This document shows positions 1-64,000 of a stretch of 64,000 nt of DNA, piece by piece (the first letter of the stretch is position 1; each line of letters starts with the position of its first letter). The stretch comes from Vibrio sp. JC009 (GTDB lineage Bacteria; Pseudomonadota; Gammaproteobacteria; Enterobacterales; Vibrionaceae). Below the pieces are notes generated by a model, which had not been told where the DNA came from, searched no databases, and saw nothing but the letters and a program-made list of their open reading frames with translations. The position numbers were made by a program, and so were the translations under genes. The stretch spans positions 1,984,001 to 2,048,000 of the forward strand of contig NZ_CP092106.1 of the NCBI RefSeq assembly GCF_029016485.1. Direction: 5' to 3'.

Positions 1-37
1 AATAACTCACAAGCGAATTCATCACTTAATATGATTA

Positions 38-59
38 GGGCAAACCATCTGGTTCGCCC
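38..59. terminator. hairpin downstream of trpB, possible weak terminator
   Basis: A 9-bp stem (GGGCAAACC with GGTTCGCCC, one G-T pair) closes a 4-nt loop 25 bp past the trpB stop codon. Neither strand has a clean T-run after the stem, though the plus side reads TGATTTCTTT. It could end trpB transcripts or those of a gene to the left of the window. Confidence 0.4.
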
Positions 60-83
60 TGATTTCTTTATCACCGAGTCTAT

Positions 84-1307
84 TTAAATCAGTGATTCAA
101 TGCCGTATTGATCACCGTACTGCTCAACAACAAAATCAATATCCTTGTCACCACGGCCAGACAGGTTGATCAGCACACTGCCCTTCAAGCCATTTTTAGC
201 CAGCTTAAAGGCGTAAGCGACAGCGTGAGAAGACTCAATGGCCGGGATAATACCTTCCAGGCGGGAAAGCTCAAAGAAGGCATCAATCGCTTCCTTGTCG
301 TTTACCGTACCATAGCTAACACGGCCAAGATCTTTCAGATAGCTGTGCTGAGGCCCAACAGACGGGTAATCCAGGCCACTTGCCACTGAATATACTTCCT
401 GAGGCTCGCCATCTTTATCTTTCAGCATGTAAGACTTAAAGCCGTGCATCACACCCGGCTCGCCCAGAGTCAGTGTTGCCGCGTGCTCACCCACTTCATC
501 AAGAGAGCGTCCCGCAGGCTCAACGCCGTGGATTGCAACATTTTCATCATCAAGGAAAGCCGTAAACAGACCCAGTGCGTTTGAACCACCACCCACACAA
601 GCCACAAGGTTATCAGGCTGCTTGCCCGTCATCTCTTCAAACTGAATCTTCGCTTCGTTACCGACAATCGACTGGAAATCACGAACCATCATAGGAAATG
701 GGTGCGGGCCAACCACTGAACCGATTGCATACAGCTGAGTAATTGGATCTTTCAGATACGCTTCAAATGCAGCATCCACCGCTTCTTTCAGTGTCTTTCT
801 GCCATGAGTCGCCGGGATAACATTTGCACCAAGAATACGCATACGAACCACATTCGGATGCTCTTTGGCAATATCCACTTCACCCATATAGATATCACAC
901 TCAAGCCCAACCAGTGCAGCAGCGGTTGCCAGAGCAACACCGTGCTGACCGGCACCGGTTTCCGCAATGATCTTCTTCTTGCCCATTTTTTTAGCAAGCA
1001 GTGCTTCACCCAGACAGTGGTTAATCTTGTGCGCACCGGTATGGTTTAAGTCTTCACGTTTCAGGTAAATGTCGACACCATATTTTTCGGACAGGTTCTG
1101 AGCATGAAATATCGGGCTTGGACGGCCCACAAAGTGCTTATACAGACGAGCCAGTTCTGCCTGAAATTCAGGGTCTTGCCTGCACACCTGATACTCTTTG
1201 TTGATCTCCTGCATGATGGACTCAAGCTGCGGCGGGATAAAGCTGCCACCATACTCGCCAAAATACCCCTCTTCGTTAGGCAGAGTATGCTCAAAACTGT
1301 TCTTCAT
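84..1307 (-). CDS. trpB: tryptophan synthase beta chain (orphan copy)
   Basis: PLP enzyme that joins indole (normally channelled from TrpA) and serine to make tryptophan in the cytoplasm. The 407-residue product has the family length. The PLP lysine is K94 in HTGAHKIN, the catalytic acid is E116 in AETGAGQHG, and the cofactor phosphate loop GGGSNA lies at 239-244; all sit 7 residues after their E. coli counterparts. The start is preceded by AAGGAA at normal spacing. It is not in a trpEGDCFBA operon: the upstream neighbour is mukB, ended by its own terminator. A trpA downstream would lie outside the window. The HKIN variant of the lysine motif (E. coli has HKTN) suggests a second, separately acquired TrpB that works with free indole or a remote TrpA; that role is inference. 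Confidence 0.93.
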
Positions 1308-1407
1308 TTTATTATTCCTTTCTACATATTTGATACCCGGACAGAGTATCGCGCCGCTAACTTTTTGAGTATATGGAATAACAGGAAAATACCGAGTTCG
1401 TGATCGC

Positions 1408-1426
1408 GCTCTCGCTAACTAGTACA
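1408..1426 (-). promoter_or_regulatory. TrpR-operator-like site upstream of trpB
   Basis: On the minus strand the sequence is TGTACTAGTTAGCGAGAGC. It combines GTACTAG, as in the trp and aroH operators, with the TTAGCGAG centre of the E. coli trpR operator (remembered sequences). It lies about 100 bp before the trpB start, just after the mukB terminator, where a promoter for trpB must be. The -35/-10 boxes could not be fixed with confidence. Confidence 0.6.
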
Positions 1427-1444
1427 ACAAGACAAGCGCGCAAA

Positions 1445-1474
1445 AATAAAGGCGCCTTTATCAGCGCCTTTATT
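1445..1474 (-). terminator. rho-independent terminator of mukB
   Basis: Perfect 11-bp stem (AATAAAGGCGC with GCGCCTTTATT) around an 8-nt loop, followed on the minus strand by TTTG, 5 bp after the mukB stop. It separates the muk operon from trpB. Confidence 0.85.
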
Positions 1475-1478
1475 ACCT

Positions 1479-4400
1479 TTAAGAAGCCTGAACCGCTTTA
1501 CCCGGCTCCGGAGCCGGATTCAGCTCCTTTTCATTAGAGCCTGAGTTACCGAACCCTCGCAAGCCAACAACATGAACATGCTCATGGTCTTTAAATATCT
1601 TACGCACCAGTTTATAGGTGGTGCCCTTCTCCGGGCTGATATTTTCAGGTGCGGCAATCAGAAGCTGCATATCCAGACGATCACAAAGCTCAAATAGTGT
1701 AGAGATAGATTTGGCATCCAGTCGGGCTGCTTCATCAAGGAAGAGCAGACGGCACGGAACAATATCTTTGCTTCTCAGGCGGCGCGATTCCTCTTCCCAG
1801 CTCTGAACAACCATCAGCAGAATGGACTGACCGGTACCAATTGCCTCACCGGTAGACAGAGCACCAGACTCAGCCTGAAGCCAGCCATCCGTACCACGGT
1901 TAACCTCAATGCTCAGTTCGAGGTAGTTACGGTAATCCAGCAGCTCTTCACCAAATACCTGCGGCGAACGCTGACCGATATCGATATGCGGATTCACTCG
2001 CTGGAACAGCTTGGTCATCGCCTCTGAGAAGGTAAAGCGCGAATTCTCAAACAGATCCTGATGCTGATCCTGCTGTTCAGCCAGACCACTTAGCAAAATC
2101 TCATGACTCTCACGCACATTCACATTCAGGCGAACACCGTTTACCTGACCAAAGTGGATATTCGACAGCCCCTGGTTCAGCATACGGATTCGGTTCTGCT
2201 CTCGCTGAATCGTCTTCTTGATAATGGCTGCAACAGATTCAGAGCTGATTGCCAGACGGTTTTCGCGCTGAGTCAGTTCTTCTGTCAGTCTTGCCAGTTC
2301 AACTTCCATCTCTTCGATGGCTTCAACCGGATCATCGGTACGGATAATATCCTGACGAATACGCTCCCTCAGATGCTGGTATACCGAAATATAGAAAAGT
2401 ACCTTACGCTCAGGGTGAGCATTGTCTTCTGACGCACGAAGTGCATCACGCAGATCATCGTTATCAGCGACAGCCAGTCGTAGCGCACCTAACGATTTGT
2501 CCGACATAGAACGAAGCTCTTCAGCACTCATATAAGCCAGTTCGCGCTTATGCAGTCTGCGTTCAACATCGTTGTCTTTCGCCAGACGCAGCACCTCACA
2601 CCAGCCAGCTTTAGCAAGGACAACAAAGGTTCGCAGCTCGCGGTACTCTTTTTCCAGCTTTCTGGCTTTTTTCGCTACGCCCTTCATTTCCAGCTCAGTG
2701 GAAGTGATGGTTTTCTCGCACTCACTTTTACGCGAACGTGATGTATGCAGACGCTCATAAAGTTCATCACGACGGCTCTGCGCTCGTTCCTCAGCACCCT
2801 CGTCCGCATGAACACCGAACTCCTGCAGCTCCATACGGAATTCCTGCACGGTTTCAGATTTTGCCTGATGAGAGCTCTTCAGCGATGCCAGAACCTGATT
2901 GTACTGACTCAGTTGCTCCTGAGTCTGCTTAAACTGATCTCTTGAACGTGTACGCGCTCTTTCTGCATTGACCAGCTTCTCTTTTAGCTGATCACTCAGC
3001 TCACTGCTCTGGTTAAGCAAAGCAACTGAATCGGAATAGGAGAAGTAGTGACGTCTTTCATACACATCTTCCAGCGCAAACAGCTTAGCTTTAATGGACT
3101 GCAGCTGCTCATCGGCAAGCTGATACTCTTTTTCCAGCTCTTCAAACTGCTCAGGATCCGCATCAAGCGCGGCAATCAAACCTTCAAGCTCTTTTGCTGC
3201 CTTGCCATGACGAGAAGTAAACACTTTCGCTTCAGACAGCTCATTGAGTTTTTCACCCATCTCTTCAAAACGGGCTTCAAGAATGTCATCTTCAATCAGT
3301 CGAATCTGCGGAGAGATCTTATCCAGAGCGACAATCGCCTGCCTGCTGGACGCCATCTGAGATTTCTGCTGCTGCTCTTTTTCATCTAAGTCGCGCAGTT
3401 CACGGGACAGGTTGTTACGCAACTCACGCTGCTTTATCAGAGCCTGCTCAGGGCTTGCTTCAAAGGCCACCTGAATATAGCTGGCAACAAAATCATTAAA
3501 GCTCTGGTACAGACGCTGCAGTTTCTGAGAGTCAAAAGAAGCTTTAGCGTATTTCTCAACCACATCCTCACGCTCTTCCCGAAGAATATCCAGTCTCTGC
3601 TCGCGTGCAGCGCGGCCAAACAGTGGAATTTCAGGAAAGCGCGAGTAGCGCATCTGACGCTCGTTAAACTGAACACAAACTGCGCCTTCTAACTCATCGG
3701 CATCAAATGTGCTGTCATCAAAGGCATCCACATCGCCTTCAATAATGTAGAGATCTTCCGGGCAGTCATCCAGTTCAACCAGTTTTTCTTTAATGCCGGT
3801 AAGGTCAGAAACCACAATCGCGTGACGCGCCGGGCCATACATAGCACTGAAGTACGGCGCATCGTCAATAGTGATGTCATCGTAGATTTCAGACAGAAGT
3901 ACACCGCCAATGGTATCGGCAAGACCTTTCAGGCGAGGATCGTTAGAACCGCCCGGAGATGCCAGTTGCTCAATCTCTTTCTCAAGCTCGCCTCGTCTTG
4001 CAGCCAGCTTTTCTTTTTCCAGAGACTGATGCTTTTCATTCTCCAGAACCTTCTGCATTTCTGACATCACAGCCTGACTGTCGTACAGATCGGCACCGCT
4101 CTGCTCTTTCAGATTCTCCAGTGCATCGCTGGCCTGAATCCACTTAGGTGCAATAGATTCCAGTCTTTTTATTTCAGCCTGAAGACTCTGCTCTTCACGG
4201 CGCTTATCACTGCGCTGCTCACGGATTTCTTCCTGCTCAGCCTCGATAAGCTCGATATTAGCCAGATGCTTATCACGCTCTTCTTCCAGTGCGCCCAGAC
4301 CGGTAATATCGATATTGTGTTTCTTCTGGTACTCCTTCACCAGCTCTTTTGCCGCCCGCTGCGTACTGATATCCCTTTCCAGATCGCGGTACTGAGCCCG

Positions 4401-5954
4401 CCACTGGGATTCATTTTCCAGCAGGTTTTCAGCGGAGCGAGCCTGAGCGGTTGCCTGACGGGCAAATTCCGATGCCTGATCACGGGCAATATCGCCCACA
4501 ATGCTCTTAACCAGAGCAAAGCCTTTTTCAAACTGCTCTGCTGCGCTGGAGCTGATATCCAGCTTATGTTTCACCGCAAGCAGACTGGTTGTTTTATCGC
4601 TCTCCTGCTCTTTTAAGCTGGCAAGCTGCTGCTGAACATTTTCGGCACTCAGAGAGTCATCCGCCAGTAGCTGCCTGGCTTTTTCCAGAGCCTGAACCGC
4701 CTGCTGGTACTGCAATGCACGTGTCTGCTGAACATCAAGAGCCTGCTGATAGTCAGCCAGCTGAGACTTCAGGCTGTCCACCTCTTCTTCAGAAATGGTG
4801 GCATTCTCTTCCGCTTCAATCACACGTTCCTGAGCTTCTTCAACCACCATCACCTGCTCTTCAAGGCGTTCGCTCAGCTCTTCAAGATCTTCCTGATAGC
4901 GTTCAATCTTCTCCTGCTGACGCAGGGCATTCTGAACCAGTTGCAGATGATCAGAAGCCGCCTGGTAATCCTGTTCCAGATCGGACTCCTGCTCCACCAG
5001 TTGCTCAAGCTCTTCTTTTACCCGGTTCAGCAATTCATTCTGGGCAATCAGTGTGGTTCTTGACCCGAACAACTCACCACGGATAGCCAGTGCATTATCC
5101 AGCTTATTTTTGCGGTCATTGGCGTGGCGCATATAGTCCGCAGCCACATAGTTTGTAGACTCAGTGATCAGGTGCTTAAACAGATCACGGTCTGACTGAG
5201 TCGTCTTGATCGCCTCAAGCGTCATGCGGTTTTCGCGCAGCGCCGATTCCATATCCTGAAATGCTTTTTTAACGCCACCGTTCTGCGGCAGCAGATAATC
5301 TCTTAAAGAACGGGTAATGGCGCTTGAAATACCACCGTAAAGCGAGGCTTCAATCAGACGGTAGAACTTAGAGCGGTCACCACTGTTACGCAGTTTCTTC
5401 GGCAATACGCCGTACTCGAACATACGCGAATGGTAGTCAACCACGGAATTGAACGCTTTGTACTGTACGCCTTCGTACTCACCGGCGATCTGCTTAACTT
5501 CGTTAATTGAGCGAACTCTTGCCTGACCGTTTTCCAGCTTCTCAATCAGCACATCGGTTGGTTTAACAGCACTTGGCAGCCCCTGAATCACAAAGGGTTT
5601 GATATCCACTTTCTTATCACGGCCTGCCACCTGCTGCAGTTTTACACCAAACAGCAGTCTCTGCTTTTTGGAGTTCACCACATCCAACGCGGAATAACAG
5701 ACGCCCGCCTGCAACTTACCGTACAGACCTTTATCACGTGATGCCTGTGAACTGCCCGCTTCTGTTGTGTTACGGAAATGCAGCAGACTCTGGTCCGGGA
5801 TCAAAGCGGTAATAAATGCGGCCATGGTTGTGGATTTACCGGCACCATTACCACCTGAAAGTGTGGTCACCAGATCATCGATATCAAAGGTACGAGCAAA
5901 AAAGCCGTTCCAGTTGATCATGCTCAGTGACTGATATTTACCTCTTTCAATCAT
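1479..5954 (-). CDS. mukB: chromosome partition protein MukB (SMC-like condensin)
   Basis: Large SMC-like ATPase of the MukBEF condensin, which organises and helps segregate the chromosome. Length is 1491 residues, close to E. coli MukB (1486). Walker A is GGNGAGKS at 34-41. Long glutamate/glutamine-rich coiled coils flank a central hinge near 650-780. The C-terminal head carries the ABC signature variant [10 protein letters not shown] and Walker [16 protein letters not shown], roughly at 1360-1410. The start codon overlaps the mukE stop in an ATGA, so translation is coupled. It is the last gene of cmoM-mukF-mukE-mukB. The reading frame is intact. Confidence 0.97.
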
Positions 5955-6616
5955 GCTTCTTCCTCTGCTTCATTTGCCTGTTCAACAACCGCTTCACCGT
6001 CACGGATCAGTCTTAGCTGCGCCTCTCTCACATCATCACCGACACGAACATCGGCACCAAAGCGGAACACGGCTTCACTGATTTTAAACTTACCCTCTTC
6101 ACCAATGGAGATAATCATTCCAATGCGTTTCAGGCGGCGCAGAGAAGTACGCACTTTTTCATACAACTTTTCTTTATCAAGGTCAGAGCCGGTGGCACGG
6201 TTGGTCACCAGTCTCATCAGTTTCTTTTCATCTGCCAGTCCCAGCAACTCTTCATAGAGCTCCAGATTGGTAAAGATACCTTCATGAGCGATTCGCTCCG
6301 GACTCAGGTATAAGAAGCAGAGAACTTTACCCACCAGCATATCCAGCTCAGAAAGCACACTGCGGCCAATCAGAGCGGTTGAGCGGGGTCTCAGATAGAA
6401 AAAGCCTTCTGGAGCACGGATTAGTTCAATATTGTAGCGCTGATAAAAATGCGCCAGTTCAGTTTCAAAATCACTTAAAAATGTGTAGTTATCTAAATCT
6501 TCTGTCGCGATGTGACGGCCTGCGCGCAGCATGCTGTCAAGTTCAGGGAACAGAGGGTTTGCAATCGCTTTTGCCAGATTAACCGGCATGTATTGCTCAA
6601 TATTTGTCGATGACAT
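5951..6616 (-). CDS. mukE: chromosome partition protein MukE
   Basis: Winged-helix (KITE-type) subunit that dimerises and bridges MukF and the MukB heads. The start is set at [15 protein letters not shown], matching the E. coli N-terminus, giving 221 residues. The open frame runs 35 codons further upstream, but that stretch lies inside mukF and does not resemble MukE. The conserved core reads [16 protein letters not shown] and [12 protein letters not shown]; the tail is acidic, as in other MukE. mukE begins inside the last 20 bp of mukF and ends overlapping mukB, so all three are translationally coupled. Confidence 0.95.
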
Positions 6617-7934
6617 TTGCTTGTACCTTTGCACCAAAATCGTTAATTGCCTTCCAGTCTGGCTGAACCGCCATATAATCGGACTCGGAGTAGCCCAGAC
6701 GCACGGCCTGGTCGATAACAATTCTGGCTAAATCGAAATGATAAGCCTGAGGGTGTGTTGCGAGGTAATCACGCAAAACCGATCCAAGATCGATTGGCGT
6801 CCCCTGCTCTTTATGCACACTCAGCATGCCTGAAATGCGCTGAGTCAGCTCATCATTAACCTGTTCAAATTCTTCATATTCAACTTCAGCCGGAGCCTGA
6901 CCGGTCACTTCATCATCACGGAGCGAAAGCGCTTCGTCCCGGAGATCGGTAAGCTTGTCAGCATCGGCGTAGGTCAGATACCAGGGCGCATCAAAGTACT
7001 CCTTCACCGACTGGCGAAGTCTCTGACTGAATGCCCGGTTTTTATCCATATCAATGGCCGTACGGATAAACTTATGTACGTGGCGGTCATAACCAATCCA
7101 CAAGTCGATAGACTGCTGGCCCCAGCTGATAATCCGGTCCAGCTTCATCTGCAGACCAAACAGCAGCTCTTCGATAAACTCCAGCTCAGAATCGCCATAG
7201 ATGATTTCCTGAATATCGATGATCTGCGCCTGCATCTCATCACCTGCGGCCTGAAGGGTATCCTGCAGCTCTTTCAGGGTATCTGATGTGGCAGACAGCA
7301 GGGATTCACAGTTATTAATCGCATCCCGCCAGTCCTTATTTAAAAGATCGGCAATCTGCTGCTTAACATCCTGCTGCTGCTCATCCATGACCCGCTGGTT
7401 CAGATCAATCTGATCGAAAATTTCGGCGACTGAAAACTTCAGCACACCGTAAACATTCTTTCGCCAGTGCGCCTCTGTACCACCTTCCCGTGCAGCTTCA
7501 ATCGCTTTTGCCATTTCATCGGCAACCATGGAAAGCTGAATGGAAAGCTTCAGCCTGGAAAATTCTCTGTGACGGATATAGTAATCAGAGATACCAACAG
7601 CTAATGGCGACAGACGGTAGATACTCGCACCATCGGTCATTTCACTGGTAAAACGGCTCAGTAAACGCTGATTTACCAGCTCGTTTATCGCATTGTTCGC
7701 CCTGAAGGCCGAGGCATCGCCTGTGGTTTCAAATTGTCTGGTGACGATCTTAAATGCATCATGCAATTCGCCCTCACCAAGTTCTTCATCAAACCTTTCC
7801 TTACTCATTACCGCGATAGCTATCAAAAATGCTAAACGCTCGCTGGAAAGGTTCAGTGAAAAGTCATGCTGCTGAACCCAACCGACCAATTCATCAATTG
7901 GCTTTTCAGCAACATCCTGAGCTAATTCACTCAT
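6597..7934 (-). CDS. mukF: chromosome partition protein MukF (kleisin)
   Basis: Kleisin subunit of MukBEF, 445 residues (E. coli 440). The N-terminal winged-helix dimerisation domain (about 1-120) is followed by a helical middle domain (about 120-330), an acidic linker near 325-350 and a C-terminal winged helix that binds a MukB head. The start [19 protein letters not shown] fits the family. In E. coli the gene directly follows cmoM with almost no gap; here a 238-bp gap carries a fold-back repeat element (8055-8159). Confidence 0.96.
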
Positions 7935-8054
7935 TGTTAATCCTGTTTTTTCTCTCTACAGCCATCTGAAATTTGTTCAGAATCTTAAAAACTAGACACC
8001 TATTGATACTCAGATCAGTCTCTGTCTGCTTTTTCTTTCTCCGTGGGTTATTTA

Positions 8055-8159
8055 GGAAGCAGGCAGGTATTGATAAGCAGACCGTCCTTGCCAGGGATGG
8101 CAAGGTCGAACCCCATGGATGGGTTAATGTGTGTCTGTGTTCAATACCTGCCTGCTTCC
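8055..8159 (+). repeat. fold-back element copy 1: 67-nt core inside 19-bp inverted arms
   Basis: Perfect 19-bp inverted repeats (8055-8073 and 8141-8159) enclose a 67-nt core. The core matches that of the element at 54249-54357 (opposite strand) at 64 of 67 positions, while the arms of the two copies share nothing beyond the innermost GA/TC. Inside the core, CCTTGCCA/TGGCAAGG forms an 8-bp hairpin, AACCC/GGGTT a second one, and CAGAC/GTCTG extends the closing stem past a small internal loop. The fold is thus a long stem ending in a three-way junction. No T-run follows, so it is not a plain terminator. It sits between cmoM and mukF. Strand given is that reading TAAGCAGACCGTCC. Confidence 0.85.
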
Positions 8160-8172
8160 GGTGTCCCCGAAA

Positions 8173-8952
8173 TCAGATAGCTTTTTTAGCCCATACGTGT
8201 ATGTACCGGCCCAGTGACAAGTACGGCTCCTGACGGCAGAGCCTCTTTTCCAGCTCCAGAACATCGTCAAACTCGTAATCACCCATATACTGCATATTGC
8301 CAATATAATCCTGAAACGAGCGGATACCCGACTTACCACAAATTTCAAATCCCGCGTCTTCAATCCACTTATAAACCTCTTCCGGCATTAAGCCCTTCTG
8401 AGGCTGAAGCTTGAAACGCTTTCTGTGCGGCATCCCTTCCAGAACATGGGGAATATTGCCGCAAATCACATTTTTCAGTACCAGACCATGATGATTATAA
8501 AACATGACAGAAGCAATACCGCCCGGTTTCACCTGTTCAAGCACAATATCCAGTGCCTCTTTCGGTGATGCCAGCCATTCCATTACAGCGTGAAACAACA
8601 CCATATCGACATTGTTATCAAGATATTCCCCCACCCTTTGCACCGGTGAATGAATATAACGGTACTGTGATGAAAGGCCATGGGCATCGATATCCTTTCT
8701 TGCCAGTTGCAGCATCTCTGAAGAAATGTCACATAACGACACTTTATGACCAAGCTCGGCCAGCTTCTGAGACATCTGCGCAAGACCGCCTCCGGCATCC
8801 AGAATATCCAGCTTTTCACCCTTATCTAAATGCGTTAGCGCAGCCGTCAAATCCTCCCAGACAATGGTCTGCCTTATGGCTCCTTTCTCTGATCCATAAA
8901 TATTTTTTGCGAATTTGTGTGCGATGTCGTCGAAATTTCGGTCTTCAGTCAC
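8173..8952 (-). CDS. cmoM: tRNA 5-carboxymethoxyuridine methyltransferase CmoM (SmtA)
   Basis: SAM-dependent methyltransferase that methylates cmo5U to mcmo5U at the wobble position 34 of certain tRNAs. The product is 259 residues, the usual size. SAM-binding motif I is ILDAGGGLAQMSQ near residue 50, with CDISSEML after the second strand and a VLFHAVMEWL motif near 120. The order cmoM-mukF-mukE-mukB is the E. coli one. It is divergent from elyC across 115 bp. Confidence 0.92.
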   Translation of the reverse strand: MTEDRNFDDIAHKFAKNIYGSEKGAIRQTIVWEDLTAALTHLDKGEKLDILDAGGGLAQMSQKLAELGHKVSLCDISSEMLQLARKDIDAHGLSSQYRYIHSPVQRVGEYLDNNVDMVLFHAVMEWLASPKEALDIVLEQVKPGGIASVMFYNHHGLVLKNVICGNIPHVLEGMPHRKRFKLQPQKGLMPEEVYKWIEDAGFEICGKSGIRSFQDYIGNMQYMGDYEFDDVLELEKRLCRQEPYLSLGRYIHVWAKKAI

Positions 8953-9067
8953 GTCAGCTTAGGTTATCATGTCCAATCGTGCTGCTTATTCTGTCATAGG
9001 AATATCAGGAATAAAGAGTTATGCTCTTTTTTTATAATTAAGTGATGATTTTTCGGACTATTGAGCA

Positions 9068-9874
9068 ATGTTTGAGCTGAAAAAAGTAATATCGTCCCTT
9101 GCTATGCCACTTCCAGCCTTGCTGATCATAGGCTTTTTTGGTTTAGCATTGATAATGTTTACCACCAGGCACCGCTTTGGTGTGCTTTTTGTTTTCGCTT
9201 CCCTTACCGGAATTTTCTTAATCTCCTTCCAACCTGTCTCTACCAAACTTCTGCTGCCGATGGAGAGAGAACACACCGCCTTTTTCCCCGTAGAAGGAAC
9301 GGTTGACTACGTAATGGTGCTTGGCAGCGGTCATGTTGTTGACGATCAGATACCACCAACTTCCGAACTCAGCCGGACTGCTCTGATGAGACTGGCTGAA
9401 GGGATCCGGGTTTTACGCATGTATCCTGATGCAAAACTCATCTTATCCGGCTACGCAGGTGGAGCAGAGTTCAGTCACGCTAAGATGATGGCCCGTGTGG
9501 CTCTGGCACTAGGTGTTGCCAAACCTGATATTGTTCTGCTGGAAACAGCAAAGGACACCTGGGAAGAAGCAAGACAGGCTGCCGCTTTTGTGAAACAGGG
9601 AAAACTGGTTCTTGTCACTTCTGCCAGTCATATGACAAGAGCACTGAAGGAGTTTAACGAAGCTGGCTTAAAGCCAATCCCGGCACCAACCAACTACCTG
9701 GCCCAGACCGAGATAAAACAGACCTGGGTAAAATACACCCCACAAGCCCGTTATCTGGAGCAGTCAGAACGTTACTGGCATGAAAAGCTTGGCATCTGGT
9801 GGCGCGAAATCAGGGATAAACTGGTAGACACAGAAGAGCTGGAAGCCAGCATGACAGAACTGGCAGAGAATTAA
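9068..9874 (+). CDS. elyC: envelope biogenesis factor ElyC (DUF218)
   Basis: Inner-membrane protein with a periplasmic DUF218 domain, needed in E. coli for peptidoglycan assembly and linked to the undecaprenyl carrier. Two N-terminal membrane segments (about 10-30 and 35-55) lead into the domain, which shows VMVLGSGH (near 80), LSGYAGGAEFSHA (near 130), TAKDTWEEAR (near 160) and LVTSASHM (near 180). The 268 residues match the family. It is next to and divergent from cmoM, as in E. coli. It runs tail-to-tail with torR, 10 bp apart. Confidence 0.9.
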   Translation: MFELKKVISSLAMPLPALLIIGFFGLALIMFTTRHRFGVLFVFASLTGIFLISFQPVSTKLLLPMEREHTAFFPVEGTVDYVMVLGSGHVVDDQIPPTSELSRTALMRLAEGIRVLRMYPDAKLILSGYAGGAEFSHAKMMARVALALGVAKPDIVLLETAKDTWEEARQAAAFVKQGKLVLVTSASHMTRALKEFNEAGLKPIPAPTNYLAQTEIKQTWVKYTPQARYLEQSERYWHEKLGIWWREIRDKLVDTEELEASMTELAEN

Positions 9875-9884
9875 GGGGGGGAAC

Positions 9885-10595
9885 TCAATCCCCCGCAAAC
9901 ATATACCCTTCCCCATGCACAGTAACAAAGATCTGAGGATTCTTAGGATCATACTCCATCTTAGCCCGCATACGGCGGATCAGAACATCAATGGTTCTGT
10001 CGTTAGGCGCATCTACTCGGTGACTAATCATATTAATAATACGCTCACGGCTAAGCACAGTATTCGGATAAGAAGAGAGCGCCACTAACAGCTCATACTC
10101 AGCCTTAGTCAACTTCACAGGTACACCGTCACGGGTCAGCGAGCGTCTCTGAATATCAAATGTCCAGTCACCAAAACAGATAATATTGCCCGAATCCAAA
10201 TCAGGGGTATCTTCCTTTGGATTCTTAGCCAGAGAAATACGCCACAACAGGTTCTTCACCCGAACCAGCAACTCCCTTAGTTCAAACGGTTTGGTGACAT
10301 AATCATCAGCCCCCATTTCCAGCCCGACGATTTTATCTATGCTATCAGTACGTCCGGTGACAAGAATGATACCGATATCTGACTGGCTTCTCAGCTCACG
10401 CGTCAGCATCAGTCCGTCTTCTCCGGGTAAGTTGATATCCAGCATCACAAGATCTACCTCATTTTCACTCAGTACATCCCGCATCTGTTCACCGCTGTCC
10501 GCTTCGCTTACCTGGTAACCTTCATTCTGAAAGTAACCCACAAGCTTGCTTCTGGTCACAATATCATCTTCTACTACTAATACATGGCTGCTCAT
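9885..10595 (-). CDS. torR: TorR response regulator (OmpR family)
   Basis: Transcription factor of the TMAO respiration system, phosphorylated by the sensor TorS. Taking the internal ATG (MSSHVLVVEDD, with GGTGAT ahead) gives 236 residues. The receiver has the acidic pair E9-D10, phospho-acceptor D53 in MLDINLPGEDG, the T of LVTGR and the K of VTKPF. An OmpR/PhoB winged helix follows from about 135 (LTKAEYELLVAL, DVLIRRMRAKM). LDINLP, GLMLTR and RIVGLEMGADDYVTKP closely match E. coli TorR. It is divergent from torD. No torS, torT or torA is in the window. Confidence 0.87.
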   Translation of the reverse strand: MSSHVLVVEDDIVTRSKLVGYFQNEGYQVSEADSGEQMRDVLSENEVDLVMLDINLPGEDGLMLTRELRSQSDIGIILVTGRTDSIDKIVGLEMGADDYVTKPFELRELLVRVKNLLWRISLAKNPKEDTPDLDSGNIICFGDWTFDIQRRSLTRDGVPVKLTKAEYELLVALSSYPNTVLSRERIINMISHRVDAPNDRTIDVLIRRMRAKMEYDPKNPQIFVTVHGEGYMFAGD

Positions 10596-10635
10596 AATCA
10601 CCGCTTTCATTCAGTCCAGAGTTATTAATGGGATT

Positions 10636-10668
10636 CTATTCATAACTATTAACAATTCTAGTTCATAT
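10636..10668 (+). promoter_or_regulatory. pair of TorR-box-like decamers (torR side)
   Basis: CTATTCATAA (10636-10645) and TAGTTCATAT (10659-10668) each match the remembered E. coli tor box CTGTTCATAT at 8 of 10 positions. Their starts are 23 bp apart, about two helical turns. They lie 40-75 bp before the torR start. Confidence 0.5.
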
Positions 10669-10754
10669 TGCCGGAACTGTGAAAAACATTACTGTTTATT
10701 GACTCAACGCAAGTATCTGAAGTTGCGTTAATTTTTAAATATAAAGTGTCACAT

Positions 10755-10786
10755 TTTTTCATATTAGTGGTTAGTTTTATTCATAT
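10755..10786 (+). promoter_or_regulatory. pair of TorR-box-like decamers (torD side)
   Basis: TTTTTCATAT (10755-10764) and TTATTCATAT (10777-10786) each match CTGTTCATAT at 8 of 10. The starts are 22 bp apart, in the same orientation as the other pair, ending 54 bp before the torD start. The stretch is A/T-rich, so chance matches are a real possibility. Confidence 0.5.
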
Positions 10787-10840
10787 TTTTTGTTTACACT
10801 TATAATCAATATATTAATAAGACTTGGTAGGAATTCAGTG

Positions 10841-11488
10841 ATGGAAGAAACAAAAGCGTTTAACGAAAAGAGAGCGGAAATTTATTGGTGGTTATCCAGC
10901 CTTTTTGCCAAAGAACTAACTCAAAAAGAGCTTGATGCTTATCAGACACCGGAAATACGTTCATTTTTATCCGGCCTTGGTGAAAATGAGATCTTAAAAC
11001 CATCAGTCGACAGACTGACAGATGCACTGAACCGCCTGCAGGACAGAGAAGACGCACAACTAGAGCTTGCTGCTGACTTTTGTGACCTGTTCCTGAAATC
11101 AGATAAGGGCGGAGCACTACCTTATGCTTCACTGTATATCGGTGACTCTGGCCTTTTGAACGATAAACCCGCTCAGGAAATGGCCGAGCTGATGCAGAAA
11201 AAAGGCATCGCCATTCAGGAAGGCTTAAATGAGCCAGCTGACCATATTGCTCTGGAATTAGACTTCCTGGGCAACATGATTATCCGTTCCAACGAGCTGG
11301 AAAAGCTGGAACATATTAATGACGCGCTTATTGAGCAAAAAGCCTTTATCGAAAAATATATGCTGAGCTGGTTCCCTCAATTTAGCGAGAAGTGCCAGAA
11401 GTTTGATGAATTTGGTTTTTATGCCAGCGTCGCAGCCTTTCTTGTGGACTTCTGCAAACTGGATTGTACATACTTAGGCGGTGAATAG
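10841..11488 (+). CDS. torD: TorD molybdoenzyme chaperone
   Basis: All-helical cytoplasmic chaperone that binds apo-TorA and its twin-arginine signal before molybdenum cofactor insertion. The start at 10841 ([18 protein letters not shown]) follows GTAGGAAT at 8-nt spacing, giving 215 residues; an in-frame start 17 codons earlier lacks a ribosome site. Family features include [16 protein letters not shown] at the N-terminus, LPYASLY near 100 and the [12 protein letters not shown] motif near 133. Its reductase partner is not in the window, so torD is separated from torA here. Confidence 0.87.
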
Positions 11489-11513
11489 TACCCATTAAGT
11501 ATATTTGTGAAGA

Positions 11514-11626
11514 AACGCCCGTTTAGGGCGTTGTCTGCCGAAGCAAATAGGTCTAAAATCGGGGCCGCAATCGATAAAATATGAATCTTGCTGCAAACCG
11601 CTATCACTTTTAATAGCGGTTTTTGT
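11514..11626 (+). terminator. hairpin plus rho-independent terminator between torD and purR (possible small RNA)
   Basis: A 7-bp hairpin (AACGCCC/GGGCGTT, 11514-11532) is followed after 62 nt by a strong terminator: 10-bp stem AAACCGCTAT/ATAGCGGTTT at 11595-11622, then T-rich DNA. The terminator is more than 100 bp past the torD stop, farther than usual, so the stretch may be a stable 3'UTR or a small RNA of about 100-120 nt. No clear promoter was found. Confidence 0.7.
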
Positions 11627-11711
11627 GTTTTAATCACAACTCAACCTACTGTTGATAATACTATAATAAACACAAACCATTTGATGTTGGCAGCATACAC
11701 AGGACAAATTT

Positions 11712-12716
11712 ATGGCCACAATTAAAGACGTAGCACGCCTGGCAGGTGTATCTACCACTACTGTATCCCACGTTATAAATAAAACCCGTTTTGTTGCTGA
11801 AACCACCCAGCAAAAAGTAATGGAAGCGGTTAAAGAATTAAATTACGCACCAAGTGCTGTTGCACGCAGCCTTAAGTGTAACTCAACCCGTACCGTGGGC
11901 ATGCTGGTAACTCAGTCAACTAACCCTTTCCTTGCTGAAGTTGTCGATGGCTTTGAAAGCTACTGCTACCGTCAGGGCTATACGCTGATCCTGTGTAATA
12001 CCGGCGGTATCTACGAGAAACAGCGTGATTACATCCGAATGCTGGCAGAAAAGCGCGTTGACGGCATTTTTGTTCTCTGTAGCGACCTGACTCCTGAGCT
12101 TCAGGAAATGATTGAAGGCCTGACTGATATTCCTAAAGTGATTATGGACTGGGGCCATGGCGAATCACTGTCAGATAAGATTATCGATAACTCAGAAGAG
12201 GGTGGCTACCTTGCGACCAAATATCTGATAGAGCGGGGCCACGAAAATATTTTCTGCCTGAGCGGTTTCAGAGACAGAACGCTTTGCATTGAGCGTATTC
12301 AGGGTTATAAGCGCGCTCTTGACGAGTTTAATATTGAGTTTAACGAAAAGAACATTCTTGAAGGTAACTTTGAGTGTGATACTGCCGTTGAAGCCGCTGA
12401 TAAGATTCTGGCGATGGAAAACAGACCAACAGCCGTTTTCTGTTTCAACGATATTATGGCGCTAGGGCTGATGAGCCGCCTGCAGGAAAAAGGCATTCGC
12501 ATTCCGGAAGACATCTCTGTGATCGGTTATGACAATATCGACCTTGCAGCCTACTACTCTCCACCGCTAACGACTGTGCACCAGCCAAAACGCCGTGTAG
12601 GTAAAACCGCGTTTGAAATTCTGCTGGAGAGAATCAAAAACAAGGAGCATGAGCGTCGTATTTTTGAGATGCACCCTGAAATAATCTCGCGTAAGAGTGT
12701 TTTGGTTCGTAACTGA
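11712..12716 (+). CDS. purR: purine repressor PurR (LacI family)
   Basis: LacI-type repressor that binds purine biosynthesis operators when loaded with hypoxanthine or guanine. The 334 residues comprise an N-terminal helix-turn-helix ([21 protein letters not shown], residues about 3-23), a hinge helix (PSAVARSLK near 50) and a periplasmic-binding-type effector domain ([18 protein letters not shown] from about 65; [20 protein letters not shown] near 275). The start is conventional. The gene stands alone, with terminators on both sides. Confidence 0.94.
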
Positions 12717-12773
12717 GTTGTTAAATAAAAAGAGTTTCTGTTAAATATCTCACCCAATATTACCTATCTTTTT

Positions 12774-12825
12774 TGAACAAAGATCACGTTAACCATCAAA
12801 TAGCGTGATCTTTGTTCATTTTTTT
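12774..12825 (+). terminator. strong rho-independent terminator of purR
   Basis: Perfect 15-bp stem (TGAACAAAGATCACG at 12774-12788 with its complement at 12804-12818), 15-nt loop, then seven Ts. It insulates purR from the riboswitch that starts 14 bp later. Confidence 0.93.
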
Positions 12826-12838
12826 ACTATATTTATTA

Positions 12839-12952
12839 GGTCACGACCAAGGCAAACCATTTGAAAAAATGGGACGCAAAGCCACCGGCCTTAGCCTATA
12901 ATTAGTTTAACCAACTGATTTTAATAGAAAGGCAGCGGGGTTGCCGAAAGCA
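12839..12952 (+). promoter_or_regulatory. c-di-GMP-I (GEMM-I) riboswitch controlling tfoY
   Basis: The aptamer shows the hallmarks of class I: GGTCACG at the 5' side, GGCAAACC, the P1b hairpin CCATTT-GAAA-AAATGG with its GAAA tetraloop, the invariant GGGACGCAAAGCC, CCGGCCT, and the 3' half AGGCAGCGGGGTTGCCG. It closely resembles the structurally solved V. cholerae Vc2 aptamer, which also lies upstream of the tfoX-like gene VC1722 (tfoY). Downstream, a 9-bp hairpin (12963-12971 with 12982-12990) sits inside AAATTAGC/GCTAATTT (12952-12959 with 13011-13018). This can serve as the expression platform before the tfoY start at 13067. Confidence 0.95.
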
Positions 12953-13066
12953 AATTAGCATTCAGAAAACGCGAGTTTTACCGTTTTCTGACAACAGATC
13001 ACATAGATTTGCTAATTTTCTCGGAAACAAATTGGTTGAAGCAATTTTTAACCCGAGACAAGCACC

Positions 13067-13654
13067 ATGGATAAACCAGTATTAAAAGATTCACTCAGAC
13101 TTTTCGAACATTTTGGTAAAGTCAAATCACGTTCAATGTTTGGTGGATTTGGCATTTTTGTTGATGAGACGATGTTTGCTCTTGTCGTAAATGATGCCCT
13201 TCATATTCGCTCAAACGATTCTACAATTGAAGAATTCAAAGCTGCTGGCTATAAGCCTTATGTTTATAAGAAGCGTGGATTCCCGGTTGTTACAAAATAC
13301 TTCGCACTTCCGCAGGACTTTTGGGATGACACTAACGACATCCTGAAAATTGCTGAGCATGCCCTAAATCTCGCTAAGGAAGAAAAGGCACACCAGGCAG
13401 AGGAAAAACCAACCCGCCTGAAAGACCTTCCAAACCTGCGTCTGGGCACAGAACGCATGCTAAAAAAGGCCGGGATTAATTCCGTAGCCGAACTAAGACA
13501 AGCTGGCTCTGTTGGCGCATTTAAAGCGATCAAACAGACAAACTCAACCGTTAGCCTTGAACTGCTTTGGGCGCTGGAAGGCGCACTAAAAGGCAAGCAC
13601 TGGTCTGTGATTACTAAAGAACGCAGAGATGAGTTGATGAGTAAGCTGGACTAG
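13067..13654 (+). CDS. tfoY: TfoY, TfoX/Sxy-family regulator
   Basis: Regulator of the TfoX/Sxy family; in V. cholerae TfoY drives motility and type VI secretion and responds to c-di-GMP. The 195 residues comprise a TfoX N-terminal domain ([20 protein letters not shown], 21-40) and a TfoX C-terminal helix-hairpin-helix-like domain ([20 protein letters not shown], from about 118). The ribosome site (GAGACA) is weak, in keeping with control through the 5' leader. The c-di-GMP-I riboswitch just upstream identifies this as TfoY rather than TfoX. Confidence 0.93.
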
Positions 13655-13682
13655 TGTTTCAACTTCTCAGCTAACTGAACAT

Positions 13683-13719
13683 AAAACCGCTGTCACCAAA
13701 CAGCGGTTTTTATTTTTTT
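13683..13719 (+). terminator. rho-independent terminator of tfoY
   Basis: 10-bp stem AAAACCGCTG/CAGCGGTTTT (13683-13692 with 13701-13710), 8-nt loop, followed by TATTTTTTT, 28 bp after the tfoY stop. Confidence 0.9.
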
Positions 13720-13804
13720 ATGAAATAAAAACCGCTCCGCCCCTGTCCTTATATCCATGTGACCTAAAAAAGCTATAATGCTCCATTATGATCTGGAAGA
13801 TATT

Positions 13805-14491
13805 ATGAATAAAAAACTGATTATCGGCCTGCTGCTTCTGCTTGTTATCATCACCCTTGCCACCCAGTTTGGTCAACACCTGACTCTGGAAAATGCAAAA
13901 CAGCAACAGGCGCTGTTAGCGGAGTATATTGAAGCCAACAAAGTTTCAGCTGCACTTATCTACTTTCTGGCCTATGTGGTGGTTACAGCCTTCTCTATTC
14001 CGGGAGCGGCAGTGGTAACATTGCTGGGAGCGGCGCTGTTTGGCTTCTCACTAAGCCTTTTGCTGGTCTCGTTTGCAAGTACATTGGGAGCGACATTTGC
14101 GTTTCTCAGCAGCCGCTATCTGCTGAAAGACTGGGTTCAGACTAAATTTGGCGGAAAACTGCATGCAATAAATAAGGGTGTCGAAAAGGACGGCTCATTT
14201 TACCTCTTCTCGCTAAGGCTGATCCCTGTGTTTCCATTTTTCCTGATAAACCTGCTTATGGGACTGACACCGATTTCAACCCTGCGTTTTTATCTGGTCA
14301 GTCAGTTGGGTATGCTTCCCGGCACAATGGTTTACCTTAACGCTGGTACTCAACTGGCAACAATAGACAGCCTTTCAGGTATTGTCTCGCCAAATGTGCT
14401 GATCTCTTTTGCCCTGCTGGGCCTGTTCCCTATTCTGGCAAAGTGGATTATGGCCAGAGTTAAACCGGGAAAAGGCGTACAGCAGGGGTAA
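13805..14491 (+). CDS. TVP38/TMEM64 (VTT/DedA-like) membrane protein
   Basis: Inner-membrane protein of the VTT (SNARE-associated) family, relatives of DedA proteins implicated in lipid scrambling or membrane homeostasis; the substrate here is unknown. The start at 13805 follows GGAAG at good spacing, giving 228 residues. A first membrane helix (about 5-25) precedes the VTT core: SIPGAAVVTLLGAALFGF near 75, GATFAFLSSRYL near 105, and FSLRLIPVFPFFLINLLMGL near 145-165 with its re-entrant-loop prolines. A last helix lies near 195-215. It runs tail-to-tail with the next gene, 10 bp apart. Confidence 0.85.
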   Translation: MNKKLIIGLLLLLVIITLATQFGQHLTLENAKQQQALLAEYIEANKVSAALIYFLAYVVVTAFSIPGAAVVTLLGAALFGFSLSLLLVSFASTLGATFAFLSSRYLLKDWVQTKFGGKLHAINKGVEKDGSFYLFSLRLIPVFPFFLINLLMGLTPISTLRFYLVSQLGMLPGTMVYLNAGTQLATIDSLSGIVSPNVLISFALLGLFPILAKWIMARVKPGKGVQQG

Positions 14492-14501
14492 TATGCGGGT
14501 C

Positions 14502-15185
14502 TTACTTAATATTTTTAGGTAAGACGCCGTTTTTTCTTAATAGCTTAAAGCTTCCGTATTTTAGCTTCTCAAGCCAGATATTGTCGCCCTTTTGTAAAAA
14601 GAAGCACTCCATTTCGTCTTCTTTACCTTTCGCCACAAAGAAGTGTAAGGTGCCCTCTTCAATTTGAGTTTTCTTATAACCCCTTATGTGCACCTGCTTT
14701 GCTCTCTGCTTGGACAGATAATCATACTGCTCCTTGGGGCCGCCATTTTTTAGATCTAAGGTAATTTGATACAAGAGTGGCACATAAGGGTATGCACCTT
14801 CAGCATCTTTTTCGAACTCTTCCTTTTTATTGTTTTTGCCATTCACAAACTGTTTCTGTGAAAAATCCCAGTCATAAGCCTTTTTCTTGGAGCCGACTTT
14901 CTGTTTGTAACTGGTCTGTACCGGAACCAGTAAATCACCGTTTCTGATATATGAACCACGCTCTTTCAGGTCAGCCTTTATCCACATAAAGGAGCCCTTT
15001 GCATTCGTTTCGTAGTTACAGTTCTGTTTCTCACACTTGGCAAGCATGGTGGCATGGCCCAACGTCAGCGGACCAAACCCGACGACAAACTCCCCGTTAA
15101 ACGCATCATAAGCAATGGCGCTTGCATGAAATGGAGCTGCTATCAGAGACAATACCCCAATTTTTTTTATTGTGTTTCTTAACAT
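14502..15185 (-). CDS. secreted DUF3108-like protein
   Basis: Probably a periplasmic protein. Starting at the third in-frame Met (MLRNTIKKIGVLSLIAAPFHASA) gives a clean signal peptide and a 227-residue precursor; two upstream Mets would add 14 or 5 residues. The mature part is beta-rich (AYDAFNGEFVVGFGPLTLGHA near the start, then alternating charged strands), consistent with the DUF3108 beta-barrel-like fold. A CEKQNC pair near residue 55 may form a disulphide. Function unknown. The DUF3108 call is by pattern only. Confidence 0.65.
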   Translation of the reverse strand: MLRNTIKKIGVLSLIAAPFHASAIAYDAFNGEFVVGFGPLTLGHATMLAKCEKQNCNYETNAKGSFMWIKADLKERGSYIRNGDLLVPVQTSYKQKVGSKKKAYDWDFSQKQFVNGKNNKKEEFEKDAEGAYPYVPLLYQITLDLKNGGPKEQYDYLSKQRAKQVHIRGYKKTQIEEGTLHFFVAKGKEDEMECFFLQKGDNIWLEKLKYGSFKLLRKNGVLPKNIK

Positions 15186-15351
15186 ATCCGTAAGACCCAT
15201 TGACCTAAATTTACTGGTGACAACCACTAGTTATCGCTCAGTTTTGTTACTCAATTTTGACACTAAAGGCAAATAAATGTTCCACTAGTTACAGTATTTC
15301 ATTATGTTATTTATACTTATATAAAATCGTCTATCAATATAAGGAAATATA

Positions 15352-16476
15352 TTGCGCTGTACTAAAGGGATTTTTATTCACCGCAACTTACAAGTTTGGG
15401 CTGAGACCAGAAGCATTTTGTCTGCACGGCGCAAAGTTTCTGTTCTGTTTCTATCATTCAGTATAGCCTACTCCCCGTTAACGGCAGCTGAAGCTGAAAT
15501 CAGTGAAGCTGCTGATACTTCATACTCACCTGAGATATTACTGGCGGAACCGGAGTCCTGGGTAGATCTAACTGAAACTTATATATCTGATACAGTGCAC
15601 GATTTCAGCTCCTTTCTGGACCATCATCTGGCAAAAGATGAAAATGAGGAAATCATTACCAACAGAAGTTACGTCAAAATCGATGCCACCTCAGTGTACA
15701 CACACCGGGATGATTATAGTTCTGACGGCAGAATAAAAGCGCGTATTCATTTACCTCATATACGGAAAAACTGGAAACTGCTTCTGGAAACTGAGCCGGA
15801 TGATTATGAATCACTGGAAAGTAAAGAGAGAGACACAGCAGCCAAAACGGCCAATGACTCTGTTGACGGAGCCATTGCCGGTGTCGATTTACCGCAAGAG
15901 CAGTATAAGTTCTGGACAAGCGATCTGGATATTGGGATAAAAATAAAACTTCCTTTCGATCCCTTCATCCGGGGAGAGATTCGTCGCGTGGAAGAGCTGT
16001 CAGAAAACTGGACAGGACAATTCAAGCAACGCGTTTTCCATTTTCATTCCATTGGTTCCGGCACCCTTAGCGAGCTTAGCTTCTATTACGCCGTGAACGA
16101 AGATGAATCCGATATTATTACCGCCACATCCAGTGCTCAATACCTGCATGAAGACCATAGCTGGGAGTTACTGCAACAGTTTGTCTATTCCGACCGGCTT
16201 AATGACCGGCACCTGCTGGAACACGCCATAGGCTTGTCTGCCAACCCGGATGAGGATGAGAAAATAACAAACTACTGGATATCGACATCGTGGCGTCAAA
16301 AGCTTTATAAAGACTGGCTCTATCTTTACGTAACTCCGGAGATCGAGTTTCCCAGAACATACGACTACAAAATCAACCCAGGGGTGATGCTTCAGGTTGA
16401 GGCCTATTTTACCAAGAAAAGGGATATCAACCGGTTAAACAGAAGTATCCCTAAATCCACCAGAAGGCTTAACTAA
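15352..16476 (+). CDS. exported protein of unknown function
   Basis: I do not recognise this family. The 374 residues start at a TTG codon with AAGGA 6 nt upstream; no ATG choice is better. An extended basic n-region leads to a signal-like segment VSVLFLSFSIAYSPLTAAEA (about 29-48). The mature part is acidic at first, then has alternating strands with aromatic ends (KFWTSDLDIGIKIKLPF, YLYVTPEIEFPRTYDY), suggesting an outer-membrane or periplasmic beta structure. It faces the hydrolase gene tail-to-tail with a 1-bp gap. No operon partner. Confidence 0.7.
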   Translation: MRCTKGIFIHRNLQVWAETRSILSARRKVSVLFLSFSIAYSPLTAAEAEISEAADTSYSPEILLAEPESWVDLTETYISDTVHDFSSFLDHHLAKDENEEIITNRSYVKIDATSVYTHRDDYSSDGRIKARIHLPHIRKNWKLLLETEPDDYESLESKERDTAAKTANDSVDGAIAGVDLPQEQYKFWTSDLDIGIKIKLPFDPFIRGEIRRVEELSENWTGQFKQRVFHFHSIGSGTLSELSFYYAVNEDESDIITATSSAQYLHEDHSWELLQQFVYSDRLNDRHLLEHAIGLSANPDEDEKITNYWISTSWRQKLYKDWLYLYVTPEIEFPRTYDYKINPGVMLQVEAYFTKKRDINRLNRSIPKSTRRLN

Positions 16477-16477
16477 T

Positions 16478-17275
16478 CTAGCCGCTAACCCGCTGGATAA
16501 ACTCAATAGAGTGCTTATTAAACTCGTCCGGTCTTTCTACATTGCAAACATGACCACACTGGGGGATCTCACGCAGAAAGCTCTGACTATGCGAATTAAC
16601 CATCTCCCGCACAGGCTGGATAAACATATAGTCCTTATCCCCCATCAGATAAAGCGTCGGTATAGGCAGTTCTTTATCCTTGAAATAACGCATCAAAGGA
16701 TTTACCTCTGCAGCAAGAATAAACCAGCGCTTAAACTCTTTCTGACACAGCTTTTTCGCTTCTGAAACGAACAGGAGCCTGGACTCCTTCTGGTTGCGCT
16801 GCGGCATAACAATGTAGGCAAACAGGCGGTAGAGCCACATGTAAGGGACAATATGTTTACTGAGATTACCAAGCCTGACCAGAACCTGAGAGCGGGTATT
16901 TAACCGGGTAACCGCTCCGCCAAGAACCATGGAACGAACCCTTCCGGTGGCCAACTCCGCAATATTGCGCACGATAATGGTCCCCAGAGACATTCCGACA
17001 AAGTGTGCAGAATGGATCTTAAGGTGGTCCAGTACCTTAAGTACATCCATGGTGACTTCTTTAAAGGTGTAGCGGTTAGTGATAATACCCTTGATAAAAT
17101 CAGAAGAGCGCCCGTGTCCGCGAAGGTCCACCAGCAGCAGGTTGAAGTGTTGTTTATAGGCCTTTATCTGCTTAAACCAGATAGAAGAACTGCCGCCGGC
17201 TCCATGCACAAATACCACCCATTCTTTACTGGTTGGATGAATATAGGTTTTGTGGAACAACAGACTCTCTGACAT
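16478..17275 (-). CDS. alpha/beta hydrolase
   Basis: Alpha/beta-fold hydrolase of unknown substrate. The oxyanion region is HGAGGSSSIW (near 25), followed by LRGHGRS (near 55), the nucleophile elbow GMSLGT (Ser near 95), the acid in LMGDKDYM (near 215) and the catalytic His in QCGHVCNVE (near 243). The start is taken at MSESLLFHKTYIHP (265 residues); an earlier ATG 13 codons upstream is possible, and neither has a strong ribosome site. No signal peptide. It lies downstream of topA's divergent region but is not obviously linked in function. Confidence 0.82.
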   Translation of the reverse strand: MSESLLFHKTYIHPTSKEWVVFVHGAGGSSSIWFKQIKAYKQHFNLLLVDLRGHGRSSDFIKGIITNRYTFKEVTMDVLKVLDHLKIHSAHFVGMSLGTIIVRNIAELATGRVRSMVLGGAVTRLNTRSQVLVRLGNLSKHIVPYMWLYRLFAYIVMPQRNQKESRLLFVSEAKKLCQKEFKRWFILAAEVNPLMRYFKDKELPIPTLYLMGDKDYMFIQPVREMVNSHSQSFLREIPQCGHVCNVERPDEFNKHSIEFIQRVSG

Positions 17276-17397
17276 AACTTTATCTAATTGGTAAATGGCT
17301 GATGAGCTTATCATAACTATAGCCGTTCAAATCAAGTAAAACTCGCGAACCGGCTCTATTTTTGTTGGTTTGGATAAATATTGCTCTCTGCTTGGTC

Positions 17398-17424
17398 GCA
17401 AAAAAGGCAGCCTGTGGCTGCCTT
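17398..17424 (-). terminator. rho-independent terminator of topA
   Basis: On the minus strand a 9-bp stem (AAGGCAGCC/GGCTGCCTT, 17404-17424) with a 3-nt loop is followed by a T-run, 20 bp after the topA stop. Confidence 0.88.
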
Positions 17425-17443
17425 CCGTAGAGTCCTGTTGACG

Positions 17444-20071
17444 TTATTTTTTAGGTTTCTTACGCTTATCCGTAATTTCCCATTTGCCGTCAATGTACAG
17501 ACCTGTCCATCCTGATGGTTTACCATCGATCTCGGAACGCACATAGTTCTCTTTAGACTTACGGCTAAAGCGAACTACCGTCGGACGGCCATCTGGATCC
17601 TCCGTCGGCGCCTCTGTCAGGTACATAAACTTCGGAGAGATTCGGTCTTTGAATCTTACAAGTTCTTCAACCAGTGGCGCTCTTGTCTCACGCGATTTAG
17701 GGAAGTTACTTGCTGCCATAAACAGGCCGGAAGCACCATCTCGCAGAACAAAGTAAGCGTCTGAATTTTCACACGGCAGTTCAGGGAAGTGAACCGGGTC
17801 TTCCTTAGGAGGAGCCACTTCACCGTTTTTCAGAATCTTACGGGTGTTCTTACAGGTCTCGCTGGTACAGTCCATATACTTACCAAAGCGACCGTTTTTC
17901 AGAACCATATCCGAGCCACATTTGTCACATTCAACAACCGGACCATCATAGCCTTTCGCTTTGAACTCACCGTACTCAACCACATAACCGTCACAGTTTG
18001 GATTGTTACCACAGACATGCATCTTACGCTTGTCATCAATCAGGTAAGCATCCATTGCGGTTTCACACTTAGGACAACGCTTCTTAGCACGAAGTGCCGC
18101 TGTTTCAACATCCTCTTCCAGAACATTGATGATGCCTTCTTCGTCACCCAGGTTAATGGTTGTCTTACAGCGTTCTTTCGGTGGCAGAGCATACCCAGAA
18201 CAGCCCAGGAATACACCTGTTGAAGCAGTACGGATGCCCATTGGGCGACCACAGGTCGGACACTCAATATCAGTCAGTACGATATTGTTTGGCTTCATAC
18301 CGCCCTGCTCTTCATCCATCTCAGCGGTTTCCAACTGACCGGTGAAGTCACTAAAGAAATCATCCAGAACGCCTTTCCAGTTCGCATCACCTTCGGCAAT
18401 TTGGTCCAGTTGCTGTTCCATGCGAGCGGTGAAGTCATAGTTCATCAGGTCGTTAAAGCTGTCATCCAGGCGGTCTGTCACAATCTCGCCCATCTTCTCA
18501 GCGTAGAAACGGCGCTGATCTACCTTAACGTAGCCACGATCCTGAATGGTCGAAATGATAGATGCGTAAGTTGACGGACGGCCGATACCACGCTTCTCAA
18601 GCTCCTTAACCAGAGCCGCTTCGGTAAAGCGTGCCGGTGGCTTGGTGAAGTGCTGCTTAGGATCCAGCGCTTGCAGGTCAAGTTTATCACCCACCTGAAC
18701 TGCCGGAAGAATCTGATCTTCGTTCTTACCAACCGGACGCTGTACACGAGTCCAGCCATCAAACTTAAGAATACGGCCTTTGGCTTTCAGCGTATACTCG
18801 GCTGCTTTTACGCTCACTGTTGTTGAGTCGTACTTCGCAGGCGTCATCTGACAGGCAACAAACTGGTTCCAGATTAGCTGATACAGTTTGTGCGCATCCG
18901 CGTCCATACCCTGCAGATCATCCGCTTTTACGTCCACGTCCGATGGGCGAATCGCTTCGTGCGCTTCCTGAGCTCCCGCCTTACTGCCATACAGGTTTGG
19001 CTTCGCCGGCAGGTACTTGTCTCCGAACTCAGAACCAATAAAGCCACGTACGGCCTCTACAGCCTCGCTGCTCAGGTTAGTGGAGTCAGTACGCATATAA
19101 GTGATGTAACCACCCTCATAGAGGCGCTGAGCCAGCATCATGGTCTTTTTCACACCATAACCAAGGCGGGTACTTGCTGCCTGTTGCAGTGTGGAGGTGA
19201 TATAAGGCGCAGATGGCTTACTTGAAGTCGGTCTGTCTTCACGCTTGCAGACTTCGTAAGCGGCTTTTTCCAGAGTCGCCAGAGCCTGCTTTGCTTCATC
19301 TTCGTTAGATGGCTTGTATGCACCGCCATCCTTCTGAGCAACCAGCAGACGGAAATCGGTTTTGTCCTGAGTTTTGGTATCAGCATGGATATCCCAGAAC
19401 TCTTCCGGGATAAATGCGTTAATCTCACGCTCACGCTCAACCAGCAGCTTAACCGCCACCGACTGCACACGCCCGGCAGAAAGACCACGCGCCACTTTTT
19501 TCCATAGCAGAGGTGAGACCATAAAGCCCACAACCCTGTCCAGGAAGCGTCGCGCCTGCTGCGCATTCACGCCATCCATATTCAGGTGACCAGGTGTCTG
19601 GAAAGCCTGCTGAATGGCATTTTTAGTAATTTCGTTGAAAACAACGCGCTTATATCGCTCTTCATCACCACCGATGATCTCACGAAGGTGCCAGGCGATA
19701 GCTTCTCCTTCGCGGTCCAAATCGGTTGCGAGATAGACGTTGTCCGCGTCTTTCGCCAGTTTCTGCAGCTCGGCAACCACTTTTTCCTTGCCTGGCAGAA
19801 TCTGATAATTCGCATCCCAACCGTCGTATGGGTTGATACCCATCTTTTTAATTAGCGCGTTTTTCTCTTTCTCTTTCTTGATACGAGCCTTCTCTTCCGG
19901 ACTCATACCTTTTGTAGAAATCGCTGCTGCTTTCTGCCCGCTGCTTTGGCCGGCGGTAGGAAGGTCGCGCACATGGCCGACACTAGACTTAACAATAAAG
20001 TCTTTTCCCAGATATTTGTTTATAGTTTTAGCCTTTGCCGGCGACTCCACTATAACGAGTGACTTACCCAT
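17444..20071 (-). CDS. topA: DNA topoisomerase I
   Basis: Type IA topoisomerase that relaxes negative supercoils by passing strands through a nicked, tyrosine-linked intermediate. The start at [15 protein letters not shown] gives 875 residues (E. coli 865); an in-frame upstream start adds 17 unrelated residues. The Toprim domain has VESPAKAK and the metal motif DLDREGEA. The active-site tyrosine is Y325 in [10 protein letters not shown]. Three C-terminal zinc-ribbon repeats with Cys clusters (CPTCGRP, CPKCETA, CDKCGSD and partners) lie at about 600-740, followed by non-zinc ribbons. Next to yciN, as in E. coli. Confidence 0.97.
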
Positions 20072-20332
20072 AATTGAACCAGACGTCCTCAGTTTCCGAT
20101 GGCTATCTTTCACGCCATGCAATACATTCTTCTTTTTTTACTATTGAGCGAGTTTTATTGCAGTGTCAACCAGTTTTTAAATTAAATATTTTGTTTGGTC
20201 GAGTTATCACCAATCTCGCAACCCCAGATTTCAGGCAGCACATCTTATCCATGGCCAGACAAATGTACACAACAACAACCCACGAATTCTGCGACAAGTC
20301 ACAAAACCAACTCCAATAGCAAATCATCTACA

Positions 20333-20428
20333 CCCCATAGCCCCATAGCCCCATAGCCCCATAGCCCCATAGCCCCATAGCCCCATAGCCCCATAGCCCC
20401 ATAGCCCCATAGCCCCATAGCCCCATAG
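20333..20428. repeat. tandem array, 12 perfect copies of CCCCATAG
   Basis: An uninterrupted 8-bp repeat, 12 copies and 96 bp, sits in the 428-bp gap between topA (start 20071, minus) and yciN (start 20500, plus), 71 bp before the yciN start. Perfect identity of all copies suggests recent slippage expansion. The rest of the gap (20072-20332 and 20429-20499) is A/T-rich, holds the two promoters by position, and shows no gene. A minus-strand open frame through the array is just the repeat translated. Confidence 0.97.
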
Positions 20429-20499
20429 CCAAGCCTACTATCGACTCCCCCAAAAAAAACCAATAAACTACCCCCCATCACAAAAAGCAGGAACTAATA

Positions 20500-20751
20500 A
20501 TGAGTGAGAGAAAAGTAATTTCCGAACTAGATCTGATTATTATCGCGAACCAGATTATTCAGGAACATGAAGACTATATAGAGGGAATGCGCGCAGATTC
20601 GGTAGAAGAGAAAGACGATGTACTGGTGTTTAAAGGTAACTATTTTTTAGATGAGAAAGGTCTGCCGACGCCTCAGACGACGGCGGTATTTAATATGTTT
20701 AAATATTTGGCTCATCACCTGTCGAAAGAATTTACGCTGGAAGGGAAGTAG
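20500..20751 (+). CDS. yciN: YciN family protein (DUF2498)
   Basis: Small 83-residue cytoplasmic protein of unknown function. ANQIIQEHEDYIEGM and VLVFKGNYFLDEKGLPT followed by TTAVFNMFKYLAHHLS match E. coli YciN closely. The start follows AGGA at 7-nt spacing. The gene is beside topA as in E. coli, in divergent orientation. The octamer array 71 bp upstream could alter its promoter spacing. Confidence 0.9.
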   Translation: MSERKVISELDLIIIANQIIQEHEDYIEGMRADSVEEKDDVLVFKGNYFLDEKGLPTPQTTAVFNMFKYLAHHLSKEFTLEGK

Positions 20752-20815
20752 TTTTCACTGTCTTGGCGTAACTAAAAGTTCTTAGTGCCAATCTCCAAGC
20801 GTTCAACAAAACATT

Positions 20816-20990
20816 CTCCCCCTTAAGTGAAAAACCTAAGTGGCTGATGAAGTTAATAGAAGGGGGAGTTAGAGGGGGTTGGTTATAACTTATTTTAATC
20901 AATAAGTTACAGTTTATCGAAACAACCCCACCCAACCTCCCCTTCGATGTAACTCCTTCGAAAAACCAACCTTCCGAAGTTAAGGGGAGG
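20816..20990. repeat. two G/C-rich inverted repeats in the yciN-aroA gap
   Basis: The 303-bp gap 20752-21054 holds CTCCCCCTT (20816-20824) with AAGGGGGAG (20860-20868), TAACTTATT with AATAAGTTA (about 20886-20909), and CCTCCCCTT (20936-20944) with AAGGGGAGG (20982-20990). The outer pairs are related in sequence, as in a duplicated or nested palindromic intergenic unit. It lies between convergent yciN and aroA and may end both transcripts. No gene seen. Confidence 0.6.
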
Positions 20991-21054
20991 AGCGGTTCTT
21001 TATTCCCTTCAACTTATGCATAATAGGCCGCAAGTTAAGGGGATATAAACGACC

Positions 21055-22335
21055 TTACTTACTCAGCCTTTCCAACTGCTCAAAGTAATCCGGGAATGTC
21101 TTGGAAGTACACTTAGGATCATTGATAGTCACAGGCGTATCGCTCAGCGCTACTAACGAGAAACACATTGCGATGCGGTGGTCGTCGTAAGTATCAATCG
21201 CAGCGTGCTTCAGCTCTTTGGCAGGTGTAACGATAATATAGTCCTCACCTTCCTCAACCTGCGCGCCAACCTTACGAAGTTCCGTCGCCATCGCAGCCAG
21301 ACGGTCTGTTTCCTTAACACGCCAGTTGTACACGTTACGAATCGCCGTTGTGCCTTCGGCAAACAGCGCGGTTGTTGCAATGGTCATTGCCGCATCAGGA
21401 ATATGGTTAAAGTCCATATCAATGGCTTTTAGCTCACCAACGCGCGAGATAACGTAATCATCACCCCACTCGATTTCAGCGCCCATTTTCTCCAGTGCAT
21501 CAGCGAACTGAATATCGCCCTGAATACTGTTTTTGCCAATGCCGGTAACCTTAATTTCGCCACCTTTGATTGCAGCCGCTGCAAGGAAGTAAGATGCAGA
21601 AGAAGCGTCACCCTCTACCAGAAAATCACCCGGAGAAACATAACCCTGGCCCGCAGGAATAACGAACTCTTCATAGTTGTTATTGATTACGTTCACACCG
21701 AACTGTTTCATGATATGCAGGGTAATGTCGATATACGGCTTAGATACCAGCTCACCTTCAATTTTAATGGTGATTTCACCTTCAGCCAGAGGAGCAGACA
21801 TCAGAAATGCCGTCAGGAACTGACTGGAAATTGAACCATCAATTGAAACCGTACCGGACTTAAGTCCCGTGCCTTTGATTTTCAGAGGCGGATAGTTTTC
21901 ATTCTCCAGGTACTCAATGTCAGCACCCGCTTCTTTTAACGCAGTTACAAGGTGACCAATCGGACGCTCTTTCATTCGTGGCTCACCGGTAAGAACAAAC
22001 TCACCTTCACCCAGACACAGTGCTGCTGCAAGTGGTCTCATCGCTGTACCGGCATTACCAAGGAACAGCTCCTGAGCCTGCGAAGCCACAAACGGCTTAC
22101 CCAGCCCCTGAACTTCACAAACAGACTTATCGTCAGACAGGTTGTAAGTCACACCAAGCTTTGTCAGCGCATTCAGCATATGACGGATATCATCGCTGTC
22201 CAGAAGGTTAGTCAGGCGGGTTGTGCCTTTAGACAGAGCAGCAAGCAGCAATGCGCGGTTTGATACACTCTTTGAGCCCGGCAGATTAATTTCACCATTT
22301 ACCTGATGAATTGGTTGTAGCGTTAAGCTTTCCAT
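21055..22335 (-). CDS. aroA: 3-phosphoshikimate 1-carboxyvinyltransferase (EPSP synthase)
   Basis: Sixth step of the shikimate pathway: transfers enolpyruvate from PEP to shikimate-3-phosphate. Length 426 residues (E. coli 427). The substrate loop is [17 protein letters not shown] (20-36), the PEP-binding loop [12 protein letters not shown] (about 93-104), and [14 protein letters not shown] follows near 120. The C-terminal signature [18 protein letters not shown] and [11 protein letters not shown] are present. This is a class I (glyphosate-sensitive type) enzyme by its [12 protein letters not shown] loop. It is transcribed alone on the minus strand. Confidence 0.97.
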
Positions 22336-22487
22336 TGAAACTTATTATCCTATAGAAGCCCGTTTTCCCTATGACGAGCTATATAATTCTTCGTACACGC
22401 AGACTAACTAAAAATAATACTTAAGGCTAGTCCTATCACGCCTGTGGCGTATATACTTTCTCTAACCGAGCAGTAATTTCATTTGAT

Positions 22488-23210
22488 ATGACCATTTATC
22501 TACCAGAGTTAGACGCCAACGCCCTTAAATTTCCGGAACCCTACGAAGCATTAAAAGATCCCAACGGACTTCTGGCTATGGGTGGAGACCTGTCTCCGGA
22601 GCGGTTAATAAGTGCCTATGGCAAAGGCATATTTCCCTGGTATGCACCGGGTGAACCTATTCTCTGGTGGAGCCCGTCTCCGCGTGCGGTATTCTTTCCA
22701 GATGAATATAAGCCTTCGAAAAGTCTGAAAAAGTTTTACCGGAAATCGAACTATAAGGTCAGCGTGAATCACGCAACCAAGGATGTGATAAGACTCTGTT
22801 CAGAATCAAGACCGCTGGAAGAGACCTGGATTGTTTCCGATATGGTAAAGGCCTATCAGAAACTGTCTGAGATGGGCTTTTGTCATTCGGTAGAAGTGTG
22901 GGAAGATGGAGAGCTGATTGGCGGCCTGTACGGTATTGCTGTGGGCTCCGTCTTTTGCGGCGAATCTATGTTCAGTAAAAAAACCAACGCCTCAAAGATA
23001 GCCATGTGGCTTTTCTGTCAGCATTTTACCCGTTGCGGAGGTGAGCTGGTTGACGGTCAGATCATTAATCCACATACAGCGTCATTGGGAGCGCAGGAAA
23101 TTGCCCGCTCTGAATACCTGAAAAAGCTTAAAGAATTAAAAGAACACAGACTCACACCAGGCTGTTTTAGCAGACAGTGGCTGAGTCTATCCAAAGAGAA
23201 TACGCAATGA
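22488..23210 (+). CDS. aat: leucyl/phenylalanyl-tRNA--protein transferase
   Basis: Adds Leu or Phe from aminoacyl-tRNA to N-terminal Lys/Arg of proteins, making them N-degrons for ClpS-ClpAP. The 240 residues carry the family signatures PNGLLAMGGDLSPERLISAY (about 24-43), GIFPWYAPGEPILWWSPSPR (about 47-66), and the catalytic-region GLYGIAVGSVFCGESMFS. It overlaps bpt by 4 bp (ATGA). The window also holds clpS and clpA, so the enzyme and its reader machinery are close together. Confidence 0.96.
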   Translation: MTIYLPELDANALKFPEPYEALKDPNGLLAMGGDLSPERLISAYGKGIFPWYAPGEPILWWSPSPRAVFFPDEYKPSKSLKKFYRKSNYKVSVNHATKDVIRLCSESRPLEETWIVSDMVKAYQKLSEMGFCHSVEVWEDGELIGGLYGIAVGSVFCGESMFSKKTNASKIAMWLFCQHFTRCGGELVDGQIINPHTASLGAQEIARSEYLKKLKELKEHRLTPGCFSRQWLSLSKENTQ

Positions 23211-23905
23211 TCCCTGAAGTGCAGCAGATAAGAATAGGCCTCTCTACCACTAATCCATGTAATTATCTGGAAAGCGAGGAAGAGAGAGTGGCGGTGGCTC
23301 TGGATGAGGTGCTGCACTGTAATCAGGGCTATGAGCTTTTGCTGGCAAACGGATTCAGGCGCAGTGGCGGAACCATCTATACCCCACACTGCACCAGTTG
23401 TAGCGCCTGTCAGGCTATCAGACTCTCTATCGGCGACATTGCACTATCAAAAAGCCAGAAACGGCTGCTGAGCAAAGCAAAGCATTTGCGCTGGGAATTA
23501 AAAACTGAGATGGATGAAAACTGGTTTGATCTTTACAGCCGTTATATCACCAAACGACATTCCTCCGGTTCGATGTATCCGCCAAAGGAGAAAGAGTTTT
23601 TTAAATTTGCTCACTGCGACTGGTTAGATACCCGCTTTCTTCACCTCTATGATGAAGAAAAATTAATCCTGATTGCGGTTACCGATGTGATGGACAATTG
23701 TGCCAGTGCCTTCTACACTTTTTTTGACCCGGATTATCCGCTTTCCCTTGGTACACTTGGGGTTTTGTGCCAAATTGAATTCTGCCAGAAACAGCTCAAA
23801 CAATGGCTCTATTTAGGCTATCAAATAGACGAATGCCCGGCGATGAATTACAAAGTTCGCTTTCATCGTCATCAAAGGCTAGTAAATCACCTGTGGCAAG
23901 GGTAG
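23207..23905 (+). CDS. bpt: aspartate/glutamate leucyltransferase (Bpt)
   Basis: Transfers leucine to N-terminal Asp or Glu, a second N-degron branch found in Vibrio but not in E. coli. The start at 23207 overlaps the aat stop in ATGA and gives 232 residues. N-terminal cysteines (NPCNYL, then CTSCSACQAIRL) match the ATE_N domain; the C-terminal ATE_C part has FFDPDYPLSLGTLGV and YLGYQIDECPAMNYK. Translational coupling to aat fits their shared pathway. Confidence 0.94.
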   Translation: MIPEVQQIRIGLSTTNPCNYLESEEERVAVALDEVLHCNQGYELLLANGFRRSGGTIYTPHCTSCSACQAIRLSIGDIALSKSQKRLLSKAKHLRWELKTEMDENWFDLYSRYITKRHSSGSMYPPKEKEFFKFAHCDWLDTRFLHLYDEEKLILIAVTDVMDNCASAFYTFFDPDYPLSLGTLGVLCQIEFCQKQLKQWLYLGYQIDECPAMNYKVRFHRHQRLVNHLWQG

Positions 23906-23985
23906 AATACGCCCCAACTTTTATTGTATTACACATCAGTGGCACTAAGCCCATTGATAAGCGCCTAATTTCTAAAGAGGATTAA

Positions 23986-24204
<219 letters not shown>

Positions 24205-24226
24205 TCAATACTGATTTACCGGACAC

Positions 24227-24255
24227 AAAAAACGGAGCTTAATGCTCCGTTTTTT
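24227..24255 (+). terminator. rho-independent terminator of infA
   Basis: 12-bp stem AAAAAACGGAGC/GCTCCGTTTTTT with 5-nt loop TTAAT, 22 bp after the infA stop; the A/T arms make it usable from both directions. Confidence 0.92.
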
Positions 24256-24273
24256 ATTGCCTGCACGAACCTT

Positions 24274-24434
24274 ATACCAATCCCAGCAATTATCTGTTCA
24301 TCCTTGCTTGTCAAAATCGCTAATAGCTGCGTTAAAATTTTTGTAATTAGACCCACTAGTTACTGCAAATTTTGCCTTGCTCTTAGCGATTTTTCCTGCG
24401 CAATCACTGAACAGCTAATTACTGGTATTGGTAT
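24274..24434. mobile_element. MITE-like element with ATACCAAT inverted ends (full copy)
   Basis: A 161-bp non-coding palindromic element. Terminal ATACCAAT (24274) and ATTGGTAT (24427-24434) are inverted; inside, TGTTCA/TGAACA and AAAATCGCTAA/TTAGCGATTTT pair in nested order, so the whole unit folds into one long hairpin. The right end touches the clpA stop codon. An internally deleted relative lies at 48785-48858 and a lone end at 41692-41711. No transposase is present, so mobility would need one in trans. Confidence 0.75.
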
Positions 24435-26707
24435 TAGTGAACCGCCTCTTCCTGCTTATTCAGATAATGAAAGCGCAGCTCATCATCCTCAAGCTCGACA
24501 CGGACCGTACCGCCGTCCACCAGTGAACCAAACAGCAGCTCATTCGCAAGAGGCTTCTTCAGGTTCTCCTGAATCGCACGGCCCATCGGACGGGCTCCCA
24601 TGGACTTGTCATAGCCTTTCAGAGCCAGCCAGTGGCGAGCCTCTTCAGAAATCTCAAGCGATACTCCACGCTGGTCAAGTTGCGCCTGAAGTTCAACAAC
24701 AAACTTGTCCACCACCTGATGAATCACTTCTTCATCCAGGCTATTGAACCAGATAATGTTGTCCAGACGGTTTCTGAATTCCGGTGTAAACACTTTCTTA
24801 ATTTCCGACATGGCGTCGTGACTGTGATCCTGCTGAATAAGACCAATAGACTTCTTAACTGTCTCAGCCACACCTGCGTTGGTGGTCATCACCAGAATAA
24901 CATTTCTGAAGTCTGCCTTACGGCCATTGTTATCTGTCAGCGTACCGTTATCCATCACCTGAAGCAGCAGGTTAAAGATATCCGGGTGTGCTTTCTCAAT
25001 CTCATCCAGCAGCACAACTGCGTGCGGATGCTTGATAACGGCATCGGTGAGCAGACCGCCCTGATCGTAGCCCACATAACCCGGAGGCGCACCAATCAGA
25101 CGGCTTACGGAGTGTCTTTCACCATATTCAGACATATCAAAGCGCAGAAGCTCAATGCCCAGCAATTTTGCAAGCTGAACGGTCACCTCGGTTTTACCCA
25201 CACCGGTCGGGCCTGCAAACAGGAAGGAGCCGACAGGTTTGTTATCTGCACCTAGCCCGGCACGTGTCAGCTTAATCGCTTCAGACAGGGCATCGATGGC
25301 ATTGTTCTGACCAAATACCAGCATCTTCATCTTTCTGTCCAGAGACTGAAGCACATCTTTGTCTGAAGAAGATACGGACTTTTCAGGAATACGGGCCATC
25401 TTAGCCACCATGGCTTCAATATCACCCACACCAACTGTCTTCTTACGTTTGCTCGCAGGAGCAAGACGGCTTCTGGCACCGGCTTCATCGATAACATCAA
25501 TGGCTTTATCCGGAAGGTGTCTTTCATTGATATATTTAGCTGAAAGTTCAACAGCCGCACGCAGCGCCTTATTGGTGTAACGCACTTCGTGGTGCGCTTC
25601 GTATTTCGGTTTCAGCCCCATCAGGATCTTGGTTGTATCATCCAGCGACGGTTCAACCACATCGATTTTCTGGAAACGGCGTGACAGCGCTCTCTCCTTA
25701 TCAAAGATGTTGCTGTACTCCTGATAAGTGGTTGAACCGATACAGCGAAGCTTACCGCTGCTTAGCAGTGGCTTAATAAGGTTCGCCGCATCCACCTGGC
25801 CACCGGAAGCCGCGCCAGCACCAATAATGGTGTGGATCTCATCGATAAACAGAATGGCGTCATCTTCTTTTTCGAGCTGCTTAAGAATCGATTTAAAGCG
25901 CTTCTCGAAATCACCACGGTATTTTGTTCCCGCAAGCAGTGAACCGATATCCAGCGAATAGATAACGCTGTCTTTAATCACTTCAGGCACCTGACCTTCA
26001 ACGATTCTCCAGGCAAGCCCTTCAGCAATTGCGGTTTTACCCACGCCCGCTTCACCCACCAGCAATGGGTTATTTTTACGCCGGCGACATAATACCTGAA
26101 TGGTACGTTCCAGCTCTTTGTCACGGCCAATCAGCGGGTCTATATTACCCTGCTTAGCAACCTGATTCAGGTTGGTGGCAAAGCTTTCCAGACGCTCTTC
26201 TGCCGGCGTTTCATCCGAAGAAGAATCATTGCTGAACATATCAGAGGAAGAGTCCTCTTCTTTGTCGCCCGGACCTTTGGTAATGCCGTGGGAAATATAA
26301 TTGACTATGTCCAGTCGGCTGATATCGTGCTTTTTCAGCAGATAAGCGGCGTGAGACTCCTGTTCGCTGAATATAGCAACCAGCACATTCGCACCCGATA
26401 CCTCGTTTTTACCTGAGGACTGAACATGAAAAACAGCGCGCTGCAGAACCCGCTGAAAACTCAGTGTTGGCTGGGTTTCCCGGGTTTCATCGGTTTCTGG
26501 GATAAGAGGTGTGGTCTGATCGATAAACTTATCGAGCTCGGACTTAAGCACATCAATGTCAGCATTGCATGCTCTGAGTGTTTCGCGGGCAGTATCATTG
26601 TCCAGCAGAGCCAACAGAAGGTGCTCCACTGTCATAAATTCATGTCGCTTATCTCTCGCCCGCGCAAATGCGCCATTTAAGCTCGTCTCTAATTCTTTGT
26701 TAAGCAT
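24434..26707 (-). CDS. clpA: ClpA, ATPase subunit of ClpAP protease
   Basis: AAA+ unfoldase that feeds ClpP. The start at [14 protein letters not shown] has GGAGGT 5 nt upstream, giving 757 residues (E. coli 758). Order: Clp-N repeats (1-150), an acidic/serine linker, AAA-1 with [10 protein letters not shown] (near 215) and [16 protein letters not shown]-2 with [10 protein letters not shown] (near 495) and [15 protein letters not shown], and the C-terminal small domain. clpS lies 42 bp upstream on the same strand, the standard pair. The stop codon overlaps the end of the MITE-like element. Confidence 0.97.
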
Positions 26708-26749
26708 AGGTACCTCCGCAGTGAACACCCTATGAGATGGCTACTCGTC

Positions 26750-27070
26750 TTAAGCTTCTTCCATCGTACATAACAACGGATGCTCGTTTTCCCTTGAGTA
26801 CATGGTTACTTGCATCACCTTTGTTTCTGCAATCTCTGCGGAATAAGTGCCGCAAATTGCCTTCCCTTCATAGTGAACTTTCAACATGACTTGAGTTGCC
26901 TTTTCCAAATCCATTGAAAAGAAACGCCCAAGTACATCAATTACAAAATCCATTGGCGTATAGTCATCGTTATTCAGTACGACGTTATACAGCGATGGTG
27001 GCTTGACTTTAGTTTTTTCTAGCTCCAGTAAGTCAGAATCCGGAGTTATCCATTCGTATTGTTTGCCCAT
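26750..27070 (-). CDS. clpS: ClpS adaptor for the N-end rule
   Basis: 106-residue adaptor that recognises N-terminal Leu, Phe, Tyr and Trp and hands them to Clp[24 protein letters not shown] carries the N-degron pocket residues (Asn-Asn-Asp-Asp, Met), here split at residues about 25-47; [20 protein letters not shown] is also conserved. Together with aat and bpt nearby, the N-degron writers, reader and protease lie within 5 kb. Confidence 0.95.
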
Positions 27071-27508
27071 TTCTACATCTTCTATACGAAAAGTTATTCA
27101 AAACCGATCACAGCACTCTGCTGAGCACTTTGAAAAATAACTTTTCTTTAACTTAGAGACTAATGCACTAATTGTATCCCTGCAAATCAAACATTACCAT
27201 CTTGAGTGCACACTGCTTCTAAGTGCTCAATACCTAACCAGGTTTGAACAGAATAAAATTTGTTTCATAGGTTTGCATAATGGATCACAAAGTTAGGAAT
27301 TTGTTAATCTCAAAACTGATTTCTTTAGAGAAATGTTGCTTTTTAGCCTCTTTGTCTATTGACTGTGCATATTGATTGACTAAATTGTGTTCTGTAGTGA
27401 CTAGGAATTTGGCAGCGCCTGAATTTGTATTCACTCGATTCTCAGTAAGTCAGTTGGGTTGGCTTGCTGGTAGCAACATCAGTTAAAAAATGCAGAAGGA
27501 TGTAAAGC
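27071..27508. other. clpS-cspD divergent intergenic region
   Basis: 438 bp without a gene. A candidate sigma-70 promoter for cspD is TTGACT (27359-27364) and TAAATT (27381-27386) with 16-bp spacing. It would leave a 5' leader over 110 nt long, typical of cold-shock-family genes. The clpS promoter must lie near 27080-27180, which is A/T-rich, but the boxes are not clear. Confidence 0.5.
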
Positions 27509-27730
27509 ATGGCTACAGGTACAGTTAAATGGTTCAACAACGCTAAAGGATTCGGGTTTATTTGCCCTGAAGGTGAGGACGGTGATATTTTTGCACACTA
27601 CTCAACGATTCAGATGGATGGATACAGAACTCTGAAAGCAGGACAAACCGTCACATACGAAGTTGAACAAGGACCTAAAGGTTTCCACGCCAGCTCTGTG
27701 GTACCGGTTGAGGCCCAGCCAGCTAAATAA
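27509..27730 (+). CDS. cspD: cold-shock-like protein CspD
   Basis: 73-residue nucleic-acid-binding protein; in E. coli CspD blocks replication in stationary phase. RNP1 KGFGFICP and RNP2 DIFAHYS are present. It is CspD rather than CspA by its divergent placement beside clpS-clpA and the sequence GEDGDIFAHYSTIQMDGYRTLKAGQ. The start follows AGAAGGATGT. Confidence 0.92.
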   Translation: MATGTVKWFNNAKGFGFICPEGEDGDIFAHYSTIQMDGYRTLKAGQTVTYEVEQGPKGFHASSVVPVEAQPAK

Positions 27731-27761
27731 CGCTGCCAATAGACGTTAATTTTACAGACAG

Positions 27762-27786
27762 GAACCCGCCAGCCGGCGGGTTCTTT
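27762..27786 (+). terminator. rho-independent terminator of cspD
   Basis: 9-bp G/C-rich stem GAACCCGCC/GGCGGGTTC around AGCC, followed by a short T-run, 31 bp after the cspD stop. Confidence 0.85.
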
Positions 27787-27898
27787 GCGTATACGGGTTA
27801 CGCAGTGAAACATATTCCTTTTGAGACAAGCAACATTGTTATTGGTGATGCCAATATGTATCATTTGTTTAATAAGCTTGTTAAATCAGGTAAGTAGT

Positions 27899-28855
27899 GT
27901 GGATACATATACAGAAATTGAACGTTTTTTAGATTACCTTGCTGATGCCATCCTTATTGTTGATGATAAATCAAATATCCTATTTGCCAACAGCTCATGT
28001 GCCCGGCTCTTTAGCTACGATAAGAGTACTCTGCTAACCCTGAAAATAGATAACCTGATGGCAACAGGTATCCAGAGCCATAATCATAGTCAAAAGGTAG
28101 CCGGTTTTATCAGGAACCAGTCCCGGGCTAAGGTTATGATGGCAAGGAAAATAATGCCTTGTCTCAATGCCGAAGGTCATGAGTTCAACGCCCGGATCTC
28201 TATCGCTAACATAGAGTTCAAAGGGAAACAGTGCGGCATTGCCACTATTCAGGACTATTCCTCCGTTCAGTCCGTGATTAACGAACTCGCCAGTGAAGCA
28301 TGCACGGACTCTCTGACCGGGCTATTTAACAAACGCCACCTTGAAAATATTACCAGCAACCATAATACGGAAATTAACGGCTCGCCTGTATTCGGTGTGG
28401 CTTATCTGGATCTGAATGGTTTTAAGGCGATTAATGACACCTTTGGTCATGATGTCGGTGATGAGTTGCTGATAGAAATTGCAGGGCGGCTAAAAAAACA
28501 GATGCGTACCGGTGACCTTAGCTTCCGCCTTGGTGGGGATGAGTTTTTACTGCTGTTTGGCATTAACAACCCGGATAATTATGAACAGAAGCTTACCGTG
28601 GTCGGAAGTAAAGTACATGAGATAATTGAAAAGCCGATTTATATCGAAAAACTCAACCGGGAGTTAAATGTCGGAGTCAGCATTGGTATCGGTATTATGC
28701 CCTTTGACGACAGAGATCTGGCAACACTGATCAGCAAGGCTGATAAGGCCATGTACCTGTCCAAGACAAGCAAGAAGCCTTATGTCCTGGCTGCGGAGCT
28801 GGATAGATCCGGAATATCATACGTAGAAAGTAGATCCCCGCTTCCGCGGGGATGA
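27899..28855 (+). CDS. PAS-GGDEF diguanylate cyclase
   Basis: Makes c-di-GMP from two GTP. The preferred start is GTG at 27899 (VDTYTEIERFL, preceded by AGGTAAG), giving 318 residues. The open frame reaches back to a TTG at 27821, adding 26 hydrophobic residues that could be a membrane anchor. PAS domain about 5-120 (DAILIVDDKSNILFANSS), linker helix, then GGDEF domain: DSLTGLFNKRHLE, LDLNGFKAINDTFGHDVGD, and the intact active site RLGGDEFLLLF. An inhibitory I-site RTGD lies five residues before GGDEF, so product feedback is expected. Confidence 0.9.
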   Translation: MDTYTEIERFLDYLADAILIVDDKSNILFANSSCARLFSYDKSTLLTLKIDNLMATGIQSHNHSQKVAGFIRNQSRAKVMMARKIMPCLNAEGHEFNARISIANIEFKGKQCGIATIQDYSSVQSVINELASEACTDSLTGLFNKRHLENITSNHNTEINGSPVFGVAYLDLNGFKAINDTFGHDVGDELLIEIAGRLKKQMRTGDLSFRLGGDEFLLLFGINNPDNYEQKLTVVGSKVHEIIEKPIYIEKLNRELNVGVSIGIGIMPFDDRDLATLISKADKAMYLSKTSKKPYVLAAELDRSGISYVESRSPLPRG

Positions 28856-28895
28856 TATTATTTAGCTGCGAGAATAGCAGCCACAAAGCAGGCAA

Positions 28896-31464
<2,569 letters not shown>

Positions 31465-32142
31465 ATGCCAGCGGCTTCAAAAGGCACATCCAGAAAACGA
31501 ACTTTCGGCTCAAAACCCTCACACAGCAAACGTCCTTCCACCGCGCGAAAAGGCCCCCGTAAGACCAAACCCTCTGCGGCGAAAAAGCCGGTAAGACCCG
31601 AAGATCGTAAAGTCATTATCTTCAATAAACCTTTTGATACCCTGAGCCAGTTCACCGATGAATCCGGACGCAAAACGCTGGCAGACTACATCCCGGTTAA
31701 GGATATATACGCTGCCGGACGACTGGACCGCGACAGTGAAGGTCTGATGATCCTTACTAATGACGGCATCCTTCAGGCCAGACTCACCCAGCCTAAATCA
31801 AAATCTCCCAAAACCTACTGGGTGCAGGTAGAAGGTGAACCTTCAGAAGCCGATCTGGATAAGCTGCGAAAAGGGGTGGAACTTAAAGATGGCATAACGC
31901 TTCCGGCAAAGGTTGAACGGATAGAAGAGCCGGAGGTATGGGAGCGGAACCCTCCTGTCAGATTCCGGGCATCTATTCCCACTTGCTGGCTGTCCATCAC
32001 AATTATCGAAGGGAGAAACCGTCAGGTCAGGCGGATGACGGCAAATATTGGTTATCCTACTTTAAGGCTGATCCGGTATGCGATGGGGGGGCAGACGCTT
32101 GGTGGGTTGGCTCCGGGGGAATGGAAGGAAATTCGAATTTAG
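31465..32142 (+). CDS. rluE: 23S rRNA pseudouridine synthase E
   Basis: Makes pseudouridine 2457 in 23S rRNA. The start at 31465 ([12 protein letters not shown], with AGGAT upstream) gives 225 residues. A basic, disordered N-tail (1-45, rich in K/R/S/P) contacts rRNA by inference. The catalytic motif [19 protein letters not shown] has D88 as nucleophile; [25 protein letters not shown] is the RluE/RsuA-family C-terminal motif. No S4 domain, as in E. coli RluE. The GGTGGCA repeat starts 1 bp past the stop. Confidence 0.94.
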
Positions 32143-32143
32143 A

Positions 32144-32185
32144 GGTGGCAGGTGGCAGGTGGCAGGTGGCAGGTGGCAGGTGGCA
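32144..32185. repeat. tandem array, 6 perfect copies of GGTGGCA
   Basis: 42 bp of an uninterrupted 7-bp repeat that begins one base after the rluE stop codon. Its seventh unit breaks off after G. It is unrelated to the CCCCATAG array. Slippage into the stop region could extend the RluE C-terminus in some cells. Confidence 0.95.
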
Positions 32186-32465
32186 GAAACATTATTCTCA
32201 CATATTTTACAAATTTCACACATTACATGTCATTTTGTGATATTGATTCCTTCCCTAAGATAAGAATAAAGGTGACTATAGCTAAAATTATAAATATGGC
32301 TTGATATTTTCATGCGTCACTTCATAAGCCGGTGAAAAAATGCCTGAAAATTGCCGTCAGGCTGCTGATAAGCAGCTACAATAAAAAGACGGTAATCAAA
32401 TAAAATCAAGCTGTTATTTTAATATAATTTATCTTTTCATGCATCACTGATGCGTAGGGGACAAA
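32186..32465. other. leader region of the PAS kinase gene
   Basis: 280 bp without a gene, A/T-rich. Two alternative hairpins share bases: GCCTGA/TCAGGC (32342-32347 with 32357-32362) and GCTGCT/AGCAGC (32361-32366 with 32371-32376). They lie about 90 bp before the kinase start and could be a leader structure or the remains of a terminator. A ribosome site AGGGG precedes 32466. Confidence 0.4.
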
Positions 32466-33728
32466 ATGGCGACCAAGTGGTTACTCACAGAGCTCATCAA
32501 CAAGCTCTCTTTTGCGGTATGTATTGTCAGATCGGATCTGAACATCGTATCCGTGAATGACTGTTTTCTTGAGTACAGCGGACTAAACCGAAAACAACTG
32601 ATTGGTCGTCCGCTGCCGCCGTTTTTCCGTCAATCTGAAACGCAACTTGAGGAATCCATCCATTCGGTGATTAATGGCATCCCCTCACTGTACCTGACTT
32701 ATGAAGAGATCCCGCTGCTTTTTCCGGTAACCGCAAAATCTGATACCAAGGTCCCCGAGAGCCTTCCGGTGGACGTGGAAATCGCCAAACTAAACCACGC
32801 CAGAGGAGAGCCTGGCTTAATCTGTCTTTGCTTTTATGACCGCTCTGCCAACAAAACGCAGAAAAACACCATTCAGGAGTTAACCGGTCAACTGGAGCAA
32901 ACACAGCAGAAGCTACAAAAAACCAGGGAACAGGTGCTTCAGGCAGAAAAAATGGCCTCTATCGGTCAGCTAACAGCCGGTATCGCTCATGAAATTAACA
33001 GCCCTATGGGGTTTATTGCATCCAATATTCAGTCACTGGATAGCTACTACCTTAAAATCGGGGAAGCCATCACTGAGCTGGATTCCATTATTGAGGCGAC
33101 TGACGATCCATTTCTCATTTCCCAGAAGAGCAACATTCTGGATAAAAGCCAGATTCTGTTTGTGCTTGATGATGTAAAAGCGCTGGTGAATGAAACTCTG
33201 GATGGTTCCAACCGAATCATGTCGATAATAAATAACCTGAAGGACTACTCTCACTCTGATCACACTCAGTGGTCCTACAGTGATATCACTCAGGGTATGG
33301 ACGATACGCTAAAAATCGTGAACAACCAGATTAAATACAACATCAATCTGGTGAAAAACTATGAGTCGGATACACCAAAAGTGTATTGCCAGATGATGAA
33401 GATCAGCCAGGTATTTATGAATCTGCTGGTCAATGCCTCTCAGGCGGTTGGTGAGCAGGGTCATATTGAGATATCTATCGCTCCGCTTGACACTGAGCAG
33501 GTTCAGATAAAAATCAGCGATGACGGCTGCGGCATTGATGAAAAAAATATTGCCCATATTTTTGAGCCCTTCTTCACCACAAAACCGCAGGGCGCGGGAA
33601 CCGGTCTGGGACTTTCCGTATCCGACGAAATCGTGCGGGCCCATCATGGCAAAATCGAAGTGGAAAGTGAGCCAGACAAAGGCACCACCTTTACTCTAAC
33701 CCTGCCGGTCAATCAGGTCGTCAGCTAA
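32466..33728 (+). CDS. PAS-domain sensor histidine kinase (cytoplasmic)
   Basis: 420 residues with no membrane segment. PAS domain about 10-130 (FAVCIVRSDLNIVSVNDCFLEYSG), coiled-coil linker 140-165, HisKA with H175 in AGIAHEINSPMGF, and HATPase_c (about 290-418) with N-box NLLVNASQAVGE, G1 ISDDGCGID, F-box FEPFFTTKP and G2 GTGLGLSVSDEIVRAH. All catalytic motifs are intact. The response regulator gene follows after 12 bp, so the two form an operon and probable partner pair. Confidence 0.9.
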   Translation: MATKWLLTELINKLSFAVCIVRSDLNIVSVNDCFLEYSGLNRKQLIGRPLPPFFRQSETQLEESIHSVINGIPSLYLTYEEIPLLFPVTAKSDTKVPESLPVDVEIAKLNHARGEPGLICLCFYDRSANKTQKNTIQELTGQLEQTQQKLQKTREQVLQAEKMASIGQLTAGIAHEINSPMGFIASNIQSLDSYYLKIGEAITELDSIIEATDDPFLISQKSNILDKSQILFVLDDVKALVNETLDGSNRIMSIINNLKDYSHSDHTQWSYSDITQGMDDTLKIVNNQIKYNINLVKNYESDTPKVYCQMMKISQVFMNLLVNASQAVGEQGHIEISIAPLDTEQVQIKISDDGCGIDEKNIAHIFEPFFTTKPQGAGTGLGLSVSDEIVRAHHGKIEVESEPDKGTTFTLTLPVNQVVS

Positions 33729-33740
33729 CGGAGGTCTGTT

Positions 33741-35057
33741 ATGAGCAGCGATTTATCCGACCAGTTTGAAGTTGTTGAGGCCGCTAATCACTCTCTGATG
33801 TTGGTGGATGACGAACCTGATATTTTAAAGTCACTGACCAGAGTACTGCGACACGAATACGACGTTGTTTCATTTACCAGTGGCAGCGAAGCGCTGGATT
33901 ATCTGAAAGATAACGAAGTTTCAGTGATTATCTCAGATATGCGGATGCCGGAGATGGACGGTGCTGAACTGCTCTCCAGAGCCAGAGAGCTCTGTCCGGA
34001 CTCAGTCCGCTACCTTCTTAGCGGATACAGTGATTTTAACTCCACAGTCAGAGCCATCAATGAAGGCGGAATCCACTCCTATATCGCCAAACCATGGGAC
34101 AATGAGGCGCTTAAGCTGACTATTGCGAAAGGTGTCGAGCTGTATAACCTGAAAAAAGACAAACAGCGCCTGACAAAGCAGTTAGAAGAGAAAAACCGCG
34201 AACTTCTGGAGTTAAATCAGAGTCTGGAAGATACGGTGCTCACCCGCACATTTGAGCTGCGTAAATCTAACCGCAAATTGCAGCTTCTGGTGAAAAACCG
34301 CAGCCAGACGTTTAACGATATTCTCGCCACCCTAAAAGCCATCATTCAGTTCTCCACCGGCTCTTCCGGTTCGCATACAGAGCGCATTGCGGCTTTATCA
34401 AAGGCAGTGGCCCTGAAGATGGGCTTAGAGGAGTCAGAGGTTACTGAGATCTATCTGTGCAGCCTTATCCACGAAATCGGCCTGCTCAACGCAGGACCGC
34501 AGCTTTCCCCCACCATTGTGGGTGATGCTTTCTCGTCCACCATTACCTATACTCCGTTGGCAAACGGTGAACTGGGTGCTGAAATAATCAGCCAGATAAA
34601 ACGGTTTGAACCTCTTGTTCCCATCATCCGCTCTCAGGATGAAAACTACAACGGAACCGGTGTCCCGGATCATCTGGCTGAGGATGAAATTCCCGTCGGA
34701 GCCAGAATTTTACGTATCGTGAAAAACTACGACTATCTGGTTTCAGACTTAAGTAATGAGACGCGGATGACACCGTCCAGTGCCAGAGCCTTTATCAAGG
34801 ATCACTCAGGCTCTCTGTATGACAAAGAAATCGCGAAGGTCTTTCTGGATCTGATTGAAAAGGAAGCCGAAGAGCTGGATACCGATATGTGCATAGGCCT
34901 GGACGAGCTCAGAGTTGGTGCTATCGTCAAGCAGGACATCTACCTTCCCAATGGCGTCTGTATGGTCACCGCCGGGCAGGAAGTGAACGCTCATATGCTG
35001 AAAAAGCTCAAAGCCATCGAAGAAGAGTTAGACCTGCCAATCGCGATTTTTATCTGA
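33741..35057 (+). CDS. response regulator with degenerate HD-GYP domain
   Basis: 438 residues: receiver 15-135 with phospho-acceptor D66 in IISDMRMPEMDG and K of IAKPWD; coiled coil about 140-190; HD-GYP-like domain about 200-370. The hallmark residues of an active c-di-GMP phosphodiesterase are mostly lost: HD is HE (LIHEIGLLN), the next metal-ligand His is absent in ANGELGAEII, HHE is SQDE, and GYP is GVP (NGTGVP). It should not hydrolyse c-di-GMP; a binding or regulatory role, as in Shewanella HnoD, is inferred. GGAGG precedes the start. Confidence 0.88.
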   Translation: MSSDLSDQFEVVEAANHSLMLVDDEPDILKSLTRVLRHEYDVVSFTSGSEALDYLKDNEVSVIISDMRMPEMDGAELLSRARELCPDSVRYLLSGYSDFNSTVRAINEGGIHSYIAKPWDNEALKLTIAKGVELYNLKKDKQRLTKQLEEKNRELLELNQSLEDTVLTRTFELRKSNRKLQLLVKNRSQTFNDILATLKAIIQFSTGSSGSHTERIAALSKAVALKMGLEESEVTEIYLCSLIHEIGLLNAGPQLSPTIVGDAFSSTITYTPLANGELGAEIISQIKRFEPLVPIIRSQDENYNGTGVPDHLAEDEIPVGARILRIVKNYDYLVSDLSNETRMTPSSARAFIKDHSGSLYDKEIAKVFLDLIEKEAEELDTDMCIGLDELRVGAIVKQDIYLPNGVCMVTAGQEVNAHMLKKLKAIEEELDLPIAIFI

Positions 35058-35069
35058 ACCTTTCCGCTT

Positions 35070-36908
35070 CTAACTTTTCGCTTCTGCTACCGGCAAAGAG
35101 ACGGTAAATGTCGTTCCTTTCCCGGGGTCGCTCTGAACGCTGATCTTGCCACCATGCTTTTTCAAAATCGCCTGAGAAACCGCAAGGCCAAGACCCGGCC
35201 CCTTGCCTACCGGCTTAGTGGTATAGAAAGGGTCAAACAGTTTTAACATTATATGCTCATCAATGCCTCTGCCGTTATCCGTCACGTCAAGACAGACAAA
35301 GCCGTCAGAAAGATAGCTGGAAACTTTAATCACCCCTGTCTTGTCAATGGCCTCCATTGCGTTGAGCAGCAGGTTCATCACCACCTGGCCTATCTCACCG
35401 GCCCGGCACTGAACCATTGGCAACTCTTCCAGTGTTTTTTTGATTTTGCACTTATAACTAAGTTCATTGGTCACCAGGCGCAACGCAGGTTCAACCACAT
35501 CCTTATTGATATTAACTTCCTGCATGTCCTGATCATCTACTCTGGAAAAGCTTCGAAGATCATTAACAATATCCTGAATTTTCTGAATGCCTTTTATGGA
35601 GTCATCGGAAATATCTACGATATCTTCAACAACCGTTTTCAGATCATACTGGGAGCGGATTTTATCAATCTCCTCCAGATACTCAGCCATACCGGCATCA
35701 CGCAACTGACCTTCAAGCTTTCTGTATTCGGCTGCAAACTGCTCCATAGCATGGGCGTAGCAACCCAGCTGTTCAAGATTACTTTTGATATAAGCGGTAG
35801 GGTTATTGATTTCATGCGCCACCCCGGCGGCCAGTTGACCAACCGACGCCAGTTTTTCAGACTGAACCAGCAACTGCTGCTGTTGCAAGGTTTTTTCATT
35901 CAGGGTCTGTAGTGACTGATTTGCTGACTTGAGTGCCTGCTCCCGCCTTTCAACCTTACCTGCCATCTGCTCGAAGTGTTCCGACAGCTCCTGAATCTCT
36001 TCTATCCGTTCATCATTAATATGCTCATCATGATGTTCCCCTTCCGCTACCTTCTGAGCCTGCTCTCTGAGATTTTGCAACGGCCTGACCAGATAGGTAT
36101 AGCCAAGAAGCCGGGTAATTAAAATCACCGCAAGCATGATCATCAGAAGAATTAAGGCAAAGTTGTAGATAACCTCCATGCGAGCTTCCGCAACCTGAGC
36201 ACCATCACTTCGGTATTTCAGTACAAACCCCAGCAGCGGAATATGAACTTCACGCGGCTCGGTCTGCAGTTGTTTACCCATAGCAAAAATAGACTCTTCG
36301 CCCTTGAGTACCTCTATCCTGTGCTCGTATAAGAATTTGGTCAGACCGATATCACTGACCATGACGTTGTTGTCTAACTCTGCAACCAGGTAACCTTCCG
36401 CCATATCGTGGTACATAATGGGCGTTACCATCATCCAGTTGACTGTATTGTCATACTTATTGTGACAGGCCTCGACGGTAACACCCGGCACAGATGATTC
36501 TGTAATGAGTTTCTGAACCAAACCCGGCTTCACCAGACAGGCTGACGCCGGGTTTGTGGTATAGACAAGATCACCTGAAATATCAAACAGGTGCAGCGGT
36601 ACGTACTCGCCAAACAGGCTCAGATCATCAATAAAGTCACTGGTATTCGCCAGTCCGGCAGAAGGTTGCATCACACCCTGCAGCAATACAGGAAAAGCGG
36701 CATAATCTTTTAGCACCAGGTGACGAAGGTAGAAATAGCTGCTGATATCATCCGCAATGCCCTGCATTTGCTGATAAATCAGAGCTTGTCTGTCGTGTTT
36801 AATCAAAGAGTCAATTTTCAGCAACAGAACGGAACCGAGGCTGATACCCAGCACCGCGATAATTGTCAGAACGAAAGACATAAAAGCAAACGCAATCTTA
36901 AATCGCAT
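35070..36908 (-). CDS. membrane sensor histidine kinase
   Basis: Transmembrane kinase. Start taken at MRFKIAFAFMSFVLTIIAVLG (612 residues), just after the upstream gene ends; an earlier ATG at 36968 would overlap that gene by 38 bp. Order: TM1 (about 5-30), periplasmic sensor (about 30-250), TM2 (about 252-275), HAMP (about 275-330), coiled coil, HisKA with H365 in AAGVAHEINNPTAY, and HATPase with NLLLNAMEAID, VTDNGRGID and GPGLGLAVSQAIL. Downstream of, and probably co-transcribed with, a periplasmic binding protein, which is likely to supply its ligand. It ends 12 bp from the convergent HD-GYP regulator. Confidence 0.88.
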   Translation of the reverse strand: MRFKIAFAFMSFVLTIIAVLGISLGSVLLLKIDSLIKHDRQALIYQQMQGIADDISSYFYLRHLVLKDYAAFPVLLQGVMQPSAGLANTSDFIDDLSLFGEYVPLHLFDISGDLVYTTNPASACLVKPGLVQKLITESSVPGVTVEACHNKYDNTVNWMMVTPIMYHDMAEGYLVAELDNNVMVSDIGLTKFLYEHRIEVLKGEESIFAMGKQLQTEPREVHIPLLGFVLKYRSDGAQVAEARMEVIYNFALILLMIMLAVILITRLLGYTYLVRPLQNLREQAQKVAEGEHHDEHINDERIEEIQELSEHFEQMAGKVERREQALKSANQSLQTLNEKTLQQQQLLVQSEKLASVGQLAAGVAHEINNPTAYIKSNLEQLGCYAHAMEQFAAEYRKLEGQLRDAGMAEYLEEIDKIRSQYDLKTVVEDIVDISDDSIKGIQKIQDIVNDLRSFSRVDDQDMQEVNINKDVVEPALRLVTNELSYKCKIKKTLEELPMVQCRAGEIGQVVMNLLLNAMEAIDKTGVIKVSSYLSDGFVCLDVTDNGRGIDEHIMLKLFDPFYTTKPVGKGPGLGLAVSQAILKKHGGKISVQSDPGKGTTFTVSLPVAEAKS

Positions 36909-36930
36909 TCGCCCGTTTCTTTTTTCTGTG

Positions 36931-38163
36931 TCACTCCTGAACAATGACAATCCTGTTCTCCATATCATATTCCCCCATCACAAGTTCAGCATGCCCCAGA
37001 GCTTCATGAGCGTCCGGCCTGGACTCGCTATAAGGTGAAAACGGCTGACGGTAAGTTTTGATTAACCCCTCTACCGGGCCGTCTATCTGCTCAAGTGCAC
37101 TGCGCAAAGCAAGGCGATCCGCCTGAATGTCCCCGGAAAGCCCCTGACGGTTAATGGCTGCTAACATAAGCTTAGTCAAATCATACGCATGTATGAAGCC
37201 TGTGGGCGCGGTAATATCTGACGCATCACGGATCTCTTCCGGATAGAGCCTCTTCGCTCTTGCCAGCACTGACTCAGAAAGAGGCGTAGGAGGTGACGAG
37301 ATAAAAGAAAACCTGGTCTGCAGGAACTTAATATCCATCTCCTTTCTCATCTGAGGATTAATTACCTGAGGAAAATCCCCGCCGGTAATGCCCCAATGAC
37401 TGCGGATCGGAAGGGCTTTTTTGCTTTCAAATTCTCTGGAAACTTTTAGCAAAGCGCGTGCAAAAGTTTTGCCTTCAGATGCATTAGCAACCATAAGTAT
37501 CACATCGGCACCCGATGCATAGATATCACGCAGAGACATCTTGGCTCCGGTGCTGCCCAGATTCCAGTTAAACCACTTCACGCCTATAGGGCTGATACCC
37601 TGTTCGGCAAGCGCCTGTGACATAGTTTTATAGTTCGACTTACCCCAGCCGGTATCTTCAAGCAGTAGGTAAGGCTTTGTAAACCCTTCCGCAAGGGCGT
37701 GATTAACTATTACCCGGCCGGCTTTTGTATCATCTACTGACAGACGGAAAACCCAGTTTTGCTCTGAAGGATAGCGGGTAATAGGACCGGCAGCGGCCCA
37801 CGGATCTAAAACCAGAATCTGGTGGTCATGAATAAAGCGCAGGTTTTCCAGCAAAGGAGGGGAATGCAAACCACTGAACACTGCCAGAGCATTCTCGTCC
37901 GACAGGTATTCCTTCAGATGTAGTTTGCTTCTTACGGCACTGCCATGATGGTCACGAGTCAGCACCTTTACCGGCCTGCCCGCAATTTGATTGCCCACTT
38001 CATCGAGGGCAACGCGAATACCCCTTTCAATGGCGACACCTGAAGTCCGGGCTGCGGTCCGGTCTGCATCCACATAAATATGTATTGGCTCTGAAGCAAA
38101 TCCCTTGGCCTGAAAGCAAAACAAAATAATAAATGCAGCGAAAACACTCCGCATAGTCCGCAT
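36931..38163 (-). CDS. periplasmic binding protein, type I (branched-chain-like), without permease
   Basis: 410-residue precursor. The start at MRTMRSVFAAF has AGGAG 6 nt upstream and opens with a signal peptide ending near GFASEP. The mature part is a Peripla_BP_6-like fold: IERGIRVALDEVGNQIAGRPVKVL, AVFSGLHSPPLL, VLDPWAAAGPITRYP, NWVFRLSVDD. The ligand is unknown. There is no ABC permease or ATPase nearby; the gene is 22 bp from the histidine kinase start, so it is more likely a sensor co-receptor than a transporter part. Confidence 0.82.
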   Translation of the reverse strand: MRTMRSVFAAFIILFCFQAKGFASEPIHIYVDADRTAARTSGVAIERGIRVALDEVGNQIAGRPVKVLTRDHHGSAVRSKLHLKEYLSDENALAVFSGLHSPPLLENLRFIHDHQILVLDPWAAAGPITRYPSEQNWVFRLSVDDTKAGRVIVNHALAEGFTKPYLLLEDTGWGKSNYKTMSQALAEQGISPIGVKWFNWNLGSTGAKMSLRDIYASGADVILMVANASEGKTFARALLKVSREFESKKALPIRSHWGITGGDFPQVINPQMRKEMDIKFLQTRFSFISSPPTPLSESVLARAKRLYPEEIRDASDITAPTGFIHAYDLTKLMLAAINRQGLSGDIQADRLALRSALEQIDGPVEGLIKTYRQPFSPYSESRPDAHEALGHAELVMGEYDMENRIVIVQE

Positions 38164-38277
38164 GGCATACTCCTTCCCTAATACCAACCTTAGAATTATA
38201 GGTTACCCACACATTTTTTCTGTAACTATCCGAATGTTAGTAAGATTTTGCTTTAACGGTGTGACCTCTATCCTGTC

Positions 38278-39477
38278 TTAGCAGTACGACAGTACTTTCT
38301 TATCCCGCGCGGCAAGATTTGCAAAGAAAGCACAAAGCAGGGCGATGGCGGCAATGGAAAGAAGTGGTATGTCCCATGAGTCTGTTGCAGTGTGCAGATA
38401 ACCAACAAGCGTAGGGCCGGTTGCTGCCAGTGCATAACCTATGCTCTGGGATAAACCCGACAGCGCAGCTGCTTGCCCAGGATTATCCGTCCTAAGACCA
38501 ACAAAAGACATTCCGATAATAAAAGTCGAGCAGTTTGTCAGACCAAACAGACCTACCCAGAAAATGGCATATTCCGGGAAAGTAATCAGCCCCAGAACCG
38601 CCACAAAAACGGACAGAGCGCACAGAGAGATCAGCGCTCTCTGATTGTTGGTTCTGGACAGAACCGGCAGCAGTAAAAGTCCGGGAACCATAGTGGAAAA
38701 CTGCAGAAAGCCGTAGATATACCCGGCATCTATCTCACTAAAGTGGAGATCGCTGAGCATTTTGGGTAACCAGCCGGCAAAGGAATAAAAAGTAAATGAG
38801 TTGAGCCCTATGCCCAGAGTCACCTGCCATGCGATGGGACACCGGAGCAGGTCCCGCATTTTGGTTTCCTGCCGGGTCTGTTTTTTCCTCTGGACACCCT
38901 GCTTACCTCTTACCACCTCAGGAAGCCAGAGAACCAGAGCCAACACAGGAAAAACCAGATTAAACAGCAGAGCCAACTGCCAGCCGGAAATGCTGCCCAA
39001 ACCCATATTTGAAATCGGCACCATCAGGCTTGAGCTTAATGTGGAACCTATTCCCATGGTGAAAACATACAGAGAGGTCATCGCGGAAATCCGGGCAGGG
39101 AAACTGATTTTAACCACAACAGGCAAGAGTACATTGCCCGCAGCTATACCTGCGCCTATCAACACGGTTCCCAGGTAGAGAAACACCTCAATTCCCCAGG
39201 AGCGGAGTACAACCCCTCCGGCGATGGAGATAAGCGCTAACAATAAACTTGGATACAGGCCCAGCCTGCCGGAGAGCCAGGCAGCCACAGGGGAAAAAAC
39301 AGCAAAGGAAAGCAGAGGCAAAGCAGTAAGAAAGCCGGCTGCCGAGGCTGAAAGCGATAGATCCTGCATTATCTGCCCCAGTACCGGAGCTAAGCTGGTA
39401 AAAGGCCCTCTTAAGTTCAGAGCCAGAAACAGGATACCGAGAAGCGCAATAATGCCAGCTCGTTTGGAGTTACTCAT
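38278..39477 (-). CDS. MFS transporter, CynX/NimT family
   Basis: 399 residues with about 12 membrane helices. LFLALNLRGPFTSLAPVLGQI at the N-terminus, FFLTALPLLSFAVFSPVAAWL-like helix 2 and RLGLYPSLLLALI are characteristic of the cyanate/2-nitroimidazole transporter family (CynX, NimT/YeaN). The true substrate cannot be told from sequence; no cyanase or nitroreductase gene is near. Transcribed alone. Confidence 0.83.
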   Translation of the reverse strand: MSNSKRAGIIALLGILFLALNLRGPFTSLAPVLGQIMQDLSLSASAAGFLTALPLLSFAVFSPVAAWLSGRLGLYPSLLLALISIAGGVVLRSWGIEVFLYLGTVLIGAGIAAGNVLLPVVVKISFPARISAMTSLYVFTMGIGSTLSSSLMVPISNMGLGSISGWQLALLFNLVFPVLALVLWLPEVVRGKQGVQRKKQTRQETKMRDLLRCPIAWQVTLGIGLNSFTFYSFAGWLPKMLSDLHFSEIDAGYIYGFLQFSTMVPGLLLLPVLSRTNNQRALISLCALSVFVAVLGLITFPEYAIFWVGLFGLTNCSTFIIGMSFVGLRTDNPGQAAALSGLSQSIGYALAATGPTLVGYLHTATDSWDIPLLSIAAIALLCAFFANLAARDKKVLSYC

Positions 39478-39543
39478 TTGATATTCCGAAAGATACAGAG
39501 GCGGTCAGTATAACCAAAATCCGCTATTTATCGAATTTAACCT

Positions 39544-41661
39544 CTACACCTTAAACTGATTCACCAGCTTCTGCTGCTCAGAAGAAAGCCCGGCAATTTC
39601 TTTACCCACAGTCTCGGAGGCTTCTGCCTGATTCAGTATCTGACTACTCAGCTCACGGATATTCACCACACTCTGGTTAACTTCCGCAGACGCTGACTTC
39701 TGCTCCTCGGCTGCGCGGGCGATCTCACTGTTCATATCGCTGATTTCAGCAATGGATTCAAATACACTATTTAGTTTCTGAACCGCCTGCTGCACCTGAG
39801 CGGAAGTTTTATTGGCAAGCAGGTTTCCTTCATCGATAACCTTCACCACATCGTCGGTTCCCGACTGTACACTGGTTATCACCTCTTTGATTTCATCAAC
39901 AGAGTCCCGTGTGCGGCTTGCCAGGTTTCTTACTTCATCAGCAACCACTGCAAAACCTCTGCCCTGCTCTCCGGCTCTGGCAGCCTCAATAGCCGCATTA
40001 AGTGCCAGCAGGTTAGTCTGCTCGGAAATGCCCTCAATAACTTCCAGAATATCGGTAATGGCAGCATTGTTTTCCGCAAGTTCATTGACGACAGGAACCG
40101 CTTCGGTCATTTTCTCAACCAGGTCATTCATCTGCACCGAAGACTGCTCAATAACCGTCTGGCCTTCGGTTGCCGCATCATTGGCACGGCTTGCCGCACT
40201 CACAGCAAGGTCAGCATTTTGGTGTACCAGCCCTGAGGTTTGTGTCATCTGCTCAGAGGCTGTTGCAACCAAATCCACTTCTCTGAACTGCGCTTCACTG
40301 CTGCTTCTTGTGGCGATAGCCGACTCCTCCGCTTTTTCGGCTGTATGTGCCACCTGCTCTGTTGTGGTAACAATCTTTTTGATGGTGTTCTGCAACTTAT
40401 CAAGAAACAGGTTAAAAGCGCCTGCCAGTTGTCCGATTTCATCTTCAGACTTTACTTCCAGTCTTTGGGTCAGGTCTCCCTCTCCAGAAGCTATATCGTC
40501 TAAACGCGCGGCCACAACCCGGATAGGTTTCACCAGATTTAATGAAGAAAGCCAGATAACAATCAGGCCAAGCAGAACAAAAACAGAGCCTGCGGTAATT
40601 TCTGTGATAACGCCTTTATCAATCTGCCGGTTAATAATACTGTCCAGAGTCACCGCATCCCTTAGCACCTCAGCGCGGGGCATCTCAAGCAGCACACCCC
40701 ATGTCTGACTGGATATCTTCGCCGGAGTATAAACCAGCAGCCACTGCCCATCCTCACTCCATCTGGCTGTCAGGTCCTGGCTGCCAATCAAGGCGCTAAG
40801 CTCATTGGCGTTAACATTGGGGCTTACGTAGGCTTCACCGACTTTTATATCGGCACTATCAGAGGCGATAAGCATTCCGTCTTCAGTGACGATGGATACG
40901 CTTCCCTTTGAGTCAAACAGCTTAGCATCCGTGGTTGCAACAATGCTGTCCAGCTTATCCAGCTTGATATCAATTCCCAGCACGCCAATTACCTCTTTTT
41001 CATACAACACTGGGAAAGTAATGGAAGTGGTGAGCTTAGTGGTTTCGCCAAAGTCGCTAAATTTAGGCGTGGACATACAGCTTTGACCAGTCTCAAAGGG
41101 GCAGAGGAAGCGCTCTTTATTTATAGGATCCTGCAAAACGGCTTCATAAACCACATTTGACAGAACTTCGTCACCCTGAAGCGATACCGCCCAGTAAGTG
41201 GCAAAGCGGCCAGCCTCATTTGAGCCTAAATAATCCGACCCCTGAAACTGAATATCTTCTCCGTCTAGTTTGTCTTTGCCATAAACCAGGTAGGCGCCCT
41301 GTATAATCTCAAACTGCTCAACCATAATGCGCACAGACTCATCTAATGCGGTACGCAAATCTTCAGCCGGCGTTTCATTGAACTCAGCATTAGCTTTCAG
41401 GAAATGGGCGGTTTCCACCATCATCTGTCCGCGGTAAAAGGCTTCCTCCAGGTACTGAACCGACTCGGTCACATTCAAAAGAGCCTGACTTTCCAAAAGC
41501 TGCTGAGACTTATTGATAACTGAATTTGAGCTATGTTCTTTGATAGTCGCCTGGTTACTCAGTGCACTGTACACAGAGAATCCAATCAGCAGCATAGAAG
41601 TCAAAAGCAGACACAGGCCAGACAGCAGCGTAATTTTCCATTGGACAGAAAGAGAGCGCAT
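39544..41661 (-). CDS. methyl-accepting chemotaxis protein with dCache sensor
   Basis: 705 residues: TM1 (about 10-32), large periplasmic dCache-type sensor (about 40-350; [16 protein letters not shown] and [13 protein letters not shown] are Cache-like), TM2 (about 352-375), HAMP ([27 protein letters not shown], split near 376-402), and a signalling domain with the hairpin tip [20 protein letters not shown] followed by [19 protein letters not shown]. Ligand unknown; dCache receptors often bind amino acids. No C-terminal CheR pentapeptide is seen. Confidence 0.92.
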
Positions 41662-41691
41662 TTCAATACCTTTTAAAACTAATTGCTTGTT

Positions 41692-41711
41692 ATACCAATC
41701 CCAGCAATTAT
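41692..41711 (+). repeat. lone end of the ATACCAAT element
   Basis: ATACCAATCCCAGCAATTAT is identical to the first 20 bp of the element at 24274, with no matching second end nearby. It lies 30 bp upstream of the chemoreceptor start and looks like a remnant. Confidence 0.7.
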
Positions 41712-41792
41712 AAAAATAGCAGTCGATTCAGAAAAATACGATTATATATGAAGTTCGCTATTGAGCGCCCGCTTAGTGGAAAGGTTTACACC

Positions 41793-41811
41793 AAAAATGC
41801 TAATCATTATC
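41793..41811. promoter_or_regulatory. Fur-box-like site between chemoreceptor and xthA
   Basis: AAAAATGCTAATCATTATC matches the 19-bp Fur consensus GATAATGATAATCATTATC at 16 positions. It lies 132 bp before the chemoreceptor start (minus) and 146 bp before the xthA start (plus), so the controlled gene is uncertain. Confidence 0.5.
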
Positions 41812-41956
41812 ACAATTCCAACGAATAACATGATCTCGCGCTATCTGATTGACAATGGATGAGCTTTTTATGAAACATTCAAAGCTGGACATTTATCCGC
41901 ATTCATTTAACTTATATGGAAAAGCAGAAAACGCCTTCAGTAAAAAAGGACAAATA

Positions 41957-42763
41957 ATGAAAGTAATTTCCTTCAATATAAACGGACTTCGCGCCCGTCT
42001 TCATCAACTACAGGCTCTAATTGATAAACACCAGCCAGACGTCATCGGCCTGCAGGAAATTAAAGTGCATGACGACGCCTTCCCGGTAGAAGACGTTGAG
42101 GCTATGGGATACAAAGTCTATTTCCATGGTCAGAAAGCACACTACGGCGTTGCTATGCTGTGCAAACAGGAGCCCGTCAGCGTTCAGAAAGGTTTCCCTA
42201 CTGATAATGAAGAACATCAGAAGCGCATGATTATGGCCACCTTTGAGGATGAGAGCGGTGAGAAAACCACTATCCTCAACGGCTACTTCCCTCAGGGCGA
42301 AAACATCGAACATGAGACCAAGTTCCCGTATAAGCGTCAGTTTTATAAAGATCTGATGACTTATCTGAATGACCACCATTCCAATGACGAGCAGCTGATT
42401 GTTATGGGCGATATCAATATCAGTCCGATTGATGCAGATATCGGCATTGGCGAGCCAAACCGCAAACGCTGGCTGAAAACAGGCAAGTGCTCGTTCCAGC
42501 CGGAAGAGAGAGAAATGCTAAAAACGCTGACCGACTGGGGCCTGGAAGACACTTTCCGCAACCTGCATCCGGACGCCGACGATAAATTCTCCTGGTTCGA
42601 CTACCGCTCAAAAGGCTTTGTTGACAACCGTGGCCTGCGAATTGATGTTATTCTGGCAACAGAAAAACTGGCGGCGAAATGCTCTGAATCAGATATCGAC
42701 TATAAACTGAGGGGAATTGAAAAGCCCTCTGATCATGCTCCGATCTGGGCAGTATTCAGCTAA
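41957..42763 (+). CDS. xthA: exodeoxyribonuclease III
   Basis: AP endonuclease and 3'-5' exonuclease of base excision repair. The start at 41957 ([15 protein letters not shown], with AAAGGA upstream) gives 268 residues, equal to E. coli. Metal and catalytic motifs: FNINGLR, LQEIKV (Glu ligand), [16 protein letters not shown] and the terminal catalytic [10 protein letters not shown]. An in-frame extension of 36 codons upstream from 41849 is open but unlike the family. Confidence 0.96.
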
Positions 42764-42804
42764 ATCATCTGCTTCACATTCACATCCGTTCTTATCAGAA
42801 ACTT

Positions 42805-42830
42805 GTAGTAACTTCATATGAAGTTACTAC
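42805..42830. repeat. 26-bp perfect palindrome downstream of xthA
   Basis: Both halves (GTAGTAACTTCAT and its exact complement) meet with no spacer. As RNA it would be a 12-bp stem with a minimal loop, followed by only TTTC. It may be the xthA terminator or a dimeric repressor site for the chemoreceptor gene 230 bp downstream. The remaining gap 42831-43059 is A/T-rich, with no gene. Confidence 0.75.
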
Positions 42831-43059
42831 TTTCATCACACTCATACATGTAACAAAAGCAACACATCTCATATTTACGAGTAAGTAATCACTCTACATG
42901 TTAAAACATCATTAACAACATGTATATTTCGTGATTCGCACTTGCAGCCCATTGCATATGTTATATACCTAATAACAGGAACAAACTCTTATAGTTACAA
43001 GATTACTCAGCACGGATGTACGCTGAGTTTATTTATGTTTATAACTGCTTCGTAATTGA

Positions 43060-45099
43060 ATGGATAACAACATGGATAGAGTTCTAAGCCGCTTTACTAT
43101 ATCGGGGATAATGACGCTATTTAGCATAATTATAATGTTATTAATCATCGTCAATGGCTGGTTTATTGCAAGTAGTGCGCAGCAACAGGTCAGAGAGGAA
43201 ATTGAGCTGGGGTTGCGGGATCAGGTCGATGCTGCCGCTGCTGCAATTGACGAAATCATAATCCGCTCTGACCATAATATTACAAAAGCAAAACCGCAGA
43301 TTGTCGATTTTATGAACAGCTTCCGCTGGGATGGTGGCAGCGGCTATCTGTTCATCAATGAAACTCTTTCCAATACCCAGGTGCATCATGTTGTGAAACC
43401 GGAGCTAAACGGACAACCAACCGTCGCCATCACATTACTAAGCGGAGGAACGCTTGAGCAGACAATGCAGGAAGTGGTCAGAGCTCAGCAGGCCAGAATG
43501 GTTCACTATGAGTTTAATAACCCGGCCACAGGTAAAGTTGAAGAAAAAGCGACTTACATCGCCCCTTTAAAGCAGCGTAACTGGGTACTCTCCAGTGGTG
43601 TTTATGTATCCAGAGCTGAACATGCCTTTATGCAAGTGCTCAAGCAGGTAATCATGGGAATTTTAGCCCTGATTGTTTGTGTGATTTTCCTGATAATTAT
43701 CATTTCCAGATTCTTTAAAAACAAAATTGGCTGGATACAGCGGGGACTTGAGAGCAAATTTGGCGACAGCGTGGCTGATACCGAAAACACCAATGAGATA
43801 GCACAACTGGAAACCGGTGTTAATGTACTTTTCACCACCTTTAACCGTGTCATCAATGTTCTGGGAGACAGCACCTCACGCGTAGCAGCGGCAGCGGCTC
43901 AACAGCAAATAATGAGTAAAAGTGCAACCAGCGGGATGTCGGATCAGAAACGTGAAATAGAAGAGTTCGCCACGGCAATGAATGAAATGGCGGCTACGGT
44001 TTCAGAAGTCGCAAACAACTCAAATACGGCAGCGGATGAAATTTCACGAGTAAAAGAGCTGGCTCAGGGCGGAGAAAGCAGTATGCAAAAAACCGCAGGT
44101 TCTATCACAAACCTATCATCTGAACTGGCCGTTTCAGGCAACGTCATAGAGCAACTTGAAAAAGACAGCAAACAGATAGAATCCGTGGTTGATGTTATCA
44201 GCGATATTGCTGATCAGACTAACCTCCTTGCGTTGAATGCCGCAATAGAAGCCGCACGAGCCGGAGAACAGGGCCGGGGCTTTGCCGTTGTTGCCGATGA
44301 GGTCAGGGAACTGGCACAAAAGACCACCCACTCAACCTCAGAAATCCGCACCATGATAGAGCATCTTCAGGAACGGGTTTCCGAAGTCGTAGAAAATATT
44401 GCCAGCAGCATCAATAATGCTAAGGCCAGTGTCGGTGTTGCCAACGAATCCCAGCAAAAAATGTCCGCTATTACCGCTTTACTGGACGGTCTTGCAGACA
44501 TGACGGCTCAGATTGCCACCGCTTCTGAAGAACAGAGCGCAGTCAGTGAAGAGATGAGCAAAAATATCACCGTCATTAATGATATTGCCTCTGAAACCCA
44601 TAACCTTGTAAAAAACAGCGACAGAGCGTCAAGAGAAATCCATGAGCTGGTGACTCAGGTTTATCAGGAAGTCAATACAGTTAAAATCTCGGATCCGGTT
44701 TATCACCTCAGTCTGGCAAAAATGGCTCACCAGCTCTGGTTGGGCAGAATAAACAATTACCTCGCTGGTAAAGAACACCTGCATGAAGGTGAAGGCTCAT
44801 GTCATCATTCCTGCCAGTTGGGTCAATGGTATAACAAAGAAGCCCTGGTAGAGCTTAGACATATCGGCGGCGTTAATGAATTGGATAAGCCACACCAGGC
44901 CTTCCATGCCAAAATTGCAGAGCTGAAAAGAGCCAAAGAGAGCGGCAAATTAGACGAAGCAGAAAAAATATTTAAGGAACTGATGAAAACCTCAGAACAG
45001 GTTGTAGAACTTCTTGAAGAGATTAATGTAAATATTGAACGGGAACAGGGAGCGGACAAGGGGGGGCTTCAGAACGAATTGACGAAGTCAGTAGCCTAA
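43060..45099 (+). CDS. methyl-accepting chemotaxis protein with sCache and C-terminal CZB zinc domain
   Basis: 679 residues: TM1 (about 15-37), periplasmic sCache_2-like sensor (about 40-190, [19 protein letters not shown]), TM2 (about 195-217), linker, signalling domain with [20 protein letters not shown] followed by [14 protein letters not shown], and a CZB domain at about 550-660 with [20 protein letters not shown] and [11 protein letters not shown] supplying the His and Cys zinc ligands. CZB receptors sense zinc or hypochlorous acid in other bacteria; here that is inference. MDNNM offers two starts 12 bp apart. Confidence 0.92.
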
Positions 45100-45103
45100 G
45101 AAA

Positions 45104-45138
45104 CCGGGCCCTGGTTTTCCCTGGGGCCCGGAACCTCT
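45104..45138. terminator. G/C-rich hairpin between convergent genes
   Basis: 8-bp stem CCGGGCCC/GGGCCCGG (45104-45111 with 45124-45131) lies between the chemoreceptor stop and the permease stop, followed on the plus side by AACCTCTTT. It shares the GGGCCC/CTGGG wording of the repeat cluster at 47424-47620. Confidence 0.65.
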
Positions 45139-45816
45139 TTAGCTAAGCGGCCTCAAATAAGCCAAAAACTTTTTCTCCGCCTGCTTAAACACCCAAAGAA
45201 TCACAAAGCAAAGCATCATATAAAACAGCCCTGCTGTCAGGAAAGACTCGAACGGTGCGTAGTATCTTGAGTTTACCAGGCGGGCTGCGCCTGTCAGGTC
45301 AAGGATAGTGACAATACCCGCTACCGCAGAACCGTGAAGCATAAAGATAACTTCGTTACTGTATGCCGGTAGTGCGCGGCGCAGTGCGCTTGGCAGGATA
45401 ATGCGGCGGTAGGTTTTCCAGGTGCTCATGCCGTAGGCTTTTGCCGCTTCCACTTCGCCCTTTGGAAGACCGTTGATTGCGCCGCGGATAATTTCCGCTG
45501 TGTATGCGCCAGTGTTCAGAAAGAAAGAGATCAGAGCACAGAACCAGGCGTGTTCCCACAGGGTACCTTTAACCGTAATAAACTGATCCATCCCGTAGTA
45601 AATCAGGTAAAGCTGTACCAGCAACGGGGTGCCACGGAAGAAATAGATAAAAGCCCAGGTCGGGAGCCTGAAAATCGGGTTATGGCTGTTGCGTGCGATC
45701 GCCAGCGGAATTGCCAGGCAAAGGCCCAGTATCAGTGACAAACCCACAAGCCAGACTGTGGTCCACAGCCCTTCCAGATAGATAGGAAGGCTTTCAATAA
45801 TAATAGAAAAGTCCAT
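45139..45816 (-). CDS. basic amino acid ABC transporter permease (HisM/ArtM type)
   Basis: Inner-membrane permease of a polar amino acid importer, 225 residues and about five helices. FFRGTPLLVQLYLIYYG near 60 and the EAA loop NGLPKGEVEAAKAYGMS near 120-140 (contact with the ATPase) are typical of HisM/ArtM. Last gene of an ATPase-binding protein-permease-permease cluster on the minus strand, the gene order of E. coli artPIQM; 2 bp from the preceding permease. Confidence 0.9.
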   Translation of the reverse strand: MDFSIIIESLPIYLEGLWTTVWLVGLSLILGLCLAIPLAIARNSHNPIFRLPTWAFIYFFRGTPLLVQLYLIYYGMDQFITVKGTLWEHAWFCALISFFLNTGAYTAEIIRGAINGLPKGEVEAAKAYGMSTWKTYRRIILPSALRRALPAYSNEVIFMLHGSAVAGIVTILDLTGAARLVNSRYYAPFESFLTAGLFYMMLCFVILWVFKQAEKKFLAYLRPLS

Positions 45817-45818
45817 AT

Positions 45819-46559
45819 CTACCCCGTATGAATACTGTATTTACGTTCCACAACTTTCAGAATACTGGTAGAAACGAAAGTGAAAAACAGAAAGATAAGT
45901 GAAACTGTCATGTAAAAGGTAAATGGCATCTTGGTTGAACCGGCAGCAAGTGAACCGATACGCACCATATCTTCAAGGCCGATAATAGAAACCAGCGCCG
46001 TTGTTTTCAGCAGAACCAGCCAGTTATTACCAAAGCCGGGAAGCGCATGACGAATCATCTGAGGCAGAAGAATGCGTCTGAATGCCAGAGGGCCACTCAT
46101 ACCATAAGCTTTTGCCGCTTCCATTTCGCCGCTGTCTACCGCAAGAATCGCTCCGCGGAAGGTCTCAGCCATATAAGCGCCGAAAATAAAACCGATTGTC
46201 AGAATACCTGCAACGAAAGGGCTGACATCCACATAGTCCGGCAGATAAGAGGTCCATTCATGATTTGGGTCAGACGAGGTCATCCACTCGTTTATCCATT
46301 CGTTGATGGCATAAAGTGAATTGTTCAGAAGCATCTGGCCGCCGAAGAAAATCAGCATCATCAGCACCAGATCAGGTATGCCCCTGATAATAGTGGTGTA
46401 GAGAGTGGCAACAGCTCTGGCAGCACGGTAAGGAGCCAGTTTAGCCAGTGCACCCAGCATTCCCAGCAAGGTAGCCAGAAAAAGAGAAAGGACCGCAACC
46501 TCTATGGTTACTAAAGCCCCCTCGAGTATGGCAAATTCATACCCTTTTAAATCAAGCAT
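45819..46559 (-). CDS. basic amino acid ABC transporter permease (HisQ/ArtQ type)
   Basis: 246 residues starting at MLDLKGYEFAILEGALVTIEV; a TTG start 9 codons upstream is possible but less likely. IIRGIPDLVLMMLIFFGGQ and the EAA loop AVDSGEMEAAKAYGMSGPLA are family motifs. It carries a longer periplasmic loop (about 95-125, NEWINEWMTSSDPNHEW) than HisQ usually has. Forms the heterodimeric channel with the adjacent permease. Confidence 0.9.
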   Translation of the reverse strand: MLDLKGYEFAILEGALVTIEVAVLSLFLATLLGMLGALAKLAPYRAARAVATLYTTIIRGIPDLVLMMLIFFGGQMLLNNSLYAINEWINEWMTSSDPNHEWTSYLPDYVDVSPFVAGILTIGFIFGAYMAETFRGAILAVDSGEMEAAKAYGMSGPLAFRRILLPQMIRHALPGFGNNWLVLLKTTALVSIIGLEDMVRIGSLAAGSTKMPFTFYMTVSLIFLFFTFVSTSILKVVERKYSIHTG

Positions 46560-46624
46560 TGATAAAGATCCGTTAAATGGCAGCAAATAATGATGGCGGC
46601 TGTCACCGCCATCATTTTCAGCAA

Positions 46625-47401
46625 TTACTCGCCGTATACGTCAAATGTGAAGTATTTAGCAGAGATTTCCTGATATTTACCGCTCTTACGAAGAGACTTG
46701 ATAGCCTGAGAAAGCTTAGCTTTAAGGTCTTTGTCCTGCTTACGAACAGCGATACCCATACCTTCACCGAAGAACTTAGGGTCGCTGAATGCCGGACCAA
46801 CAAACTCATACGCGTCACCACCAGCCTGATTGATAACACCTTCTTCCAGTGCAGATACGTCACCCATTACTGCAACGATACGGCCGTTTGCAAGGTCAAG
46901 GTATGCTTCATCAAAAGAGCCGTAACGAACGATTTCTACGTCGTCACCGTAAGTTGCTGTCAGGAATTTATCGTGAGTTGTCGCGCGCTGAACACCTACT
47001 TTCTGACCTTTAAGACCAGCGTCAGTGATTTCCAGGCCAGAGCCTTTCTTAGTGATGAACTTACTTGGGATCTGAGCGTATTTTTCAGAGAAGTCTACTT
47101 TCTTCTTACGCTCTTCAGTGATATCCATCGCTGCGATGATTGCATCGTATTTACGAGCCAGAAGAGAAGGAATAATACCATCCCAGTCCTGAGCAACAAG
47201 CTTACATTTCACCTGCATCTCTTCACAAAGCGCGTTTGCCATATCAACATCAAAACCGCTAAGTGAGCCGTCTGCTTCAGTTTTGCTGAACGGAGGGTAA
47301 GCACCTTCGATACCGAAACGTACCACTTTCCAGTCCTTAGCCTGAGCTACACCTGATACCGCTGTCGCAGCAAGCGTCGCTGCAAGTAACCACTTTTTCA
47401 T
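46625..47401 (-). CDS. basic amino acid periplasmic binding protein (ArgT/HisJ/ArtI type)
   Basis: SBP_bac_3 ligand-binding protein. Choosing the ATG 7 nt after GGAGT gives a 258-residue precursor with signal MKKWLLAATLAATAVSGVAQA. The ligand signature GAYPPFSKTEADGSLSGFDVD matches ArgT/HisJ; a CEEMQVKC disulphide pair near 60-67 is typical of lysine/arginine/ornithine binders. With ArgR boxes upstream of the operon, arginine or ornithine is the likely ligand. It is separated from the ATPase gene by an unusual repeat-rich spacer. Confidence 0.91.
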   Translation of the reverse strand: MKKWLLAATLAATAVSGVAQAKDWKVVRFGIEGAYPPFSKTEADGSLSGFDVDMANALCEEMQVKCKLVAQDWDGIIPSLLARKYDAIIAAMDITEERKKKVDFSEKYAQIPSKFITKKGSGLEITDAGLKGQKVGVQRATTHDKFLTATYGDDVEIVRYGSFDEAYLDLANGRIVAVMGDVSALEEGVINQAGGDAYEFVGPAFSDPKFFGEGMGIAVRKQDKDLKAKLSQAIKSLRKSGKYQEISAKYFTFDVYGE

Positions 47402-47423
47402 ATCCATACTCCTGTGTTAATTT

Positions 47424-47620
47424 TGGCCCTGGGTTTCTAGGCCCTCGGCCCTAGGACTTTTCGTCCTTATTAGTTGAGTTTTTGTTGTGTTTATTGGGCC
47501 CTGGGTTGTTAGGCCCTGGGCCCTGGGAAATTATTCTTCCCTTAATTTACGTGTTTGTTGTGTTTGCTTTTAACCCAGGGCCCTGTAGGGCAAAGCCCGT
47601 CCCATAGCCCAGGGCCCTAT
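47424..47620. repeat. GGGCCC / CCCTGGG repeat cluster inside the ABC operon
   Basis: The 220-bp spacer between the ATPase and binding protein genes holds at least six GGCCCTGGG-type units (near 47425, 47440, 47495, 47512, 47574, 47609), in both orientations, many palindromic around GGGCCC, plus CCCATAGCCC near 47601. The phrase TTTGTTGTGTTT occurs twice (near 47481 and 47553). It looks like an expanded, partly decayed microsatellite that forms strong hairpins in the mRNA. Confidence 0.8.
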
Positions 47621-47621
47621 T

Positions 47622-48392
47622 TTAGTAAATCGACGATATAAACTGCTGAAGCCTCTCCGACTCCGGATTAGTAAACAATTTACCCGGCGCCCCCTGCTCT
47701 TCCACCCGCCCCTGATGCAGGAACATAACATGGTTAGAAACATCACGGGCAAATGCCATTTCATGCGTTACTACCAGCATGGTACGGCCTTCGCTGGCAA
47801 GGTCACGCATTACACCAAGTACCTCACCAACCAACTCAGGGTCAAGTGCTGAGGTAGGCTCATCAAATAGCATCACTTCCGGGTCTACCGCCAACGCCCT
47901 TGCAATTGCAGCACGCTGCTGCTGACCACCGGACAGATGCCCCGGGTAATAATCTTTACGTTCATACAGGCCTACTTTTTTCAGCAGCATTTCTGCATTT
48001 TCTATTGCCTGCGCTTTAGGAACGCCAAGTACATGTACCGGAGCCTCAATAACATTTTCAAGAACCGTCATATGAGACCAGAGGTTAAAGCTCTGGAATA
48101 CCATGGCTAAACGGGAGCGGATACGCTGTACCTGCTTCTCGTTTACAGGAACGGGTTCACCCTGACGGTTGTTCTTCATCTTGATAAGCTCACCGTTTAC
48201 CCAAATTTCACCGGCAGTCGGAGTTTCAAGCAGGTTGATACAACGGAGAAATGTACTCTTACCGGAACCAGAAGATCCGATAATAGAGATAACGTCACCC
48301 TTATGGGCTTCTAAAGAGATACCTTTCAGTACTTCGTTCTCACCGAAAGTTTTATGAAGATCTTTGATGTCTAGCGCTGCAACATCATTCAT
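47622..48392 (-). CDS. basic amino acid ABC transporter ATP-binding protein (HisP/ArtP type)
   Basis: 256-residue ABC ATPase that powers the importer. Walker A GSSGSGKST (near 38-46), Q-loop MVFQSFNLW, signature LSGGQQQR, Walker B VMLFDEPTSALDPELV and H-loop VTHEM are all intact. The insert after the first strands (KMKNNRQGEPVPVNEKQ) is as in HisP. First gene of the operon, preceded by three ArgR-box-like sites, so arginine-family transport is the best guess. Confidence 0.93.
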   Translation of the reverse strand: MNDVAALDIKDLHKTFGENEVLKGISLEAHKGDVISIIGSSGSGKSTFLRCINLLETPTAGEIWVNGELIKMKNNRQGEPVPVNEKQVQRIRSRLAMVFQSFNLWSHMTVLENVIEAPVHVLGVPKAQAIENAEMLLKKVGLYERKDYYPGHLSGGQQQRAAIARALAVDPEVMLFDEPTSALDPELVGEVLGVMRDLASEGRTMLVVTHEMAFARDVSNHVMFLHQGRVEEQGAPGKLFTNPESERLQQFISSIY

Positions 48393-48514
48393 GCGCCATT
48401 ACTCCTTGTATTTTCTTTCAGGCTCTCCGACCAATTCGGTACAAGCTAGCATCCCCAAAAGAAACATGCAACAAATTATTAACCAGAACACAAACGATAT
48501 TTAACCGATAGTAC

Positions 48515-48586
48515 TGCATTTATATTCAGATTCAGACTATATATCTAACTCGCACTGAATAAAATAGCATACGGCAATTTATTTCA
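48515..48586. promoter_or_regulatory. ArgR-box-like sites upstream of the ABC operon
   Basis: TGCATTTATATTCA (48515-48528) matches the ARG-box core TGAATWWWWATTCA at 13 of 14. TGAATAAAATAGCA (48556-48569, 11 of 14) and GGCAATTTATTTCA (48573-48586, 10 of 14) lie exactly 3 bp apart, the normal spacing of paired ARG boxes. All are 120-195 bp before the ATPase gene start. Confidence 0.65.
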
Positions 48587-48784
48587 GTTTCCGCCATGTG
48601 ACAGAATTATCACATTCATCTAGCACATTCTTTTGTTGCGACATAATGGCCTGAGTTTAATAAAATTACACAAAGATTAATCTGCGCAGCACTCCATAAG
48701 CAAAGCTTCTGCCCAGCGCCAGTATTACAAACAAAACTAACAGCAATGGACTGAATGCTGTTTTCTTGTCCAAAAGGTCACATA

Positions 48785-48858
48785 ATACCAATCCCGGCAA
48801 TTATCTGTTCATCCTTACCTTGTCAAAATCGCTAATAGCTAATCACTGGTATTGGTAT
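48785..48858. mobile_element. internally deleted ATACCAAT element
   Basis: 74-bp relative of the element at 24274-24434. The left part (ATACCAATCCCGGCAATTAT and on through AAAATCGCTAATAGCT) and the right end (AATCACTGGTATTGGTAT) are kept; the middle is lost. The 874-bp gap 48393-49266 that holds it contains no gene. Besides the ArgR boxes it is A/T-rich, with no other element recognised; the DUF3360 promoter must lie near 49050-49230. Confidence 0.75.
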
Positions 48859-49266
48859 AACGCGTCTCAGGAATGCAGAATTTGGACACAATGTGCACTA
48901 AACAACAGTTTTTCTGACAAAGATCATATTAAGAAAAGTGGAAGTCATGAATTCTATCGGCGTAAATTTACTGAAAGATGGTTACAAAACACGCGATTAG
49001 TGGCGAAACAATCTCTTGTTTCTTGTAGTTTTCTTTCACAAATATTTATAAGGTGATCTTGATCAATCATCCTATAGGGGTAGCTTGCTACACTTTTGCG
49101 CCAAGATTTATACAGGTCATTTTGCGCCAATAAAGTCATAAAATTTTCGTTAAAACACAATATTAATGTGTTACATTTTCGGCCCGGACTTTAGCCCCAG
49201 GATTGGCAGGCGCTAAACAGAATTAATCTTATTAATTTCTAACTTTTACATATTAACGAGGAATCT

Positions 49267-50811
49267 ATGTCAGAAGTAAAAACTGGCCGCTCGGATATCG
49301 AGACGAAAAGCTATTCAGAGCTTCACCGTCCGGCTTCTGAGTTTGCTAGCCGCTCTGAGTATCTGGACCACGAACTTCAAATCATGAAACCACGCCGCTA
49401 TGCGCTTAACCTGCCAGGCCGTGATTTCCGCTTTGAACTTGAAGATTTCGTACCTGCAATTGCCGGTACTATCGGTATTATCGCGATGTACTCTGCGGTA
49501 ATGATGGCTTGGGCTGCAGGCCTGACTGAAAAATGGGATCATGTAAACCTGGACGTTGCATGGGCAATCGAAGTATCTCGCGTAGAAATGCTTATCCCTG
49601 CTCTGCTGTTCTGTGTTCTGGCATCCGGCTTTATTAACCCAAGGGCAAACCTTGCGGGTAACCACGGTCCGATGATTCCGATGATCTTCGTCATCGCTAT
49701 GGCGGGTGCTCACCCTCTTGCTCTGGCAATCCTGATTGGTGTATTCGGCCTTATTCTTAGTGCGGTTAAAGGCGGCTCCCGACTGGTAAACCTGACCAGT
49801 GAAGGGGTGGCAGGCGGCCTGCTCGTATTCCTTGGCTTCACCGGCTCAATGAGTCAGATCAACTCGCTAATCAGCTGGGCGAATGGCCTTAGCAGCGAAG
49901 CTGAAGGTGTGGCTGCTGGTGATATGGGTTATGTTGCTCTGATCGTTCTGGCTATTACTGTAATCACTTACGCCGTTCTGGCTAAATACGGTAAGCGCTG
50001 GCTGGCGATTCCTCTGTGTGCTGTTACCGGTTTTGTTGTAGCAATGCTATCAGGCGCTGGTTTTGACCTTGTATTTACTACAGAACCAGGCCTTCCAAAC
50101 CTGAACCCGGTTTACTGGTGGGGTTCTACTGAGACAGGCTGGCAACTAGGTCTGCCAAATGTTCAGCATTTCATCGCGTCTCTTCCTTTTGCGATTCTTG
50201 CTGTTGCGATGTGGTCTCCAGACTTCCTTGGTCACCGTATCTTCCAGGAGCTGAACTACCCTAAAGGCACTGACAAAGTACTGATGGACGTTGATGACAC
50301 TATGACTATGTGTTCTATCCGTCAAATGGTTGGTACAGCTGTAGGTGGTGGTAACATCACTTCTTCATGGGGTACTTACATGATCCCGGCAGCTATCGCT
50401 AAGCGTCCTATCCCTGGCGGTTCTATCCTGCTTGGTTCTCTGGTTATCCTTATCGCTATCGTTGGTTACCCAATGGATGCGGCGGTATGGCCTCCTGTAA
50501 TGCGTGTTGCACTACTGGTTGGTGTTGCGCTACCTCTTCTTGAAGCAGGTATGCAGATGATCAAAGATGCAAAAGACTCTCAGTCTGCTGGTATCTGTGT
50601 ATTCGCAGCTATGGTAACTAACCCGGTTCTTGCATGGGCACTGAGCATGCTTCTGGACAACAACGGTCTGATCGGTGACAAAGAGCGCCCAACTAAGCTG
50701 AGCAAGCTTGACCGTATCATCATCCCAAGTGTTGTACTAGTTATCTGTCTGGCTGCGATGCTGGCGGTAGGTATGCTGGAAGGCAAATTCGGCATCCCTC
50801 CACTGCTATAA
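49267..50811 (+). CDS. DUF3360 multi-pass membrane protein, putative permease
   Basis: 514 residues: a hydrophilic N-tail of about 65 residues (RRYALNLPGRDFRFELEDF), then about 12 hydrophobic helices. NPRANLAGNHGPMIPMIFVIA and LTSEGVAGGLLVFLGFTGSMSQI recall the half-helix repeats of the NCS2/SulP transporter superfamily; that relation is by pattern only. Codon use is strongly biased, as in pflB, suggesting high expression. It stands 260 bp before pflB, where E. coli has the formate channel focA. Its own terminator follows. Function unknown; an anion or organic-acid carrier used in fermentation is a guess. Confidence 0.85.
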   Translation: MSEVKTGRSDIETKSYSELHRPASEFASRSEYLDHELQIMKPRRYALNLPGRDFRFELEDFVPAIAGTIGIIAMYSAVMMAWAAGLTEKWDHVNLDVAWAIEVSRVEMLIPALLFCVLASGFINPRANLAGNHGPMIPMIFVIAMAGAHPLALAILIGVFGLILSAVKGGSRLVNLTSEGVAGGLLVFLGFTGSMSQINSLISWANGLSSEAEGVAAGDMGYVALIVLAITVITYAVLAKYGKRWLAIPLCAVTGFVVAMLSGAGFDLVFTTEPGLPNLNPVYWWGSTETGWQLGLPNVQHFIASLPFAILAVAMWSPDFLGHRIFQELNYPKGTDKVLMDVDDTMTMCSIRQMVGTAVGGGNITSSWGTYMIPAAIAKRPIPGGSILLGSLVILIAIVGYPMDAAVWPPVMRVALLVGVALPLLEAGMQMIKDAKDSQSAGICVFAAMVTNPVLAWALSMLLDNNGLIGDKERPTKLSKLDRIIIPSVVLVICLAAMLAVGMLEGKFGIPPLL

Positions 50812-50820
50812 ACATCACAA

Positions 50821-50855
50821 AAATGGGTAGTACTTGAGTACTGCCCATTTTTTTA
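50821..50855 (+). terminator. rho-independent terminator of the DUF3360 gene
   Basis: AAATGGG/CCCATTT and AGTAC/GTACT stems separated by one T-G mismatch, TTGA loop, followed by a T-run, 10 bp after the stop. Confidence 0.9.
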
Positions 50856-50883
50856 TGTATTTTTTTTAAAACTTGCAGTATTA

Positions 50884-50962
50884 TTTGAGCGGCGAAATAA
50901 ATAGCTCAAAAAAAGTGACAATATGTATGTTCGAGTTGGCTGGTAAAAGTGAACATACATAT
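50884..50962. promoter_or_regulatory. two inverted repeats in the pflB upstream region
   Basis: TTTGAGC (50884-50890) pairs with GCTCAAA (50904-50910), and ATATGTATGTTC (50921-50932) pairs perfectly with GAACATACATAT (50951-50962) around 18 nt. The second repeat, 12 bp per arm and about 110 bp before the pflB start, could be an operator or leader hairpin. Neither fits FNR (TTGATNNNNATCAA) well. Confidence 0.55.
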
Positions 50963-51072
50963 CGTTATTTAAACTTTATAAAGAGTGTACTGTGTTGCCC
51001 TTCCCCGGGTAACTAGCTGAGAGGTCAGTGAAGACAGTGCGTAATTTTTTCTACTAAAAAGGTAGGTATATC

Positions 51073-53349
51073 ATGGCAGAGCAATTTGCTAAAGCTTGGG
51101 AAGGTTTTGCTGAAGGTGAATGGCAAAACGAAGTTAACGTTCGTGACTTTATTCAAAAGAACTATGCACCATATGAAGGTGACGAATCTTTCCTAGTTTC
51201 TGAAGGTACTGAAGCAACTAACAAGCTTTGGGCACAGGTAATGGAAGGCATCAAGCAGGAAAACAGCACTCACGCTCCTGTTGATTTCGATACTTCTCTT
51301 ATCTCTACCATCACTGCACACGATGCTGGTTACATCAACAAAGATCTAGAAACTATCGTTGGTCTACAGACTGACGCTCCACTTAAGCGTGCTATCATCC
51401 CTAACGGTGGTATCCGTATGGTTGAGGGTTCTTGTAAAGCGTACGATCGCGAACTAGACCCAATGGTAAGCAAGATCTACTCTGAGTACCGTAAAACTCA
51501 CAACCAGGGCGTATTCGACATCTACACTCCAGATATCATGAAGTGTCGTAAGTCTGGCGTTCTGACTGGTCTTCCAGATGCTTACGGCCGTGGTCGTATC
51601 ATCGGTGACTACCGTCGTGTTGCTCTATACGGTATCGACTTCCTGATGAAGGACAAGTTCGCTCAGTTCTCTTCTCTAGAAGAAAAATTCCTGAACGGCG
51701 AAGACCTACAGATGACTATGCAGCTTCGTGAAGAAATCGCTGAGCAGCACCGTGCACTAGGCCAGATCAAAGAGATGGCTGCTAAATATGGTTGTGACAT
51801 CGGTCGTCCTGCAGAAACTGCACAAGAAGCTATCCAGTGGACATACTTCGGTTACCTAGCGGCTGTTAAGTCTCAGAACGGTGCTGCAATGTCTCTTGGC
51901 CGTACTTCTACTTTCCTGGATATCTTCATCGAGCGTGATATCGCTGCTGGCAAGATCACTGAAGAACAAGCACAGGAAATGATCGACCACTTCGTAATGA
52001 AACTACGTATGGTTCGTTTCCTACGTACTCCTGAGTACGATGAGCTATTCTCTGGCGACCCAATCTGGGCAACAGAATCTATGGGTGGTATGGGTCTTGA
52101 CGGACGTACTCTTGTAACTCGTACAAACTTCCGTTTCCTAAACAGCCTGTACACTATGGGTCCTTCTCCAGAGCCGAACATCACTGTTCTTTGGTCTGAA
52201 GGTCTTCCAGACGGCTTCAAGCGTTTCTGTGCTAAAGTATCTATCGATACTTCTTCTATCCAGTACGAAAACGACGACCTGATGCGCCCAGACTTCGAGT
52301 CTGATGACTACGCAATCGCATGTTGTGTATCTCCAATGGTTATCGGTAAGCACATGCAGTTCTTCGGTGCTCGTGCAAACCTTGCTAAGACTATGCTTTA
52401 CGCAATCAACGGCGGTGTGGATGAGAAGCTGAAGATCCAGGTTGGTCCTAAGACTGACGCGATCACAGCTGACGTTCTTGATTACGCTGACGTAATGGAT
52501 CGTCTTGACCACTTCATGGACTGGCTGGCTAAGCAGTACGTTACTGCACTTAACTCTATCCACTTCATGCACGACAAGTACAGCTACGAAGCATCTCTGA
52601 TGGCTCTGCATGACCGTGACGTACGTCGTACAATGGCTTGTGGTATCGCTGGTCTGTCTGTTGCAGCTGACTCACTGTCTGCAATCAAGTACGCAACTGT
52701 TAAACCAGTTCGTGACGAAGACGGCATTGCAACTGACTTTGAAGTTGAAGGCGAATATCCTAAGTTTGGTAACAACGACCCACGCGTTGATGACATCGCA
52801 TGTGAACTTGTTACTACATTCATGAACAAGATTCGTGAACTTAAGACTTACCGTGACGCTATCCCAACTCAGTCTATCCTTACTATCACTTCAAACGTGG
52901 TATACGGTAAGAAGACTGGTAACACTCCTGATGGTCGTCAGGCTGGTGCTCCATTTGCTCCAGGTGCAAACCCAATGCACGGTCGTGATGAGAAAGGTGC
53001 TGTAGCATCTCTGACTTCTGTTGGTAAACTACCGTTTGCTGACGCGAAGGATGGTATCTCTTACACATTCTCTATCGTACCTAACGCACTTGGTAAAGAT
53101 GACGCTGCTCAGAAAGCGAACCTGGCTGGTCTGATGGATGGTTACTTCCACCACGAAGCTGGTATCGAAGGCGGTCAGCACCTGAACGTTAACGTTCTAA
53201 ACCGTGAAACTCTTGAAGACGCAGTTAAGAACCCTGAGAAGTACCCTCAGCTAACTATCCGTGTATCTGGTTACGCAGTACGCTTCAACTCTCTGACTCC
53301 AGAGCAGCAAGCAGACGTAATCGCACGTACTTTCACTGAGTCTATGTAA
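51073..53349 (+). CDS. pflB: formate C-acetyltransferase (pyruvate formate-lyase)
   Basis: Glycyl-radical enzyme that splits pyruvate with CoA into acetyl-CoA and formate in anaerobic growth. At 758 residues it is near E. coli PflB (760). The catalytic Cys pair is C417-C418 in ACCVSPM and the radical glycine is G733 in RVSGYAVRF, each one residue before the E. coli position. Codon use is extreme (mostly GGT, CGT, TCT, ACT), typical of a very abundant protein. pflA follows after a terminator and 137 bp. Confidence 0.98.
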
Positions 53350-53377
53350 TTCATAGGTTAGTAAAGTAGAAATACTA

Positions 53378-53404
53378 AGCCCGGCAGTCGCCGGGCTTTT
53401 TTTA
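53378..53404 (+). terminator. rho-independent terminator of pflB
   Basis: 8-bp stem AGCCCGGC/GCCGGGCT with AGTC loop, then seven Ts, 28 bp after the pflB stop; it separates abundant pflB from pflA. Confidence 0.94.
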
Positions 53405-53486
53405 TGTCTCCCCCCCTTCCCCCTCTATTTAATAACGCATATTTGTAATAAAATCAGAGGTAGAAAAACTATTACGAGAGAAGTAT

Positions 53487-54227
53487 ATGTCTACAACTGG
53501 TCGTATTCATTCATTTGAATCCTGCGGAACCGTCGACGGGCCGGGTATCCGCTTTATCGTCTTTCTTCAGGGCTGCATGATGCGCTGCGCCTATTGCCAT
53601 AACCGCGATACCTGGGATATGCATGACGGTAAGGTGGTAACCGTTGATGAGATCATTAATGACGCGAAGTCATACAAGCATTTTATGAATGCATCAGGCG
53701 GCGGTGTAACCTGCTCCGGTGGTGAAGCTATGCTTCAGCCTGAATTTGTGCGTGATTTTTTCCGTGCAGCCAAAGCAGAAGGCATGCATACCTGCCTGGA
53801 TACCAACGGCTATATCCGTAAGCACACAGATGTGATTGATGAAGTGCTGGAAGTATCTGATCTGGTTATGCTGGATCTAAAGCATATGCGCGATGAAATC
53901 CACAAAGATTTTATCGGCGTATCCAATACCCGCGTACTGGACTTTGCCCGCTACCTGCAAAAAATCGGCAAAACCACCTGGATTCGTTACGTTGTTGTGC
54001 CTGGCTATACCGACAGCGAAGAAGATGCTCATCTTCTGGGCGAGTTCATCAAAGATATGGACAATGTAGAAAAAGTAGAACTGCTTCCATATCACAAGCT
54101 TGGCGCTCACAAGTGGGAAGCTCTGGGGCATGATTATCCGTTGGAAGATATCGAGCCACCTTCAAAAGAGACCATGGATAAAATTGTTAATGTGCTTAAG
54201 CAGTATGTTGATAATGTGAAGTACTAA
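53487..54227 (+). CDS. pflA: pyruvate formate-lyase activating enzyme
   Basis: Radical-SAM enzyme that makes the glycyl radical on PflB. 246 residues, as in E. coli. The [4Fe-4S] cysteines are C30, C34 and C37 in [15 protein letters not shown]; the SAM-binding [14 protein letters not shown] motif is near 72-85. The start follows GAGAGAAG. Ordinary codon use, unlike pflB, fits a low-abundance activator. A fold-back repeat element begins 21 bp after the stop. Confidence 0.97.
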
Positions 54228-54248
54228 TTGAATTAACTCCTGAGAACC

Positions 54249-54357
54249 GAGGCAGTTGTCAGATATCGAACACAGACACACATAAACCCATCCATGGGGT
54301 TCGACCTTGCCTTCCATGGCAAGGACGGTCTGCTTATCGATATCTGACAACTGCCTC
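54249..54357 (-). repeat. fold-back element copy 2: 67-nt core inside 21-bp inverted arms
   Basis: Perfect 21-bp inverted repeats (54249-54269 and 54337-54357) enclose a 67-nt core, 64/67 identical to the core of the 8055-8159 copy on the other strand. The three differences fall in the loop and adjacent pair of the CCTTGCC hairpin and one unpaired base, so the fold is kept. The arms are unrelated to those of copy 1. It lies between pflA and yfbU. The strand given reads TAAGCAGACCGTCC, so the transcript of the flanking genes carries the complement, just as in the cmoM-mukF gap. Confidence 0.85.
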
Positions 54358-54497
54358 TCCCTCAACTCCTCCTAACTGACCTCCGATAGCACAGCGGACT
54401 CTCATTTGAATCCATAAATGTTGAGAATATGTTGCCGCTCTCCCAAATGCTGTTAATCTAAAGGAAAATAAAACAAACCCATCTTTGAGGTCAAAAA

Positions 54498-54998
54498 ATG
54501 GAAATGACAAACGCTCAACGCCTTATCCTTTCAAACCAGTACTATCTGATGTCGCAAATGAACCCTGAAAATGCGGCTAAGTACAGAAGACTGCAAACCA
54601 TTGTTGAACGTGGCTACGGGCTGCAGATGCGTGAACTGGACAAACAGTTTGGTGAAATCACTGAAGACGAGTGCCGCGAAATCATCAATATCATGGAGAT
54701 GTTTCATGCCATGCAGGAATCTAACCGTATGCTTTCTGATGAAGAGCGAAGCAAGGTAGACCAGCGCCGCCTGCAGTTCCTTGGTTTTGATATCGCCAGC
54801 GAATCGCAGCTTGTTCACTATGTAAGATTTTTGGTTGATTCTGAAGGTTTGTATCCGCAATTTGACAAGGCAGATCACCACTTCAACTCACAAATGCCTA
54901 TGCTGGATAAATACCGCCGTATGCTGACAACCTGGCGGAATTGCCCTAGACAGTATCACTTATCGGCAGCCGAGTTTGTGCAAATATTTAATGCATAA
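54498..54998 (+). CDS. yfbU: YfbU family protein
   Basis: 166-residue YfbU-domain protein of unknown biochemical role, linked to cell death in E. coli studies. [29 protein letters not shown] (split here at residues 3-31), [16 protein letters not shown] and [15 protein letters not shown] match the family. Monocistronic, with its own terminator; neighbours pflA and prkA are functionally unrelated. Confidence 0.93.
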
Positions 54999-55009
54999 CC
55001 CTCTTTCTC

Positions 55010-55034
55010 AGAGCCTGCAAATGCAGGCTCTTTT
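55010..55034 (+). terminator. rho-independent terminator of yfbU
   Basis: 9-bp stem AGAGCCTGC/GCAGGCTCT with AAAT loop, followed by TTTCTT, 11 bp after the stop. Confidence 0.9.
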
Positions 55035-55214
55035 CTTGATATAAATCAAATCACACAACCCCCTGACCTTCCCTGTTTTACTTCTCTGCAAGCATAGATT
55101 CCACGAAATAAATCCATATTTTTTAAGCAAAACCTGAATAACGATCTAGGCTTAAGAGTGAATGATAAGTATTTTTTCGCCGTGATCAATGTGAAGGATT
55201 AGAGGGGTTTCGCG

Positions 55215-57149
55215 ATGAGTATTTTTGACCATTATCAGGCACGCTACGAAGCAGCCAAGGATGAAGAACTTTCTTTGCAGGAGTTCTTAACTTTATGTCA
55301 GAAAGATAAGAGTGCATACGCAAATGCAGCAGAAAGGCTACTACTTGCCATTGGCGAACCTGAAACCATCGACACGGCCCAGGATCCACGATTAAGCCGT
55401 ATATTCTCTAACCGTGTCATCTCAAGGTATAAAACCTTTGAAGACTTTTATGGCATGGAAGACTCCATCGAACAGATAGTTTCTTACCTGAAACATGCAG
55501 CACAAGGACTGGAAGAACGTAAGCAGATCCTTTACTTACTTGGCCCTGTGGGTGGCGGTAAATCGTCACTGGCAGAGAAACTGAAAGCTCTGATGGAAAA
55601 AATGCCTATTTTCGTACTCTCTGCAAACGGCGAGCGGAGCCCGGTTAACGACCATCCATTCTGTCTTTTTGACGCAACGGAAGACGCTGAATTACTGAAA
55701 AAAGAGTACGGTATTGAACGGCGCTACCTTCGCTCTATTATGTCCCCGTGGGCAGCGAAACGTCTGCATGAATTCGGTGGTGATATCACCAAATTTAAAG
55801 TGGTGAAAGTTCGTCCGTCGATTCTTGATCAGGTCGCTGTGGCGAAAACAGAGCCGGGTGACGAGAACAACCAGGATATTTCCTCACTGGTAGGTAAAGT
55901 GGATATCCGTCAGCTTGAGCATTTCTCTCAGGACGATCCGGACGCTTACGCCTATTCAGGCGCTCTGTGTAAAGCCAACCAGGGCATGATGGAGTTTGTG
56001 GAAATGTTTAAAGCGCCAATCAAGGTGCTGCACCCACTGCTGACTGCAACCCAGGAAGGCAACTACAACGGTACTGAAGGTCTTTCCGCATTGCCGTTTG
56101 ACGGCATGATTCTGGCCCACTCCAACGAATCCGAGTGGCAGACATTCCGCAACAATAAAAACAACGAAGCCTTTTTAGACCGTGTTTATATTGTAAAAGT
56201 ACCTTACTGTCTGCGCGTTTCTGAAGAAGTCCGGATCTACAAAAAACTGCTTGAACACAGTGAGCTGTCTAAGTCTCCTTGCGCGCCAAGTACTCTGGAT
56301 ATGCTGGCTCAGTTTAGTGTGCTTTCACGGATTAAAGATCCTGAAAACTCCTCCATCTTCTCCAAGATGCGGGTTTACGATGGTGAAACACTAAAAGATA
56401 CCGATCCGAAAGCGAAAAGCTATCAGGAATACCGCGACTTTGCCGGTGTAGACGAAGGTATGTCCGGTCTGTCCACCCGCTTTGCGTTTAAGATTCTGTC
56501 CCGCGTATTTAACTTTGACCAGACCGAAGTGGCGGCCAACCCGGTTCATCTGTTCTACGTGATTGAGCAGCAGGTAGAGCGTGAGCAGTTCCCGCCGGAA
56601 ATGGCAGAACGCTATCTGGAATTCCTGAAAGGCTACCTGGTACCTAAATACATAGAGTTTATCGGTAAAGAAATCCAGACCGCTTACTTAGAGTCCTACT
56701 CTGAGTATGGTCAGAATATCTTTGACCGCTATGTCACCTACGCTGACTTCTGGATTCAGGATCAGGAATACCGCGACCCTGAAACCGGCCAGCTGTTTGA
56801 CCGCTCCGCATTGAATGCAGAGCTGGAAAAAATTGAAAAGCCAGCCGGTATCAGCAACCCGAAAGACTTCCGTAATGAGATTGTCAACTTCGTGCTGCGT
56901 GCTAAAGCCAGCAACAACGGTACTAACCCTGTCTGGACCAGTTACGAAAAACTTCGCACTGTGATCGAGAAGAAAATGTTCTCCAACACTGAAGAGCTGC
57001 TTCCTGTTATCTCATTTAATGCGAAGACTTCCACTGACGACCAGAAGAAGCACGACGACTTTGTCGCCCGTATGATGGAGAAAGGCTACACCAAGAAACA
57101 AGTCAGATTGTTGTCTGAGTGGTATTTACGCGTACGTAAATCCTCTTAA
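55215..57149 (+). CDS. yeaG: PrkA-type serine protein kinase (YeaG)
   Basis: 644 residues, equal to E. coli YeaG. N-terminal AAA-like domain with P-loop LGPVGGGKSSLAEK near 115 and Walker B-like LFDATED; C-terminal PrkA kinase domain (LSTRFAFKILSRVFNFD from about 415). First gene of the conserved trio yeaG-yeaH-ycgB, a stress and stationary-phase operon in enterics. The start MSIFDHYQARYEAAKDEE follows GAGGGGTT. A stable hairpin lies between it and yeaH. Confidence 0.95.
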   Translation: MSIFDHYQARYEAAKDEELSLQEFLTLCQKDKSAYANAAERLLLAIGEPETIDTAQDPRLSRIFSNRVISRYKTFEDFYGMEDSIEQIVSYLKHAAQGLEERKQILYLLGPVGGGKSSLAEKLKALMEKMPIFVLSANGERSPVNDHPFCLFDATEDAELLKKEYGIERRYLRSIMSPWAAKRLHEFGGDITKFKVVKVRPSILDQVAVAKTEPGDENNQDISSLVGKVDIRQLEHFSQDDPDAYAYSGALCKANQGMMEFVEMFKAPIKVLHPLLTATQEGNYNGTEGLSALPFDGMILAHSNESEWQTFRNNKNNEAFLDRVYIVKVPYCLRVSEEVRIYKKLLEHSELSKSPCAPSTLDMLAQFSVLSRIKDPENSSIFSKMRVYDGETLKDTDPKAKSYQEYRDFAGVDEGMSGLSTRFAFKILSRVFNFDQTEVAANPVHLFYVIEQQVEREQFPPEMAERYLEFLKGYLVPKYIEFIGKEIQTAYLESYSEYGQNIFDRYVTYADFWIQDQEYRDPETGQLFDRSALNAELEKIEKPAGISNPKDFRNEIVNFVLRAKASNNGTNPVWTSYEKLRTVIEKKMFSNTEELLPVISFNAKTSTDDQKKHDDFVARMMEKGYTKKQVRLLSEWYLRVRKSS

Positions 57150-57175
57150 CACATGAAACTTTTTGTGAGAGCAGG

Positions 57176-57207
57176 ACGCTAGCGGCCACACCCGTGGCAG
57201 CTAGCGT
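57176..57207 (+). other. intercistronic hairpin between yeaG and yeaH
   Basis: Stem ACGCTAGC/GCTAGCGT (8 bp), a G-A mismatch, then GCCAC/GTGGC (5 bp) around ACCC. No T-run follows, so it is not a terminator; it ends 30 bp before the yeaH start and may be an mRNA processing or stabilising element that sets different levels of the two proteins. Confidence 0.7.
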
Positions 57208-57237
57208 TAACTCTGAGGTGTTTACAAGGAGTAACTC

Positions 57238-58512
57238 ATGGCACAATTTATCGACAGAAGGCTGAACGGTAAAAACAAAAGCACCGTCAACCGGCAGCGC
57301 TTTTTAAGACGCCATAAAGAAGCCATCAAAGAATCGGTGGCAGATGCCGTTAACCGACGCTCGATCACAGATACGGATTCGGGCGAAGATATCGCTATCC
57401 CGCATAAAGACATCAAAGAGCCGTCATTTCATCAGGGTCAGGGCGGTAACCGCGAGCGCGTGCATCCGGGTAACGATCAGTTTATCACCGGTGACAAAAT
57501 GGAACGCCCGAAAGGTGGCGGCGGAGGCGGTGGTGGCTCAGGTGAAGGGGAAGCCAGCCCGGACGGCGAAGGTCAGGACGAGTTTGTATTCCAGATTTCA
57601 AAAGATGAATATCTGGATATTCTGTTTGAAGACCTTGAGCTTCCTAATCTGCGTAAAAACCAGATCAATAAAATCACCGAGTGGAAAACCACCCGCGCCG
57701 GATACCAGACTGCCGGTATTCCTGCCAATATCGCCATTGTCCGCTCACTTCAGCAATCTCTTGCCCGCCGCACCGCAATGACAGCCGGAAAACGCAGAGC
57801 CCTGAAAGAGCTGGAGCAAGAACTGGAGCGCATCAAAGAAGGCGAACCGGCACAGCCTCTGGAAGAGAACCGAATCAAAGCTGAAATCGCAGAGCTTCGA
57901 GAAAAGATTCAGAAAGTGCCCTTTATCGACAGCTTTGATATGCGGTTTAAGAACTATGAAAAACGCCCTGTCCCATCCAGCCAGGCAGTGATGTTCTGTC
58001 TGATGGACGTTTCCGGCTCCATGGATCAGGCAACCAAAGATATTGCCAAGCGTTTCTACGTCCTGCTTTATATGTTCCTTAACCGAACCTATGAAAATGT
58101 CGATGTGGTCTTTATCCGCCACCACACTCAGGCCAAAGAGGTGGATGAGCAGGAGTTCTTCTACTCACAGGAGACCGGGGGAACCATAGTATCCAGTGCG
58201 CTTAAACTGATGAAAGATATTGTCGCCGACAGGTACCCTCAGGCGGAATGGAATATCTACGCCGCTCAGGCATCCGATGGCGATAACTGGGCAGACGATT
58301 CACCAAAATGCCGGGATCTGCTGCAGGAAAACCTGCTGCCGAGCTGCCAGTATTACTCTTACATCGAAATCACCCGCCGGACACATCAGACCCTGTGGCA
58401 TGAGTATGAAAAGCTTCAGTCCCAATACGATAACTTCGCCATGAAACACATACGTGGAGTGGACGATATTTTCCCTGTATTCCGGGAACTGTTCCACAAA
58501 GAGTCAGATTAG
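57238..58512 (+). CDS. yeaH: YeaH (DUF444, vWA-like)
   Basis: 424 residues. N-terminal [20 protein letters not shown] is the DUF444 signature; a glycine-rich linker lies at about 97-115 ([13 protein letters not shown]). The von Willebrand A domain from about 255 has the metal-site motif [14 protein letters not shown]. Probable partner of the YeaG kinase. AAGGAG precedes the start. The ycgB start lies 10 bp after the stop. Confidence 0.95.
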
Positions 58513-58522
58513 GGAGAACTGC

Positions 58523-60049
58523 ATGGCAACTGAGACCAAAAGCAAAGCTTTGCCGGACGGGCCTGACTGGACTTTCAGTATGCTGGAAGACTACCACCGG
58601 GAAATACGCCGAGTGGCGGAGCACTACCGTCTGGATACTTATCAGAACCAGATAGAAGTGATTACTTCCGAACAGATGATGGATGCCTACTCAAGCATCG
58701 GTATGCCGATCAATTACCATCACTGGTCATTCGGTAAGAAATTTATTCAGACAGAGCAGAACTATAAACAGGGCCAGATGGGACTGGCGTATGAAATCGT
58801 CATTAACTCCGATCCCTGTATCGCTTATCTGATGGAAGAAAACAGCGTCACTATGCAGGCGCTGGTTATTGCTCACGCCTCGTACGGGCATAACTCCTTC
58901 TTCAAAGGCAACTATCTGTTCCAGACCTGGACGGACGCCAGCTCTATCATCGACTACCTGATTTTTGCCCGTAACTATATCTCTGAGTGCGAAGAGAAAC
59001 ATGGCGAAGAGGAGGTAGAACAGATCCTGGACTCCTGTCATGCACTAATGAATTTTGGTGTGGACAGATATAAACGCCCGGAAAAGATTTCCATTGCCGA
59101 AGAGAAGATTCGTCAGGAGGAGCGCGAAAACTACCTGCAATCTCAGGTAAACGATTTATGGAGAACCGTTCCTAAGTCTAAGGAAAAGACCGAAGAAGAG
59201 AAAATGCGTTTTCCTCAGGAGCCTCAGGAAAACCTGCTCTACTTTATTGAAAAAAACGCCCCGCTTCTGGAGCCATGGCAACGCGAGATTGTCAGAATCG
59301 TACGTAAAGTCAGTCAGTACTTCTATCCGCAAAAGCAGACTCAGGTGATGAACGAAGGCTGGGCAACATTCTGGCACTACACCATTCTCAACCATCTTTA
59401 CGATGAAGGTCTGGTGACCGACAAGTTTATTCTGGAATTTCTGCACAGCCATACCAATGTGGTGGCTCAGCCTCCGTATAACAGCCCTTACTACAGCGGT
59501 ATCAACCCCTATGCGCTGGGCTTTGCTATGTTTCAGGATATCCGCCGTATCTGTGAAGAGCCCACCGATGAGGATAAAGAGTGGTTCCCGGATCTTGCGG
59601 GAAGCGACTGGCTGGATGCCCTGCACTTTGCCATGAATAACTTTAAGGACGAAAGCTTTATCTCTCAGTACCTTTCTCCAAAGCTGATCCGGGACTTTAA
59701 ACTATTCTCTGTTCTGGATGACGACCGGAAAAACTACATTGAAGTGAATGCCATCCACGATGACCCGGGTTATCGGAAGATAAGAGAAACTCTGGCTTCT
59801 CAGTATAACCTGAGTAATCTGGAGCCCAATATCCAGGTCTGGAGTGTGGATGTGCGGGGTGATCGCTCAATAACCCTTCAGTATGTTCCACACAACCGGA
59901 TTCCTTTAGATGACAGTTATCACGAAGTGTTAAAACACCTTCATCGTCTGTGGGGCTTTGAAGTGATTCTGGAGGAGATCACAGATACCGGCAGAAGAAA
60001 TATTCTGGGCACCTGTCCAAAACGTGGCGTAACAACGCCGGAAAACTAA
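58523..60049 (+). CDS. ycgB: SpoVR family protein YcgB
   Basis: 508 residues (E. coli 510). The start MATETKSKALPDGPDWTF with GGGAG upstream is preferred to an in-frame start 23 codons earlier inside yeaH. SpoVR-family blocks: ITSEQMMDAYSSIGMPINYHHWSFG, ALVIAHASYGHNSFFKGNYL (split near 105-124), and MNEGWATFWHYTILNHLYDEG near 295. Third gene of the yeaGH-ycgB operon. Molecular function unknown; related to B. subtilis SpoVR (spore cortex). Confidence 0.95.
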   Translation: MATETKSKALPDGPDWTFSMLEDYHREIRRVAEHYRLDTYQNQIEVITSEQMMDAYSSIGMPINYHHWSFGKKFIQTEQNYKQGQMGLAYEIVINSDPCIAYLMEENSVTMQALVIAHASYGHNSFFKGNYLFQTWTDASSIIDYLIFARNYISECEEKHGEEEVEQILDSCHALMNFGVDRYKRPEKISIAEEKIRQEERENYLQSQVNDLWRTVPKSKEKTEEEKMRFPQEPQENLLYFIEKNAPLLEPWQREIVRIVRKVSQYFYPQKQTQVMNEGWATFWHYTILNHLYDEGLVTDKFILEFLHSHTNVVAQPPYNSPYYSGINPYALGFAMFQDIRRICEEPTDEDKEWFPDLAGSDWLDALHFAMNNFKDESFISQYLSPKLIRDFKLFSVLDDDRKNYIEVNAIHDDPGYRKIRETLASQYNLSNLEPNIQVWSVDVRGDRSITLQYVPHNRIPLDDSYHEVLKHLHRLWGFEVILEEITDTGRRNILGTCPKRGVTTPEN

Positions 60050-60054
60050 AACCT

Positions 60055-60083
60055 GCGCCTCCGTTCAGGGAGGCGCTATATTT
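60055..60083 (+). terminator. rho-independent terminator of the yeaGH-ycgB operon
   Basis: 8-bp stem GCGCCTCC/GGAGGCGC with a 6-nt loop, then TATATTTT, 5 bp after the ycgB stop. Confidence 0.85.
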
Positions 60084-60143
60084 TGAAGGATTTCTCATTA
60101 TCATCTACGCTATTAAGTAATTAGATGATAAGAGGGGCAGCGT

Positions 60144-62903
60144 GTGCCGTTTATCAGCTGTACTCAACATCCTGCGCGATATGCACCATTTCTGAAAATA
60201 GTTCTGACACTTGCATTACTGGCCGTCAGCTCTGTCGCGATCGCCAAGGTCAGCCGGAGCGACCTGACTGCTGCGTATATTTTCCGTCTGTCCGAAAATA
60301 TTCAGTGGTATCACGCTGCTGATATCTCCCGCTATCGCTTCCATCTTATCGATAGCAGCAAAGATATCTCTCAGTCACTGAAGCAGATTGCCCGAAAAAG
60401 CAAACTGCATGGTAAATCTTTCACTGTTACACATTCACGAACTTCTGACATACCAAAAGGCGTACATATTGTTTATCTCGCCCGCTCCAAAGCCAGCGAA
60501 TTTAACCAGATACTCCGGCAGACAGAAGGAAAAAACATATTGCTGATCTCAGACCATATCAGCAATCAGCGCCAAATCATGATTAATCTGTTTGAGTCCG
60601 GCAGCAGCAGACTTAAATTTGAAATCAATAAAGCCAATATCCTCAATCAGAACCTGGGGGTTAACCCGGATATCATTCTGCTCGGAGGAACAGAGATCGA
60701 TGTCGCTAAGCTATACCGTGAAGGACAAAATCAGTTAAGAAGCCTGGAAAGACAGGTAAGAGAGCTGGACTCAAGAAGGCAGAAGTTTCAGGAAAGCGCA
60801 GTAAAGTCAGAACGGGAAGCCGCCGCGCTTGCCCGCGAGCTGAAAAGCCAGAAAAAAGCCCTGCAAGCCGAACAGCAGAAATTAAAGCAGGCAGAAAGCC
60901 AGACCAAAGCACACCAGGCTGAGCTGGTACAACAAAGAAAGCTAATCGCTGAGCAGAAAAGTGCGGTGGACAAGGTTCGCGCTTCGCTGGAAAAAGCACA
61001 GGTGCAATACCAGCAACAGCAACAAAAGCTGGTCAGTCAGGAGCAGTTAATCACACAGCAAAATAGCACCATATTAAAAGAGCAGACACGCATTAAAGCT
61101 GCAGAGAAACAGACTCAGGCGCTGAAAGTCTTCATTATGAATCAGAAACAGCAGGTTGAAGCTAAACTGGCGAAATATGAAGAGCTGAACCAAAAAGTTG
61201 AGCAGCAGGAGCTGGCGCTTGTCAGTCAGCAAAGCAAGATACAGGAGAGAGCATCAACCATCCGCGAGCAGGATGAAACCATAGCCAGGCAGCTTCTGCT
61301 TTTAGATCAGCAAAGTGATGTAATAGGTACACAAAAGGACTACCTTCAGGCGATGGGGCTGGCATTTTTATTCGGCGCTCTGCTGGTCATAGTGATTCTG
61401 CTCAATATCCGCGCTAAGAAACGGATCAATACACGGCTAACTGAGCAAAATACCAAGCTGGAAGAGACCACTAGCCAGCTCTTTACAGCAAAAAAAGCCG
61501 CAGAAAAAGCCAACCGGGCCAAAACCGCCTTTCTGACTACCATGTCCCACGAGCTGAGAACGCCACTGAATGCCATACTGGGTTTTTCCCAGTTAATGCA
61601 GCGCGATCCCGCCATGCCGGCTTCTCAGAAAGAGAAGCTGCATATCATCAACAGCAGCGGCGAACACCTGCTTGGTCTGATCAATGATGTACTGGAAGTA
61701 TCCAAAATAGAGGCCGGAAGAATCACCCTGAGTTCAGGCACCTTTGACCTGCACGCTCTGTTAACCGGCATCGAAGCCATTTTTAAGGGCCGGTTGGAAG
61801 ATAAGGATGTGCAGCTTATCTTTGAGGAAGATGATGACCTTCCCCACTACATCACCACAGATCAGAGTAAAGTCAGGCAGGTACTGATCAACCTGTTAGG
61901 TAACGCGGTTAAATTTACCAGCAAAGGAAGCATCACACTAAAAGCCAGCATGCAGGGTATTGAGCATTCACAGGAAAATGAAACCAAGCTGCGCCTTGGC
62001 TTTGAAGTCACTGACACGGGTGTTGGTATTGCCCAAAACGATTACGACAAGATATTTGCCCCCTTTGAACAGGCAGAAGACGGTGCCCGCAAAGAAGGCA
62101 GCACAGGGCTCGGACTTTCTATCAGCAGACGCTATGCCCAGTTGATGGGTGGCGACCTTACCTTTGAAAGCGAGCCCGGTAAAGGATCCAGCTTCTATTT
62201 TGAAATTAATGCTGTTCAGGGAAAAAGTGAAGATGAAGAGAGCCGTCCGGTTCTGCCAACGGTTGTTTCACTGGCACCCAACCAGGAAGAAGTGCGCGCT
62301 CTTGTGGTGGATGACAACGACAGCAACCGCCTGCTTCTGAGCAAGATTCTCAGCAGTACCGGGTTTAAAGTGCGCGAAGCGGAGAACGGCAAAGTGGCCA
62401 TGGATATATTCAGCCAGTGGCAACCCGATTTTCTGCTGCTTGATGTGAGAATGCCGGTGATGGACGGTGCCGAAGTGACCCGCCGGATCCGCGCAATGGA
62501 AACAGGCAAAGAGACGGTCATCATCATTGTTTCTGCCAGCGTGTTTGAAGAGCAGAAAACCCAGTTACTGGAACTGGGCGCCAATGCCTTTTTGCGAAAA
62601 CCGGTGAGAGAAAACCTGCTGTTTACCGAGATCCGTCAGCAACTGGGAATTGAATATCTGTACAGAGAACACCCTGAAGAGCCACACCAGGATAAACTGA
62701 GCCGGGCAGAGCTTCAGGAGTTGCCGGAGTCACTACTAAAAGCACTTTCGGATGCGCTGACAGTAGGTGATATCGAAGAGCTGAAAGCGCTCTGCACCAG
62801 GGTTTCAGAGCACAACTCAACAACCGGTGAAGCGCTGCGGACACTGGTGGACCATTTTGACCTGAACCATATTCAGGAACTGCTTGATAAGCCTCAAAAG
62901 TAA
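60144..62903 (+). CDS. YfiR-domain hybrid sensor histidine kinase
   Basis: 919 residues from a GTG start with AGAGGGG upstream. Signal/anchor (about 18-34, IVLTLALLAVSSVAIA), periplasmic YfiR-like (DUF4154) domain about 36-190 (RSDLTAAYIFRLSENIQW, DIILLGGTEID), long coiled coil about 195-400, TM about 405-425, HisKA with H469 in TTMSHELRTPLNAILGF, HATPase about 575-690 (NLLGNAVKFTSKG, DTGVGIAQND, GLGLSISRRYAQLMGG), receiver with D767 in LLLDVRMPVMDG, and a helical tail of about 100 residues without an HPt histidine motif. A lone receiver gene follows after 16 bp. Confidence 0.9.
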   Translation: MPFISCTQHPARYAPFLKIVLTLALLAVSSVAIAKVSRSDLTAAYIFRLSENIQWYHAADISRYRFHLIDSSKDISQSLKQIARKSKLHGKSFTVTHSRTSDIPKGVHIVYLARSKASEFNQILRQTEGKNILLISDHISNQRQIMINLFESGSSRLKFEINKANILNQNLGVNPDIILLGGTEIDVAKLYREGQNQLRSLERQVRELDSRRQKFQESAVKSEREAAALARELKSQKKALQAEQQKLKQAESQTKAHQAELVQQRKLIAEQKSAVDKVRASLEKAQVQYQQQQQKLVSQEQLITQQNSTILKEQTRIKAAEKQTQALKVFIMNQKQQVEAKLAKYEELNQKVEQQELALVSQQSKIQERASTIREQDETIARQLLLLDQQSDVIGTQKDYLQAMGLAFLFGALLVIVILLNIRAKKRINTRLTEQNTKLEETTSQLFTAKKAAEKANRAKTAFLTTMSHELRTPLNAILGFSQLMQRDPAMPASQKEKLHIINSSGEHLLGLINDVLEVSKIEAGRITLSSGTFDLHALLTGIEAIFKGRLEDKDVQLIFEEDDDLPHYITTDQSKVRQVLINLLGNAVKFTSKGSITLKASMQGIEHSQENETKLRLGFEVTDTGVGIAQNDYDKIFAPFEQAEDGARKEGSTGLGLSISRRYAQLMGGDLTFESEPGKGSSFYFEINAVQGKSEDEESRPVLPTVVSLAPNQEEVRALVVDDNDSNRLLLSKILSSTGFKVREAENGKVAMDIFSQWQPDFLLLDVRMPVMDGAEVTRRIRAMETGKETVIIIVSASVFEEQKTQLLELGANAFLRKPVRENLLFTEIRQQLGIEYLYREHPEEPHQDKLSRAELQELPESLLKALSDALTVGDIEELKALCTRVSEHNSTTGEALRTLVDHFDLNHIQELLDKPQK

Positions 62904-62919
62904 TTTAGGAAACAGGGAT

Positions 62920-63366
62920 ATGAGCATAGATGATAAAAGCACCGCCGTCGTACTGGTTGCCGATGACAACCCGCAAAACCTGCAGGTTGCCTCCTCCATG
63001 CTGACAGAGTGCGGATGGCAGGTCAGAGTCGCCATTGACGGTGAAGCGGCACTGAAAAGCATAGAGCTAAAAGCACCGGATCTTATCCTGCTGGATATTC
63101 ATATGCCAAAACTCAACGGCTACGAAGTTTGTAAGGCGTTAAAGGAGAACCCGCAAACCCGCCACATCCCCATTATCTTCGCCACCGCCGTCTCCGAAGG
63201 CTTCAATAAATCAACCTGCTTTGAGATGGGCGCGGTTGATTACATCACCAAACCCATGCTGCTTGAAGAGCTGCGTAGCCGGATTGGTGTTCATCTTGAG
63301 CTGGCACATGCCAATAAGCTGATTGAGCAGAAAAATGCTGAGATAGCTAAGCTGCGTGCTTGTTAA
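62920..63366 (+). CDS. single-domain response regulator
   Basis: 148 residues from the ATG at 62920 (CAGGGAT upstream): VVLVADDNPQNLQVA with the acidic pair, phospho-acceptor D59 in LLDIHMPKLNG, T/A switch ATAVSEG and K of YITKPM, then a short helical tail (ELAHANKLIEQKNAEIAKL). No output domain, so it probably acts by phosphotransfer or protein binding with the hybrid kinase upstream. Its stop codon overlaps the stop of the opposite TonB-receptor gene. Confidence 0.9.
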   Translation: MSIDDKSTAVVLVADDNPQNLQVASSMLTECGWQVRVAIDGEAALKSIELKAPDLILLDIHMPKLNGYEVCKALKENPQTRHIPIIFATAVSEGFNKSTCFEMGAVDYITKPMLLEELRSRIGVHLELAHANKLIEQKNAEIAKLRAC

Positions 63367-64000
63367 AACTCATACCGCACACTCAAAGCCGCCGCTGCCG
63401 CTTCATTTCTGTATTGTCCCATCTGGATAAAGCGGTTGCGTTTATTCAGGTCCTCATCCAGCCAGCCCAGGACGTTATAAAAGTGCAGGCCCGCTTTTAG
63501 TTTGTCATTCACCTGATAGTTCAGGCCGGTGTTCAGGTAAACCGATTCTCTGAATGCTTTTTGCCTGCCGTCACTGATGGTACGGCCGTTAATCTGCAGG
63601 TTCTCCAGATTATATCTGGCGTAATCGGAAGCACCGGGAAATCCCCAGAATACCTGTAGAGACGAGTTCATTGTCAGCTCTGGCTTTATATACCAGCGCC
63701 AGTTCAGCTTGGTGATATGGGGGGACCAGTTGAGAAAATCATTGCCATAGCCATAGGGCTCGCTACTGATGTTCTGGTCGGTTTGACTGGAATCAGTCAG
63801 CTTCAGATCCAGCAGTTGGGTATAGGAATGAGAAAGATTCAGCTCGTGAGCCTGATAGTGGTACTGCAACTCCAGCTCGATACCGGCAGCATTGGCAACC
63901 CCTATCGGCCCCTCCCGTGCAAGCGAGGTGGAGTAGCCCAGCGCTTCCCAGTCGTAGTAAAACAGAGTGTAAGCGTACTCCAGAGCATCGCTGTGGGTGA
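63363..64000 (-). CDS. TonB-dependent receptor, C-terminal part (runs off the window)
   Basis: The minus-strand frame stays open from the stop at 63363 to the window edge, giving the last 212 residues or so of a larger protein. Alternating aromatic-rich strands, the NAAGIELELQYHYQ strand typical of the late barrel of TonB-dependent receptors, and the terminal LSVRYEF ending in Phe (outer-membrane insertion signal) support the call. The plug domain and TonB box lie beyond the window. YfiR-domain kinases often neighbour such receptors; substrate unknown. Confidence 0.78.
   Translation of the reverse strand, partial: THSDALEYAYTLFYYDWEALGYSTSLAREGPIGVANAAGIELELQYHYQAHELNLSHSYTQLLDLKLTDSSQTDQNISSEPYGYGNDFLNWSPHITKLNWRWYIKPELTMNSSLQVFWGFPGASDYARYNLENLQINGRTISDGRQKAFRESVYLNTGLNYQVNDKLKAGLHFYNVLGWLDEDLNKRNRFIQMGQYRNEAAAAALSVRYEF

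Follow-up and report, generated by a model that had tools for sequence, protein, structure and literature searches.

The window analysed here, a stretch of 64,000 nucleotides, contains two copies of one short core, at positions 8055-8159 and 54249-54357, each closed by a perfect inverted repeat whose arms differ between the copies, raising the question of how a stem can change its sequence and yet remain paired. The initial annotation had offered two answers, namely that the stem is selected as an RNA or DNA structure or that the element spreads by copying one flank as the inverse of the other, and had further held that the arms of the two copies were unrelated and that no named family was of this kind. 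Our comparisons demonstrate that the pairing of the closing stem is conserved far more than its sequence.

The two copies of the window

Both copies were present as annotated, their cores being 96% identical over 71 nt (blastn) and their arms perfectly paired over 17 bp in copy 1 and 19 bp in copy 2, or over the 19 and 21 bp previously given when the inner GA/TC is counted. The proposed junction, with two hairpins on a shared stem, was likewise obtained with RNAfold (Table 1). When the loops were checked for AYGGAY, hairpin 2 was found to carry ATGGAT in both copies and hairpin 1 to carry AGGGAT or ATGGAA. No promoter-like or terminator-like site was found at copy 1.

Table 1. Parts of the two element copies in the window
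Feature	Position	Strand	Remarks
Copy 1, left arm	8055-8071	+	17 nt, pairs with 8143-8159
Copy 1, conserved core	8072-8142	+	71 nt
Copy 1, inner stem GCAGAC	8077-8082	+	partner 8133-8138; RNAfold, RNAalifold
Copy 1, hairpin 1, CCTTGCC-AGGGAT-GGCAAGG	8086-8105	+	RNAfold, RNAalifold
Copy 1, hairpin 2, AACCC-CATGGAT-GGGTT	8109-8125	+	RNAfold; 3 of its pairs kept by RNAalifold
Copy 1, right arm	8143-8159	+	
Copy 2, right arm (element orientation)	54249-54267	-	19 bp stem
Copy 2, core	54268-54338	-	71 nt
Copy 2, left arm (element orientation)	54339-54357	-	

A dispersed family in the genome

A chance resemblance between two copies is excluded, since the 5.2-Mb genome to which the window belongs (G000) holds 23 copies by blastn and 48 distinct places by R1, a covariance model made solely from those 23 copies (the 150 candidates scored out of 1267 gave 57 rows, 9 of which lie antisense to others). 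The 30 best copies (L045-L074, at least 86 bits, hereafter the strong copies) include the main type, and the 18 weaker places (within L104-L119) hold related types built on the same two-hairpin plan. The element is ~105-120 nt long, and its arms pair over 17-25 bp in the 26 copies measured. At the first 23 loci it lies mainly in gaps between large, mechanically called ORFs, in mixed orientation relative to these neighbors, and the strong copies are distributed over both strands of two large contigs (11 plus, 19 minus). About 10 kb before the window, a further locus (L115, G000:C1:1973600-1974400) carries three tandem copies of a related type, ~155 bp apart and almost alike in their arms.

Outside the arms of 26 G000 copies we found no shared inverted end, and 5 of the 40 flank columns reached the 99% random level of 0.33 bit, the highest standing at 0.57. 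The weak signals included an A before the stem in 14 of the 26 copies and a C after it in 15. No target site duplication was recognised around these 26 copies, where the column signals are weak and the empty sites too diverged.

Pairing is kept as the stem changes

In an RNAalifold alignment of the 23 copies, 28 of 38 pairs had changed on both sides in at least one copy with pairing kept, including every one of the 13 pairs in arm columns 7-19. The arms of 22 of the 30 strong copies, the other 8 lying outside the reach of the anchors used, gave 374 cells, of which 339 were Watson-Crick, 31 G.T, none A.C and 4 other. This excess of G.T over A.C indicates folding of a single strand, either of RNA or of single-stranded DNA, and supports the earlier suggestion that the stem is selected as a structure. 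Because orientation is mixed with respect to genes and contig strand (the comparison being with these rather than with the direction of replication), the bias implicates the sense strand of the element itself. The model alignment of G000 (53 distinct rows) contained 966 Watson-Crick, 93 G.U, 12 A.C and 37 other cells, with 7 of the 12 A.C held by five antisense rows. Model rows from other genomes (65 rows, 1321 cells) comprised 984 Watson-Crick, 168 G.U, 26 A.C and 143 other; with these 143 other mismatches, pairing elsewhere in the family is less strict than in G000.

The claim that the arms are unrelated failed once the whole family was considered. Over 13 arm columns in 19 of the 23 copies, 198 of 234 standard pairs had the prevailing purine/pyrimidine orientation, against a null mean of 146 and a maximum of 161 in 2000 draws. 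Mean arm identity was 64-68% in 25 of the 30 strong copies, compared with 47% for shuffled arms; these are gap-tolerant identities, column-based ones having been set aside for register shifts. Of the arm differences, 639 of 1237 on the left and 581 of 1191 on the right were transitions, whereas composition predicts 37-38% and the flank columns gave 33-37%.

Arms and core vary independently

Arm and core distances did not correlate among the G000 copies: in the 16 pairs whose cores are at least 97% alike the arms were 65%/64% alike, and in the 284 other pairs 68%/65%. At orthologous loci in the same orientation (10 sets, 26 pairs, which are not independent) the corresponding values were 0.81/0.80 for the arms and 0.93 for the core, the difference in the arms thus being about three times that in the core. 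Uniform drift fits these data badly. The decoupling in G000 implies something beyond steady drift, either change at copying or the overwriting of cores, and it agrees with the proposal that one flank is copied as the inverse of the other. Between L045 of G000 and L210 of a second genome, G335, the left arm is unchanged and the core is of another type. Arms are also common to dispersed copies in the genomes G040, G273 and G219, in Yersinia similis and at the G000 places L104/L114, and so there is no rule that every copy receives new arms. Copy-specific arms were seen in G000 and in the metagenome-assembled genomes (MAGs) described next.

Copies in MAGs and in IS630-type MITEs

In MAG SB0675_bin_1 and the Pseudomonadales MAGs (18 rows) the arms were copy-specific and near-perfect, with 479 of 504 arm cells Watson-Crick, 9 G.U, 2 A.C and 14 other (9 of these in L373), and with 219 of 546 arm differences being transitions. 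Three pairs of these copies, L369/L459, L359/L364 and L384/L429, are identical in the core and different in the arms. An outer (G)TCG is kept in 14 of the 18 rows, so that the variable arms lie mostly inside a conserved outer end and are not copies of the target flank there; on this point the flank-copying proposal did not hold.

A different setting was seen in G219, where the core lies inside 164-bp MITEs in 7 of the 8 copies looked at. Their ends match an IS630-family element of the same genome (L355, G219:C2:1131741-1132915), a 1175-bp insertion sequence with a 347-aa transposase (NF033545, 245.6 bits; PF13358). Matching IS630-type ends stand beside the elements of G037 and G262 as well, and, judged by these end matches, the core probably sits in IS630-type MITEs there too. 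In G040 and G273 the copies end in short inverted repeats of another kind, and their arms hardly vary. Unlike in G219, no IS630-type or similar eroded ends were found above control in the flanks of 26 G000 copies, the best end score averaging 6.52 in 52 flanks and 6.44 in 208 control stretches.

Locus history and orientation

By blastn of 3-kb loci, one of the 30 strong copies (L045) had an orthologous element in G335, for which 14 of its 16 elements were fetched, and none had one in G253, where 13 of 14 were fetched. A G335 counterpart could be placed for 13 of the 30 sites, of which 12 were empty and 1 filled, and the remaining 17 were not located; L070 and L153 belong to one region and occupy different sites. 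As this fairly close relative lacks the element at the located sites, the G000 copies were mostly gained in this lineage. The genes beside the element are syntenic in relatives, but the intergenic DNA is too diverged for an empty-site comparison, and the comparison of orthologous gaps proposed earlier thus delivered the 12 empty sites without revealing an ancestral arm. At the empty G335 site of L009/L050 there is a terminator, GGGTGGC..CCACCC, the G000 arms there being AGGTGGC..GCCACCT. By eye, the empty sites of L053, L055 and L070 have no matching hairpin and that of L046 has an unrelated one.

Comparison of the element's strand with the orientation of its flanks revealed opposite orientations in 7 of the 9 multi-species locus sets, namely g10 loci A, B and C, two g8 loci, L207/L226 and L076/L211 (a weak match), and none at L045/L210/L101 or L075/L077. 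The genus g10 (8 genomes) has three shared loci, with both orientations at each, and at its loci B and C a remnant of an older arm lies beside the inverted element. At g10 locus A, an element-free site in G081 (L237) keeps one arm and may be ancestral or a deletion.

Named relatives and taxonomic spread

The view that no named family resembles the element proved mistaken: its relatives include YPAL/RU-2 of Yersinia, RF02770 and, below cut-off, RF01731. The YPAL repeats of Yersinia are reportedly the subject of De Gregorio 2006. Like the G000 element, YPAL/RU-2 is scattered through intergenic regions and has the same core of two hairpins; it is longer, at 168 bp against ~105-120 nt, and its arms in Y. 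similis are near-constant and less well paired, in contrast to the copy-specific arms of G000. Its published descriptions give this length together with target duplications of 3-26 bp (PMC2229807, PMC2759123) and targets that span or adjoin dyad symmetry (PMC2229807).

A 27-mer from the core of L110, a G000 copy at C1:14892, recurs exactly in the Y. similis copies, which by eye match the YPAL/RU-2 sequence published in Table 1b of PMC2759123, and two of which are matched by R1 (E 7e-17 and 1.3e-14). The same 27-mer has exact matches in at least 120 stretches from named genomes. Among the matches listed most are Y. similis, the others being Y. pekkanenii, Stenotrophomonas, Methylococcaceae-type records, Pseudomonadales MAGs, Alishewanella, Arsukibacterium, Thalassolituus, Idiomarina and more. 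All 15 loci tested from other genera, which had been picked by their shared 27-mer, gave an R1 match with an E-value of 4.5e-9 or better. Closer to G000 the distribution is patchy: with strict filters R1 matched 37 of 296 genomes of the family, and a blastn search with the core gave hits in 3 of the 61 genomes from the genus, with G000 counted in both. Judged by sequence, then, the element is a member of a gammaproteobacterial superfamily that includes YPAL/RU-2. Blastn of copy 1 gave no match in plasmids or phages, and blastn of the L110 type none in plasmids, phages or the E. coli collection; in viral contigs there were no exact matches for a 24-mer and one for the 27-mer.

At the Rfam gathering thresholds the element in the window had no match. 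The best match of the window copy was RF01731, the TwoAYGGAY RNA described in Weinberg 2010 (PMC2864571), at 32.1 bits (E 0.0014), and the whole of G000 contained five matches to it at E 0.01 or better, the best at 40.3 bits, compared with none in 14 control genomes. The two share two hairpins, ATGGAT-type loops and a long, weakly conserved outer stem, but all G000 copies score below the cut-off of 43. RF02770 (Ysr224), a model of an sRNA read from the other strand, scored 133.9 and 129.9 bits with two YPAL copies of Y. similis, on the strand opposite the R1 match (overlaps L363 1814-1920 and L365 5814-5920), and thus the annotated sRNA Ysr224 may be a repeat; its scores for the window copy and L110 were 22.1 and 36.0 against a cut-off of 70. 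Elsewhere in the window, positions 12842-12949 (+) hold a c-di-GMP-I-GGC riboswitch aptamer (RF03167, 71.5 bits).

REP/RAYT systems are described as a GTAG- or CGTC-tagged palindrome of 20-40 bp with a RAYT (PMC3733652). Integron attC sites were considered as well and set aside, since the copies are dispersed. Our literature search returned no title joining TwoAYGGAY with YPAL, which is no proof of absence from print, and none on paired variable stems in Vibrionaceae repeats.

Discussion

The element is most likely a mobile or once-mobile one whose core is constrained in sequence and whose stem is constrained mainly in pairing. On balance we favor, with moderate confidence, a dispersed, mostly intergenic, structured and YPAL-like element, mobile at least formerly, in which the stem drifts by paired changes and the core is held. 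Under this account the element would move now or would have done so in the past, and a protein would read the core and require a folded strand with a stable closing stem, whether this strand is an RNA transcript or single-stranded DNA. The stem would drift in paired steps, with transitions through G.U in excess, and in other genomes of the genus an IS630 transposase would carry the same core inside MITE ends. The strand bias of G000 favors such selection after single mutations; the MAG set, with its few G.U cells and its share of transitions, weighs against G.U drift. One dispersed superfamily joins a type near an Rfam RNA of unknown function, an Rfam "sRNA" and a Yersinia repeat class, and offers a natural setting in which to ask how a stem changes almost completely and stays paired, and whether a strand-specific fold drives spread.

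Stems may instead be rewritten, one arm being resynthesised from the other by snap-back or template switching during copying or hairpin replication with the core kept, in which case insertions would each have a perfectly paired stem of their own and the core would not change. Re-templating of one arm is favored by the rarity of G.U among the MAG copies and by the independence of arm and core distances, and also by the three MAG pairs with identical cores and the arms that are more alike at one locus across species than between copies of one genome. We nevertheless consider rewriting unlikely, given that a pure DNA process should give A.C as often as G.T, which the arm cells of G000 contradict, that copies share arms in G040, G273, G219, Y. 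similis and L104/L114, and that no site was secured with one demonstrably ancestral arm, g10 locus A possibly being a deletion. Its stronger form, a mobile hairpin that re-templates an arm at each copying and has produced private perfect stems in at least two separate gammaproteobacterial lineages, strikes us as quite doubtful.

It is also rather unlikely that the arms are bound to their loci and that the core turns over, being overwritten, inverted or replaced by recombination or by insertion into old elements. The L045/L210 pair, the frequent opposite orientations and the older arm remnants at g10 loci B and C speak for such turnover, but cores are conserved between species at unlinked loci too, so that constraint alone explains much; moreover, conversion tracts of ~70 bp between diverged arms would be short, and the 12 empty sites among the 13 located in G335 mean that those arms are not ancient. 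A further reading is that the element inserts into the loops of hairpins already present, for instance rho-independent terminators, and takes its outer arms from them. This would suit the terminator at the empty L009/L050 site, which resembles the G000 arms, and the dyad symmetry at YPAL targets noted in PMC2229807. It is very improbable in view of the other G335 empty sites, the lack of a terminator-like site at copy 1, the purine/pyrimidine pattern that the arms keep family-wide and the outer ends conserved in most MAG rows.

To return to the preferred structured element with a drifting stem, its opposite orientations probably arose by flipping between the inverted arms or by reinsertion, and it may serve to ask how frequently such arms invert the DNA between them in bacteria. 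Small inversions linked to hairpins in plastids offer a possible parallel. In the single intergenic gap of L045/L101, different species carry different element types. The same was seen, in the same orientation, in the gaps L146/L153, L130/L225 and L028/L218, which lie outside the nine multi-species sets. Different types in one gap would reflect either preferred sites or replacement in place.
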